From IMG/VR virus record IMGVR_UViG_3300042876_000325, positions 1-36,199 of that record: 36,199 bases of DNA. One strand, given 5' to 3'. Shown piece after piece: positions 1 to 36,199 of this stretch (positions are counted from its first letter, which is position 1; each line of letters opens with the position of its first letter). Position numbers and translations under genes: made by a program. The notes under the pieces were generated by a model, which had not been told where the DNA came from, did no database searches, and saw only the letters and a program-made list of their open reading frames with translations. The stretch comes from a virus.

Positions 1-31
1 CCATTCTGATCGGTAATAAGGCTGATAGAGT

Positions 32-454
32 CTACTCATAGCTTAATACTTTCTTACATACCCAAGGGTTAAATCCCTGTTTTTTCCAAATCTCATGCGC
101 TACCCGGACGTTTTCATTAAGATCATTCTTAAACCCTGTCCCAAACCTTCGGGTATGAACGTCGTTTATCTGCATACTTCCATGATCTTTCGTCCCATTC
201 GTGTTCTGGTTAAGGGCATCCCATCTCCATCCGCTTTCACAATAGGAGATTTCCAGCGCTTCTTTCACTACTTGTTTTCCTTCGGGAGCGAACTCTTTGA
301 CTATCGTTTCTGCTACTTGGATTGAATTAGGTGTAGGAGTAGGCGTTAAAGCCTCTGTAATACCGCTAGAAGGCACGGAAACGTAAAGAGCGGGCATATG
401 AGCCTTTAAGAGAAATGCTATCGTTATTCCGGCAGTAATAAGTAATAGTTTCAT
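32..454 (-). CDS. Membrane-anchored lytic transglycosylase / lysozyme-like protein
   Basis: This 140-residue protein probably cleaves peptidoglycan glycan strands. An N-terminal hydrophobic segment (about residues 3-17) acts as signal or anchor and is followed by a Thr-Pro repeat linker (about 37-42). The C-terminal half matches the SLT/lysozyme-like fold: a likely catalytic Glu73 in YCESGW and the motif GSMQIND at 92-98, which resembles the GLMQIN signature of transglycosylases. No Shine-Dalgarno sequence precedes the ATG. The reading frame stays open upstream to tandem TAA TAA codons at 557-562, so a longer N-terminus cannot be excluded. It lies far from the main lysis genes, so it could be an entry-linked hydrolase instead. 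The family call is fairly firm; the role is inferred. Confidence 0.75.
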   Translation of the reverse strand: MKLLLITAGITIAFLLKAHMPALYVSVPSSGITEALTPTPTPNSIQVAETIVKEFAPEGKQVVKEALEISYCESGWRWDALNQNTNGTKDHGSMQINDVHTRRFGTGFKNDLNENVRVAHEIWKKQGFNPWVCKKVLSYE

Positions 455-516
455 AATTGTAGTTACAAGACCGTGATTGGGAGAAGGTTGTGGAGGTGAC
501 TCCGTCTGCTCCCACT

Positions 517-534
517 CACCGTCCTGCGACGGTG
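517..534 (-). other. Perfect 7-bp hairpin in the gap between two genes
   Basis: CACCGTC and GACGGTG flank a 4-base loop. No T-run follows on either strand, so it is not a convincing terminator. It lies in the 105-base gap upstream of the transglycosylase gene and may pace translation or stabilise mRNA. Confidence 0.5.
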
Positions 535-559
535 TTACCCAAGAGCTAATCGATAGTTA

Positions 560-997
560 TTATTTTAACCAACATTTATCTGAACAATATATGTTTCCCT
601 TTAGAGACTTTGCATTAGGGGCGCCACATTTTTTACAATTTCCTAGATTTTCTTCGTCTGAAAATCCCTCAACATATCCATCTGGCTCATCTCCCGTAGT
701 TTTAGCCATTTCATCAGCAGTAGCTATTCCTTCAACAATTCCATATCCAGCAAATCCCAAGGCTCTTCCTACCGCTGAGGTTTCCGCCACTTCATAAGGT
801 GATTGTTTTTCAATCGCCTTTGTATCATTGGCGGCACTTATTCCAGTAAACGTTCCCTTATCAGTAGTTACTGTGGCTTTTATTACAACGGGTGATTGAA
901 AAAGAACTTCAGTTGTAATCGTTTTTATATGGTCTCTAGCCTCAGTCAATCGTTCCGCAACCGTTATGTATTCTTTTCCATGAATATTTACGCTCAT
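560..997 (-). CDS. Rad52/ERF-like single-strand annealing protein with C-terminal zinc finger (putative)
   Basis: The 145-residue protein carries YEVAETSAVGRALGFAGYGI at about residues 69-88, close to the AETSAxGRALxxxG signature of phage ERF/Rad52-type annealing proteins and related recombination mediators. These pair single-stranded DNA during phage recombination and replication. The C-terminus has four cysteines (CKKC, then CSDKC) that should bind one zinc ion. The protein is shorter than typical ERF proteins (about 200 residues). It overlaps the upstream zinc-ribbon gene by 4 bases (ATGA), so the two are probably translationally coupled. Assignment rests on the motif only. Confidence 0.5.
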   Translation of the reverse strand: MSVNIHGKEYITVAERLTEARDHIKTITTEVLFQSPVVIKATVTTDKGTFTGISAANDTKAIEKQSPYEVAETSAVGRALGFAGYGIVEGIATADEMAKTTGDEPDGYVEGFSDEENLGNCKKCGAPNAKSLKGNIYCSDKCWLK

Positions 998-1269
998 ATT
1001 CCCAACCTTTCTGACATGACTTCGGGGTTATAGTGTCCTCCGTCATCATATCCTTGAGCATCAAACTCATCATTATAATCCTCATTTACCCTATCGCTAT
1101 CTACTAATACTTGTTTATCCTGACTTACTTCATCTCTGGGCATATTTAATACCGCATCCCGTATCTTTTGGGCGTTTTTGTATCCTTCTAAGGTATCCTG
1201 AAGTTTACAGAACCCGCACACTCCGTCCGGCTCGTTTGTTTTGATCTTCTTACAATTTGAGCAAATCAT
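994..1269 (-). CDS. Small protein with N-terminal zinc ribbon
   Basis: In this 91-residue protein the first 21 residues contain CSNCKK and CGFCK, two CxxC knuckles forming a likely zinc ribbon. The rest is acidic and probably disordered. It overlaps its neighbours by 4 bases on both sides, placing it in one operon with the annealing-like protein. The function is not recognised; a nucleic-acid-binding or protein-docking role is an inference from the knuckles and the location. Confidence 0.7.
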   Translation of the reverse strand: MICSNCKKIKTNEPDGVCGFCKLQDTLEGYKNAQKIRDAVLNMPRDEVSQDKQVLVDSDRVNEDYNDEFDAQGYDDGGHYNPEVMSERLGI

Positions 1270-1457
1270 ACGACCTCGCTTTCGTGTTTCGGCTCTACTG
1301 CGGCAATGAACTCGTAGAGAGACTTTGCTTGTTTATCGACCATCTGATCCGCTTCGTCTGGTGAAATGTCATGGCTCATGGTCTGTACTCCGGCGATCTC
1401 TGCGGAAAGAAGGGCCATTTTAATTCGTGCGATTATTACTTTTTTATTCATATTCAT
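1266..1457 (-). CDS. Hypothetical small helical protein
   Basis: This 63-residue, probably all-helical protein has no recognised domain. ATGA overlaps with the genes before and after it support a real, translationally coupled gene. It has no membrane segment and no cysteine cluster. Confidence 0.6.
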   Translation of the reverse strand: MNMNKKVIIARIKMALLSAEIAGVQTMSHDISPDEADQMVDKQAKSLYEFIAAVEPKHESEVV

Positions 1458-1672
1458 TTCCCCGGAATCGGACTGACAACCTGTACGATTTTCTCTACGC
1501 TCACCCGATAGTTAAAAGCATAGAGGACTCCCATTACCAAGAAGGTAAGGAAAACCAAGTTTATATATGCTGCCACATGAGACTTCACCATCTCCCACCC
1601 GTTTATATAGTGGGGGAGAAAGAAGTCTGGAAGGGTCACTTCCCAAAATGTCTTTAACGTTTTCTTTGTCAT
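1454..1672 (-). CDS. Small single-pass membrane protein under an HTH-controlled promoter
   Basis: The 72-residue product has one hydrophobic segment (about residues 38-57) and short charged ends. The start was set at 1672 because AGAAAGG lies 9 bases upstream; the ATG at 1681 directly abuts that site. Its promoter (1695-1723) carries a perfect inverted repeat, so the gene is probably controlled by the HTH protein encoded just upstream. Function unknown; an immunity, superinfection or membrane role would fit the context but is not shown. Confidence 0.65.
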   Translation of the reverse strand: MTKKTLKTFWEVTLPDFFLPHYINGWEMVKSHVAAYINLVFLTFLVMGVLYAFNYRVSVEKIVQVVSPIPGK

Positions 1673-1694
1673 AACTGTCATCCTTTCTAACTCT

Positions 1695-1723
1695 ATGTTA
1701 CCATATGTAACAAGACTTGTCAA
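1695..1723 (-). promoter_or_regulatory. Sigma70-type promoter with embedded operator
   Basis: The -35 box TTGACA is at 1723-1718, followed by a 17-base spacer and the -10 box TAACAT at 1700-1695. A perfect inverted repeat, TGTTAC-N5-GTAACA (1696-1712), fills the spacer and covers the -10, the classical position for repression. The -35 overlaps the stop codon of the HTH gene. The site drives the small membrane protein that starts at 1672. Confidence 0.75.
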
Positions 1724-1914
1724 GTATTGCTTTTTAGAATTTCCAAAGTCCACAATTCATTAACGTCATCCTCATGGAAACGAGCTAAGTTACCTATCAT
1801 CGTGGGTTTTATTTTCCCCGCCTTATACCAGCGATTAATTGTCATTCGGGAAACATTAAACTTGAGGGCTAATTCTCCAACCGTGTAATAACGACCCGCT
1901 TTAAGTATGTTCAT
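1720..1914 (-). CDS. Excisionase/MerR-type helix-turn-helix DNA-binding regulator
   Basis: The 64-residue protein is essentially one HTH domain. YTVGELALKFNVSRMTINRWY (about residues 9-29) forms the helix-turn-helix, and KPTMIGNLARFHEDDV forms the wing typical of excisionase/helix_turn_helix_17 proteins. The ATG lies 7 bases after the -10 box of its own promoter, so the message should be leaderless or nearly so. Operator-like repeats at its promoter match the one at the next promoter downstream, suggesting an autoregulated repressor. An excisionase role is less likely because no integrase is seen in the window. Confidence 0.8.
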   Translation of the reverse strand: MNILKAGRYYTVGELALKFNVSRMTINRWYKAGKIKPTMIGNLARFHEDDVNELWTLEILKSNT

Positions 1915-1951
1915 GTTACGCAGTATAACATATCATGTTACGCCGTGTCAA
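1911..1951 (-). promoter_or_regulatory. Leaderless promoter with repeated operator sites
   Basis: The -35 box TTGACA is at 1951-1946, then an 18-base spacer, then the -10 box TATACT at 1927-1922, with the ATG at 1914. An 11-base direct repeat (TCATGTTACGC at 1911-1921 and 1933-1943) recurs with a 22-base period, two helical turns. The site at 1914-1930 reads TGTTAC-N5-ATAACA, the same geometry as the perfect site at 1696-1712. An inverted TAACAT-N3-ATGTTA is also present at 1926-1940. Confidence 0.75.
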
Positions 1952-2099
1952 TACTCCACCGTTTTTTCAAAATCGTGGATTGTTTCGCTTCGTAGTTCTG
2001 AAGATCCCTTCTTTTACTTCCGCAGGGGGGACACCACTTCCCCCGGAGAATGAGTGCGGGACAAGAAAGACACTTATAGGGCTTTAATGGTTTTTTCAT
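1938..2099 (-). CDS. Small zinc-ribbon protein (53 aa)
   Basis: Reading from the ATG at 2099 gives a 53-residue basic protein with CLSC at about residues 10-13 and CPPC at about 23-26, a four-cysteine zinc ribbon followed by a basic helix. Its start overlaps the stop of the replication-like gene by 4 bases (ATGA), and AAGGA lies just upstream, so coupled translation is likely. Its stop lies within the promoter of the HTH gene. It may help bind DNA or RNA during replication; that is inference from composition and context. Confidence 0.65.
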   Translation of the reverse strand: MKKPLKPYKCLSCPALILRGKWCPPCGSKRRDLQNYEAKQSTILKKRWSIDTA

Positions 2100-2578
2100 G
2101 CTTCCTTAAAAATCTGCTTCTTTTCATCAAAAAACAACTTCCTCTTATCTTCTGATTTCTTATTTATGATTTCTGATTTATGATTTCTAGTAGTATCCAT
2201 AGGGTATAGATACTGTATAGATACACTATCAATTTTAGACCTAATTTCTTTAGGAATTGAGGCTAATTCTCTCCTATAGGCTATCTCATTTTTACCACCA
2301 CTATAGTCCGCATGTTTTCCCGCATTTTTAACGCAAATCCACCCATCAATATATAAAACCCTATCATCTTTTTGAAACTTAGTAATTGCATCATCCCATT
2401 CTTTTTCCGTAGCTCCCGTTTCTAATAATGCTACTCTTTTTGAAAGCCTATATGCTCCCGTTAACCCTATATGTTCATTGGTGAATAAGTAGATGAAGAT
2501 ATATCTGAATCCTATTGGAAGCGTATTGAACCAGTCATCTTCAAAATGTATCTTAGTATGAATAATCCTTGTTTTCAT
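2096..2578 (-). CDS. Replication initiator-like protein (replisome-organizer N-domain), putative
   Basis: The 160-residue protein begins with a segment (about residues 15-55) resembling the N-terminal winged helix of phage replisome organizers and DnaD-like initiators, including WFNTLPIGFRYIFIYLF and a helix rich in hydrophobics. It is short, as if lacking the usual C-terminal helicase-loading domain. The C-terminal third is Lys/Asn-rich and is encoded by tandem repeats that look like iterons (2153-2224), as in lambda O, where the origin lies inside the initiator gene. Flanking genes encode zinc-binding proteins. The call is moderate because it rests on pattern and context. Confidence 0.5.
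   Translation of the reverse strand: MKTRIIHTKIHFEDDWFNTLPIGFRYIFIYLFTNEHIGLTGAYRLSKRVALLETGATEKEWDDAITKFQKDDRVLYIDGWICVKNAGKHADYSGGKNEIAYRRELASIPKEIRSKIDSVSIQYLYPMDTTRNHKSEIINKKSEDKRKLFFDEKKQIFKEA
2153..2224. repeat. Iteron-like tandem repeats inside the replication gene
   Basis: TGATTTCT occurs three times at exactly 14-base spacing (2153, 2167, 2181); the two full 14-base units differ at one position. Just beyond, GTATAGATAC occurs twice with an 11-base period (2204-2213, 2215-2224). The stretch is AT-rich. Placement inside a putative initiator gene is what is expected of an iteron origin. Confidence 0.55.
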
Positions 2579-2744
2579 ATTTCTCTCTTTCTATCTCGTT
2601 TGGAACGATAATATACCCTTTACCTTTACAAGCGTGGCACACGATCTCCCCATATTTTAGTGTACCAAACCCGTTACAAACGGGACATTTTTCTGAATGT
2701 ACCTTGGGAAATCCCTCTTTGCTATCTGTCTGTCTCTCTTCCAT
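2553..2744 (-). CDS. DnaJ-like zinc-finger protein
   Basis: The 63-residue protein has CPVCNGFG (about residues 20-27) and CHACKGKG (about 36-43), two CxxCxGxG repeats as in the cysteine-rich domain of DnaJ; two repeats make one zinc site. Nothing else of DnaJ is present. It overlaps the following replication-like gene by 26 bases. Its promoter places the -10 box six bases before the ATG, so it may be translated leaderless; AAAGGAG lies about 12 bases upstream, inside the promoter spacer, and would not be in the transcript if that promoter is used. Confidence 0.7.
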   Translation of the reverse strand: MEERQTDSKEGFPKVHSEKCPVCNGFGTLKYGEIVCHACKGKGYIIVPNEIEREKYENKDYSY

Positions 2745-2750
2745 AAATAA

Positions 2751-2778
2751 ATCCTACTCCTTTCTTAAATTGTGTCAA
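2751..2778 (-). promoter_or_regulatory. Leaderless-type promoter of the replication operon
   Basis: TTGACA at 2778-2773, a 16-base spacer, TAGGAT at 2756-2751, six bases, then ATG at 2744. The geometry equals that of the promoters at 8489-8516 and 14700-14727. Confidence 0.6.
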
Positions 2779-2780
2779 GT

Positions 2781-2801
2781 TTTTCAATACTCTCCTCAAT
2801 C
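2781..2801. repeat. 21-bp direct repeat, copy 1
   Basis: These 21 bases are identical to 2950-2970. On the minus strand the repeat contains a GAGGAG Shine-Dalgarno-like core. This copy contains the stop codon of the 50-residue gene; the other copy lies just before that gene's start. Confidence 0.8.
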
Positions 2802-2948
2802 CAAATGGCTAGCGTCTTCTAATTCATTTATTACGTCCTCTATTCTATAAGGAATAGTTGTAGTACCGAGTTTATCATACAATCTTTTTGCCATCTTTAT
2901 TGTAATGAGCTTTTTCCAAACTAATACTCCCAATATCATCTTAAACAT
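2796..2948 (-). CDS. Hypothetical 50-aa protein flanked by 21-bp repeats
   Basis: The ORF runs from the ATG at 2948 to a TGA at 2796-2798 and encodes a basic N-terminal helix followed by a short acidic helix. GAGGAG in the repeat lies about 12 bases before the ATG, a long but usable spacing. The gene is bracketed by the 21-bp direct repeats, so it could be a small cassette gained or lost by recombination. No family is recognised, and its reality is only moderately supported. Confidence 0.45.
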   Translation of the reverse strand: MFKMILGVLVWKKLITIKMAKRLYDKLGTTTIPYRIEDVINELEDASHLD

Positions 2949-2949
2949 A

Positions 2950-2970
2950 TTTTCAATACTCTCCTCAATC
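2950..2970. repeat. 21-bp direct repeat, copy 2
   Basis: Perfect copy of 2781-2801, 169 bases away. It sits immediately upstream of the 50-residue ORF and supplies its ribosome-binding-like GAGGAG. Confidence 0.8.
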
Positions 2971-2971
2971 T

Positions 2972-3140
2972 GAAGGGGTAAGGATTTGACAGTTGTGTTT
3001 GCTTCACCATCGCTCAGGCTTGCGTAGCTTTTTTACTGTATATTCACCCTACATGGTTGCAGGAACTTGGGGCCGACCTCTTCAGGCGTCCTGTACTACA
3101 ACCTCTCGGCTTCAGCGTCTACCTATTCCGCCACCCTCCA
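2972..3140 (-). ncRNA. Candidate structured RNA with a tRNA-Leu-like 5' half
   Basis: The 5' end reads like a tRNA-Leu: a 7-base acceptor strand (TGGAGGG), TG, then a D-arm GCGGAATAGGTAGACGC. The segment 2972-2978 (CCCTTCA on the minus strand) can close the acceptor stem with one G-U pair. Between them there is no canonical anticodon or T arm. Other pairings exist: GCCGA with TCGGC, GGTTGTAG with CTGCAACC (crossing, pseudoknot-like), and CAGG-ACG-CCTG. No CCA is encoded. It could be a tRNA remnant, a tRNA mimic or a distinct RNA. There is no protein-coding gene in this stretch. Confidence 0.4.
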
Positions 3141-3151
3141 GATTCAAGAGA

Positions 3152-3343
3152 TTATTTTAATACGTCCAAAATTTCTTTCGCTACGGCTGCATAATTACCA
3201 TACATATTAGTTTTTTCTTTTATCTGTTTTAACTCAATCTCAAAGTCTTCGACCGTATATTCATCACAATAATTATAGCCCTCTGCAATGCTATCAGATA
3301 AAGCTAAAATTTTTGCTACTTCATACCACTTTCTATTTTCCAT
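3152..3343 (-). CDS. Hypothetical small acidic protein
   Basis: The 63-residue protein is predicted largely helical with a mixed-charge surface and no known motif. The start is preceded by a weak GAGAG purine tract. It lies between the tRNA-like RNA and another small gene on the same strand. The role is not recognised. Confidence 0.55.
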   Translation of the reverse strand: MENRKWYEVAKILALSDSIAEGYNYCDEYTVEDFEIELKQIKEKTNMYGNYAAVAKEILDVLK

Positions 3344-3370
3344 ATTCTCTCTTCTTTATAAGTAATAGGA

Positions 3371-3673
3371 CTAACCAAATTTATAATAGTCTTCATTCTT
3401 TTTCACGCCATGAGGTATCGCCAGCTCATACATAGACATTGGTCTATCAGGGAATAAGAAGGCTTCTTTAACGACCTTAAACTCTTTCATGGCCTTAGGG
3501 GAGAAAACTCTCTCTCCGTTAGGGGTTCTTACAAGTACAAACCTCCCTGACTTTTTCGCCCTATCAAAGTAATCCTTTCTCACTCTACAAAAGTCATAGT
3601 CTAAGGAGTCCTGCTTATTGAAGGGTTTGTGTATGTCTACGATGACAAAGTTTCCTAGAGTTTGTATTTGCAT
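3371..3673 (-). CDS. Hypothetical protein (100 aa)
   Basis: The protein has a beta-rich N-terminal half and a mixed alpha/beta C-terminus, without cysteines clusters or membrane segments. AAGGGA precedes the ATG at good spacing, downstream of a strong hairpin (3688-3714) in the leader. No family was recognised; its place among early small genes suggests a host-takeover or accessory function, which is only inference. Confidence 0.6.
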   Translation of the reverse strand: MQIQTLGNFVIVDIHKPFNKQDSLDYDFCRVRKDYFDRAKKSGRFVLVRTPNGERVFSPKAMKEFKVVKEAFLFPDRPMSMYELAIPHGVKKNEDYYKFG

Positions 3674-3687
3674 ATATAATTCCCTTG

Positions 3688-3714
3688 TGCCAGACTTTTA
3701 CGATAGGTCTGGCA
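3688..3714 (-). other. Perfect 8-bp intergenic hairpin
   Basis: TGCCAGAC and GTCTGGCA flank an 11-base loop in the 49-base gap between two genes. There is no U-tract, so it is more likely a processing or stability element than a terminator. Confidence 0.55.
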
Positions 3715-3722
3715 TAAAAGAA

Positions 3723-3935
3723 TTACTTAACTAATCCCTTTAGTTCTTCAATAAACGCATCGTCAAGAATCTTCACAATTCTATTTTTCTTTTTCAATAA
3801 AAGTCCTTTTCTCCGAAGCGTTGCCGCCATTCCCTGAAGCTGGACTTTTGTACAACCAGTCGCTTTTTCCAAATCTTCCATGGAGGAAGTATTCCAAAGT
3901 TCAGCAACTTTTCTATATTGATCTTTTCTATCCAT
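3723..3935 (-). CDS. Small helix-turn-helix protein
   Basis: The 70-residue protein contains SMEDLEKATGCTKVQLQGMA followed by a basic TLRRKG segment, the layout of a winged-helix or HTH domain in which the second helix reads DNA. The start was set at 3935: AAAGGAGG lies 8 bases upstream, and the GTG at 3944 is part of that site. A regulator role is inferred from the fold pattern. Confidence 0.6.
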   Translation of the reverse strand: MDRKDQYRKVAELWNTSSMEDLEKATGCTKVQLQGMAATLRRKGLLLKKKNRIVKILDDAFIEELKGLVK

Positions 3936-4034
3936 AGTATTCACCTCCTTTCAACCGTAAAACGGTGTATTACTCGTCTTTATGTCTTTCGTGCCTTTTA
4001 CCCCTTATTTTCGAGGCTAGACATTACTTAAAAC

Positions 4035-4298
4035 TCAACGTTTGAGCATTTCTATGAACGCCAGATATGCCTTATGAGCATCCTTGTTATTTGTATATTC
4101 GCCATCGTTATAGAACATCTCCGTTTTACCTGTATTTGTTTTTGCCTTTCCATACTCGACTTTAATGTAGATTTTGTCGTATGAGGATTTAATGAGGTAG
4201 TTTATCCGACCAAAGCGGGTAGAACGATTGAGGCGCTTACATTTTCCATTCTTCCATATTTTAAGAGTTACTCGTGGAAATTCACTTCTTAGCTTCAT
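4035..4298 (-). CDS. Hypothetical basic protein (87 aa)
   Basis: A strongly basic, beta-rich protein with many Lys and Tyr residues and no known motif. A -10 box TATAAT lies six bases before its ATG and there is no Shine-Dalgarno sequence, so it is probably translated leaderless. Basic composition would fit nucleic-acid binding, but this is unproven. Confidence 0.6.
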   Translation of the reverse strand: MKLRSEFPRVTLKIWKNGKCKRLNRSTRFGRINYLIKSSYDKIYIKVEYGKAKTNTGKTEMFYNDGEYTNNKDAHKAYLAFIEMLKR

Positions 4299-4304
4299 GT
4301 TTAT

Positions 4305-4323
4305 ATTATATCACAAAGGTCAA
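4305..4323 (-). promoter_or_regulatory. Short-spaced promoter-like element next to a start codon
   Basis: TATAAT (4310-4305) lies six bases before the ATG at 4298. A TTGACC motif sits only 7 bases upstream of the -10 (4323-4318), too close for a normal sigma70 -35. The same short spacing recurs at 8846-8864 (N7) and, with N8, at 31516-31535 and 17358-17377. Confidence 0.45.
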
Positions 4324-4392
4324 CCCTTATTCTTTTGAGGCTGTCCACGATAGAAGTATGTTCCGTGCCAGTAGCCACTATAGTGAAGGAGA

Positions 4393-4551
4393 TTATCGAG
4401 GTGGCGTTCTTTTTTTTCCCTTATTCCATTCAAGGAATGGATTTCTAATGGTTAATTTAGGGCGTATTTTCTCTTCACGCCTGACGTGTTGACTTCCCCG
4501 GATCTTTTCACGAGGCTGATTTCTATTCCCTTGTCCTGCTGCTTCTTTCAT
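4393..4551 (-). CDS. Small basic protein coupled to the HNH gene (52 aa)
   Basis: The ORF starts in an ATGA overlap with the HNH stop codon and encodes 52 mostly Arg, Lys and Gln residues, probably disordered and nucleic-acid-binding. Coupling to the nuclease suggests a helper role, but no family is recognised. The 94 bases between it and the next gene hold only the promoter-like element. Confidence 0.5.
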   Translation of the reverse strand: MKEAAGQGNRNQPREKIRGSQHVRREEKIRPKLTIRNPFLEWNKGKKRTPPR

Positions 4552-5087
4552 ACGCCGTCATACCATTTTTCCCGTCGTTGGGTTCTCTTGTGTTCCCGTG
4601 TCCGGGGACGTGTGTCTCCCTTCAATGCTGCCTTATGGATTAAATCATCCATATGTTCTTTCTCAAACTGATCCACTCCTTCATCGCTGTTCCAATATCG
4701 TACTCCCCGCTGTCTCCGTTCCTCGTGGGCTTTAAGGGTCCGTTCTATAGCATCTTTATCCCCCTCCCGTCTTTTGAGACGAGCTATCCCTACATCGGCA
4801 TGTCTCGACCAATTGCGCTCCCCATATGAGGCAATTCTTGTCTCACCATCGTCTCTGGTAAGTCCTGGCCCTATATGGTGGTTTTTGCATCGGACATAGG
4901 GAGTTGAGTCGTTATTTGGATCTCCTCCGTTGGTAAGGACAAATCCTTCAGGATCAAGATGGTCAACTTGAAGCTCGTCCTCCTTGCCGCAAATCTGATA
5001 CCCCTTTTTCTCTGAGTATACGAACGTCTGACATTTATTATCAGATATTCGTTTTGCCCACTTTCTAATGACCTCAGGAAACGGAAT
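4548..5087 (-). CDS. HNH endonuclease-like protein with an ATT start codon
   Basis: A 179-residue frame is fully open here but has no ATG, GTG or TTG near its beginning. A perfect GGAGG lies 5 bases before an in-frame ATT at 5087, which I take as the start, as in bacterial infC. Residues Cys19, Cys33, the Asp42-His43 pair, Asn59 and Cys67-x2-His70/His71 match the beta-beta-alpha-metal HNH core with zinc-binding cysteines. The C-terminal half is basic and helical and probably binds DNA. It sits 22 bases after a holin-like gene and could be a free-standing homing or restriction-type nuclease. An unseen sequencing error that removed an ATG is the alternative. Confidence 0.65.
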   Translation of the reverse strand: MPFPEVIRKWAKRISDNKCQTFVYSEKKGYQICGKEDELQVDHLDPEGFVLTNGGDPNNDSTPYVRCKNHHIGPGLTRDDGETRIASYGERNWSRHADVGIARLKRREGDKDAIERTLKAHEERRQRGVRYWNSDEGVDQFEKEHMDDLIHKAALKGDTRPRTREHKRTQRREKWYDGV

Positions 5088-5109
5088 TATTCCCTCCGTG
5101 TATAACGTT

Positions 5110-5376
5110 TTATTTAACTAAGGTATCGACAACTTCAAGATCCAACGGACTCTTAACATCTTTCTCATGGAGCCACTTATCGACTGACCGGAAAAGTGTG
5201 GTGAGAAAGCTTGTAAGACCGAGAATCTGAACAGTATCGAGATTCGTTCCGAATAACCAGAGTAGAATCCCCTGTAATACTCCTTCGGTTAAAAGATAGG
5301 AAATAGAAGCGAGTACTCCAGTACGAATAAACTCCTTCACTCCCTCAAGGAGCGCCTGTTTATCAAATTGTTTCAT
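5110..5376 (-). CDS. Putative holin (88 aa)
   Basis: Start set at 5376 because AAAGGG lies 4 bases upstream. The product has a short cytoplasmic helix, two hydrophobic segments (about residues 20-42 and 48-64) and a charged tail beginning SVDKWLHEK, the layout of small phage holins such as the r1t type. Holins open the membrane so endolysin can reach the wall. It is the third membrane gene downstream of the CHAP endolysin, which supports the call. Confidence 0.6.
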   Translation of the reverse strand: MKQFDKQALLEGVKEFIRTGVLASISYLLTEGVLQGILLWLFGTNLDTVQILGLTSFLTTLFRSVDKWLHEKDVKSPLDLEVVDTLVK

Positions 5377-5386
5377 ATTACCCTTT

Positions 5387-5545
5387 CTATAATGCGCCCC
5401 GAAGGACGTAAATGACTGCCACAATGACAGCAACAAACCAGATAATTTTCCTCGCTCCTGCTTCAAGTCCTACTGCATCGAGAATAAACTGAAAGAGAAC
5501 AAGAAGTAAAACGGCAACGAGTAACGTAACAACAAAACCCTCCAT
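5387..5545 (-). CDS. 52-aa two-segment membrane protein, holin-like
   Basis: The ORF follows a perfect AGGAGGTGA site and encodes 52 residues with two hydrophobic helices (about 4-21 and 34-47) joined by a short polar loop. It lies between two other membrane genes in the lysis cluster. It could be a second holin, an antiholin or a lysis regulator; sequence alone does not decide. Confidence 0.6.
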   Translation of the reverse strand: MEGFVVTLLVAVLLLVLFQFILDAVGLEAGARKIIWFVAVIVAVIYVLRGAL

Positions 5546-5557
5546 TTATATCACCTC

Positions 5558-5749
5558 CTATCGCTTCAATAAATCAATAGATGCTACTAAAAATGATATC
5601 GTCCCTCCTAAAACTATAACCACCTTACTCCATTCGTGAGCAATCATTTCCTCCAGGTGAAGTTGTCTGTTTTTTGCCTTCTTATACTCCGACCTTAACC
5701 AGTATTTCTTTAGTTCTGGCACGGGCGGTACTGTCGTCGATTGATGCAT
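5558..5749 (-). CDS. Small single-pass membrane protein in the lysis cluster
   Basis: The 63-residue protein has a basic N-terminal half and one C-terminal transmembrane helix (about residues 43-60), consistent with a pinholin, spanin-like or regulatory lysis protein. The start at 5749 overlaps the end of the endolysin gene by 68 bases but has AAGGA at good spacing. A shorter start at 5647 also has GGAGG nearby, so two forms are possible. Confidence 0.55.
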   Translation of the reverse strand: MHQSTTVPPVPELKKYWLRSEYKKAKNRQLHLEEMIAHEWSKVVIVLGGTISFLVASIDLLKR

Positions 5750-6209
5750 ATTGGATTCCTTTTATATCTACTAACGCCTGATGTTCTGAGTAGGGCGCAG
5801 ACCCGATACCTTTCGGATGCAACCAACCAAGAACATTTGTGTAATCGTGATATTGAATGTGAGAAAGTGAACCCACGGGGTAATTTTGATCGAAGGAATT
5901 AAAGTGATAGAGGTCTGCATCCCTAAGAACGGCAACATGACCATAGAGACCGTCCCAGAGCATGATGTCTCCTTTTAGAGGAATACCATTGGGTGTATTA
6001 GTAATCTTAGTAAAGTTGGAAGATCCATTGAGGTTCGAGAAGTTGTACCAGACGTATTTAGCCGCAGGAGCGGAAAGAACGGAGTATGGAAGTCCTAAAC
6101 ATTCTAAAATGTACTGATGCATGAGATCGAGACACTGAAATCCATATGCTCCGTCGGTATCTATTCCTCTTCCCGCCCATTTTGTTATAAACTGATCAAA
6201 GGTAAGCAT
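5682..6209 (-). CDS. CHAP-domain endolysin
   Basis: The 175-residue protein is a CHAP amidase/endopeptidase that cuts peptidoglycan at lysis. GFQCLDLMHQY places the nucleophile Cys26, and GDIMLWDGLYGHVAVL places the general base His91. The roughly 50-residue tail after the domain is not a recognised wall-binding module. Neighbours on both sides are lysis-type membrane proteins. There is no signal peptide, so a holin is needed for release. CHAP lysins are best known against Gram-positive-type walls. Confidence 0.85.
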   Translation of the reverse strand: MLTFDQFITKWAGRGIDTDGAYGFQCLDLMHQYILECLGLPYSVLSAPAAKYVWYNFSNLNGSSNFTKITNTPNGIPLKGDIMLWDGLYGHVAVLRDADLYHFNSFDQNYPVGSLSHIQYHDYTNVLGWLHPKGIGSAPYSEHQALVDIKGIQYASIDDSTARARTKEILVKVGV

Positions 6210-6222
6210 AGGTTCCTTTCTT

Positions 6223-6594
6223 TTATTTCAGAATACCAAAGTTTCTTAAAATTACCGGAAGTTGTGTAAGGAAAAACATCATAAATCCTCCCAAGAGACC
6301 CGCCATAACTCTCCAGGCTGCCGCTGTTGAAGTAAACTCTCTAATCTGATCTCGCAGTTGAAATAAGAGCTTTATATTATTCACAGGATCAGATTGTGCG
6401 ACGACGTTCTCAAGATCATGTATTCTTTTTTCGTGATCAGCGATAGACTTCATCACTCCGTCTCCCATTATTTTCACATCAGTCGAGAGATTATCCATTT
6501 TCGCTTCAACTCGTATAAGAGTATCATGGTCAGACCGTTGAAGGACATCCTGACTATCGAGGCGTTTTGTAAATTCAGTAAATGACTTTTCCAT
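6223..6594 (-). CDS. XhlA-like membrane protein (lysis/holin accessory)
   Basis: Start set at 6594, 6 bases after GGGAG. Residues 1-80 form a heptad-rich coiled coil with LIRVEAKMDNLSTDV, resembling hemolysin XhlA, and a single transmembrane helix lies near residues 97-115. XhlA proteins sit in the membrane and cooperate with a holin and an amidase. Position just upstream of the endolysin agrees. A coiled-coil spanin-like role is an alternative. Confidence 0.6.
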   Translation of the reverse strand: MEKSFTEFTKRLDSQDVLQRSDHDTLIRVEAKMDNLSTDVKIMGDGVMKSIADHEKRIHDLENVVAQSDPVNNIKLLFQLRDQIREFTSTAAAWRVMAGLLGGFMMFFLTQLPVILRNFGILK

Positions 6595-6604
6595 TTTCAT
6601 CTCC

Positions 6605-6796
6605 CTACTTTTTAGCGGGTCTTCCCCTTTTCGGTTTTGCATAGGCAACGGTCACTTCCTCAACTCCGACCTCCGATGCTCCAGCGTCTTGTTCAGACTC
6701 TTTCATCAAAAGAGAGAAATAGTCTTTGGCCTGTTCTTGGGAAAGTGTTCCCTGAGACTTATATTCCTCAAGTCGTTTTTTTTCTTCACTAGTCAT
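6605..6796 (-). CDS. Small acidic protein with a C-terminal AT-hook-like motif
   Basis: The start at 6796 is chosen because GGAGG lies 8 bases before it; the ATG at 6811 is inside that site. The 63 residues are acidic and helical and end in KPKRGRPAKK, an AT-hook-like RGRP core that can bind the minor groove of AT-rich DNA. It may instead be a virion-assembly chaperone; no family was recognised. Confidence 0.55.
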   Translation of the reverse strand: MTSEEKKRLEEYKSQGTLSQEQAKDYFSLLMKESEQDAGASEVGVEEVTVAYAKPKRGRPAKK

Positions 6797-6826
6797 ACTA
6801 CTCACCTCCATTCTTTTAGTATAAGG

Positions 6827-7339
6827 TTATTTATTAATTCTGCTTAAAAGATTATCTATTAACGTTTGTCTAATTAACCGTTCATCTCCTGGATCTCGAG
6901 GGTTACTTCTTAACCTAGGACCATTAATTCCCTGAAATAATCCTAGTAAAAGAGGGGCAAGAAGTGCTGTCTGTCTCCCTCCCTCGATCCCACTTGCTAA
7001 AACTTGTTCATCGTTTTGTTTCCCTGAAAGTCCCTGCTTGATAGCTTCCATTCCTCCGCTCGCTAATCCTCCTGCGGCAACAGCCCCCGGTAAAAGACCA
7101 TATGAAGCGGTACGAATTGCCCCCGGAATGGGTTGAATTTGATCCATAACTGAGGGAGCTTGTCTATTCCATCCCGTTCCATGAGAAGCGTTTATCAATC
7201 GTTTTACTAAATCTCCCGCCGGAGAAATTTCAACTGCCGACTGTACGTCTCTTCCTACGCTTCCCGCTGCTTTCTGAAGCGGAGAGTCAGGAAGAGGAGA
7301 GACCACTCTATTACCAAGAAGAAAGTCGAGAATATTCAT
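6827..7339 (-). CDS. Putative virion-associated or injection protein
   Basis: The 170-residue protein is rich in Gly and Ala with two amphipathic or hydrophobic stretches (about residues 72-97 and 121-138), as in membrane-active internal virion proteins. It follows the fibre stop codon by only 3 bases without a Shine-Dalgarno sequence, as many structural genes here do. A role in DNA delivery is inferred from composition and position between fibre and lysis genes. Confidence 0.4.
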   Translation of the reverse strand: MNILDFLLGNRVVSPLPDSPLQKAAGSVGRDVQSAVEISPAGDLVKRLINASHGTGWNRQAPSVMDQIQPIPGAIRTASYGLLPGAVAAGGLASGGMEAIKQGLSGKQNDEQVLASGIEGGRQTALLAPLLLGLFQGINGPRLRSNPRDPGDERLIRQTLIDNLLSRINK

Positions 7340-7342
7340 ATT

Positions 7343-8482
7343 CTAATACTCATAACTAAATGGAGTCACTTGGTAATTACAATCTCCCGATCCTGTCCAG
7401 GCAACTTGATAGAATGACTTATAGACAGAAACGGTGGCATTTCCTGCTGAAAGAGAGACTTGAATAGGAGCCGCAAGGAGTCCTCCATTATCTTTTCCTC
7501 CGCCGGTAATTGCGGCGATACTTCGCAAAGGAACCACAGGGAGAGTGAAGGTCTTAGTCACTGCGTTACTTGTTCCGGTATTGGTATTATCCATCATAAT
7601 AGAACACGTATTCCCATTGATTGAGTACCGGGAAACAAATGTAGGATTTGGACTAAATCCCGCTAGCGTAGGAGACCAGGCAAACCACCCGGGGAAAGCA
7701 AAGGGTGAGGTCTTTTTCGACGTATAAGGGCTTGAAATAGCCGCATTGGCCACAGGAGTACCCGAGTCTCCGGCGAGCGTTCCGGTCGTTGTTCCTGAAG
7801 CTAACCCAAAGCCAACAAGGTAAAAATACTCCGTTGTCCCACCCTGAACAAATCTAAGTTTGTCTCCCTTTGCTAAGGATGTGGAAAGATCAGTGTTTAT
7901 CGTAATGACTGATCCTGAAGAGAATGACCACGTTCCTGAAGCGGCTATCCATCCATCATTGACCTCAGTAGCAAGTGTAGCCCAATTAGGGGTAGTTCCG
8001 TTTGTTGTAAGATACTGAGTATTCGTCCCTATGCCAAGTCTTGTTACCGTTCCCCCGGCGCTTCGATAGAAAAGATCCCCTGTAGCGTCTGAAGAAAGAG
8101 TAATAGTTGGGGTTCCCAGAGTAAGGGATGCCGCCGATCCTCCACTTATTGATGGCGTTCCTATCACCGGCGTTCCATTGATGACGTTAGATGTCAGCGT
8201 TCCTCCCTGGATAGTCGAGGTCCCAATAAGTGTCGTTCCTATCGTCCCTCCTATCCATGTTGAAGTTCCGTGCGTCTCTCCGACTGTTCGTGCGGCAAAC
8301 TTCCCTGCGGTGAAATTTTTAAGAACAGCCGTTCCCGAGTTCGTTCCTAGGGTGTATTCAATCGTTCCAATAGCCGAATGAAGAGTAGTGTGATCAGCAG
8401 CATGGTCCGGTCCTGTTGCGAGAGGGCTTGTACCTGCGGGATCGGTAAATGTATCTATTTGTCCTGGATATAAAGAAGGCAT
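7343..8482 (-). CDS. Tail fibre protein
   Basis: The 379-residue protein opens with DHAADHTTLHSAI, a common head of phage fibres that docks to the tail, followed by Gly-Thr-Ile repeats (about 60-135) suggesting a beta-solenoid shaft, and a beta-rich C-terminal domain (about 250-379) with aromatic residues that could bind a surface receptor. The GTSTIQGG segment is shared with the fibre-like protein at 11306-11941, hinting at shared modules. Its ATG lies exactly 7 bases after the -10 box, so its message should be leaderless. Confidence 0.7.
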   Translation of the reverse strand: MPSLYPGQIDTFTDPAGTSPLATGPDHAADHTTLHSAIGTIEYTLGTNSGTAVLKNFTAGKFAARTVGETHGTSTWIGGTIGTTLIGTSTIQGGTLTSNVINGTPVIGTPSISGGSAASLTLGTPTITLSSDATGDLFYRSAGGTVTRLGIGTNTQYLTTNGTTPNWATLATEVNDGWIAASGTWSFSSGSVITINTDLSTSLAKGDKLRFVQGGTTEYFYLVGFGLASGTTTGTLAGDSGTPVANAAISSPYTSKKTSPFAFPGWFAWSPTLAGFSPNPTFVSRYSINGNTCSIMMDNTNTGTSNAVTKTFTLPVVPLRSIAAITGGGKDNGGLLAAPIQVSLSAGNATVSVYKSFYQVAWTGSGDCNYQVTPFSYEY

Positions 8483-8488
8483 ACTTTA

Positions 8489-8516
8489 ATAATACGGTTA
8501 TCTTTTATTAGGTCAA
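8489..8516 (-). promoter_or_regulatory. Leaderless promoter of the tail fibre gene
   Basis: TTGACC (8516-8511), a 16-base spacer ending in ATAACCG, TATTAT (8494-8489), six bases TAAAGT, then ATG. The predicted transcription start falls on the A of the start codon. The same layout, including TAAAGTATG, is at 14700-14727. Confidence 0.75.
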
Positions 8517-8587
8517 ATACCACGATAATTTAACCCCTTATAATCCCCTGGGGCTTTAAGATATTCCTCCTTTCTTCCCTCCCCTCC

Positions 8588-8650
8588 GGCAGTCCTAACT
8601 CTAAGACCTGATTAACATTGTGTGTGTTAGGACTCGTCCTTTAATCTGCC
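8588..8650. other. Structured element in a 494-base gene-poor gap
   Basis: A perfect 9-bp inverted repeat (AGTCCTAAC at 8591-8599, GTTAGGACT at 8626-8634) is enclosed by GGC and GCC. It lies between the terminator at 8738 and the fibre promoter. No minus-strand coding gene is visible in 8483-8977. It could be an untranslated RNA or a protein-binding site. Confidence 0.4.
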
Positions 8651-8737
8651 GTCTGGGTATGGTATTCAAGGTGGCCTAGTCCGGTTGATTATTGCCCTTC
8701 TCTTTTGAGAATCCGGCGGCTGGCCAGTCTGGCTTCC

Positions 8738-8766
8738 AAAAAAAGCCCCTTGCGTATACAAGGGGC
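8738..8766 (-). terminator. Rho-independent terminator after the ejection-protein operon
   Basis: On the minus strand GCCCCTTG and CAAGGGGC form a perfect 8-bp stem with a 6-base loop, followed directly by seven T residues. It separates the ejection-protein operon from the fibre gene, which has its own promoter. Confidence 0.85.
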
Positions 8767-8870
8767 CATCAATGTATTTTAACAGATGACGCAACCGTAT
8801 ACGCAGTCACTTTCTTATATCTCTATAATATGAATTAGGAAAGAGTTGTCAACGGGAGTATAATAGGGAT

Positions 8871-8981
8871 ATGAAATGGGATGGATACGGAAGAGAACCA
8901 GACTATAAAGGACAGTGGAAATGGCCAATTACTATCTGGTCATTTGTCATAGGAATGTGGATTGCTTCTTTTATATTTTAA
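8871..8981 (+). CDS. Plus-strand 36-aa membrane peptide
   Basis: This is one of only two plus-strand genes I can support. It encodes a polar Trp/Lys-rich N-terminus (about 1-18) and one transmembrane helix (about 19-36). TATAAT lies exactly six bases before the ATG, and the 16 bases around the start are nearly the same as at the other plus-strand gene (33906). There is no strong Shine-Dalgarno site. It converges on the ejection-protein gene, with a 4-base overlap at the stop codons. Function unknown. Confidence 0.45.
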   Translation: MKWDGYGREPDYKGQWKWPITIWSFVIGMWIASFIF

Positions 8982-10363
8982 CGCTTCTGGCCTAACATCC
9001 CCTGAATAATACTCGCTCCTGCTACCGCTCCCGCTCCACCGACTGCCGCAGGGCCAAACCTATTCAATGTATTTTCTAGTCCATAAATTTTCGCCAGTTT
9101 CGCTGTCTGTTTCGCAACCTCAGGAGCTTCAGTTTTTATTAATTGTTTTGCTGACCGAGCAAGGGCGTCATTAAGACCCGCAAGAGCAGTTTTCCCTACT
9201 TTTCCAGCACTCGTATATGCATCGTTCCACACTTGAATCTGTTCCAATAAGTCAGGAACAGAGAGTTCTTTGTTTGCCTGAAGAGCGGGTTTTACTGTAT
9301 CCATCCAAAGTTTTTTCGCCGTGGGGTCTTGAGAAACAAACTTATCTCCTGCTTCAATAATGGAGTTAGTAGAAACTTTTTTAGAAACTTCTTTAGCAGC
9401 AATCTCTCGGGCTGCTATCGCTTTTCCTTTTCCTCCAATAACGTCACCGAGAATATTCTTTCCACTTTTAAGAAGATCGGAACCGGCTGCTAATGTTGCC
9501 CCTGTTTCCACTCCAGCGGGAAGGATATCCTGTACAAGACCCACATCCTGAGGAGTTTTAGGGAAAAGAAGATCCATGATATTTTTTGCTTGTCCTGATT
9601 TCACTGCACCAACAAGTCCCTGATCCTTCACCGCAGCAACTTGTCTTCCCAAATCACTTTGCGCTTTTTCAGCAAGATTTACCGCCGGACCAAAGGGAAT
9701 ATCGAGAAGAGAAGCAAGAGGGCCACGATTGTTTTGTGTTTTAGGAACAAAGGATGTTTGAGTCTTTTCCACTCCAAACTTCGATGCCATTTGGTCTCTC
9801 AGTTGGTTAAACTTGTCTACGGCCTCTTTTTGGGTAGATCCAAGGCTAGGAAGGAGCTTAGAAAGCCGCTCAAAGTCCTGATCCGTCAAAACACCCGTGT
9901 CCCCTGTTAACGCCTTTAATGTGGCCGCAAACCCAGCCTTAGAGTCGTTATAGACAGCGGCATCCTCATTAAGCCCCACTTTCCCTTTTATTTCTTCAGC
10001 GGCTCCTTTTAACCTCGCTCCCGGACCCTTCCCAAACGTTCCTCCTCCGGCAGCTTGATACGCTTTTTCGAGAGAGTCAACAAAGTTTACCGTTGCCTCA
10101 CCGGTAATCTTATTCTTTTTATCTACCGCACTTAAAACAGGGTTTGCTTTTGATCCTGACTCAATGGCTTTTTGCGCCAAAAGAGGATCGCTTTTTGCAA
10201 TGTCTGTAACATCCAACACCCCATGTTGAATAAGCTTTAGCGTTGCATTTTCTTTCTGTTTTCCCTCGATAAACTTATCAACCTCAGCAGGCTTATACCC
10301 CGCATTAATAGCCGCCTGACGGCGTTTTATAATATCTTCCTGATTCGACCAATCGATTGCCAT
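8978..10363 (-). CDS. Large ejection (internal virion) protein
   Basis: The 461-residue protein is Ala/Lys/Gln-rich and helical, with a central block (about residues 140-195) containing TGDTGVLTDQDFERLSKLLP that recurs in phage DNA-transfer and internal virion proteins. A Gly-rich hydrophobic tail (about 438-457) could insert into the membrane. It is the last gene before the terminator. A role like P22 gp16 is inferred from position after the nozzle and the Q-rich protein. Confidence 0.55.
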   Translation of the reverse strand: MAIDWSNQEDIIKRRQAAINAGYKPAEVDKFIEGKQKENATLKLIQHGVLDVTDIAKSDPLLAQKAIESGSKANPVLSAVDKKNKITGEATVNFVDSLEKAYQAAGGGTFGKGPGARLKGAAEEIKGKVGLNEDAAVYNDSKAGFAATLKALTGDTGVLTDQDFERLSKLLPSLGSTQKEAVDKFNQLRDQMASKFGVEKTQTSFVPKTQNNRGPLASLLDIPFGPAVNLAEKAQSDLGRQVAAVKDQGLVGAVKSGQAKNIMDLLFPKTPQDVGLVQDILPAGVETGATLAAGSDLLKSGKNILGDVIGGKGKAIAAREIAAKEVSKKVSTNSIIEAGDKFVSQDPTAKKLWMDTVKPALQANKELSVPDLLEQIQVWNDAYTSAGKVGKTALAGLNDALARSAKQLIKTEAPEVAKQTAKLAKIYGLENTLNRFGPAAVGGAGAVAGASIIQGMLGQKR

Positions 10364-10366
10364 ATA

Positions 10367-11275
10367 TTAATTAAATATATCCGAAAGAGACGGAAGGGAA
10401 CTTCCCGTAGAGCCTGATCCTGCGAGTTTATTCGTATGAGCAATTTGCGCCTGGAGAAGCGCAAGCTGTAAAGGATTTTGCTGCTGTTGAAATGATAGCT
10501 GTGCTTGCTGAGCGGCGGCTTCGACTTCTGCCTGTTTCTGTTGTAGAGCAAGTTGTGCCGCAGCCTGTGCCTGTTGCTGATTATTCTGATAAATACCAAG
10601 TCCCTGAGTTATCGCTGAGGATGCTCCGCCTGCCTGAAGCTGAGCTATGGCGTTTCTTACCGCCCTCTCTTGTTCAGTTTCTTGCGTGGGAAGTTGTGCT
10701 ATTTGGTTTTGTAATGCACGAATAGCATCTTCCCTATTCTGTCCGACAGTAGCAGTCTGACCGGTATAAAACTGTGTCACCGGGGAAAGCTGCTGGTTTT
10801 GGTACTGATCATAAAACCCTGATTCTGAGGAAATACCACGCCGACCGAGTTCCCGAGATCCTGCGATACTCGTTCGTTGTTCTTCTTTCTGCTGATTGGC
10901 AGTAATTTGACTCAAAAGGTTCTGATATCGTTGTTCGAGAGGCTGCTGCTGCGCCTGAAGCTGGGCTCCTGTTTGAGCATATTTCTGCTGTATTTCAGGA
11001 ATAGACGCCTGGAGAGAAGCCACCGCCGGAGCATTGGCCTGCTGTTGAAGTTTTAACTGCTGCTGGACAATAGAGGCATAATCTCCTCCCCCGGAGTATC
11101 CTCCAGAAAGACCTCCTGAATACCCTCCTAAACCTGAACGAATCTGGTCGGAGGACATCGTGTCTCCACCGGCAAAGTAGGGAAGGCCTGCTTTTTCGAG
11201 AAGGGATTTATATTCACTTTCCTGCGCAGGATTTCTTCCTGTTTTCGCTAATTCAACTAGTCGATCGTCAGCCAT
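10367..11275 (-). CDS. Gln-rich coiled-coil protein, probable ejection protein
   Basis: The 302-residue protein has an acidic N-terminus, a Gly/Ser patch (about 45-65), then over 200 residues very rich in Gln and Ala with heptad character. Such composition is typical of P22 gp7/gp20-type internal proteins. Its neighbours (nozzle-like upstream, larger ejection-like downstream) support that. It starts without a Shine-Dalgarno sequence. Confidence 0.5.
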   Translation of the reverse strand: MADDRLVELAKTGRNPAQESEYKSLLEKAGLPYFAGGDTMSSDQIRSGLGGYSGGLSGGYSGGGDYASIVQQQLKLQQQANAPAVASLQASIPEIQQKYAQTGAQLQAQQQPLEQRYQNLLSQITANQQKEEQRTSIAGSRELGRRGISSESGFYDQYQNQQLSPVTQFYTGQTATVGQNREDAIRALQNQIAQLPTQETEQERAVRNAIAQLQAGGASSAITQGLGIYQNNQQQAQAAAQLALQQKQAEVEAAAQQAQLSFQQQQNPLQLALLQAQIAHTNKLAGSGSTGSSLPSLSDIFN

Positions 11276-11305
11276 AATTTAATTGTATGAACATTCTTTA
11301 TCCCG

Positions 11306-11941
11306 TCAATTTATTGTCGTTACTATCCCCTTTTGGACCACTATCGTCCCTAACGTCGTTGTTGAACCAACAAAATCCACCGTCTTTACATACACCGCTG
11401 TTCCCGTCGCTCCTGCCGTTCCCCCAACCTGATATGTTCCCGCATTTGACGTTCCTCCCTGAATTAAGGACGTTCCTATCGTCATTGTTCCTAAAGTACC
11501 TGCAAAAAACTGTACTCCGGTATTTCCCATCGTTCCTATAACATTTGAGGAGGAGTCTTTTAACTGAAATACGCCTTGAGTATTGGCTGAGTCGCCTAAA
11601 ATACCCGTTCCCCCCATGAGTTTTGTCCATGCCACATCATTTATTTTTGCGTTTGTTACTGCATTGGCTTGGATCTTGAGAGAGGATACTGCGTTTGTCA
11701 TCAAAGCGTTCGACCCTATTGAGTTATCCGCTATCTGTTCCGTTCCTATGACTCCGGCAGCAAGCTTTGCTCGTCGTATCTGTCCCCTATCTACTCGCTG
11801 ATCCCATTGGGTCGAAAGTTCCTCAATGGGTGCTTGTGTCTGTATCGTCGTTCCTCCCGCCATCTGATTTCCGTGGTTATTTAACGGATTAAACTTAGAT
11901 CCGAAAGAAGATATTGGTCTTAAAAAAGGATCAAGTGGCAT
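11306..11941 (-). CDS. Fibre or tail-tip protein with Gly-Thr repeats
   Basis: The 211-residue protein has a helical N-terminal half (about 45-105) with a repeat like IADNSIGSNALMTNAVSS, as in trimeric fibre connectors, then a beta-solenoid-like Gly-Thr region (about 125-200) similar to the fibre at 7343-8482. It begins one base after the nozzle-like gene ends. Probably a tail-needle or short fibre; the exact part is not known. Confidence 0.5.
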   Translation of the reverse strand: MPLDPFLRPISSFGSKFNPLNNHGNQMAGGTTIQTQAPIEELSTQWDQRVDRGQIRRAKLAAGVIGTEQIADNSIGSNALMTNAVSSLKIQANAVTNAKINDVAWTKLMGGTGILGDSANTQGVFQLKDSSSNVIGTMGNTGVQFFAGTLGTMTIGTSLIQGGTSNAGTYQVGGTAGATGTAVYVKTVDFVGSTTTLGTIVVQKGIVTTIN

Positions 11942-11942
11942 A

Positions 11943-13364
11943 TTATTTATTTACCAAATCATACTGATAAGTAAACGAATAAAGGTTAAACCTGTCATTA
12001 CTTCCGTTATCATAAAACTGAAGATACATAAGCGTCCCCCGTGAGTCGGGAGGAAAGTCTACCTGTGTATGTCCTGCGTGAAGATCGCATAGCTCTTTCC
12101 ATATCTGTGGCCCCTCACGATTAAAGGGATTAAAAATCTCTGTAGCGTCTGAAAATGAGCAACGAACTCTTGCTCCACAACCGGGATTGGTAAAAAACTC
12201 TATTCTTCTAAAGTCTTTCATCTGTTGAGGACTATTTGCATGAACGATAAGAACGAGCGATGACTCTATCCCCGATCCGTTATCTGTTTTTGATGTCCCG
12301 GATAACTGATAGACTTGACCAGTTTGGTCTCCAAAAATAAACTGATCGACGCCATTAACGTCTTTATAGGAAGTAAACGAAGTAGGAAAGTTGGAAAATC
12401 TATAATTACTAAACTCGTTTTTCTGATAATCGTACTTAATAAGTGAATCGGGAATAGTAATACCCGTAAAGTCATCAGTGAGTGTTCCTGCGGCTAAGAA
12501 GTAATTATATCGATACACCCCTCCGGGAGCAGAGTTAAACGACGTTCCTATGATAGAACTTCCCGAGTCGTTATAGATTTGGTTCTGGATTGTATTGGAG
12601 ACTAGCTGCGGAGCCCCTGCATTTGAGGTAAAAATACCCAATCTATTCATCCAAAAACGATAATCCTCAACCGTTCCCATGGAATAGGGGCTGGAGGGAC
12701 CCAATCTTGTTGCCATATCAATAAGTGTATCTCCATCCCACCGATACATAAGACCGGAGTTCTTAACACTCAAGAGGCGATCTGAGGCTTTATATATTCT
12801 TGATAGCTTACCGTCCGATGGGATGAAAAGACTCGTAGAATCGGTTATCCAGTCAGTTCCCGTGCCTGAGGTCGAGTAAAATAGGCTTGATGAAGTCCCT
12901 GCCACATAAATCCTATTTTGATATTCAGCCACATCTACCCCAATAGGAGCGCCAGAAGTATTAGTAAAACTTGTTCCATCTGTTGAGTGTCTTGTTGACC
13001 CCACCCCATCGACAATAAAGAGCGTGTTATCCAAAACTGCGCTCATCACATGAGCCCCGTTTCCTATCGTTCCATTCCCGGCTACTGTCCAAGCCCCTGT
13101 CCCCTGTGCTGAATAATAAAGCGTCGATCCTGAGGCACGATAATTAAAAAACGTACTTCCGTCGTTTTTCTGCCATGTAAAAAGAGAGTTAACCGTTGAA
13201 TTATCAGGTGTTCCTAAATATGTCGTATATCCTGATCGTTTCCGTTTCGCCCCAAAGGGAACGGAGTCCATATTCACTGAGTGGATGATATTCCCATCAG
13301 GAAGAAGAAAGGGATTTTGGTAGGTATTGATACCACCAAACGTGGATACGGTGGCTTCTGGCAT
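11943..13364 (-). CDS. Beta-propeller-like tail nozzle protein (putative)
   Basis: The 473-residue protein is almost all beta-strand with repeated Tyr/Thr/Ser-rich blades (for example TLYYSAQGTG, SSLFYSTSGTG, GQVYQLSG) at about 45-60-residue spacing, as in the propeller nozzle (gp10 type) of P22-like short tails. It directly follows the neck-adaptor-like gene, the same order as in podoviruses. No enzymatic motif is seen. Confidence 0.55.
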   Translation of the reverse strand: MPEATVSTFGGINTYQNPFLLPDGNIIHSVNMDSVPFGAKRKRSGYTTYLGTPDNSTVNSLFTWQKNDGSTFFNYRASGSTLYYSAQGTGAWTVAGNGTIGNGAHVMSAVLDNTLFIVDGVGSTRHSTDGTSFTNTSGAPIGVDVAEYQNRIYVAGTSSSLFYSTSGTGTDWITDSTSLFIPSDGKLSRIYKASDRLLSVKNSGLMYRWDGDTLIDMATRLGPSSPYSMGTVEDYRFWMNRLGIFTSNAGAPQLVSNTIQNQIYNDSGSSIIGTSFNSAPGGVYRYNYFLAAGTLTDDFTGITIPDSLIKYDYQKNEFSNYRFSNFPTSFTSYKDVNGVDQFIFGDQTGQVYQLSGTSKTDNGSGIESSLVLIVHANSPQQMKDFRRIEFFTNPGCGARVRCSFSDATEIFNPFNREGPQIWKELCDLHAGHTQVDFPPDSRGTLMYLQFYDNGSNDRFNLYSFTYQYDLVNK

Positions 13365-13365
13365 A

Positions 13366-14508
13366 TTATAGCCTCAAGAAGGTATCGGGAAACTCCTCAC
13401 CTACAGTCTCCACGATATCAATAAATTGAGGTCCCGTTTTTGTCCTTGGGGTAGACTCTTTCTGGAACTGTTTAATCGCTGCCATTGCCTGACCCTCTTT
13501 TACCTGTCCCAGATCAGCTTTTCCATCTTTATAGTAGGCCATTGCCTGAGCATAATCGACAAATCCTTTTGAGTATCCCCTCATGGGAACGGGGAGAGTG
13601 TCTGCGTCACTCGAAAGAACAGCGTTAAGTTTGTAATAGAGAATAGTCGCTGTTCCTGCGGCGGTGTGAGGCCAACGAGAAATAACGTTATCTCCATACA
13701 TGAAAAAGAACGGGTTGGTTGCATCGTATGTTTGATTATTATTCGGCGTGGTAGATTCCATCTTTGTTGCAGGGATATAGTTTGACCCATCGTACATCCA
13801 GAGCCTTCTGACCTGCTTAAAGTCTGTTGCAGTAATCGTCCCTAACTCATTTGTTCCCGAGAAAGCTACCGAGGTAGATCCTAGAGCGTAGTCTTGGTTT
13901 ACATCAATAACTGCGTTCGTCATCTGCTCAAGATACTCATTAATCCAGTCGTTTAAAACTGAATCGTCTCCAATATATCCTGAACTAAAAAGCTTATCTT
14001 TCACCCGCTGGCGAATAGAGGCCAAAGAATAAAAATCGTATCCTGCGGTTGTTATCCAATCAGACTGGGAAGACGTTCCTGCAAGAGCTGAATTATAAAA
14101 CGCTGTCTTATATGCGTAGGTTGTAGCCCCAGTTTGGTCGTCATAATAGGAAAACTCGCCATCGGGAGTAATTGAAGTAGTGGCAAGGGCGACTGGAGTT
14201 CCCGTCGTTCCTGAAACTGATCTATACCAAATAATCTGATCGTATTTCACCGCATAAACCGGTGTATCTGTTGCGTGGGCATACGTTGTCGTTCCAGATG
14301 AGACAAGCTGTGTCCCCGAAGGAACGGAGGAATTTAACTTAAGTATTTCGCTTTTCTCCTCACCGGTTTTTCCTATCTGAACAGCGTAATTGGCCGTAAA
14401 AGAGTTTGCATTCTGAACATGAACTGTCCCCACTCCTATAGCCTCAGCTTGGGAAAGAAAGGTAAAAGGAGCGAGATCAGATAGATTATTCGTTACTCGT
14501 AATATCAT
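13366..14508 (-). CDS. Head-to-tail adaptor-like protein
   Basis: The 380-residue protein has a beta-rich N-terminal half (1-165) and a C-terminal half (about 170-380) with SIRQRVKDKLFSSGYIGDDS and following helices that resemble phage neck adaptors bound below the portal. It overlaps the short gene before it (ATGA) and is followed by the nozzle-like protein. Function is inferred from sequence pattern and order. Confidence 0.55.
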   Translation of the reverse strand: MILRVTNNLSDLAPFTFLSQAEAIGVGTVHVQNANSFTANYAVQIGKTGEEKSEILKLNSSVPSGTQLVSSGTTTYAHATDTPVYAVKYDQIIWYRSVSGTTGTPVALATTSITPDGEFSYYDDQTGATTYAYKTAFYNSALAGTSSQSDWITTAGYDFYSLASIRQRVKDKLFSSGYIGDDSVLNDWINEYLEQMTNAVIDVNQDYALGSTSVAFSGTNELGTITATDFKQVRRLWMYDGSNYIPATKMESTTPNNNQTYDATNPFFFMYGDNVISRWPHTAAGTATILYYKLNAVLSSDADTLPVPMRGYSKGFVDYAQAMAYYKDGKADLGQVKEGQAMAAIKQFQKESTPRTKTGPQFIDIVETVGEEFPDTFLRL

Positions 14509-14693
14509 AGATTAATTATTTTAGCGTTTGTAGGTTTTCTTCCGTCTCCTTTATAAACACCGCCATAGGAATAGCGGATATCATTATAGGTAACTCCAGC
14601 CTCATTATAGGTAATCCCTTCGTCATTTAACGTTCGTTCAGTCTGTTCGATGGATCGAATGGAGGGTTTGTCTTTCAGGATGGAACCAGTCAT
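14505..14693 (-). CDS. Small structural protein, leaderless start
   Basis: The 62-residue protein contains a short Tyr/Asn repeat (TYNEAGVTYNDIRYSYGG) of a type seen in small phage neck-region proteins. It starts exactly seven bases after the -10 of its promoter, so it is predicted leaderless, and it overlaps the adaptor gene by 4 bases. It leads the neck-nozzle-ejection operon. Confidence 0.6.
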   Translation of the reverse strand: MTGSILKDKPSIRSIEQTERTLNDEGITYNEAGVTYNDIRYSYGGVYKGDGRKPTNAKIINL

Positions 14694-14699
14694 ACTTTA

Positions 14700-14727
14700 A
14701 TAGTATGGTTCTCTCGTTTTACGTCAA
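14700..14727 (-). promoter_or_regulatory. Leaderless promoter of the neck/ejection operon
   Basis: TTGACG (14727-14722), 16-base spacer, TACTAT (14705-14700), TAAAGT, ATG at 14693. The -35 overlaps the stop of the glycosyltransferase gene, so this unit can be transcribed independently of the glycan cassette. Confidence 0.75.
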
Positions 14728-15896
14728 CCTTGAGGATAAATATGTCTCTCGATATTTGAGAGATACGGAAGCCATTTTGTATTAAAAATAAGGTCTGCAT
14801 CATATGTATCGACAACGTGCCTTCGTGCGTCTAAAGCCATTTGTTTCCTATTTGCCCTAATCATCTTCTCCATTTGATCGTAAAGAGACTTCACTGAGGG
14901 AATACCCACATACCCCATTGTCGGAGAAAATTGTTTAATGGCTACTTCACAAACAAATCCCGTTTTACCTTCAATAACCAATTCAGGCATTGAGGTAAAC
15001 CTGTTAACAATAACCGGTGTTCCACAGCTTTGCGCTTCAACGGCAGGCATACCAAACCCCTCCGCAGAGGAGGGAAGAAGAAGACAATCCATCATGGAGT
15101 AAAATCCTGCCATATCAAAGTCTTTTACTTTATACATTTGCTTATAGTCATCAAGATAAAAGATATCCTTCTCTAACCCAAGAAACTTTGCATACTCCCC
15201 TATAGGAAAGGCATATCCCTGGATCTTATTAATGTGAAAGAATATCCCGGATTTAGGGTGTTGTTTCTTAAAGAGTGCGAATGCATCAAGCACTTCCTGA
15301 AATGACTTCCTTGGAGGAATTTCTTTATTTGCTGATACCATACCAAAAAGAAAGAGATCGGGAGGAATACCTATCGATTTTCTATAGTCCTCTTTAGAAA
15401 AGTCCGGGGGTTTTAATATAGATGTTTCCACAGAACAAGGAATATAGGTTGAATACATTCCATTATTTTTTATCTGTTCTTCTCCAAATTTGGAACAGGA
15501 GATAATTCTATGTGCGCTTCTAAGTCTATCTACCAAAGGAGACCCCATAGGATCACGGTCCACCGGAGTCCAGGGAATCCATCGTTTTAATTGATTTACC
15601 CAGTTCATATCCATGGTATGGACGTCCTGCCAGGTAATCGAAATATCCGCATTAAAGTCCTTTGAGTGATTTACCAACGCATCCTCTCCATAGGGCATTC
15701 CCATGGAGGGGTACATAGTAATTCCCTCTTCCTCTTTAATAGCCCCCTGAAGACCATAGAAATTTACCATTGCCGTAGGAAATCCGGCGTTTCGTATTCT
15801 ATAAAGAATAGCCCGGATAGAGGAAGCATACCCTGAAGTAGCCCAAGGGGCGTTACTCGAAATAAGCACTCTAAGTTTTCGTGTGGGTTTATCCAT
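14724..15896 (-). CDS. GT-B glycosyltransferase (family 4-like)
   Basis: The 390-residue protein transfers a sugar from a nucleotide donor to an acceptor. The C-terminal Rossmann half holds EGFGMPAVEAQSCGTPVI at about 279-296, the E-x7-E donor-binding signature (Glu279, Glu287) of GT4 enzymes. The N-terminal half binds acceptor. It lies in a three-gene cassette with a second glycosyltransferase and a methyltransferase, between capsid and neck genes, so it probably builds or edits a glycan on the virion or the host surface. Which one cannot be told here. Confidence 0.8.
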   Translation of the reverse strand: MDKPTRKLRVLISSNAPWATSGYASSIRAILYRIRNAGFPTAMVNFYGLQGAIKEEEGITMYPSMGMPYGEDALVNHSKDFNADISITWQDVHTMDMNWVNQLKRWIPWTPVDRDPMGSPLVDRLRSAHRIISCSKFGEEQIKNNGMYSTYIPCSVETSILKPPDFSKEDYRKSIGIPPDLFLFGMVSANKEIPPRKSFQEVLDAFALFKKQHPKSGIFFHINKIQGYAFPIGEYAKFLGLEKDIFYLDDYKQMYKVKDFDMAGFYSMMDCLLLPSSAEGFGMPAVEAQSCGTPVIVNRFTSMPELVIEGKTGFVCEVAIKQFSPTMGYVGIPSVKSLYDQMEKMIRANRKQMALDARRHVVDTYDADLIFNTKWLPYLSNIERHIYPQG

Positions 15897-15897
15897 A

Positions 15898-16635
15898 TTA
15901 TTTAATCAAACTGTCAATATATTCGGTAACTTCAGGTTGAAAATACGCTTGGTAGTTCATTTTTGCCCCCTGTTCTCCCCCGGCGAAGTGAATAACCTTT
16001 AGTGTCTTTTCCATAGGGATTATAGGAGATTGGGGAATAACGATCTTCCCCTCTTTCATTACAGCGGTATTCCAGTCTGCCTTAGCCGCAAGACCATACC
16101 AGTTCGGTCCTTCATCAAGCATCTTTACCCGATAGTTTCCATAGAAGGCAATGATATTTAATATATCCTGCTCTCTCATAGGATAATTGACGATATTCGG
16201 TCGTGAACAGAGAGTAATCCAGTGTTTAACCATCTCTTTACTTCTGAGGACAACAAATCCATTATTCACATATGCCTGAGGAGGGACATCCCATACGGAG
16301 ATAAGACCAAACTTCTGGGCATCCATTCTGTTGTAGTTATATACACAACCTACATCATAGAGAGGATCTTCAATGACCTCTTTCAGAGAGCCGGTTATTA
16401 TCTGGTCAGAGTCGAGTTTGATAATCGTCTTATATTTCTCTAAATATTTATTTGCAAATAATGGAGCAGCGATATAAAAAACATGAGGACGGGGAACACC
16501 CATTGAGTCTATCTCTTCATCCTGAACCTCAATAAGAGGGATATCGGGATGAAAGTTTTTCAGTGAGTTCCGAAGCATGGAGATATGTTCTCCGTGCTTC
16601 TTATCGTAGATAGTGAGAAATGCTATATCACTCAT
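15898..16635 (-). CDS. GT-A glycosyltransferase (family 8-like)
   Basis: The 245-residue protein has IIKLDSDQIITG at about 71-82 with a DxD metal motif (Asp75, Asp77) as in GT8/GT-A enzymes, and a conserved-looking VNNGFVVL segment typical of the acceptor side. It starts inside the end of the FkbM gene (8-base overlap), so the two are coupled. Donor and acceptor are unknown. Confidence 0.75.
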   Translation of the reverse strand: MSDIAFLTIYDKKHGEHISMLRNSLKNFHPDIPLIEVQDEEIDSMGVPRPHVFYIAAPLFANKYLEKYKTIIKLDSDQIITGSLKEVIEDPLYDVGCVYNYNRMDAQKFGLISVWDVPPQAYVNNGFVVLRSKEMVKHWITLCSRPNIVNYPMREQDILNIIAFYGNYRVKMLDEGPNWYGLAAKADWNTAVMKEGKIVIPQSPIIPMEKTLKVIHFAGGEQGAKMNYQAYFQPEVTEYIDSLIK

Positions 16636-17284
16636 GTTTTCCTATAAATACCATCGCTTGTGTTTTTGCCTGGGTTACGGTAAATCCTCTATCTTCTAAC
16701 ATAGTAATTATCTGGACAAAGGTTTTATTCGTCCAGTCATGGTATTCGACAACGATCGTTTTAATCTTGGGTGCTATTTCGGTGAACTCATCGCTCGAAA
16801 GAATATCAAACTCCGCTCCTTCTACATCGAGATTAAAAAGATCCACATGATCGATAGCGTTATCCTCAAATAGCTTTTTAATAGTGACTGTTTTTACTAT
16901 TTCTTCTCCCGTATTCTTTCCAAGAAGTCCTGGGGTAAGAGAGTTCATTGTTGAGTTTTCCGTATGATAGAACTTCATCTCTCCATTTTTATTGGATATC
17001 GCAACAGGAACAACCGTGACCTTATCTTTCATCTCGTTAAAATCAAGCATCTTATTCAGTGTTTCCAAGTGAGGAGCGGAAGGCTCAACGGCAAATATCT
17101 TTTTTGCTGAGGGGTAAGCGAGAATAGTAAACATCCCTATATTAGCCCCGGCTTCGATATACACCCCATCGGGGACAAGAAGAGGAGCGTAGATATTTTC
17201 AAGAAAAGTTTCTTTTACCTCATCAGCTACGTGGTCCTTAAAAAAGTCTCGGTAAAAGATTGCTTTATGTGTATTCATATTCAT
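16628..17284 (-). CDS. FkbM-family methyltransferase
   Basis: This 218-residue class I SAM-dependent methyltransferase probably O-methylates a sugar. Motif I EAGANIG is at about 44-50, the acidic EPSAPHLETL at 67-76, and the FkbM signature LDVEGAEFDIL at about 152-162. It is shorter than many FkbM enzymes but has all core motifs. The ATG lies on the 3' arm of a strong hairpin (17283-17324), so translation may be restrained. It opens the glycan cassette. Confidence 0.85.
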   Translation of the reverse strand: MNMNTHKAIFYRDFFKDHVADEVKETFLENIYAPLLVPDGVYIEAGANIGMFTILAYPSAKKIFAVEPSAPHLETLNKMLDFNEMKDKVTVVPVAISNKNGEMKFYHTENSTMNSLTPGLLGKNTGEEIVKTVTIKKLFEDNAIDHVDLFNLDVEGAEFDILSSDEFTEIAPKIKTIVVEYHDWTNKTFVQIITMLEDRGFTVTQAKTQAMVFIGKHE

Positions 17285-17377
17285 AGAAAGAGGGCAGCCC
17301 CAAGAGAGACTGCCCCGTTTCTATGCCTTGCTCTTGGTCAAGGACTTTTATGAGTTTATTCTAACAGGCCATGTCAA
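17283..17377 (-). promoter_or_regulatory. Promoter-like element and hairpin leader of the glycan cassette
   Basis: A 24-base element at 17354-17377 (TTGACA, 8 bases, TAGAAT) matches 31512-31535 at 20 of 24 positions, all differences being transitions. Downstream, ATAGAAA/TTTCTAT and GGGCAG/CTGCCC make a two-part stem (17283-17324) whose last bases overlap the FkbM ATG. A smaller CCTTG/CAAGG hairpin lies between. The long stem could also act as a weak terminator for the upstream gene. Confidence 0.55.
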
Positions 17378-17392
17378 ATGACTTTTTACCTT

Positions 17393-18076
17393 TTACAGTA
17401 AATTGTAATTTTCTTCAGCGACGTAGCTAGAACGAACCCGAACGATGAACTTATCTGTCGCAGCAACAACTTTCGTTCCAGAGAACGAGTGATTGACTAC
17501 ATCAATGTTTCCATTAGTGATTGCTGTTCCAAGGGTGCCACCATTGAAGGTAGTTACCGTTGCGTTATCAATCCAAGTGATCGACTTCACATCCGTAACT
17601 GCTCCAATTTTAACCCCAAGACCGAACTTTCCAACGTTTCCTGCCCCTGTACCAAAGGCCATAGACAGTTTGGGCGTTCCATTTCCAACTGATCCTCCTG
17701 TAAGGAACGAGAACGTTCCGCTAGTGACTGATCCGAAAATAGCCGTTCCATTCTGTGTACCTCCATTGGAGGTTAAAGGAATAACAACCTGTTCAGTAAT
17801 TGAACTACCGAACTGATCTTTTCCATTTACCGTCCATGTTCCTCCAAGGGTGTTAGATCCTCCGACCATATAGAGAAGGTTCCGGGGATAATCAGGGACG
17901 TTGTTTGTGATAACAACTGCCTGAGTAGACGTGGTTCCTCCAACGGGAGTCGTACCAATCCAGACGAGAGAGATAGTAGGAAGATGTATCTGAACAGTCT
18001 CAACTCTATCCATTTCATCCGGGGATACCTTAAATCCCGCAGAGCGCATTGCAAAAGCGTTTTTCTTAAATGCCAT
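17393..18076 (-). CDS. Beta-rich virion structural protein
   Basis: The 227-residue protein is dominated by Gly/Thr/Val beta strands with no enzymatic motif. Its place after the coat gene and two small genes suggests a head decoration or neck protein. The start is preceded by TTATTAT and lacks a Shine-Dalgarno sequence. Function is inferred only from composition and location. Confidence 0.5.
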   Translation of the reverse strand: MAFKKNAFAMRSAGFKVSPDEMDRVETVQIHLPTISLVWIGTTPVGGTTSTQAVVITNNVPDYPRNLLYMVGGSNTLGGTWTVNGKDQFGSSITEQVVIPLTSNGGTQNGTAIFGSVTSGTFSFLTGGSVGNGTPKLSMAFGTGAGNVGKFGLGVKIGAVTDVKSITWIDNATVTTFNGGTLGTAITNGNIDVVNHSFSGTKVVAATDKFIVRVRSSYVAEENYNLL

Positions 18077-18091
18077 ATAATAAAAGTAAGT

Positions 18092-18241
18092 TTAATGCCT
18101 TACTAAATGTTCACCCCCTCTAATATATTTCCAGAGTTTTACCCGCTGGATCGGGTTTAATCCTAATATTCGACAATACTGCTTGAATGACATCCGGGTA
18201 TCGTGAGTTCTTCTCCTCCTCCCCCCGTTTTTTCGTTTCAT
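18092..18241 (-). CDS. Arg-rich 49-aa protein
   Basis: An ATG in a 4-base ATGA overlap with the preceding stop opens a 49-residue ORF, very basic at its N-terminus (KRKNGGRRRRTHD) with a following helical segment. It fills most of the gap between two structural genes. It might bind packaged DNA or aid head completion; no family is recognised. Confidence 0.5.
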   Translation of the reverse strand: MKRKNGGRRRRTHDTRMSFKQYCRILGLNPIQRVKLWKYIRGGEHLVRH

Positions 18242-18603
18242 TTAGGAATATAGACTATTCGTTCTACTCCTCCGATTTTTGTTTTTAATGTCTCTAATAT
18301 TTGTTGACCCCGTAAGTGAGCGAGCATCTTCTTTCCAAAATACTTCTCAATAGGCGTATTTCCTTCGGCTATACGACTATTTAAGTACGTTATAACCGCA
18401 TCCACACGCTCTCCCACCTGATCCTTATAGAGCCTATTTCTTCTCGCTCTTTCAGCGTTTGTCTTTCTGATAGACTCCTCAACCATGCGCTTGTTTCTTT
18501 CTGGGCTAAATCCGACGTCCCCAGCCTCAAGAAAGTAGAGGGCATGGTCTCGTTTCTGTTGTTCCTCTAGTGTGTCAGGTAAATCCATACTACCAGGAAA
18601 CAT
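18238..18603 (-). CDS. Hypothetical helical protein beside the coat gene
   Basis: The 121-residue protein is charged and helical (about residues 35-105 rich in Arg/Glu/Lys). GAGGGA lies about 9 bases before the start. Sitting between the coat and structural genes, it may be a head-completion or assembly factor; nothing in the sequence identifies a family. Confidence 0.5.
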   Translation of the reverse strand: MFPGSMDLPDTLEEQQKRDHALYFLEAGDVGFSPERNKRMVEESIRKTNAERARRNRLYKDQVGERVDAVITYLNSRIAEGNTPIEKYFGKKMLAHLRGQQILETLKTKIGGVERIVYIPK

Positions 18604-18624
18604 TGTTTATATTCCCTCGTAGTA

Positions 18625-18647
18625 GCCCGTTTTTTAGGAAAACGAGC
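18625..18647 (-). other. Strong intercistronic hairpin after the coat gene
   Basis: GCTCGTTTT and AAAACGGGC pair over 9 bp (one G-U) around a 5-base loop. No T-run follows. It lies in the 59-base gap after the coat gene, a common place for elements that set mRNA stability or partial termination. Confidence 0.55.
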
Positions 18648-18662
18648 CAAAAAACCGAAAAC

Positions 18663-19922
18663 TTACGCTGTTTTCTGCGTGAGACGTCCGTTTGCACCCG
18701 GCGCACGACACATCAAATTAGCGAACCAAGCCATAGTAGCCTGATAGGTAATTTTATCTGGTCGGCGGGTAAGCGCACCCTCGGAAGGATTCTCCATCCA
18801 TCCAAGATCGGAAACCTGACAGACGGTCCAAGAGTCAAGATTGATAATTTCAACCTCGCCATCTGGAACATCATAGTCAAGATAAACTGCAACTTTCCCT
18901 GCTCCTGCCTGGAACTCCAGACCACTCCACCCACCAATCAAATCAACCGTATTCACTGAACGACGCATGGCCGTCAGCAAATCAGCATATTTCTGATAGA
19001 GGGTAAGGTTTGCAAAGATTGCATAGGTATCTCCAACCTGTCCGAACTTACGTGCGGTCAGATATTTCGATTCCATAGCAGTCAACGTCAACGCTCCCGC
19101 TGCTGTGCCAAGCTGTGCCGTCCAACCAGAGGTTGTTCGAGCTACACCAGCATAGTTTGCGGTACCGGAGGAAAGTGCGAGACGCACTCCCTGAATCTCC
19201 GATGTCCCTGAGCCAGTACCCGATCCATCCAATATCGTAATCGGGTTAGAACCCAAGATATTAGCCGGAAGGGCGGCAGTAAGCGTAACTGAGGTTCCAG
19301 ACGTGATGGAACTTACCGTTCCAACGCCTGATCCTGCTGCTGAACCAAATCCGAGAACCATATCTGGGAAGATATAGTCGGTCGGACCAATGTCACCATT
19401 GACGGTTCCATAAACATCCTGCAAACGACCATCCTGCGCTGCTGCTCCTGCCGTAGTAGGAAGCTGCAATGAGAACACGCTTGCGGAGACGGAACCAATG
19501 ACTTCAGCGACGACGCCTAAACCATCAGAGAAGAACTGACGATTAATGTTTTTTGCAAAGTCGGAAGCGAGACTTGTTGCCTGAAACTCCAGATGTGATT
19601 GCACTGCTAGTTTCTGGGAACTGGTCGCATCGAGTACTAACTTAGAGATATCGAACGTACCAGTAAGAATCTTCACCCCTACCGATGCTTGACCGATAGA
19701 AGCCTTACTTGAAACCAATGAAGCTCCGTCATTAGAAAGATTTGTTATACCACCATGTCGGGAAGTCCGAATGGGAGCATAAAAGTTATCATTCATTGGG
19801 GTCACACCATCATTTCTCTTGAGTTTGTCCAAGAGAAGCGTATTTTTGTTGAAGTTATCTTGAATATACGGAAGAATGACCTTCTGGAGCGCATTGCTTA
19901 CATTACTTAATGTTATTGCCAT
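18663..19922 (-). CDS. Major capsid protein (HK97-fold likely)
   Basis: The 419-residue protein has an N-terminal helix and a NDNFYAPIRTSRHGG segment (about 44-58) seen in coat proteins of short-tailed phages, then Gly/Ser/Thr-rich beta regions. It follows a scaffold-like gene and a strong Shine-Dalgarno (AAGGAGG), consistent with high expression. Length is within the usual coat range of about 300-430 residues. Confidence 0.7.
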   Translation of the reverse strand: MAITLSNVSNALQKVILPYIQDNFNKNTLLLDKLKRNDGVTPMNDNFYAPIRTSRHGGITNLSNDGASLVSSKASIGQASVGVKILTGTFDISKLVLDATSSQKLAVQSHLEFQATSLASDFAKNINRQFFSDGLGVVAEVIGSVSASVFSLQLPTTAGAAAQDGRLQDVYGTVNGDIGPTDYIFPDMVLGFGSAAGSGVGTVSSITSGTSVTLTAALPANILGSNPITILDGSGTGSGTSEIQGVRLALSSGTANYAGVARTTSGWTAQLGTAAGALTLTAMESKYLTARKFGQVGDTYAIFANLTLYQKYADLLTAMRRSVNTVDLIGGWSGLEFQAGAGKVAVYLDYDVPDGEVEIINLDSWTVCQVSDLGWMENPSEGALTRRPDKITYQATMAWFANLMCRAPGANGRLTQKTA

Positions 19923-19961
19923 ATTTTATTTCACCTCCTTCCCCATCGATAATTTTATAAA

Positions 19962-20651
19962 TTATGATGTCAAACCAAGCGCCTCTCCGACTAATTCGGA
20001 AAGATTCCCCTTTGTGACTTTAATAGGCTCTGGCTGTTTTTCCCGTGATGCACTGGAGGTTGTAAAGGTTGTTTTACCTTTCGCCGCATCAAGCTGCGAT
20101 TTACTCCATTCATCGAGTTCTTTATCATGGAGGTCTTTATAGGCTTTTAAGGGGTCTTTGAAACCACTCTCACCCATATGTTTGATAACCTCTTCCATAA
20201 CAAACTTCGGACGCCCATCGGTTCCGTCGATTTCTTTTTGGAGTCTTTCCGACTGTTCAACGACTTTTTCTGCATAACGTCTTTGCGCATACCAATCCTC
20301 CAATCCTTTATTCGTTACCGGCGCTCCACCTAAAAGTTCTTCAAGTTGAGCCTTTGCCTGATCCTTCATTTCCTGAGTCCACTCAACATTTGTAGGCTTT
20401 CGGGTAGCAGCCTCAAGAGCTTTATCTTTCTCCTCAAGCTGTTTTTTAAGATCACCGATAGCGTTTCCCCGTTGTCCCCAGCTTTTTACTATTTCATCTA
20501 CTGGCTGTCCCTGTGCTTTTTCAAGCTGTTCAATCTTCTCAGCAAGTCCTATTTTTGCGTTTAACTCTTCTTGGGTAAACTCTTTATCTCCTAATTTGAT
20601 TACCTCTGGTTTTTCTTCAGATGGTGCTTGATTATAAAAATTGTCGGCCAT
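19962..20651 (-). CDS. Scaffolding protein (putative)
   Basis: Start set at 20651 because AAAGGAGG lies just upstream; the first ATG further out is not supported. The 229-residue product is acidic and coiled-coil-rich (about residues 25-80), with a charged C-terminal helix, as in phage scaffolds. It lies immediately before the coat gene, the normal order. No catalytic residues of a protease fusion are seen. Confidence 0.65.
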   Translation of the reverse strand: MADNFYNQAPSEEKPEVIKLGDKEFTQEELNAKIGLAEKIEQLEKAQGQPVDEIVKSWGQRGNAIGDLKKQLEEKDKALEAATRKPTNVEWTQEMKDQAKAQLEELLGGAPVTNKGLEDWYAQRRYAEKVVEQSERLQKEIDGTDGRPKFVMEEVIKHMGESGFKDPLKAYKDLHDKELDEWSKSQLDAAKGKTTFTTSSASREKQPEPIKVTKGNLSELVGEALGLTS

Positions 20652-20710
20652 ATTGGCCTCCTTTCTCGCCCTCACCCTTCGGGAAGGTGCGATACATCGC
20701 TCGTTATGAG

Positions 20711-21013
20711 CTATCCGGTTGAGACAACAAAGTCAACGGTACCGGAAGTAATTGCAACAAGACCCTTTCGGGTACGGAAATCAAGAAGCGCAGCCTGAGG
20801 AACGGTACCAACTCCTGCCACCTGATTAAAGGTAAAAATAAGATTAGATGCTGCCGTCCCCGCTACGGTCGAAGAGTCATAAAAAGAAGTTGTTCCTCCA
20901 ACAGTTCCAAACGTGACAAGACTATGAAATGTACAGGGATCTGCGGAGATAATAGTTGACCCTGCTCCTTGGGTAATTTTAGTGGGAATATAAGCGCCGA
21001 CGGGTTGTATCAT
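20711..21013 (-). CDS. Small structural (decoration-type) protein
   Basis: The 100-residue beta-rich protein has no cysteines clusters or membrane helices and resembles small phage head or tail accessory proteins in composition. Its ATG lies eight bases past a -10 box, so it is close to leaderless. It heads the scaffold-coat block. Confidence 0.5.
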   Translation of the reverse strand: MIQPVGAYIPTKITQGAGSTIISADPCTFHSLVTFGTVGGTTSFYDSSTVAGTAASNLIFTFNQVAGVGTVPQAALLDFRTRKGLVAITSGTVDFVVSTG

Positions 21014-21021
21014 ATATCCTT

Positions 21022-21049
21022 AGAATATGGTTATTAAATATTGTGTCAA
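21022..21049 (-). promoter_or_regulatory. Near-leaderless promoter of the scaffold/coat block
   Basis: TTGACA (21049-21044), 16-base spacer ending in AATAACCA, TATTCT (21027-21022), eight bases, ATG at 21013. The geometry is that of the other structural promoters. Confidence 0.7.
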
Positions 21050-21052
21050 GTT

Positions 21053-21796
21053 TTATATCTGACCAGTTCCTAAAAGAGTCTTATAGCCTACTGCTGTACC
21101 ACTAGCTACCGCAGCGGCTTTGATTTCTATTGCTATGCCTCCTATTGATGTTGCTCCGTCTCCGGGCATAGAAGCATCAACGGTGGTGTCATTTGTCGCT
21201 TTCCATTCTGTAAGGTATGTTTGAAGGTTCCCTCCTGAAGGAAGAGCTTGAGTATTTACTAATTGAGTAAATCCACTTCCAACACTTCCGCTCCCATTAA
21301 GTGTGTTATCACAAGTAATCACTCCATACGCTCCATTATTAGTGTCTGAAAATGCTGCCAAAGTTACCGTAAACGTTCCTGTAGAGAATGTTCCGGCGAC
21401 ATTATTTACCGCAGACTGTACAACGGCCCCGCTCCCATTAGTTCCGGTAGTATCCATCCCCGAACATTGTTCAACGCTCCATATAACATCAGTTTGTGTT
21501 TGTCCAGCAAAGTCTATGGTTATCGCTCCTGAAGACGGAGAAGATCCCATAGCTCGAAATAGTGTTAGTTTCTTTCGGCTAGTAGAGGTTGTATCAAAAT
21601 AAATAGTATTTATCTGCACCCATGTTAATCCATTTCCTGTGGCAGTCGGGGCATTTGGTTCAACACTCGCATTTGTCCTACTCGATACCGACAATAGAAT
21701 AAGATTATTAGCCGATGGGGTAATTGAGGCTGTGGCTTGAGAAGTAATACTCCCTGTAGCCCCCCCGGAAGTTAAATTAGATAAAGAAACTGCCAT
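21053..21796 (-). CDS. Beta-sandwich virion protein (putative)
   Basis: The 247-residue protein resembles a carbohydrate-binding or decoration beta sandwich: a NNLILLSVSSRT strand, TATGNGLTWVQI and VIWSVEQCSGMDTTG segments recur in many phage and bacterial surface proteins. It starts one base after a 17-codon ORF that exactly fills the gap. Probably a head decoration or fibre part; no enzyme motif. Confidence 0.5.
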   Translation of the reverse strand: MAVSLSNLTSGGATGSITSQATASITPSANNLILLSVSSRTNASVEPNAPTATGNGLTWVQINTIYFDTTSTSRKKLTLFRAMGSSPSSGAITIDFAGQTQTDVIWSVEQCSGMDTTGTNGSGAVVQSAVNNVAGTFSTGTFTVTLAAFSDTNNGAYGVITCDNTLNGSGSVGSGFTQLVNTQALPSGGNLQTYLTEWKATNDTTVDASMPGDGATSIGGIAIEIKAAAVASGTAVGYKTLLGTGQI

Positions 21797-21797
21797 A

Positions 21798-21851
21798 CTA
21801 TTCCTGGAAATAAATGAGGCGTCCGCCGATGTTGGCTTTGGTTGCGGTCAT
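21798..21851 (-). CDS. 17-aa ORF tiling the gap between two structural genes
   Basis: ATG to TAG runs exactly from one base after the upstream stop to one base before the downstream start, giving the same TAA-T-ATG and TAG-T-ATG junctions used by neighbouring genes. The peptide (MTATKANIGGRLIYFQE) could be a real micro-gene, a truncated structural gene or just coupling spacer. Confidence 0.3.
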   Translation of the reverse strand: MTATKANIGGRLIYFQE

Positions 21852-21852
21852 A

Positions 21853-23589
21853 TTATGTATGTAAGAAATAATCTACTGCCCAAGAAACCGTTCCCGCTCC
21901 TGAAACTATTTCATAGGTCAATGGGCTTTGAGTCGTTCCAAAGGCATGAGGGAAGTTGAGAGCCTGCGTGATACCTCCACCTGCGGGAAAGAGACCATGA
22001 GCAATAACCTGATTGTTCGTCTTTTGAGACCCAAAAGCTAAGTTGACCTCTGGCGTTCCCGAAATAGCGAGAATATGAAACCGAGTAATATACACTCCTG
22101 TTCCCACACCAATAGTCGATGTCCCTATAAGGGTTCCAATAGCTGTTGTTCCCGTTGTTCCCACTGAGGAAATGGTATTTACCACAGGAATAGGATCAAG
22201 TCGAATAGTCCCTGCATTGATTGTACCCGTATTGATAGTTCCAGCATTCAGTGTTCCTATAGTCATGGTAACGGTTCCCAAGTTGAGAGTACCGGAAATC
22301 ATGTCATTTTTAAGATGCCCTGCCGTATCAATTAAGGGAGAGTAAATAGTTCCCCCAGCATCAGTTCCTGCAATTTGTACCGGATTGGCTGCTGATGCTG
22401 CCCCAGAGGCGGCTTTACCCCCTATAGTTCCTACCGTTACAATGACCGTTCCGGCTGTTACTGCAACACTTCCTGAAGCTATTGTCCCAGCCGTATCGAC
22501 TACCTTTACGATACCTCCCGTTGTGATAAAGGGACTATAAATTGTTCCACCACCGTCCGTTCCCGCTATTTGGACGGGGTTTGCCACACTTGCCGCTCCA
22601 GACGCCGCCTTACCCCCCACCGTACCAGCTGTCACCGCAATAGATCCTGCAGTAAGGTTAGAAAGCACTCCAATACCTGTTGTTGTACCTGAGTTCTGGA
22701 TTGTTCCATTGGTAATATTGGTTACCGTTGTTACTACTCCGATACCGGGGATAGTTCCTACTCCCGTTACTGTTCCCGCCTCTTTAATCGTCCCTATATT
22801 TGCTATCGACCCTATCGCTCCAGCGGTATTTATTAAAGGTGAGTAAATCGTTCCTCCTGAGTCTGTACCGGCTATTTGCACTGGGTTAGCTACATTCGCA
22901 GCACCAGAAGCGGCCTTACCACCCACAGTCCCCGCAGTGACGGCGATACTCCCATTAGCTATCGTTCCTGTAACATTCCACGCTCCTGACTGTGCTGAGG
23001 TGGCTCCCTGTGAGTGAAGTGTCTGAGAAAGAGTATAAAGCTCCATAAGAGCCTGCATTGTTCCTGAAGTAAACGCTCCTGAGGTAAGACGAACATATCT
23101 TCCATAGACAGGACCATGATAGATATTATTACTTGAAATAGTTGTAGAAATTCCATTCGTATTAGAAGAAATAGCAACTCCACCCGTTGTCACCCAAGAA
23201 TTATTATCATTGGAAAACTGAAGATTGGCCGTTCCTACCCATACGCCATACATCTGAAGAGAAAACCATCGATAATTTGATACATCAGTCGAGGCAATTA
23301 AAGTCGCTGTACCCGCCGTTACCGATCCCGAGAGTTCCATAGAGCTTCCCGATACCGTACCGGCATTAAATGTTCCTCCGGTAATAGATACTGACCCTTG
23401 GATATTTGTCGTCCCTCCCGCCCCGGAGAGATCCTGAACAAACATTGCCCCCGTAGAGGGATTGACGCCAATAGGAAGCGTGGGGGCTGTTCCCTGAACA
23501 TCAGATGTTCCCAGTGTCCCTTGAACACCTAAAATAGAAAACTGCTGGTTTTGTCCGTCGGCATGGGCACCGCTGCTTACTTGGCTCAT
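21853..23589 (-). CDS. Large fibre/decoration protein with three internal repeats
   Basis: The 578-residue protein has an N-terminal beta domain (about 100-185) like ligand-binding jellyrolls, then three copies of a roughly 40-residue unit (about 212-255, 310-350 and 380-420) with core GGKAASGAA-x3-NPVQIAGTD-x-GGTIYSP, then a Gly-Thr-Ile solenoid (about 445-475) and a C-terminal beta domain. The three repeats differ a lot in DNA but little in protein. A trimeric fibre or head spike is likely. Confidence 0.6.
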   Translation of the reverse strand: MSQVSSGAHADGQNQQFSILGVQGTLGTSDVQGTAPTLPIGVNPSTGAMFVQDLSGAGGTTNIQGSVSITGGTFNAGTVSGSSMELSGSVTAGTATLIASTDVSNYRWFSLQMYGVWVGTANLQFSNDNNSWVTTGGVAISSNTNGISTTISSNNIYHGPVYGRYVRLTSGAFTSGTMQALMELYTLSQTLHSQGATSAQSGAWNVTGTIANGSIAVTAGTVGGKAASGAANVANPVQIAGTDSGGTIYSPLINTAGAIGSIANIGTIKEAGTVTGVGTIPGIGVVTTVTNITNGTIQNSGTTTGIGVLSNLTAGSIAVTAGTVGGKAASGAASVANPVQIAGTDGGGTIYSPFITTGGIVKVVDTAGTIASGSVAVTAGTVIVTVGTIGGKAASGAASAANPVQIAGTDAGGTIYSPLIDTAGHLKNDMISGTLNLGTVTMTIGTLNAGTINTGTINAGTIRLDPIPVVNTISSVGTTGTTAIGTLIGTSTIGVGTGVYITRFHILAISGTPEVNLAFGSQKTNNQVIAHGLFPAGGGITQALNFPHAFGTTQSPLTYEIVSGAGTVSWAVDYFLHT

Positions 23590-23590
23590 A

Positions 23591-23848
23591 TTACTTTCCC
23601 TTTTGTAACTTCTTTAATATCTTAGCCGGAGATGTCTGTTTCGGAGGCTGTGGGAGAGGAATGTCCTCAATAGGAGAAAGAAAGAACGAAAGCTCTCCCT
23701 GCCCACCGTTAGGGTATTCAACCTTCTCTGCCTGGACTCCATGAGCGGCAAGAAAATCAGCAAGTGATTTCTCAAACTCATACATGTGTGCCCAGGGAGG
23801 GTTTTTACTATCCATCAAAAGCTCAACATTTATACAATAGAGTTTCAT
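23591..23848 (-). CDS. Small hypothetical protein after the portal
   Basis: The 85-residue protein has a small alpha/beta N-terminal part and a Pro/Lys-rich tail (QPPKQTSPAKILKKLQKG). GGGGG precedes the start, and it overlaps the portal gene by 4 bases. A head-assembly role is inferred from position only. Confidence 0.5.
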   Translation of the reverse strand: MKLYCINVELLMDSKNPPWAHMYEFEKSLADFLAAHGVQAEKVEYPNGGQGELSFFLSPIEDIPLPQPPKQTSPAKILKKLQKGK

Positions 23849-25905
23849 TGTCCCCCTTTCGCATTCTGTAAATCAAGAATGGTGGATGCAAGGGCGTGTT
23901 TAATCTTTAACACCCCTTGATCCTCATTTTGTTGAGGCTGACTCCCCCCAGAACTCGGTGTTTGAGAAGTCTGAGGTGCATTGACTAACCCCTGGGGATC
24001 AAGCTGAATACCCGCCTGAGCCGCTAGTTGTACTTTTCCTTCGGGAGGAAGGTCTTTGAAGGAAATGGACTCAGACGGGCCACCCTTAGATTGAGGCTGA
24101 GGCTTTCCAAATCCGGTGTCTTTAATAACCTCAAGCATGGCAACCTTCATTTTGGTTACCTGATTATCAGTAATAGGAAGATCGCCGGTATTCATCGCAT
24201 CCATAAACTCACTCACATTACCGAACTGAAAGATCTCTAAGAATCGCTTGACCATGACAGTTACTGCGTCTGACGTAACATACCCTTCCTGAGCCAATCC
24301 ACGGATATAGTCCATAATCTTTATCATTGAGTCTTTTTTACCCTCAACGGTAAATCCAAGACCTGATTCTATCTGAATATCTACCTTATATTCTTTTTTA
24401 ATAACTACTGCATCGGGCATCGTTACATTTCCCTTTTCAACAATCTTCTTATAGGTATCAATTCCCTTTTGTCCGATAACATCAAAATAACCGGGATTTC
24501 CGTCTTTCATCCTGTATACCGTTTGGGGATTGATAAACGTCGTGGCTGCGTAATCTATCATTCTCTCTGCTATTCGTTTTACTGTAGTTTTCAGCTGATC
24601 CGTAGGGATTTTAAGGTTAGAGTATTCAACTGCTTTTAACCCTTCGATAGCAACTCCTGACTTCACCCCAGGAGGAAGCTGGTTTAACGCAGAGGTAGAC
24701 GCTCCCTGCTCTTCAATGTTTGAGTTTAACTCTTGAATAAAGTTAAAAACATATCCCCCAAGTTGGGTTGTCTGCATCTGGGCTGGAGGAGCGGTATCAT
24801 ACTCAACTTCCTGTCCACCAGCGATATTATTTATTCGGTAATTCTCTCCACGTCGCTTTAACCACACTCCTACTGCCATCGTTCCGATGTGTCTTTCAAT
24901 TCTACTCATCACTGCGTCTAACGTCTTATTAGCAGGGATAAACCTTTCTATAAGGGGAACCTGATAAATCGGCCCCGGTTCCATTCGATAATCAATAAAC
25001 GGATATTCAGGAAGATCAATATAAGTATCTGATAGCCATACTCCAGCCGCCTCAAAGATCTGTCGCATCACCTTGTCACCATTTTTCTTTCCCTTGTAAG
25101 CGTCTCCCAAATCAGAAGCTACCTTGTCCTTATTATCATCAGTAATTCTTTCTTTAACAAACGCTTCTTTAAGAAGAACCGTCCCATACTCTGAGGCCTG
25201 CATGGATGAACCAAACCTTGTTCGCATATAGGCCTCTTTAATCTCTGAGGAGGCGTACTTATTATCAGTGGTAAGTTTCTGTCTCTGCGTCTCGTCAAAC
25301 CGCTCGTCGTTTTTAAGATCCTCTATGTCGTAAGGACAGACTTCAACGATCATTGGAGCGTCATAAATTGACGTAAGCTCGCCCTTAACATAGACATCGA
25401 AAGCGTCACGAATATAAAAGTCTATCTTCTCATCTTCCTTATTGGGCCAGAGCTTCATATAGGAAACGCCATGTTTACCCGCAAGAAGAACCATATGCGT
25501 TAACATCTCCTGAAAGTCTTTTTGTTTCCATTCGTCCTCAATCCACCATCCTACTTTTTGTGCGGTATCCTTTGCTTTTGTAAGCGCCTGTTCGTATTGT
25601 CCAGGTCCAAAGGACGACTGCTGCATTCTTTCGGGATAAATCACCGGTTGAGGCTGGTTAGCAAGAATAAGATTGGCCACTCCCCGAAGCTGTCGTGATG
25701 CCTTAGGAATAGCACGATAAGGAATAAACGAATCCTGAGAGGCTGAAAGGTCTACTATTCTTCCGGTCGTCCGTGAAACAAAACGATAATGAAAGCCATC
25801 GTCAAAGAAGTTGTTGTTGTACCACCTGCGCTCAAAGGGTTTTCGTTTCCGGCCTTCAGAGGTAATAAAACTCTCCACCCGAAATGCTATAGCGTTGGAA
25901 TCCAT
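23845..25905 (-). CDS. Portal protein
   Basis: The 686-residue protein forms the twelve-fold ring at the packaging vertex. Its length fits long podovirus portals, and it follows the terminase block as expected. A helical wing region, a middle of mixed alpha/beta and a Gln/Pro/Ser-rich disordered tail (about 610-670) are visible. No proximal Shine-Dalgarno is present: AGGAG lies 21 bases before the ATG, separated by a tandem 9-base duplication (25907-25924). The family call rests on size, N-terminal pattern and position. Confidence 0.75.
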   Translation of the reverse strand: MDSNAIAFRVESFITSEGRKRKPFERRWYNNNFFDDGFHYRFVSRTTGRIVDLSASQDSFIPYRAIPKASRQLRGVANLILANQPQPVIYPERMQQSSFGPGQYEQALTKAKDTAQKVGWWIEDEWKQKDFQEMLTHMVLLAGKHGVSYMKLWPNKEDEKIDFYIRDAFDVYVKGELTSIYDAPMIVEVCPYDIEDLKNDERFDETQRQKLTTDNKYASSEIKEAYMRTRFGSSMQASEYGTVLLKEAFVKERITDDNKDKVASDLGDAYKGKKNGDKVMRQIFEAAGVWLSDTYIDLPEYPFIDYRMEPGPIYQVPLIERFIPANKTLDAVMSRIERHIGTMAVGVWLKRRGENYRINNIAGGQEVEYDTAPPAQMQTTQLGGYVFNFIQELNSNIEEQGASTSALNQLPPGVKSGVAIEGLKAVEYSNLKIPTDQLKTTVKRIAERMIDYAATTFINPQTVYRMKDGNPGYFDVIGQKGIDTYKKIVEKGNVTMPDAVVIKKEYKVDIQIESGLGFTVEGKKDSMIKIMDYIRGLAQEGYVTSDAVTVMVKRFLEIFQFGNVSEFMDAMNTGDLPITDNQVTKMKVAMLEVIKDTGFGKPQPQSKGGPSESISFKDLPPEGKVQLAAQAGIQLDPQGLVNAPQTSQTPSSGGSQPQQNEDQGVLKIKHALASTILDLQNAKGGQ

Positions 25906-25906
25906 A

Positions 25907-25924
25907 GTAAGAAAAGTAAGAAAA
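25907..25924. repeat. Tandem 9-bp duplication in the portal leader
   Basis: GTAAGAAAA occurs twice in tandem on the plus strand between the Shine-Dalgarno-like AGGAG and the portal ATG. Removing one copy would bring the two to a more normal distance. Confidence 0.7.
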
Positions 25925-25937
25925 TACTCCTATCTCA

Positions 25938-25964
25938 ATTATATGGTTATTCCTGTGGTGTCAA
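25938..25964 (-). promoter_or_regulatory. Sigma70-type promoter of the portal operon
   Basis: TTGACA (25964-25959), 15-base spacer ending in AATAACCA, TATAAT (25943-25938). The ATAACCA before the -10 also occurs at 21022-21049. Unlike the leaderless cases it leaves a leader of about 25 bases. Confidence 0.75.
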
Positions 25965-25970
25965 TTAGAC

Positions 25971-26234
25971 TTATCCTTTAGAGGAGTTTATATCTTCAAT
26001 ATGTTTATCGAAACTTATATCGTCATCAGGATCTATGGGAACGATATCGGGGGGAAGTTCCTCTGTCTTCTCCGGGGCAATCTTTTCTATCGTCTCATTG
26101 TCAGTCACCTCTTCCAAATTCCTTGCCATGAGAAGTTTAATGAGCTTTTCCCTCTCTTTAATGCTGATATAGTTCGATACTGCTATGTATACCAAAAGTA
26201 AGAGGATCGTTATAGAAAGTATTACTTCACTCAT
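25971..26234 (-). CDS. Single-pass membrane protein between terminase and portal
   Basis: The 87-residue protein has an N-terminal transmembrane helix (about residues 5-22) and a long acidic cytoplasmic tail. AAAGGAG precedes the start. Such genes are common between terminase and portal in phages but their role is unknown; it could be a packaging-linked or superinfection factor. Confidence 0.6.
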   Translation of the reverse strand: MSEVILSITILLLLVYIAVSNYISIKEREKLIKLLMARNLEEVTDNETIEKIAPEKTEELPPDIVPIDPDDDISFDKHIEDINSSKG

Positions 26235-26421
26235 ATGGTTCTCCTTTAAGATTATAGAGAGCTGTTTCTTCAGGATGCATCTGCATCCATGTAGAGGCTG
26301 CTCCCTTTCCCACCACTTTCCCCTCGTTTATATCGACTACTAATAGACAGTCCAGACAAAGCCCCACTTCTTGCTCACCCACACTCATTCTCTTAATCAC
26401 CGACCGGTGGTAGCATTTCAT
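26227..26421 (-). CDS. Hypothetical protein with a CLDC motif
   Basis: The 64-residue protein contains CLDCLLVVD at about residues 22-30, which could bind metal with the N-terminal CYH. It overlaps the genes on both sides by 4 to 8 bases, supporting a real operon member. No family recognised. Confidence 0.55.
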   Translation of the reverse strand: MKCYHRSVIKRMSVGEQEVGLCLDCLLVVDINEGKVVGKGAASTWMQMHPEETALYNLKGEPYE

Positions 26422-26822
26422 ACATCCAAATGGTCTGCTTTCCAGTATTCATCAAAGGGGTTGGGAATAGGCCACATATCAAACTTATAAAACACCGTAT
26501 CGGGATCGGAGAGATATTTATACTCTCTGGTCATTACATGAAAGATAACCGGAAATCCTTTATACATCAGCTTCCATCCGTCGGTTAAAACCTCTAGTTT
26601 AGGCTCAATAGTCGGGAGCATTCTCGTAAGCTCGGGAATATTGTACTGAGGATTAATTCCTAACACTGCTTTATTCGCTTTTAGCTCTTCATTATGTTTC
26701 ATCTGATATGCAATGTCTCCCAAAACGACGAAGGGCATTTGTGCCGCTTCAAGAATGTCTAATGCTTTCTGTAGTGCCTCTCTTATCGTATCACTCCCTA
26801 TCCCATTCGGTTTGATTTGCAC
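26418..26822 (-). CDS. Nucleotidyltransferase-like protein; GTG start or +1 frameshift from TerL
   Basis: From about TIREALQKALDIL onward the sequence resembles small MNT-type nucleotidyltransferase domains found in phages (a helix, then FVVLGDIA with the Gly of the fold). No in-frame ATG lies near the terminase stop. I set a GTG start at 26822, overlapping the terminase end by 32 bases; upstream residues in this frame look like an antisense-quality shadow. A +1 slip on a run of five A and six C residues (26823-26833) would instead fuse it to the terminase. Residues for catalysis are not clearly conserved. Confidence 0.45.
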   Translation of the reverse strand: MQIKPNGIGSDTIREALQKALDILEAAQMPFVVLGDIAYQMKHNEELKANKAVLGINPQYNIPELTRMLPTIEPKLEVLTDGWKLMYKGFPVIFHVMTREYKYLSDPDTVFYKFDMWPIPNPFDEYWKADHLDV

Positions 26823-28110
26823 GGGGGGTTTTTCCGGTGAGCTGCCAATAATACTGTCTAATGGGGGGTTGCTCTTCAGCGGATTGTTGAGGGACGATAG
26901 ATCGGAGGGCGTAAATGGAGAGGGCGTGGGAGATGACGATATCATCGTGGTAACCTTGTCTCGCTTGGTACCTGATTTTACCCGTCGGGCCGATTTCATA
27001 GCTAAAGTTATCGAACTCTAAAATACTATCTTGTATATGAAGTAAGGTACATTTCTTTTGCTCTATCCAGATACTTAGTTTTTCAATCAAGTCTTTCTTG
27101 GTCTGTTCGGTTATCTTAAATGGTTCTACCGCTACCCCTATCCGAATTAAATCATCCGCAATGGGATCGCCTATTCCTGTCGCATCAAGTATACAAAGGG
27201 CATTGTTATAGTGTTTAGCAATCGTGGCGATCTTCTGTTTTTGAAACGGCCACTCTAATGTTTGAAATCTATCTTGGTATACCTGTCTATTGTTCATTCT
27301 ATCATACACCGTCAACACGGTGAAATCAGTTACTTTGGCTAAATCTACTCCCATTACATAGAGGTGTTGTGCCTTGGGAGGTTCCGGCTCTGAGGTCATT
27401 GCTTCTCTCACCGCTCGAAATACTGTCCCTTCACTTTCGAGAAATGAACACATCATCTCTTGGGCGTACATCTTCTGCGTCATTGACCTTCTCATCTCGG
27501 CTAGTTGTTCCTGACTGATAATCCCCGAGTGTTCAGCGTCTAGTAACCAACTTCCCCACTCACCGTGCCCTCCCTGTCCCCTTTGGTAAAAGTCATAAAG
27601 ATGATTCTTCCCTTTCGGCGTTCCGATAAACCAGCACCATCCGTCATTTGCCCGGAGGATGGGCTCTATAATCTCCCATGCCTCAAACTTCATCGTTGCA
27701 AACTCATCTAATACACATCCCACCGGTCCGGCTCCACGGAGAGAATCGGGGTTATCCGCTCCCACCATCTTTAATATTGACCCATTCTTGAATCTAATAA
27801 ATAGCTCTGAATTATTTTTATCAGCAATAAGTTCTGTAGGGATTATTCTCGTCAACATCTGAGGATCACGCCAAACGGCATCCTTAGCTTCAGAATACGT
27901 AGGGAAAACGTGCCAATAGATCCCCTGCCGCATGTATGCCTGTTTGGTGAGTTCATACAGCGCAGTGGTCGTTTTTCTTGCACGTCTGTGCCAGATAATG
28001 GTCTTAAACCTTTGAGGGTTGTTCTGCATCACTTCCAACTGGTGCGGAAGCAATAGGTGTATTGGGGGGTATGAAACCCCGGGATGCTGATATAAGTATT
28101 GGTTGTCCAT
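26791..28110 (-). CDS. terL: Large terminase subunit
   Basis: This 439-residue packaging motor has an ATPase domain with a Walker A-like WHRRARKTT (about 40-48) and Walker B CVLDEFA (Asp135-Glu136), and a C-terminal RuvC-like nuclease with GVDLAKVTDFTVL (first acidic residue), DATGIGD and YHDD. Length is usual. AGGAG lies 3-4 bases before the ATG. The N-terminus overlaps the small subunit by 107 bases, an unusually long overlap. It drives DNA into the head and cuts it. Confidence 0.9.
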   Translation of the reverse strand: MDNQYLYQHPGVSYPPIHLLLPHQLEVMQNNPQRFKTIIWHRRARKTTTALYELTKQAYMRQGIYWHVFPTYSEAKDAVWRDPQMLTRIIPTELIADKNNSELFIRFKNGSILKMVGADNPDSLRGAGPVGCVLDEFATMKFEAWEIIEPILRANDGWCWFIGTPKGKNHLYDFYQRGQGGHGEWGSWLLDAEHSGIISQEQLAEMRRSMTQKMYAQEMMCSFLESEGTVFRAVREAMTSEPEPPKAQHLYVMGVDLAKVTDFTVLTVYDRMNNRQVYQDRFQTLEWPFQKQKIATIAKHYNNALCILDATGIGDPIADDLIRIGVAVEPFKITEQTKKDLIEKLSIWIEQKKCTLLHIQDSILEFDNFSYEIGPTGKIRYQARQGYHDDIVISHALSIYALRSIVPQQSAEEQPPIRQYYWQLTGKTPRANQTEWDRE

Positions 28111-28399
28111 CTGCTCCTGTTAGTTCCTGTTTTTGTACAGGCATTCCATCAATATAGTTCCAAAGTGTTTTAATTGCTGTTATATCCCCCTCCACCGCCA
28201 TTTGTAGTATTTTTGCTCCTAATGCTTTCTTAATCTCGGGCTTCTCATCCATCATGGCTCGTATAGTTTCGGTTATGGAGTGACCTTTAGGTGGCCTACC
28301 GTTTCTATTTATATTCTCCGGGTGTGCCGCAAAACCCACCAACTTGTTATCTACTTGTTTTTCAGCCTCGTTTACAACTTCGGTATTATCGTCTGCCAT
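28004..28399 (-). CDS. Small terminase subunit (putative)
   Basis: The 131-residue protein has PENINRNGRPPKGHSI (about 27-42), a signature of DUF5681-type small terminase-like proteins, then a helical C-terminus. It precedes the large subunit, overlapping it by 107 bases. The N-terminal part probably binds packaging-site DNA. GAGG lies before the start. Confidence 0.6.
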   Translation of the reverse strand: MADDNTEVVNEAEKQVDNKLVGFAAHPENINRNGRPPKGHSITETIRAMMDEKPEIKKALGAKILQMAVEGDITAIKTLWNYIDGMPVQKQELTGADGQPILISASRGFIPPNTPIASAPVGSDAEQPSKV

Positions 28400-29514
28400 T
28401 CTTCCTCTTTTCCTATGAATTTATAATAGCGTTTTCTAATCACATCACAGTATTTGGGGTCTAACTCCATCATGTAGCATATTCTATTGGTTTGTTCACA
28501 GGCGATAAGGGTGGAGCCTGAGCCACCAAAGAGGTCTAGGATAGTTTGATTTTCGTTGGTTATTTCTTTTAATACATCACTTAGTAATTTTATTGGTTTT
28601 TGATTTGGATGAACTCTTGTTCCACTTTCCCCTTCTTTATGATAACCGTCCCATGTAACTTTGAATTTTTGAACCTTTACTCCTGGTATATTTGACCATG
28701 CCAATTCGCAATCAGATAAAGAGAGTCCTTCTGGTCTGTTTTTATCCCATACAAACCATCTTCCTCCTTTTGGAAGTCTGTCCGCAAAATAATTTCCACC
28801 CCAAATAAAAGACAATCTTGCATAATCAATCACAAAGGTTGGGTCAAAATTAGTATCATCACCAATTACTTTTCTAAATTTAGTTGTTGGTGCTTGTTTA
28901 GTATCACCTCCAACATTACCCTTATCTCCAACCACATCAATCCCATACGGCGGGTCTGTAAACACCATATCTGCTTTCTTCCCATCCATCAGTTTTTCTA
29001 CATCCTCAATCTTTGTAGAATCCCCGCACATGAGGCGATGGCGACCTAACTGATACACTTCGCCTAGCTTTGATATGGCTTCCCCATCTGCGACTTCCGG
29101 CGCTTCATCCTCTTCAATAGGTGCTATTCTATCTATCAACTGCTGTATATCCTCTGGGGGTTTCATGTCTACCGCATATTGCGACCAGTCTATTTGGTAA
29201 TTTGGGATGAGGTTGGCGAGTAAATCATCATCGTAGTATCCAGCTCTATCATTATCCGAAAGCGCATACTCCAGTTTCTCGTTCTCGTCTTTTGGCTCAA
29301 CTATTGATACCCAGATGTCTTTTATCCCCAGTTCCCTGTATGCCTTTATCCTCATATTCCCGCCTATTACCTCTCCCTCGGGGGTGATGAGAAGGGGTTT
29401 GTATTGTCCGAGCTTCTGTATCTGCCCCTTTAACCTCTCAAAATCTTTTTTTGATATATTTCGGGGATTATCCTTCCATTCCTTTAATTCCGATATAGGA
29501 CGAATTTCATTCAT
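28372..29514 (-). CDS. ParB-like nuclease domain fused to DNA N6-adenine methyltransferase
   Basis: The 380-residue protein has a ParB/sulfiredoxin-type N-terminus (NPR at 16-18, GGNMR at 51-55) and a beta-class methyltransferase: DPPYG at 187-191 (motif IV), HPNQKP at about 302-307 and DLFGGSGST at about 327-335 (motif I). Such fusions are frequent next to phage terminases and probably methylate phage DNA against restriction or mark packaging or replication status. GAGGAG precedes the start. Confidence 0.85.
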   Translation of the reverse strand: MNEIRPISELKEWKDNPRNISKKDFERLKGQIQKLGQYKPLLITPEGEVIGGNMRIKAYRELGIKDIWVSIVEPKDENEKLEYALSDNDRAGYYDDDLLANLIPNYQIDWSQYAVDMKPPEDIQQLIDRIAPIEEDEAPEVADGEAISKLGEVYQLGRHRLMCGDSTKIEDVEKLMDGKKADMVFTDPPYGIDVVGDKGNVGGDTKQAPTTKFRKVIGDDTNFDPTFVIDYARLSFIWGGNYFADRLPKGGRWFVWDKNRPEGLSLSDCELAWSNIPGVKVQKFKVTWDGYHKEGESGTRVHPNQKPIKLLSDVLKEITNENQTILDLFGGSGSTLIACEQTNRICYMMELDPKYCDVIRKRYYKFIGKEEEWQTIIPKL

Positions 29515-29515
29515 A

Positions 29516-30037
29516 CTATCTCCTCAAGCTTATAAATGCTGGTTTGGGACTTTTAAGAAACTTTGTTGTCTGATCATCTATATCAGTTGTATCTTTCGGC
29601 CAATATTGTTCTATTTCTTTTAAGGTATCTAGGTGTTCTTTAATATCTGAGGCGTCGTGACTAAACCCATCATGCTCATAATCCTTATCTCTTCCCCCGC
29701 CAACTAACTTCACCGGCATTCCCTCGTGATTGATATATGTCCTGACAGTCTCAAAACCACGATAAATCAAAAAGGGAGTTATTGAATAGACCACGGGTAT
29801 TTTACCACCTTGAGCAAGACCCACGGCGATATCAAGAAGCGTCTGTTCAGAAGCACCAACGTTGAGATATCTCTCAGGAAATGACTCTTTATGCTGATCA
29901 AATAGCTTGTATCCCAAGTCTCCTGTAAGAAGCCAAACCTCTTTATGAAGCGCCATATACTTATAGAGAGAAAATCCAAAGTATCCTCTCATAGAGTTGT
30001 GAAGTTTCCAATTAATAATAGTATCTTCAGTGTTCAT
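29516..30037 (-). CDS. Split transketolase, pyrimidine-binding subunit (short)
   Basis: The ATG at 30037 has AAGGAG four bases upstream, so earlier ATGs are rejected. The 173-residue product has GASEQTLLDIAVGLAQGG at about 61-78; Glu64 is the residue that activates thiamine diphosphate in transketolase-like enzymes. The usual C-terminal third domain is absent, making it far shorter than the usual C-terminal half of about 310 residues. It pairs with the upstream gene. Substrates are unknown. Confidence 0.75.
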   Translation of the reverse strand: MNTEDTIINWKLHNSMRGYFGFSLYKYMALHKEVWLLTGDLGYKLFDQHKESFPERYLNVGASEQTLLDIAVGLAQGGKIPVVYSITPFLIYRGFETVRTYINHEGMPVKLVGGGRDKDYEHDGFSHDASDIKEHLDTLKEIEQYWPKDTTDIDDQTTKFLKSPKPAFISLRR

Positions 30038-30665
30038 TAATCTCCTTGTATTTTTCATCATCCATAACAACGTAATGAGCGTCTAGTCCCTGTAGCCACT
30101 TTGGGTATTTATCCATATTTACTCTTACAAATGAAACTTTCGGAAAATTGTCCTGCATAAATGACTGGACTCTCCATTCGAGTCTGTCCTGTTCTATCTC
30201 TTTATATGCTCCATAGCCATTAGCAATAACGACGATAACTAAATTAGATATCTTTAACTCAGCGGCATTTCTCAATGCCTCCCACCAGCTTCCTTCACTC
30301 GATGCTCCATCAGTCGTTAAAACATACACAATCTTATCCGGGTCTGCCAAGGCCATTCCCAACCCTATTCCTAACCCATGACCCAAACTTCCTCCTGAGG
30401 CCCAGATAAAGTGTTCGGGATCTCTATTACAGTGAACACCATGCTGTTCAAATAGCTTCTCTGCATCAAATCCGTGTTTTTTCTCTAAAACACAATAAAG
30501 AGCGAGTGAAGAGTGAGCAGCATCCATGATCACCGGATCATCCTCACCTCTCGTATCATAAATGGCTTCAAGAAGGGGAAGAACAATTAAACATGATCCT
30601 ATATGAGAGAGTTTCTTTTTATAGGAGATTTCTAAAACTCTTTTTTCAAGATCAGTGAGTTTCAT
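30027..30665 (-). CDS. Split transketolase, thiamine diphosphate-binding subunit
   Basis: The 212-residue protein is a shortened N-terminal half of transketolase. His21, His51 (DAAHSS) and His96 (SLGHGL) match cofactor- and substrate-site histidines, and TDG (118-120) with Asn149 matches the GDG-x(25-30)-N metal/thiamine motif. It overlaps the second subunit by 11 bases. With the adjacent epimerase it probably makes or moves a two-carbon unit in a sugar pathway, not central metabolism, but this is inference. Confidence 0.8.
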   Translation of the reverse strand: MKLTDLEKRVLEISYKKKLSHIGSCLIVLPLLEAIYDTRGEDDPVIMDAAHSSLALYCVLEKKHGFDAEKLFEQHGVHCNRDPEHFIWASGGSLGHGLGIGLGMALADPDKIVYVLTTDGASSEGSWWEALRNAAELKISNLVIVVIANGYGAYKEIEQDRLEWRVQSFMQDNFPKVSFVRVNMDKYPKWLQGLDAHYVVMDDEKYKEINEH

Positions 30666-31509
30666 AAGAAGAAATAGTATGTGTAAGACCTAAAATTATA
30701 TCATTTTGAGGAATCCATCCCATATTCTTTAACTTGGTGTTATCAGCAACCCAGTGGCGATTATCATAAGACCGAAGCTTTGCCTCTTTTACTTTTGTTT
30801 TCTTCCTCATAATCTGCCGAACGAATTCATATACCTCTCGGTTAGTATATTGTTGACCGGTCCCTACGTTCACGATAGTAAACGGATCTTTCCCATGAAT
30901 AAGTACGTTAGTCGAAACAAGAACACCATTGATAAAATCATCAATATATGTCCAGTCATGGGCAGCGTTTCCATCTATCGTTAAAACCTCTTGATTTCGT
31001 ATTGCCCTGATGATGGTAGGAATAAATCTAAAGTCCGCTTCACCAGGGCCGTATATCGAGAAGGGTCTAATCACACAAACTTTGAATGAGTCTGAAGCTA
31101 AATAATGAAGTATTTCCGTCGCTGATGCCTTAGTTGCTCCATACATCGTATTAGGCGTGAGGACATCCTCCTCATTCATAGGTTCTTTTTTCTTCCCATA
31201 CTCGCTCGAACTTCCAAACTGAATAAACGCCTCAACCTTCGACTCCTTGGCAATTCTCGCAAGATTATGGGTGTATACGATGTTAGACCGTATGGACTCA
31301 TACTCATCCGTCTGCGTTGAGTGATTTCCATATGCCTGGAGGTTATAAACTATTCGGGGGTTATAGTTCGCAAAAATAGCCCGAAGCTCATTACCGTTTT
31401 CTAAAATATCATGGGAAATAGTGATAAGATTAAATCCTGCTAATTGAAGTTTGCTAACGAGGTGCTTTCCGATAAATCCCGATGATCCCGTAACCAGAAC
31501 ATTGACCAT
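30652..31509 (-). CDS. NAD-dependent sugar epimerase/dehydratase
   Basis: This 285-residue extended short-chain dehydrogenase/reductase has GSSGFIG (about 8-14) for NAD binding, SSSEYG near 100 and the catalytic Tyr123-x3-Lys127. It likely acts on a nucleotide sugar (4-epimerase, 4,6-dehydratase or reductase). It overlaps the transketolase pair, so the three form one unit. The start follows a -10-like TAGAAT by six bases, with no Shine-Dalgarno. Confidence 0.85.
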   Translation of the reverse strand: MVNVLVTGSSGFIGKHLVSKLQLAGFNLITISHDILENGNELRAIFANYNPRIVYNLQAYGNHSTQTDEYESIRSNIVYTHNLARIAKESKVEAFIQFGSSSEYGKKKEPMNEEDVLTPNTMYGATKASATEILHYLASDSFKVCVIRPFSIYGPGEADFRFIPTIIRAIRNQEVLTIDGNAAHDWTYIDDFINGVLVSTNVLIHGKDPFTIVNVGTGQQYTNREVYEFVRQIMRKKTKVKEAKLRSYDNRHWVADNTKLKNMGWIPQNDIILGLTHTISSYETH

Positions 31510-31511
31510 AG

Positions 31512-31535
31512 GCTCATTCTAACAGACCACGTCAA
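31512..31535 (-). promoter_or_regulatory. Promoter-like element of the epimerase/transketolase unit
   Basis: TTGACG, 8 bases, TAGAAT, then six bases to the ATG. It matches the element before the FkbM cassette (17354-17377) at 20 of 24 positions. The short spacing is unlike sigma70; a different sigma factor or an activator is possible. Confidence 0.55.
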
Positions 31536-31544
31536 TAGACCTTT

Positions 31545-31727
31545 TCAATATGAAATAACAAACTTCTTCCATTTTTTCACGTTATCTTTTAAGGGGATAT
31601 TATATTCTTCTAACCATTGTTTTATCACTCTTTTACTTGCTCCATGAACAAAACAAAGGGTAGCTACTGACATATCTAAAGAGATGTACTGATGAACAAG
31701 CGTTTGTTTTTCAGGACGAACCTTCAT
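31545..31727 (-). CDS. Small HTH-like protein
   Basis: The start at 31727 has a perfect AAGGAGG 5 bases upstream. The 60-residue product contains LVHQYISLDMSVATLCFVHG followed by a second helix with IKQWLEEY, a homeodomain-like HTH layout. It could be a repressor or a transposase-like fragment; no catalytic part is present. Confidence 0.55.
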   Translation of the reverse strand: MKVRPEKQTLVHQYISLDMSVATLCFVHGASKRVIKQWLEEYNIPLKDNVKKWKKFVISY

Positions 31728-31861
31728 ACCATCCTCCTTCGATAAACTCGACGCCAACACTCAACGTGCCAGCGCTTCTTTTTATAAAGATAATTAGGCA
31801 TATTCCCTTGGGGGATTTCTTTCTTACATCCTTCACACAAACGTATTATTTTTATCTCCAT
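31724..31861 (-). CDS. 45-aa zinc-finger-like protein
   Basis: The ORF overlaps the next gene in ATGA and encodes CEGC (about 9-12) and HVEC (about 32-35), a possible C2-HC zinc site on a basic chain. GAGG lies very close to the ATG. It may bind nucleic acid; no family recognised. Confidence 0.5.
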   Translation of the reverse strand: MEIKIIRLCEGCKKEIPQGNMPNYLYKKKRWHVECWRRVYRRRMV

Positions 31862-31871
31862 ACCTCAATGC

Positions 31872-31893
31872 CGGGTACTCTGCCGAATACCCG
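31872..31893 (-). other. 6-bp hairpin between genes
   Basis: CGGGTA and TACCCG pair around a 10-base loop just after the exported protein's stop codon. No T-run follows, so terminator function is unsupported. Confidence 0.4.
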
Positions 31894-31901
31894 ACGTTCA
31901 G

Positions 31902-32603
31902 TTATGGATCTACTGTATCGCTTTTCGTAGCACACTCGCCTTTCCATGCCCATACTTCGGCATTGATCGGCTTATTTTTCAGTCCTGTTATATCAAATTG
32001 TGTCGTATTCCCAATATTTACCTGTCCCATTTTCACATCGTCTCCGTAATACCAGAAAACAAGTGAATAATGATCGGCTCCCTCTCCTGGCCACCATGAA
32101 AGGTGTACCACGGATGTATTATTCTTATCCCGTTCCAATCCCTGAAGAAGAGGTTTTCCTGCTAGGTCTCCATTACACACCGGCGGGTTAGCCAATGTGC
32201 TTGATGGAGCAAAGCTCGGTCCACCACCATTATCCTGATGCGGCGCTTCTGTAGGCGTCACTTCAGGTGTCGGGGGAGGAATAACACAATCCTCCTCACA
32301 TTTCTTCGGCCCCTCGGTGGGAGTAGGCGTCGGGATTTCGGTAGGTGTTACTGTGAGTGTAGGGGTAGTTGTTGGTGTTACTGCTCCACACTTCCCATTT
32401 CCTGAATGCTGGTTAAACGGTTGACACACTAACCCGGAACAACAGGGATGGTTAGAGTCATTGACCGAACACTCGGCATTTAAGACCTTACACTGGAGAG
32501 CGTGAGCTTCGGCCCTTCCTCCATTGGAAAATCCCATAAGTGCTGCATAAAGAAGAACGCATACTGCAACTCCTGCTAATACACTAATTACTATATTTTT
32601 CAT
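31902..32603 (-). CDS. Secreted protein with knottin-like and FN3-like domains
   Basis: Start set at 32603 (AAGGAGG at 8 bases). The 233-residue product has a signal or anchor helix (about 5-24), then six cysteines at 38, 45, 54, 55, 60 and 72, the C-x6-C-x8-CC-x4-C-x11-C layout of an inhibitor cystine knot. A Thr-Pro-rich linker (about 76-145) follows, and then a beta domain with HLSWWPGEGADHYSLVF (about 170-186) resembling fibronectin type III. Phage genes rarely encode knottins. It probably acts on the cell surface or outside the infected cell, perhaps as adhesion, exclusion or inhibitor protein; the role is not shown. Confidence 0.6.
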   Translation of the reverse strand: MKNIVISVLAGVAVCVLLYAALMGFSNGGRAEAHALQCKVLNAECSVNDSNHPCCSGLVCQPFNQHSGNGKCGAVTPTTTPTLTVTPTEIPTPTPTEGPKKCEEDCVIPPPTPEVTPTEAPHQDNGGGPSFAPSSTLANPPVCNGDLAGKPLLQGLERDKNNTSVVHLSWWPGEGADHYSLVFWYYGDDVKMGQVNIGNTTQFDITGLKNKPINAEVWAWKGECATKSDTVDP

Positions 32604-32721
32604 GTATTTCACCTCCTTCCCACTTTTCATAAGCCCATAAATAAACGAATAAAATCGGCAGCATTGAGAAAAATATGATCATTCCCAGTATTCGCTTGAT
32701 TATTTCTACTGTTGCTTTCAT
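32584..32721 (-). CDS. Small single-pass membrane protein
   Basis: The start at 32721 gives 45 residues: a short basic N-terminus and a long hydrophobic helix (about 9-30). Ribosome-binding signal is weak. It overlaps the exported knottin gene's start. The earlier ATG at 32766 would run through the upstream gene's coding sequence. Function unknown. Confidence 0.45.
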   Translation of the reverse strand: MKATVEIIKRILGMIIFFSMLPILFVYLWAYEKWEGGEIHEKYSN

Positions 32722-32726
32722 ACGTC

Positions 32727-33014
32727 TTAAGTTTTGTATCCTGTAAGAAACCATTTCCAATTCCATTTATCCTCTTTATCCACACCTTCAATCTTTCGTT
32801 TTAAGAAATATAGTCTTGTACTCCACCCTGTATACCATGCTTCGCCTTGAGTATATTTCTTTTTTATTATCTTTAACTCTTCAAGAACGTGCCTCCACCA
32901 TTCAATAAAGAAATATAATCGGGAAAACTCATACCGATATGAGTAGAGTATTTTATTTCCATAAATGATCCTAATCCCAAAGTATTTATTTTTATTTATC
33001 CATAGTCTCTTCAT
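32727..33014 (-). CDS. Hypothetical aromatic-rich protein (95 aa)
   Basis: The protein is very rich in Tyr, Trp, Lys and Arg and predicted helical after residue 25; no known motif. Its leader is one copy of the 32-base repeated leader element (33012-33043), so it belongs to a set of early genes controlled alike. Confidence 0.55.
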   Translation of the reverse strand: MKRLWINKNKYFGIRIIYGNKILYSYRYEFSRLYFFIEWWRHVLEELKIIKKKYTQGEAWYTGWSTRLYFLKRKIEGVDKEDKWNWKWFLTGYKT

Positions 33015-33043
33015 ACCTTCTTCCCCTTTTTGTAGGAGGGAGA
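33012..33043 (-). repeat. Repeated leader element, family A, copy 1
   Basis: These 32 bases match 33745-33776 at 31 positions. On the minus strand the element starts right after the preceding stop codon and ends with GGGGAAGAAGGT-ATG, thus including the ribosome-binding region and start codon. Confidence 0.75.
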
Positions 33044-33256
33044 TTAACCAATAATATAATCTAGCAATTTCTTAATAACATCTTTTGCGCTTCTGTAGTC
33101 TATAGTGTTTTCTTCAAGCAATACTTCTGGTTTCTTTTCTTGTAACTGTATACTATTTACCTTTTCCCAATCCTCTTGTGTATAGGGTTTTTCTCCATAT
33201 TTTCTTATGGTTAACTTAAATTCATATCTTCCTGCAAGTGCATGAGTCCATGCCAT
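33044..33256 (-). CDS. Hypothetical protein (70 aa)
   Basis: Start set at 33256 because AAAGGAG lies 5 bases upstream; the ATG at 33271 is part of that site. The chain is mixed-charge with a helical C-terminus (AKDVIKKLLDYIIG). No family recognised. Confidence 0.55.
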   Translation of the reverse strand: MAWTHALAGRYEFKLTIRKYGEKPYTQEDWEKVNSIQLQEKKPEVLLEENTIDYRSAKDVIKKLLDYIIG

Positions 33257-33267
33257 ATTTACTCCTT

Positions 33268-33462
33268 TCATTTAGCTAATTGAATACACGCTTCTATTAC
33301 ATTCATTGACTCTTCAACATAAACTTTGTCTCCCGTGTCTAAATGTATCCAGCAACCAGTAAATTTTTCGTTCATATCTTTTGTTATTTTTATAATTCGA
33401 TTTATCAAAATAACTTCTTGCCATTCACCACCTCCACCTGTCGTAACTCGTATTGTTTTCAT
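33268..33462 (-). CDS. Hypothetical beta-rich protein (64 aa)
   Basis: A Gly-rich loop (TTGGGGEWQ) and alternating beta strands suggest a compact barrel-like fold. Its leader is a family B repeat copy (33460-33488) containing GGAGAGAGG. No function recognised. Confidence 0.5.
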   Translation of the reverse strand: MKTIRVTTGGGGEWQEVILINRIIKITKDMNEKFTGCWIHLDTGDKVYVEESMNVIEACIQLAK

Positions 33463-33488
33463 ATCCTCTCTCCATCAGTGAGTAGACT
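33460..33488 (-). repeat. Repeated leader element, family B, copy 1
   Basis: The sequence resembles 34300-34326: both read AGTCT, a short variable part, CACTGATGGAGAG, a few bases, then ATATG with the start codon. Confidence 0.65.
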
Positions 33489-33490
33489 GA

Positions 33491-33565
33491 TTATTCTTGG
33501 GCTTTTATAGTTGCCCAAATAGCTAAAATTATTAACGTAATAAATATAGTTTCGTTTGTATTCAT
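33491..33565 (-). CDS. 24-aa membrane microprotein
   Basis: An ATG in an ATGA overlap with the preceding stop opens a 24-residue ORF that is one transmembrane helix (TIFITLIILAIWATI). GGGAAGAAGG is upstream. The overlap and the hydrophobic pattern favour a real microprotein, but its length makes this uncertain. Confidence 0.4.
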   Translation of the reverse strand: MNTNETIFITLIILAIWATIKAQE

Positions 33566-33747
33566 ACCTTCTTCCCTTTGGGGGAGCGCCGTATACCAAC
33601 AAGACTATTTATACAATGTATTCCCGATAGTTTTCCGCACTCGTTACACTTACAGCTCATAAATAGATTTTCTCCCCTATAAAATGAGTAGGGCGTACAG
33701 TAGTACCAGTTTAGTAGATGTTTAATTTTATGTAATAGCTTCTTCAT
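33562..33747 (-). CDS. Hypothetical protein with CKCNECGK zinc motif
   Basis: The 61-residue protein contains CKCNECGKLSGIHC (about 32-45), a cysteine cluster that may bind zinc, with a basic tail. Its leader carries the second family A repeat. No family recognised. Confidence 0.5.
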   Translation of the reverse strand: MKKLLHKIKHLLNWYYCTPYSFYRGENLFMSCKCNECGKLSGIHCINSLVGIRRSPKGKKV

Positions 33748-33776
33748 ACCTTCTTCCCCTTTCTGTAGGAGGGAGA
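33745..33776 (-). repeat. Repeated leader element, family A, copy 2
   Basis: Matches 33012-33043 at 31 of 32 positions (one T/C difference). A shorter relative lies before the 24-residue ORF (33563 onward). Confidence 0.75.
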
Positions 33777-34106
33777 CTAGACTAACCTATAATTATTATA
33801 ATTCATGTTTTCTATTTTCGTATTACGCACTAAATCAATCCAATCATGAACGTAATAACCTATAACATATTTGACGGCATCTTTTATTTTTGGTATAATA
33901 GAGATATGAGCATATGGTTTTTGTGTTACAAATGTTTCAAGTACAATTCTGTTCCTGCTACCAAAGAAACGATGGATTGGTACGATGGTCTTGGCGATGA
34001 TTGTACCTACTGCCCGACCTGCGATAACGAACAGCCCTGTGAGATGGGAATAGGTAAAAAACCTCCTATGCCTCTCGGTGCTCATTTGTTCAAATAATAG
34101 TTTCAT
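33777..34106 (-). CDS. Minus-strand ORF overlapping a plus-strand gene (doubtful)
   Basis: The 109-residue ORF from ATG 34106 has GGAGG four bases upstream, and its stop codon abuts a leader element as other genes' stops do. However it overlaps the plus-strand zinc-ribbon gene (33906-34097) entirely, and its overlapping part looks like a shadow. Its last 40 residues lie outside the overlap. Either one is real, or both form an antisense pair. Confidence 0.35.
   Translation of the reverse strand: MKLLFEQMSTERHRRFFTYSHLTGLFVIAGRAVGTIIAKTIVPIHRFFGSRNRIVLETFVTQKPYAHISIIPKIKDAVKYVIGYYVHDWIDLVRNTKIENMNYNNYRLV
33871..33899 (+). promoter_or_regulatory. Plus-strand promoter of the zinc-ribbon gene
   Basis: TTGACG, a 17-base spacer and a perfect TATAAT (33894-33899), then six bases to the ATG at 33906. 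The consensus match and exact geometry make chance unlikely. Confidence 0.75.
33906..34097 (+). CDS. Plus-strand zinc-ribbon protein, leaderless
   Basis: The 63-residue protein has CYKC (about 7-10) and CPTC (about 36-39), a zinc ribbon around an acidic DWYDGLGDD segment, and a Pro-rich basic tail. Codon choice and composition look genuine. Start at 33906 follows the perfect -10 box by six bases; an upstream ATG at 33846 lies before the promoter and is not used. It is convergent with the gene at 34090-34302 (8-base overlap). Function unknown. Confidence 0.6.
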   Translation: MSIWFLCYKCFKYNSVPATKETMDWYDGLGDDCTYCPTCDNEQPCEMGIGKKPPMPLGAHLFK

Positions 34107-34302
34107 TTTTCCTCCATGCAATTGATACATTTCCGCATCTTTGACAGACTAACTTACTTTCGTAGCGTTTTCGTGACTTTCTATATCCGTTAAAGACCTC
34201 TTTATAGTCGTGTGCCACATAGAACGCTCCAAAGTTCATATAGGTAGAAATCCATGTGTCAAGCTCCCGTAGTGTTTGTAAATAACAAAGTATTCTTTTC
34301 AT
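34090..34302 (-). CDS. Hypothetical protein with a CQRC motif
   Basis: The 70-residue protein ends with LVCQRCGNVSIAWRKNE, half a zinc-ribbon knuckle with an earlier Cys6. The family B leader precedes it with GGAGAG. Basic and probably nucleic-acid-binding; no family recognised. Confidence 0.5.
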   Translation of the reverse strand: MKRILCYLQTLRELDTWISTYMNFGAFYVAHDYKEVFNGYRKSRKRYESKLVCQRCGNVSIAWRKNETII

Positions 34303-34326
34303 ATTCTCTCCATCAGTGATGAGACT
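34300..34326 (-). repeat. Repeated leader element, family B, copy 2
   Basis: Shares AGTCT, CACTGATGGAGAG and ATATG with 33460-33488. Confidence 0.65.
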
Positions 34327-34347
34327 TTTCCTTCTTCATATCTTCCT

Positions 34348-34542
34348 TTACTTACTTTCAACCGGTACTGATTTCTTTTCTTCTCCCACCACGAGCTTAA
34401 AATTCGACTGTAGCTTTCCTATAAGAAATCCAGCAACGTATTCAGCCTTTCCGCTCTCGATAAGGTACTCAAGATCTTGCATTTCGGTATCGAATAGGAC
34501 TATTGAATACACATATCTATTTCTCTCAACTTTTACTGCCAT
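34348..34542 (-). CDS. Hypothetical protein (64 aa)
   Basis: A compact alpha/beta-looking protein with no known motif, preceded by AAAGGAG. It lies in the early small-gene block after a two-helix membrane protein. Function unknown. Confidence 0.55.
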   Translation of the reverse strand: MAVKVERNRYVYSIVLFDTEMQDLEYLIESGKAEYVAGFLIGKLQSNFKLVVGEEKKSVPVESK

Positions 34543-34595
34543 ATCCTCTCCTTTCCCTTTGGTGTTTGTACGGATGCCATTGTCCCCGTTAAAGG

Positions 34596-34793
34596 TTATT
34601 CATTTTTCCCTAGTTGTTCAATAATCTTTCCTATGAATGCAAGAATTGTGGTTATTGGAACATTTATCCAAAACAATAGCCACATGACATCTGTTGCCTG
34701 TACATGCTGGTAAAGCAACCATGATGAATAAAAAGAAAGTGGTAAATATAACAAACCTATTATCGCTGCCAAACACCCTAATGTTTTTTTCAT
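34596..34793 (-). CDS. Two-helix membrane protein
   Basis: The ATG at 34793 follows AAGGAGGTGA; the GTG at 34802 is in that site. The 65 residues form two transmembrane helices (about 5-28 and 36-57) with a short loop. It resembles small holins in layout but lies 29 kb from the lysis cluster, so it could be an early membrane or exclusion protein. Confidence 0.6.
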   Translation of the reverse strand: MKKTLGCLAAIIGLLYLPLSFYSSWLLYQHVQATDVMWLLFWINVPITTILAFIGKIIEQLGKNE

Positions 34794-34810
34794 ATTTTTC
34801 ACCTCCTTTA

Positions 34811-35271
34811 TGCAAGCTGGCGATCGTGTCCTGCGGGGTCACGGTTTATGAAAATCGTCCGCTTGCTACCATCCTTGGCGCCCCCAGAAGGTTTAAACTG
34901 GTCATAAACTGGGCGCCATCAGATACTGGATGGAGGGGAGTAGACAATTTCGGTCTACATGAGATGGTTTAGCTTGTTTAAGGCTCCCCCTGTCCTTCGC
35001 CGTTGAGACTCTCTCAAGATGTGTTTTCGGCGGTCATCTCTTAGGTAAGCGTCTTATTCCGCCATCCCCTTCATTCAATATCAGATACTGGGCTGGGGGC
35101 ACGTGGCGTGAACACGCATAAGGTTATCTGGATTAAGCTGCACCCGTCCTACTTTAGACGAACCCCCAAATCAATATCCGATTTGTTAAAGAACTCACCT
35201 TCTCATAGAGGTGGGCGTTCGGGATTCTTGCATCAGCGTAAATCCCCATCTACCTCTATCAGAAGACGAGA
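34811..35271 (-). ncRNA. Candidate large structured RNA in a gene-free block
   Basis: About 460 bases hold no supported gene yet are densely structured on the minus strand. Perfect stems include GTAGAC/GTCTAC (7-base loop), TTGAGA/TCTCAA (3-base loop), GCGTG/CACGC, GGGATT/AATCCC, CGCCG/CGGCG, and a GGCGCC-CAG/CTG-GGCGCC pair (34878-34918). A 12-base repeat (ATCAGATACTGG) occurs at 34918-34929 and 35080-35091. A stretch near 35046-35068 (GATGGCGGAATAAGACGC on the minus strand) resembles the D-arm of tRNA-Leu. No known RNA family was identified with confidence. Confidence 0.45.
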
Positions 35272-35415
35272 TTACTTCCGCTTCCGTCTGTTCCCTATAA
35301 ACGGCGCTATTCTATTTGATTTCTTTTGCTTTCCTTTAAGGTCAGATGGACGTACTTGCTGTCCGTCCAACGTGATTATCGGCTTATTTCGTTCTTCTGG
35401 TGATATAAATCTCAT
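35272..35415 (-). CDS. Small basic protein (47 aa)
   Basis: The ORF follows GGGAG by 4 bases and encodes a 47-residue chain that is basic at its end (IGNRRKRK). It lies between the structured block and the next small gene. Likely nucleic-acid-binding; no family recognised. Confidence 0.5.
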   Translation of the reverse strand: MRFISPEERNKPIITLDGQQVRPSDLKGKQKKSNRIAPFIGNRRKRK

Positions 35416-35442
35416 TCTTCTCCCTTCTCCCCTTCTAGGGGG

Positions 35443-35613
35443 CTACTCAATAAAAAAGTCTTTCGGACTAATCCTTGTAATGCCGTTCCCAAATATCAGC
35501 GCATCTTCCATAGATTTCATAAACTCATTCATGGTTTTCGGGCGTACCCAATGGGCTAATCGTACCAATACATTAGCAAGCCAAACCCTAAAATTGTATA
35601 TTAGCGCTTTCAT
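35443..35613 (-). CDS. Hypothetical protein (56 aa)
   Basis: It overlaps the preceding stop codon (ATGA) and has AAGGAG five bases upstream. The N-terminal half is an amphipathic helix (ALIYNFRVWLANVLVRLAHW), which could associate with membrane; the rest is mixed. A long plus-strand frame here is its shadow. Confidence 0.55.
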   Translation of the reverse strand: MKALIYNFRVWLANVLVRLAHWVRPKTMNEFMKSMEDALIFGNGITRISPKDFFIE

Positions 35614-35915
35614 TTCATCTCCTTTTCTATCTCGGTACGGAGGGTGAAAAGAACATTATCTATAGCTTGGTTATATTCTGCACAACTACAACCATCTGGT
35701 GATTCCCCGTTTTCTTCTGCGCTACAAACTCTCCTCATTCCTTCAATTTTCTTCAGGAATACCGCTTTGTCATGGGCACGGACGGAGGAGAGGAGTGAAG
35801 TAACAAAAGACACAATTTCATCAAATCCGTGTCCATCACCCATTTCACATTCATAAGCGTATGAATCACAAAGTTTTTTTAGTTTCAGTATCGCTTCACG
35901 TGGTATATCAGTCAT
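35610..35915 (-). CDS. Hypothetical helical protein (101 aa)
   Basis: A charged helical protein with four scattered cysteines (CDSYAYEC and CSCAE), preceded by AAAGGA. It directly follows the MT-A70 gene. No family recognised; the CSC could be a weak metal site. Confidence 0.55.
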   Translation of the reverse strand: MTDIPREAILKLKKLCDSYAYECEMGDGHGFDEIVSFVTSLLSSVRAHDKAVFLKKIEGMRRVCSAEENGESPDGCSCAEYNQAIDNVLFTLRTEIEKEMK

Positions 35916-35942
35916 AGGTTTCCTTTCCCCGCCTATGGGCGG

Positions 35943-36199
35943 TTAGACCAATGTAATATCACTTTCTACTTCATTTCCCCATACATCCCAACCTTCCGTT
36001 TTTGTTCGGGCAAATAGTTCTATTTTTCTTTCACCAAACACACTTATAAGTTCTCGAAACATCTGTGGTTTCTTGCTATGTCTATCCGTCTTACATTGAA
36101 CGAGTGTCGGGATTGCTTTTCTGTGTGGGTATATTTCCAGTTTTCCTTTATATCCAAATAATAAAAACTCGGTACGTCTATGAAAACCTGCAAGGCACA
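35943..36199 (-). CDS. MT-A70 family adenine methyltransferase, C-terminal part
   Basis: The frame is open to the window edge, so only about 84 C-terminal residues are seen. FHRRTEFLLFGYKG, KTDRHSKKPQMFRELI, RKIELFAR and GWDVWGNEVESDI are the characteristic final motifs of MT-A70/DNA N6-adenine methyltransferases. The catalytic DPPW part lies outside. It would modify adenines in phage DNA, perhaps as anti-restriction, and is a second methyltransferase besides the ParB fusion. Confidence 0.85.
   Translation of the reverse strand, partial: CLAGFHRRTEFLLFGYKGKLEIYPHRKAIPTLVQCKTDRHSKKPQMFRELISVFGERKIELFARTKTEGWDVWGNEVESDITLV

Follow-up and report, generated by a model that had tools for sequence, protein, structure and literature searches.

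Two extended -10 promoter-like elements before a split glycan pathway, and a predicted start-codon-blocking leader, in an uncultured tailed phage

Introduction

Why would two operons at distant places in one phage genome begin behind nearly the same 24 bases? The question is raised by the IMG/VR record IMGVR_UViG_3300042876_000325, the whole 36,199-nucleotide stretch of which (the window) was analyzed here together with related records. The window comes from a tailed phage of an uncultured family and carries two similar promoter-like elements, each in front of a cassette of sugar genes. An initial annotation of this DNA interpreted the pair as a joint switch for a two-part glycan pathway.

Results and Discussion

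Similarity and Location of the Two Elements

Copy 1 of the element (TTGACATGGCCTGTTAGAATAAAC) occupies positions 17377-17354 of the minus strand, 70-93 bases 5' of the ATG of an FkbM methyltransferase gene, and copy 2 (TTGACGTGGTCTGTTAGAATGAGC) occupies positions 31535-31512 of the same strand and ends 2 bases 5' of the ATG of an NAD-dependent epimerase/dehydratase gene. The annotated agreement was confirmed, with the elements read on the minus strand: 20 of the 24 bases are identical, all four differences are transitions, and the match lengthened upstream reaches 25 of 30 bases. Each copy lies 5' of a minus-strand operon, and the coordinates of both operons bear out the annotated order of element and cassette. 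The first operon encodes the FkbM methyltransferase (PF05050 in Pfam, 16628..17284), a family 8 glycosyltransferase (15898..16635), and a group 1 (GT4-like) glycosyltransferase (14724..15896); the second encodes the epimerase (30652..31509), a transketolase-like N subunit with TPP binding (30027..30665), and a transketolase-like pyrimidine-binding subunit (29516..30070). No third copy was found at up to 3 mismatches in the 36 kb record, which makes two in total, and no exact match occurs elsewhere in IMG/VR. The search of relatives that the annotation had suggested yielded no convincing non-coding match in the first 12 of them.

A 20/24 match is not rare when the whole window is considered, as it holds 16 such same-strand pairs, against 0-3 in shuffled sequences. 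When only intergenic segments were compared, the element pair scored 19, and a score of at least 19 was reached in 3 of 400 shuffles; when the comparison of copy 1 was restricted to the 400 bases that precede the epimerase, the score was 20 and the shuffle maximum was 12.

Promoter Class

Both copies contain TGn directly 5' of a TAnnnT hexamer (TGT-TAGAAT), that is, an extended -10 box. This box (TGTTAGAAT) lies at 17366-17358 in copy 1, with a predicted transcript start near 17351, and at 31524-31516 in copy 2, where 6 bases separate it from the epimerase ATG. A TTGACA-like box 16-18 bases 5' of the -10 box was absent, as judged by a best-score search for copy 1 and by reading for copy 2, and inspection of both copies found no sigma-54 signature (GG-N10-GC). 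The only TTGAC near either -10 box lies 8 bases upstream, a spacing unsuitable for a functional -35 box with TAGAAT. The 8-base gap noted in the initial annotation is thus real, but its reading as a special class of promoter did not hold. Over 44 sequences (631 kb), the distribution of TTGAC-to-TANNNT spacings has a sharp peak at 17 bases (94 cases, against a background of about 32), indicating that the phage family uses ordinary sigma-A-like promoters as its main class; a spacing of 8 bases is only slightly raised (50 cases, the same as at 22 bases), and several pairs so spaced belong to conserved coding sequence of the terminase gene.

Promoter-like scores of 18 gaps upstream of FkbM exceeded those of shuffled sequences (combined P = 6e-11). 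The score of the window's own FkbM gap is not significant by itself (P = 0.08), and the promoter case for the window rests on the phage family as a whole. Together with the extended -10 boxes, these results support the promoter-like nature claimed for both elements, which look like extended -10 promoters of ordinary type that are independent of a -35 box. Middle and late promoters of the Thermus phage P23-45 belong to the same extended -10 class, with TGn and a hexamer but without a proper -35 box (PMC7403470), and the P23-45 terminase is a distant relative (27%) of that of the window phage. The elements described here differ from the P23-45 promoters in having conserved bases further upstream, and their transcript starts are predicted ones.

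The identity upstream of TGTTAGAAT is greater than a bare promoter requires. In the 21 bases before TGn, the two copies match at 16 positions, whereas the average over all pairs of extended -10 promoters in the phage group is 6.0 (SD 2.3); thus, the similarity of the elements exceeds the shared promoter core. Two promoters within one relative (L004) match at 14 of these 21 bases, so that similarity between promoters of one genome is not unique to the window phage.

A Predicted Leaderless Epimerase mRNA

In published leaderless genes, TANNNT is found about 12 bp before the start codon (PMC3160421; PMC12340547). In the window and its relatives, TGNTANNNT was found exactly 6 bases upstream of an ATG in 7 cases and at any other distance in 0-1 cases, and TANNNT stands 6 bases before an ATG in 18 cases, compared with about 5 at most distances. 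In copy 2, TAGAAT is followed by six bases and the epimerase ATG, without a Shine-Dalgarno sequence, and the epimerase mRNA is therefore predicted to be leaderless. The leaderless arrangement is absent from copy 1, in which 73 bases lie between the end of the -10 box and the FkbM ATG. The 6-base gap and the missing Shine-Dalgarno sequence, seen at the epimerase and several other genes, resemble the published leaderless genes; the difference is that they occur here in an uncultured phage family and are mixed with ordinary Shine-Dalgarno genes.

Three similar 40-base promoters of the leaderless kind (TTGAC-N16-TANNAT-N6-ATG) were also noted before virion genes of the window, at 8477-8516, 11270-11309, and 14688-14727. 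Directly upstream of copy 2, positions 31545-31760 encode a small protein that appeared helix-turn-helix-like by eye; it had no Pfam match and is a candidate regulator.

Two Cassettes of a Split Glycan Pathway

The positions of the two cassettes are conserved by synteny. In relatives, the epimerase and the two transketolase-like genes lie directly before the terminase gene, and the FkbM, family 8, and group 1 genes lie directly after the capsid block, the last gene of which (PRE; 17393..18076 on the minus strand of the window) is conserved just upstream of the FkbM leader. Co-occurrence was scored from two markers, the transketolase C gene and a strong match to FkbM (E below 1e-30). Both cassettes were present in 14 of 25 records and neither in 9; in the remaining two, which carried a single cassette, the contig was cut off at the side of the missing one. 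The one-sided Fisher P value, calculated by hand, was about 5e-5, ignoring relatedness and with an FkbM threshold set after seeing the data. Since the two cassettes occur together and hold the same positions in relatives, the two-part glycan pathway of the initial annotation is well supported. From the position of the genes, we infer that this pathway decorates the virion.

Relatives without the transketolase pair carry other sugar genes at the same place, namely a SIS isomerase, a GHMP kinase, and a nucleotidyltransferase (L024 and L046), or DegT aminotransferase sets (L040 and L047). By gene content, the sugar-precursor module is swapped between relatives at a fixed site beside the terminase gene, and the transferase module remains in its position after the capsid block. 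A different sugar-nucleotide gene set upstream of the terminase gene was likewise seen by eye in L051.

A Bacillota host is hinted at, without being settled, by a relative of the terminase (43%) found in a contig of a Pelotomaculum MAG and by a DnaD-like helicase loader. In the right-hand region of the window, two duplicated gene leaders were observed (33002-33060 and 33735-33793, 83% identical; 33467-33498 and 34305-34336, 81% identical).

The Predicted FkbM Leader and Its Start-Codon Hairpin

We consider the FkbM leader, which would block the start codon and is probably two-state, a more interesting feature than the element pair. The leader predicted from copy 1 is 67 nt long and ends in a strong hairpin (17282..17325, minus strand) that includes the FkbM start codon. 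It is preceded by a small hairpin (CCUUG/CAAGG, 17326..17343), whose loop holds segment A (CCAAGAG, 17337-17331); the complementary segment A' (CUCUUGG, 17306-17300) lies in the loop and top of the strong-hairpin stem. The predicted 71-nt fold of the whole leader has an energy of -35.3 kcal/mol (z -5.4) with the FkbM AUG paired in the stem. No Rfam family scored above its curated threshold, and no tRNA was found.

We read the gap between the last capsid-block gene and FkbM in about 20 relatives. The layout of a promoter, a leader of roughly 60-90 nt, and a long hairpin against the ATG is kept in about a dozen uncultured relatives, and in most of the relatives read, the predicted leader measures 58-86 nt and the hairpin ends within about 0-11 bases of the FkbM ATG. 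The hairpins next to FkbM have z values of -3.6 to -7.0 in nine genomes, and scans of all loci showed that the strongest hairpins abutting a start codon are mainly those at FkbM. Across four genomes that could be aligned, a 20-pair stem shows 100% pairing with compensatory changes at 7 pairs, a level reached in 0 of 500 shuffles; this covariation supports the start-codon hairpin. The relatives share descent, so that the P values given here for the promoter scores and the stem are optimistic. Some relatives depart from this layout. Five (L029, L048, L050, L108, and L110) instead show a short terminator and, after it, a promoter that in some cases is leaderless. In L101, an inserted gene that appeared HNH-like by eye and had no Pfam match replaces FkbM, with its ATG within the stem. 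A wider FkbM search for additional leaders found no new cases linked to PRE; L139, which has a promoter and hairpins with complementary loops, was found after the pattern had been defined and was left out of the counts.

In T4, a helix covers the start region of gene e, soc, 49, and I-TevI, and longer read-through transcripts are poorly translated (PMC3014915). The FkbM start codon of the window likewise lies inside a stable predicted mRNA helix. A further likeness is found in L019, L103, and L107, where the -10 box lies within the hairpin or borders it, and a transcript begun at that promoter would be missing the 5' arm in whole or in part; in L019, the position of the promoter would free the RNA of the 5' half of the helix. 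In contrast to T4, the entire hairpin is downstream of the promoter in most relatives and in the window, where RNA from the predicted start at 17351 would include that half, and the loop of the hairpin can pair alternatively with upstream bases.

In leaders whose promoter lies 5' of the hairpin, the main hairpin has a loop complementary to the bases immediately before its 5' arm (combined P = 1e-7 across 16 leaders, failing ones included). When the leader was folded only up to A', 10 of 11 leaders had the pairing of A with A' as their best structure; when the full leader was folded, the start-blocking hairpin displaced this pairing in 9 of those 10, and L017 kept the early pairing. In the window, 7 of 7 bases of A and A' pair, which is not significant alone (P = 0.11), and the case for this pairing rests on the family rather than on the window alone. 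As in transcription attenuators, two mutually exclusive pairings are conserved in relatives, and the early one (A:A') would give way to a later, stronger hairpin (B:B'); unlike them, the FkbM leader was not found to contain a leader peptide, an aptamer, or conserved primary sequence. The lack of conserved primary sequence across the family argues against a ligand-binding riboswitch. The folding models suggest a two-state or T4 gene e-like leader, which may act on translation, on termination, or on both, since the sequence is compatible with each. A bolder and rather doubtful proposal is that these leaders form a novel type of phage RNA, with a conserved architecture and no conserved sequence, that alternates between loop-to-upstream pairing with an open start and the start-blocking hairpin, thereby metering the glycosylation of virions against the production of capsids.

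Explanations for the Element Pair and the Leader

Taken as a whole, the explanation that we favor, with a probability of about 60%, comprises two extended -10 promoters, a leaderless epimerase mRNA, and a start-blocking FkbM leader. The host primary sigma factor would recognize both promoters without needing a -35 box, and these would start the two operons of the split virion-glycan pathway. At copy 2, transcription would begin at the A of the epimerase ATG and yield a leaderless mRNA, and at copy 1 it would begin about 67 nt before the FkbM ATG. In the FkbM leader, the early pairing of the loop with upstream bases would compete before the hairpin holding the start codon forms. The leader would probably limit expression of the FkbM operon at translation and partly at transcription, most of all on RNA that reads through from a capsid block that is presumably highly expressed. 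The near-identity beyond the promoter core is confined to this phage and would most likely reflect copying or a shared promoter preference within one genome.

The excess similarity could instead mark the binding site of a phage or host regulator (shared GTC-N4-GAC / TTGACRTGGYC) that activates both cassettes. Such a switch would account for identity upstream of the core well above that of other promoter pairs, and it is consistent with the co-occurrence of the cassettes and with the epimerase-operon promoters of L016, L017, and L023, which are also extended -10 promoters with no obvious -35 box. Conservation argues the other way: in eight relatives with both cassettes, no significant similarity links the FkbM gap to the 400 bases before the epimerase, the best such match in the nearest relative (G003) is the extended -10 core itself, and epimerase operons elsewhere usually begin at an upstream small gene. 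As no tested relative shares an element between the cassettes, a switch based on it is not conserved and would be possible only in this phage. The element also has just two copies, and the mRNA architecture downstream differs (predicted leaderless versus structured leader); we therefore consider this kind of joint control unlikely. The two promoters may yet be used in concert through a factor that favors -35-independent promoters, as gp39 of P23-45 does (PMC7403470). A recent copy of one promoter fragment, without joint control, is a stronger contender that still falls short of an even chance. It fits the transitions-only differences and the similar promoters found within single genomes (those of the window ending at 8516, 11309, and 14727, and the L004 pair), but the similarity ends near the promoter boundaries, as that of a randomly copied fragment need not. 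Despite the frequency of 20/24 matches in the whole window, mere chance is very improbable given the intergenic shuffles and the location of both copies at promoter positions.

The leader invites another reading, in which copy 1 drives a small non-coding RNA whose 3' end is the hairpin, itself an ordinary capsid-block terminator, with FkbM expressed by read-through only. A promoter followed by about 60-90 nt and a hairpin suits a small RNA gene, a T-rich run lies 3' of the stem in most relatives as well as in the window, and a Listeria sRNA gave a weak Rfam match below threshold (E = 0.09, score 18.4 against a gathering score of 45). Several of the FkbM hairpins followed by T-runs may indeed be plain terminators. 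Nevertheless, L019, L035, and L044 keep the hairpin against the ATG with no T-run after the stem, the stem reaches or enters the start codon, for which a terminator has no need, and the ATG within the L101 stem belongs to a different gene; a small RNA thus also seems unlikely.

Significance and Similar Hairpins Elsewhere

On the favored explanation, this uncultured family of phages may keep its capsid operon apart from a conserved virion-glycan pathway encoded at two sites, by extended -10 and leaderless promoters on one side and a start-codon-blocking leader on the other. With modules exchanged beside the terminase gene and transferases fixed in place, virion glycosylation in such phages becomes a testable trait, and the FkbM leader offers a clean target for reporter tests in laboratory bacteria.

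Further hairpins were observed in the window and in relatives. In the window, a further strong hairpin (3673-3729) overlaps the ATG of the gene at 3371-3673, with no clear loop-to-upstream pairing. Before FkbM in L094, L138, and L140, a hairpin loop appeared by eye to be complementary to the interval between hairpin and ATG, a possible start-codon pseudoknot. Hairpins near or over the start of a DnaD-like gene in L028 (minus strand, ATG 2491) and of a SIS-domain gene in L024 (ATG 4914) have the same loop-to-upstream complementarity as the FkbM leaders.
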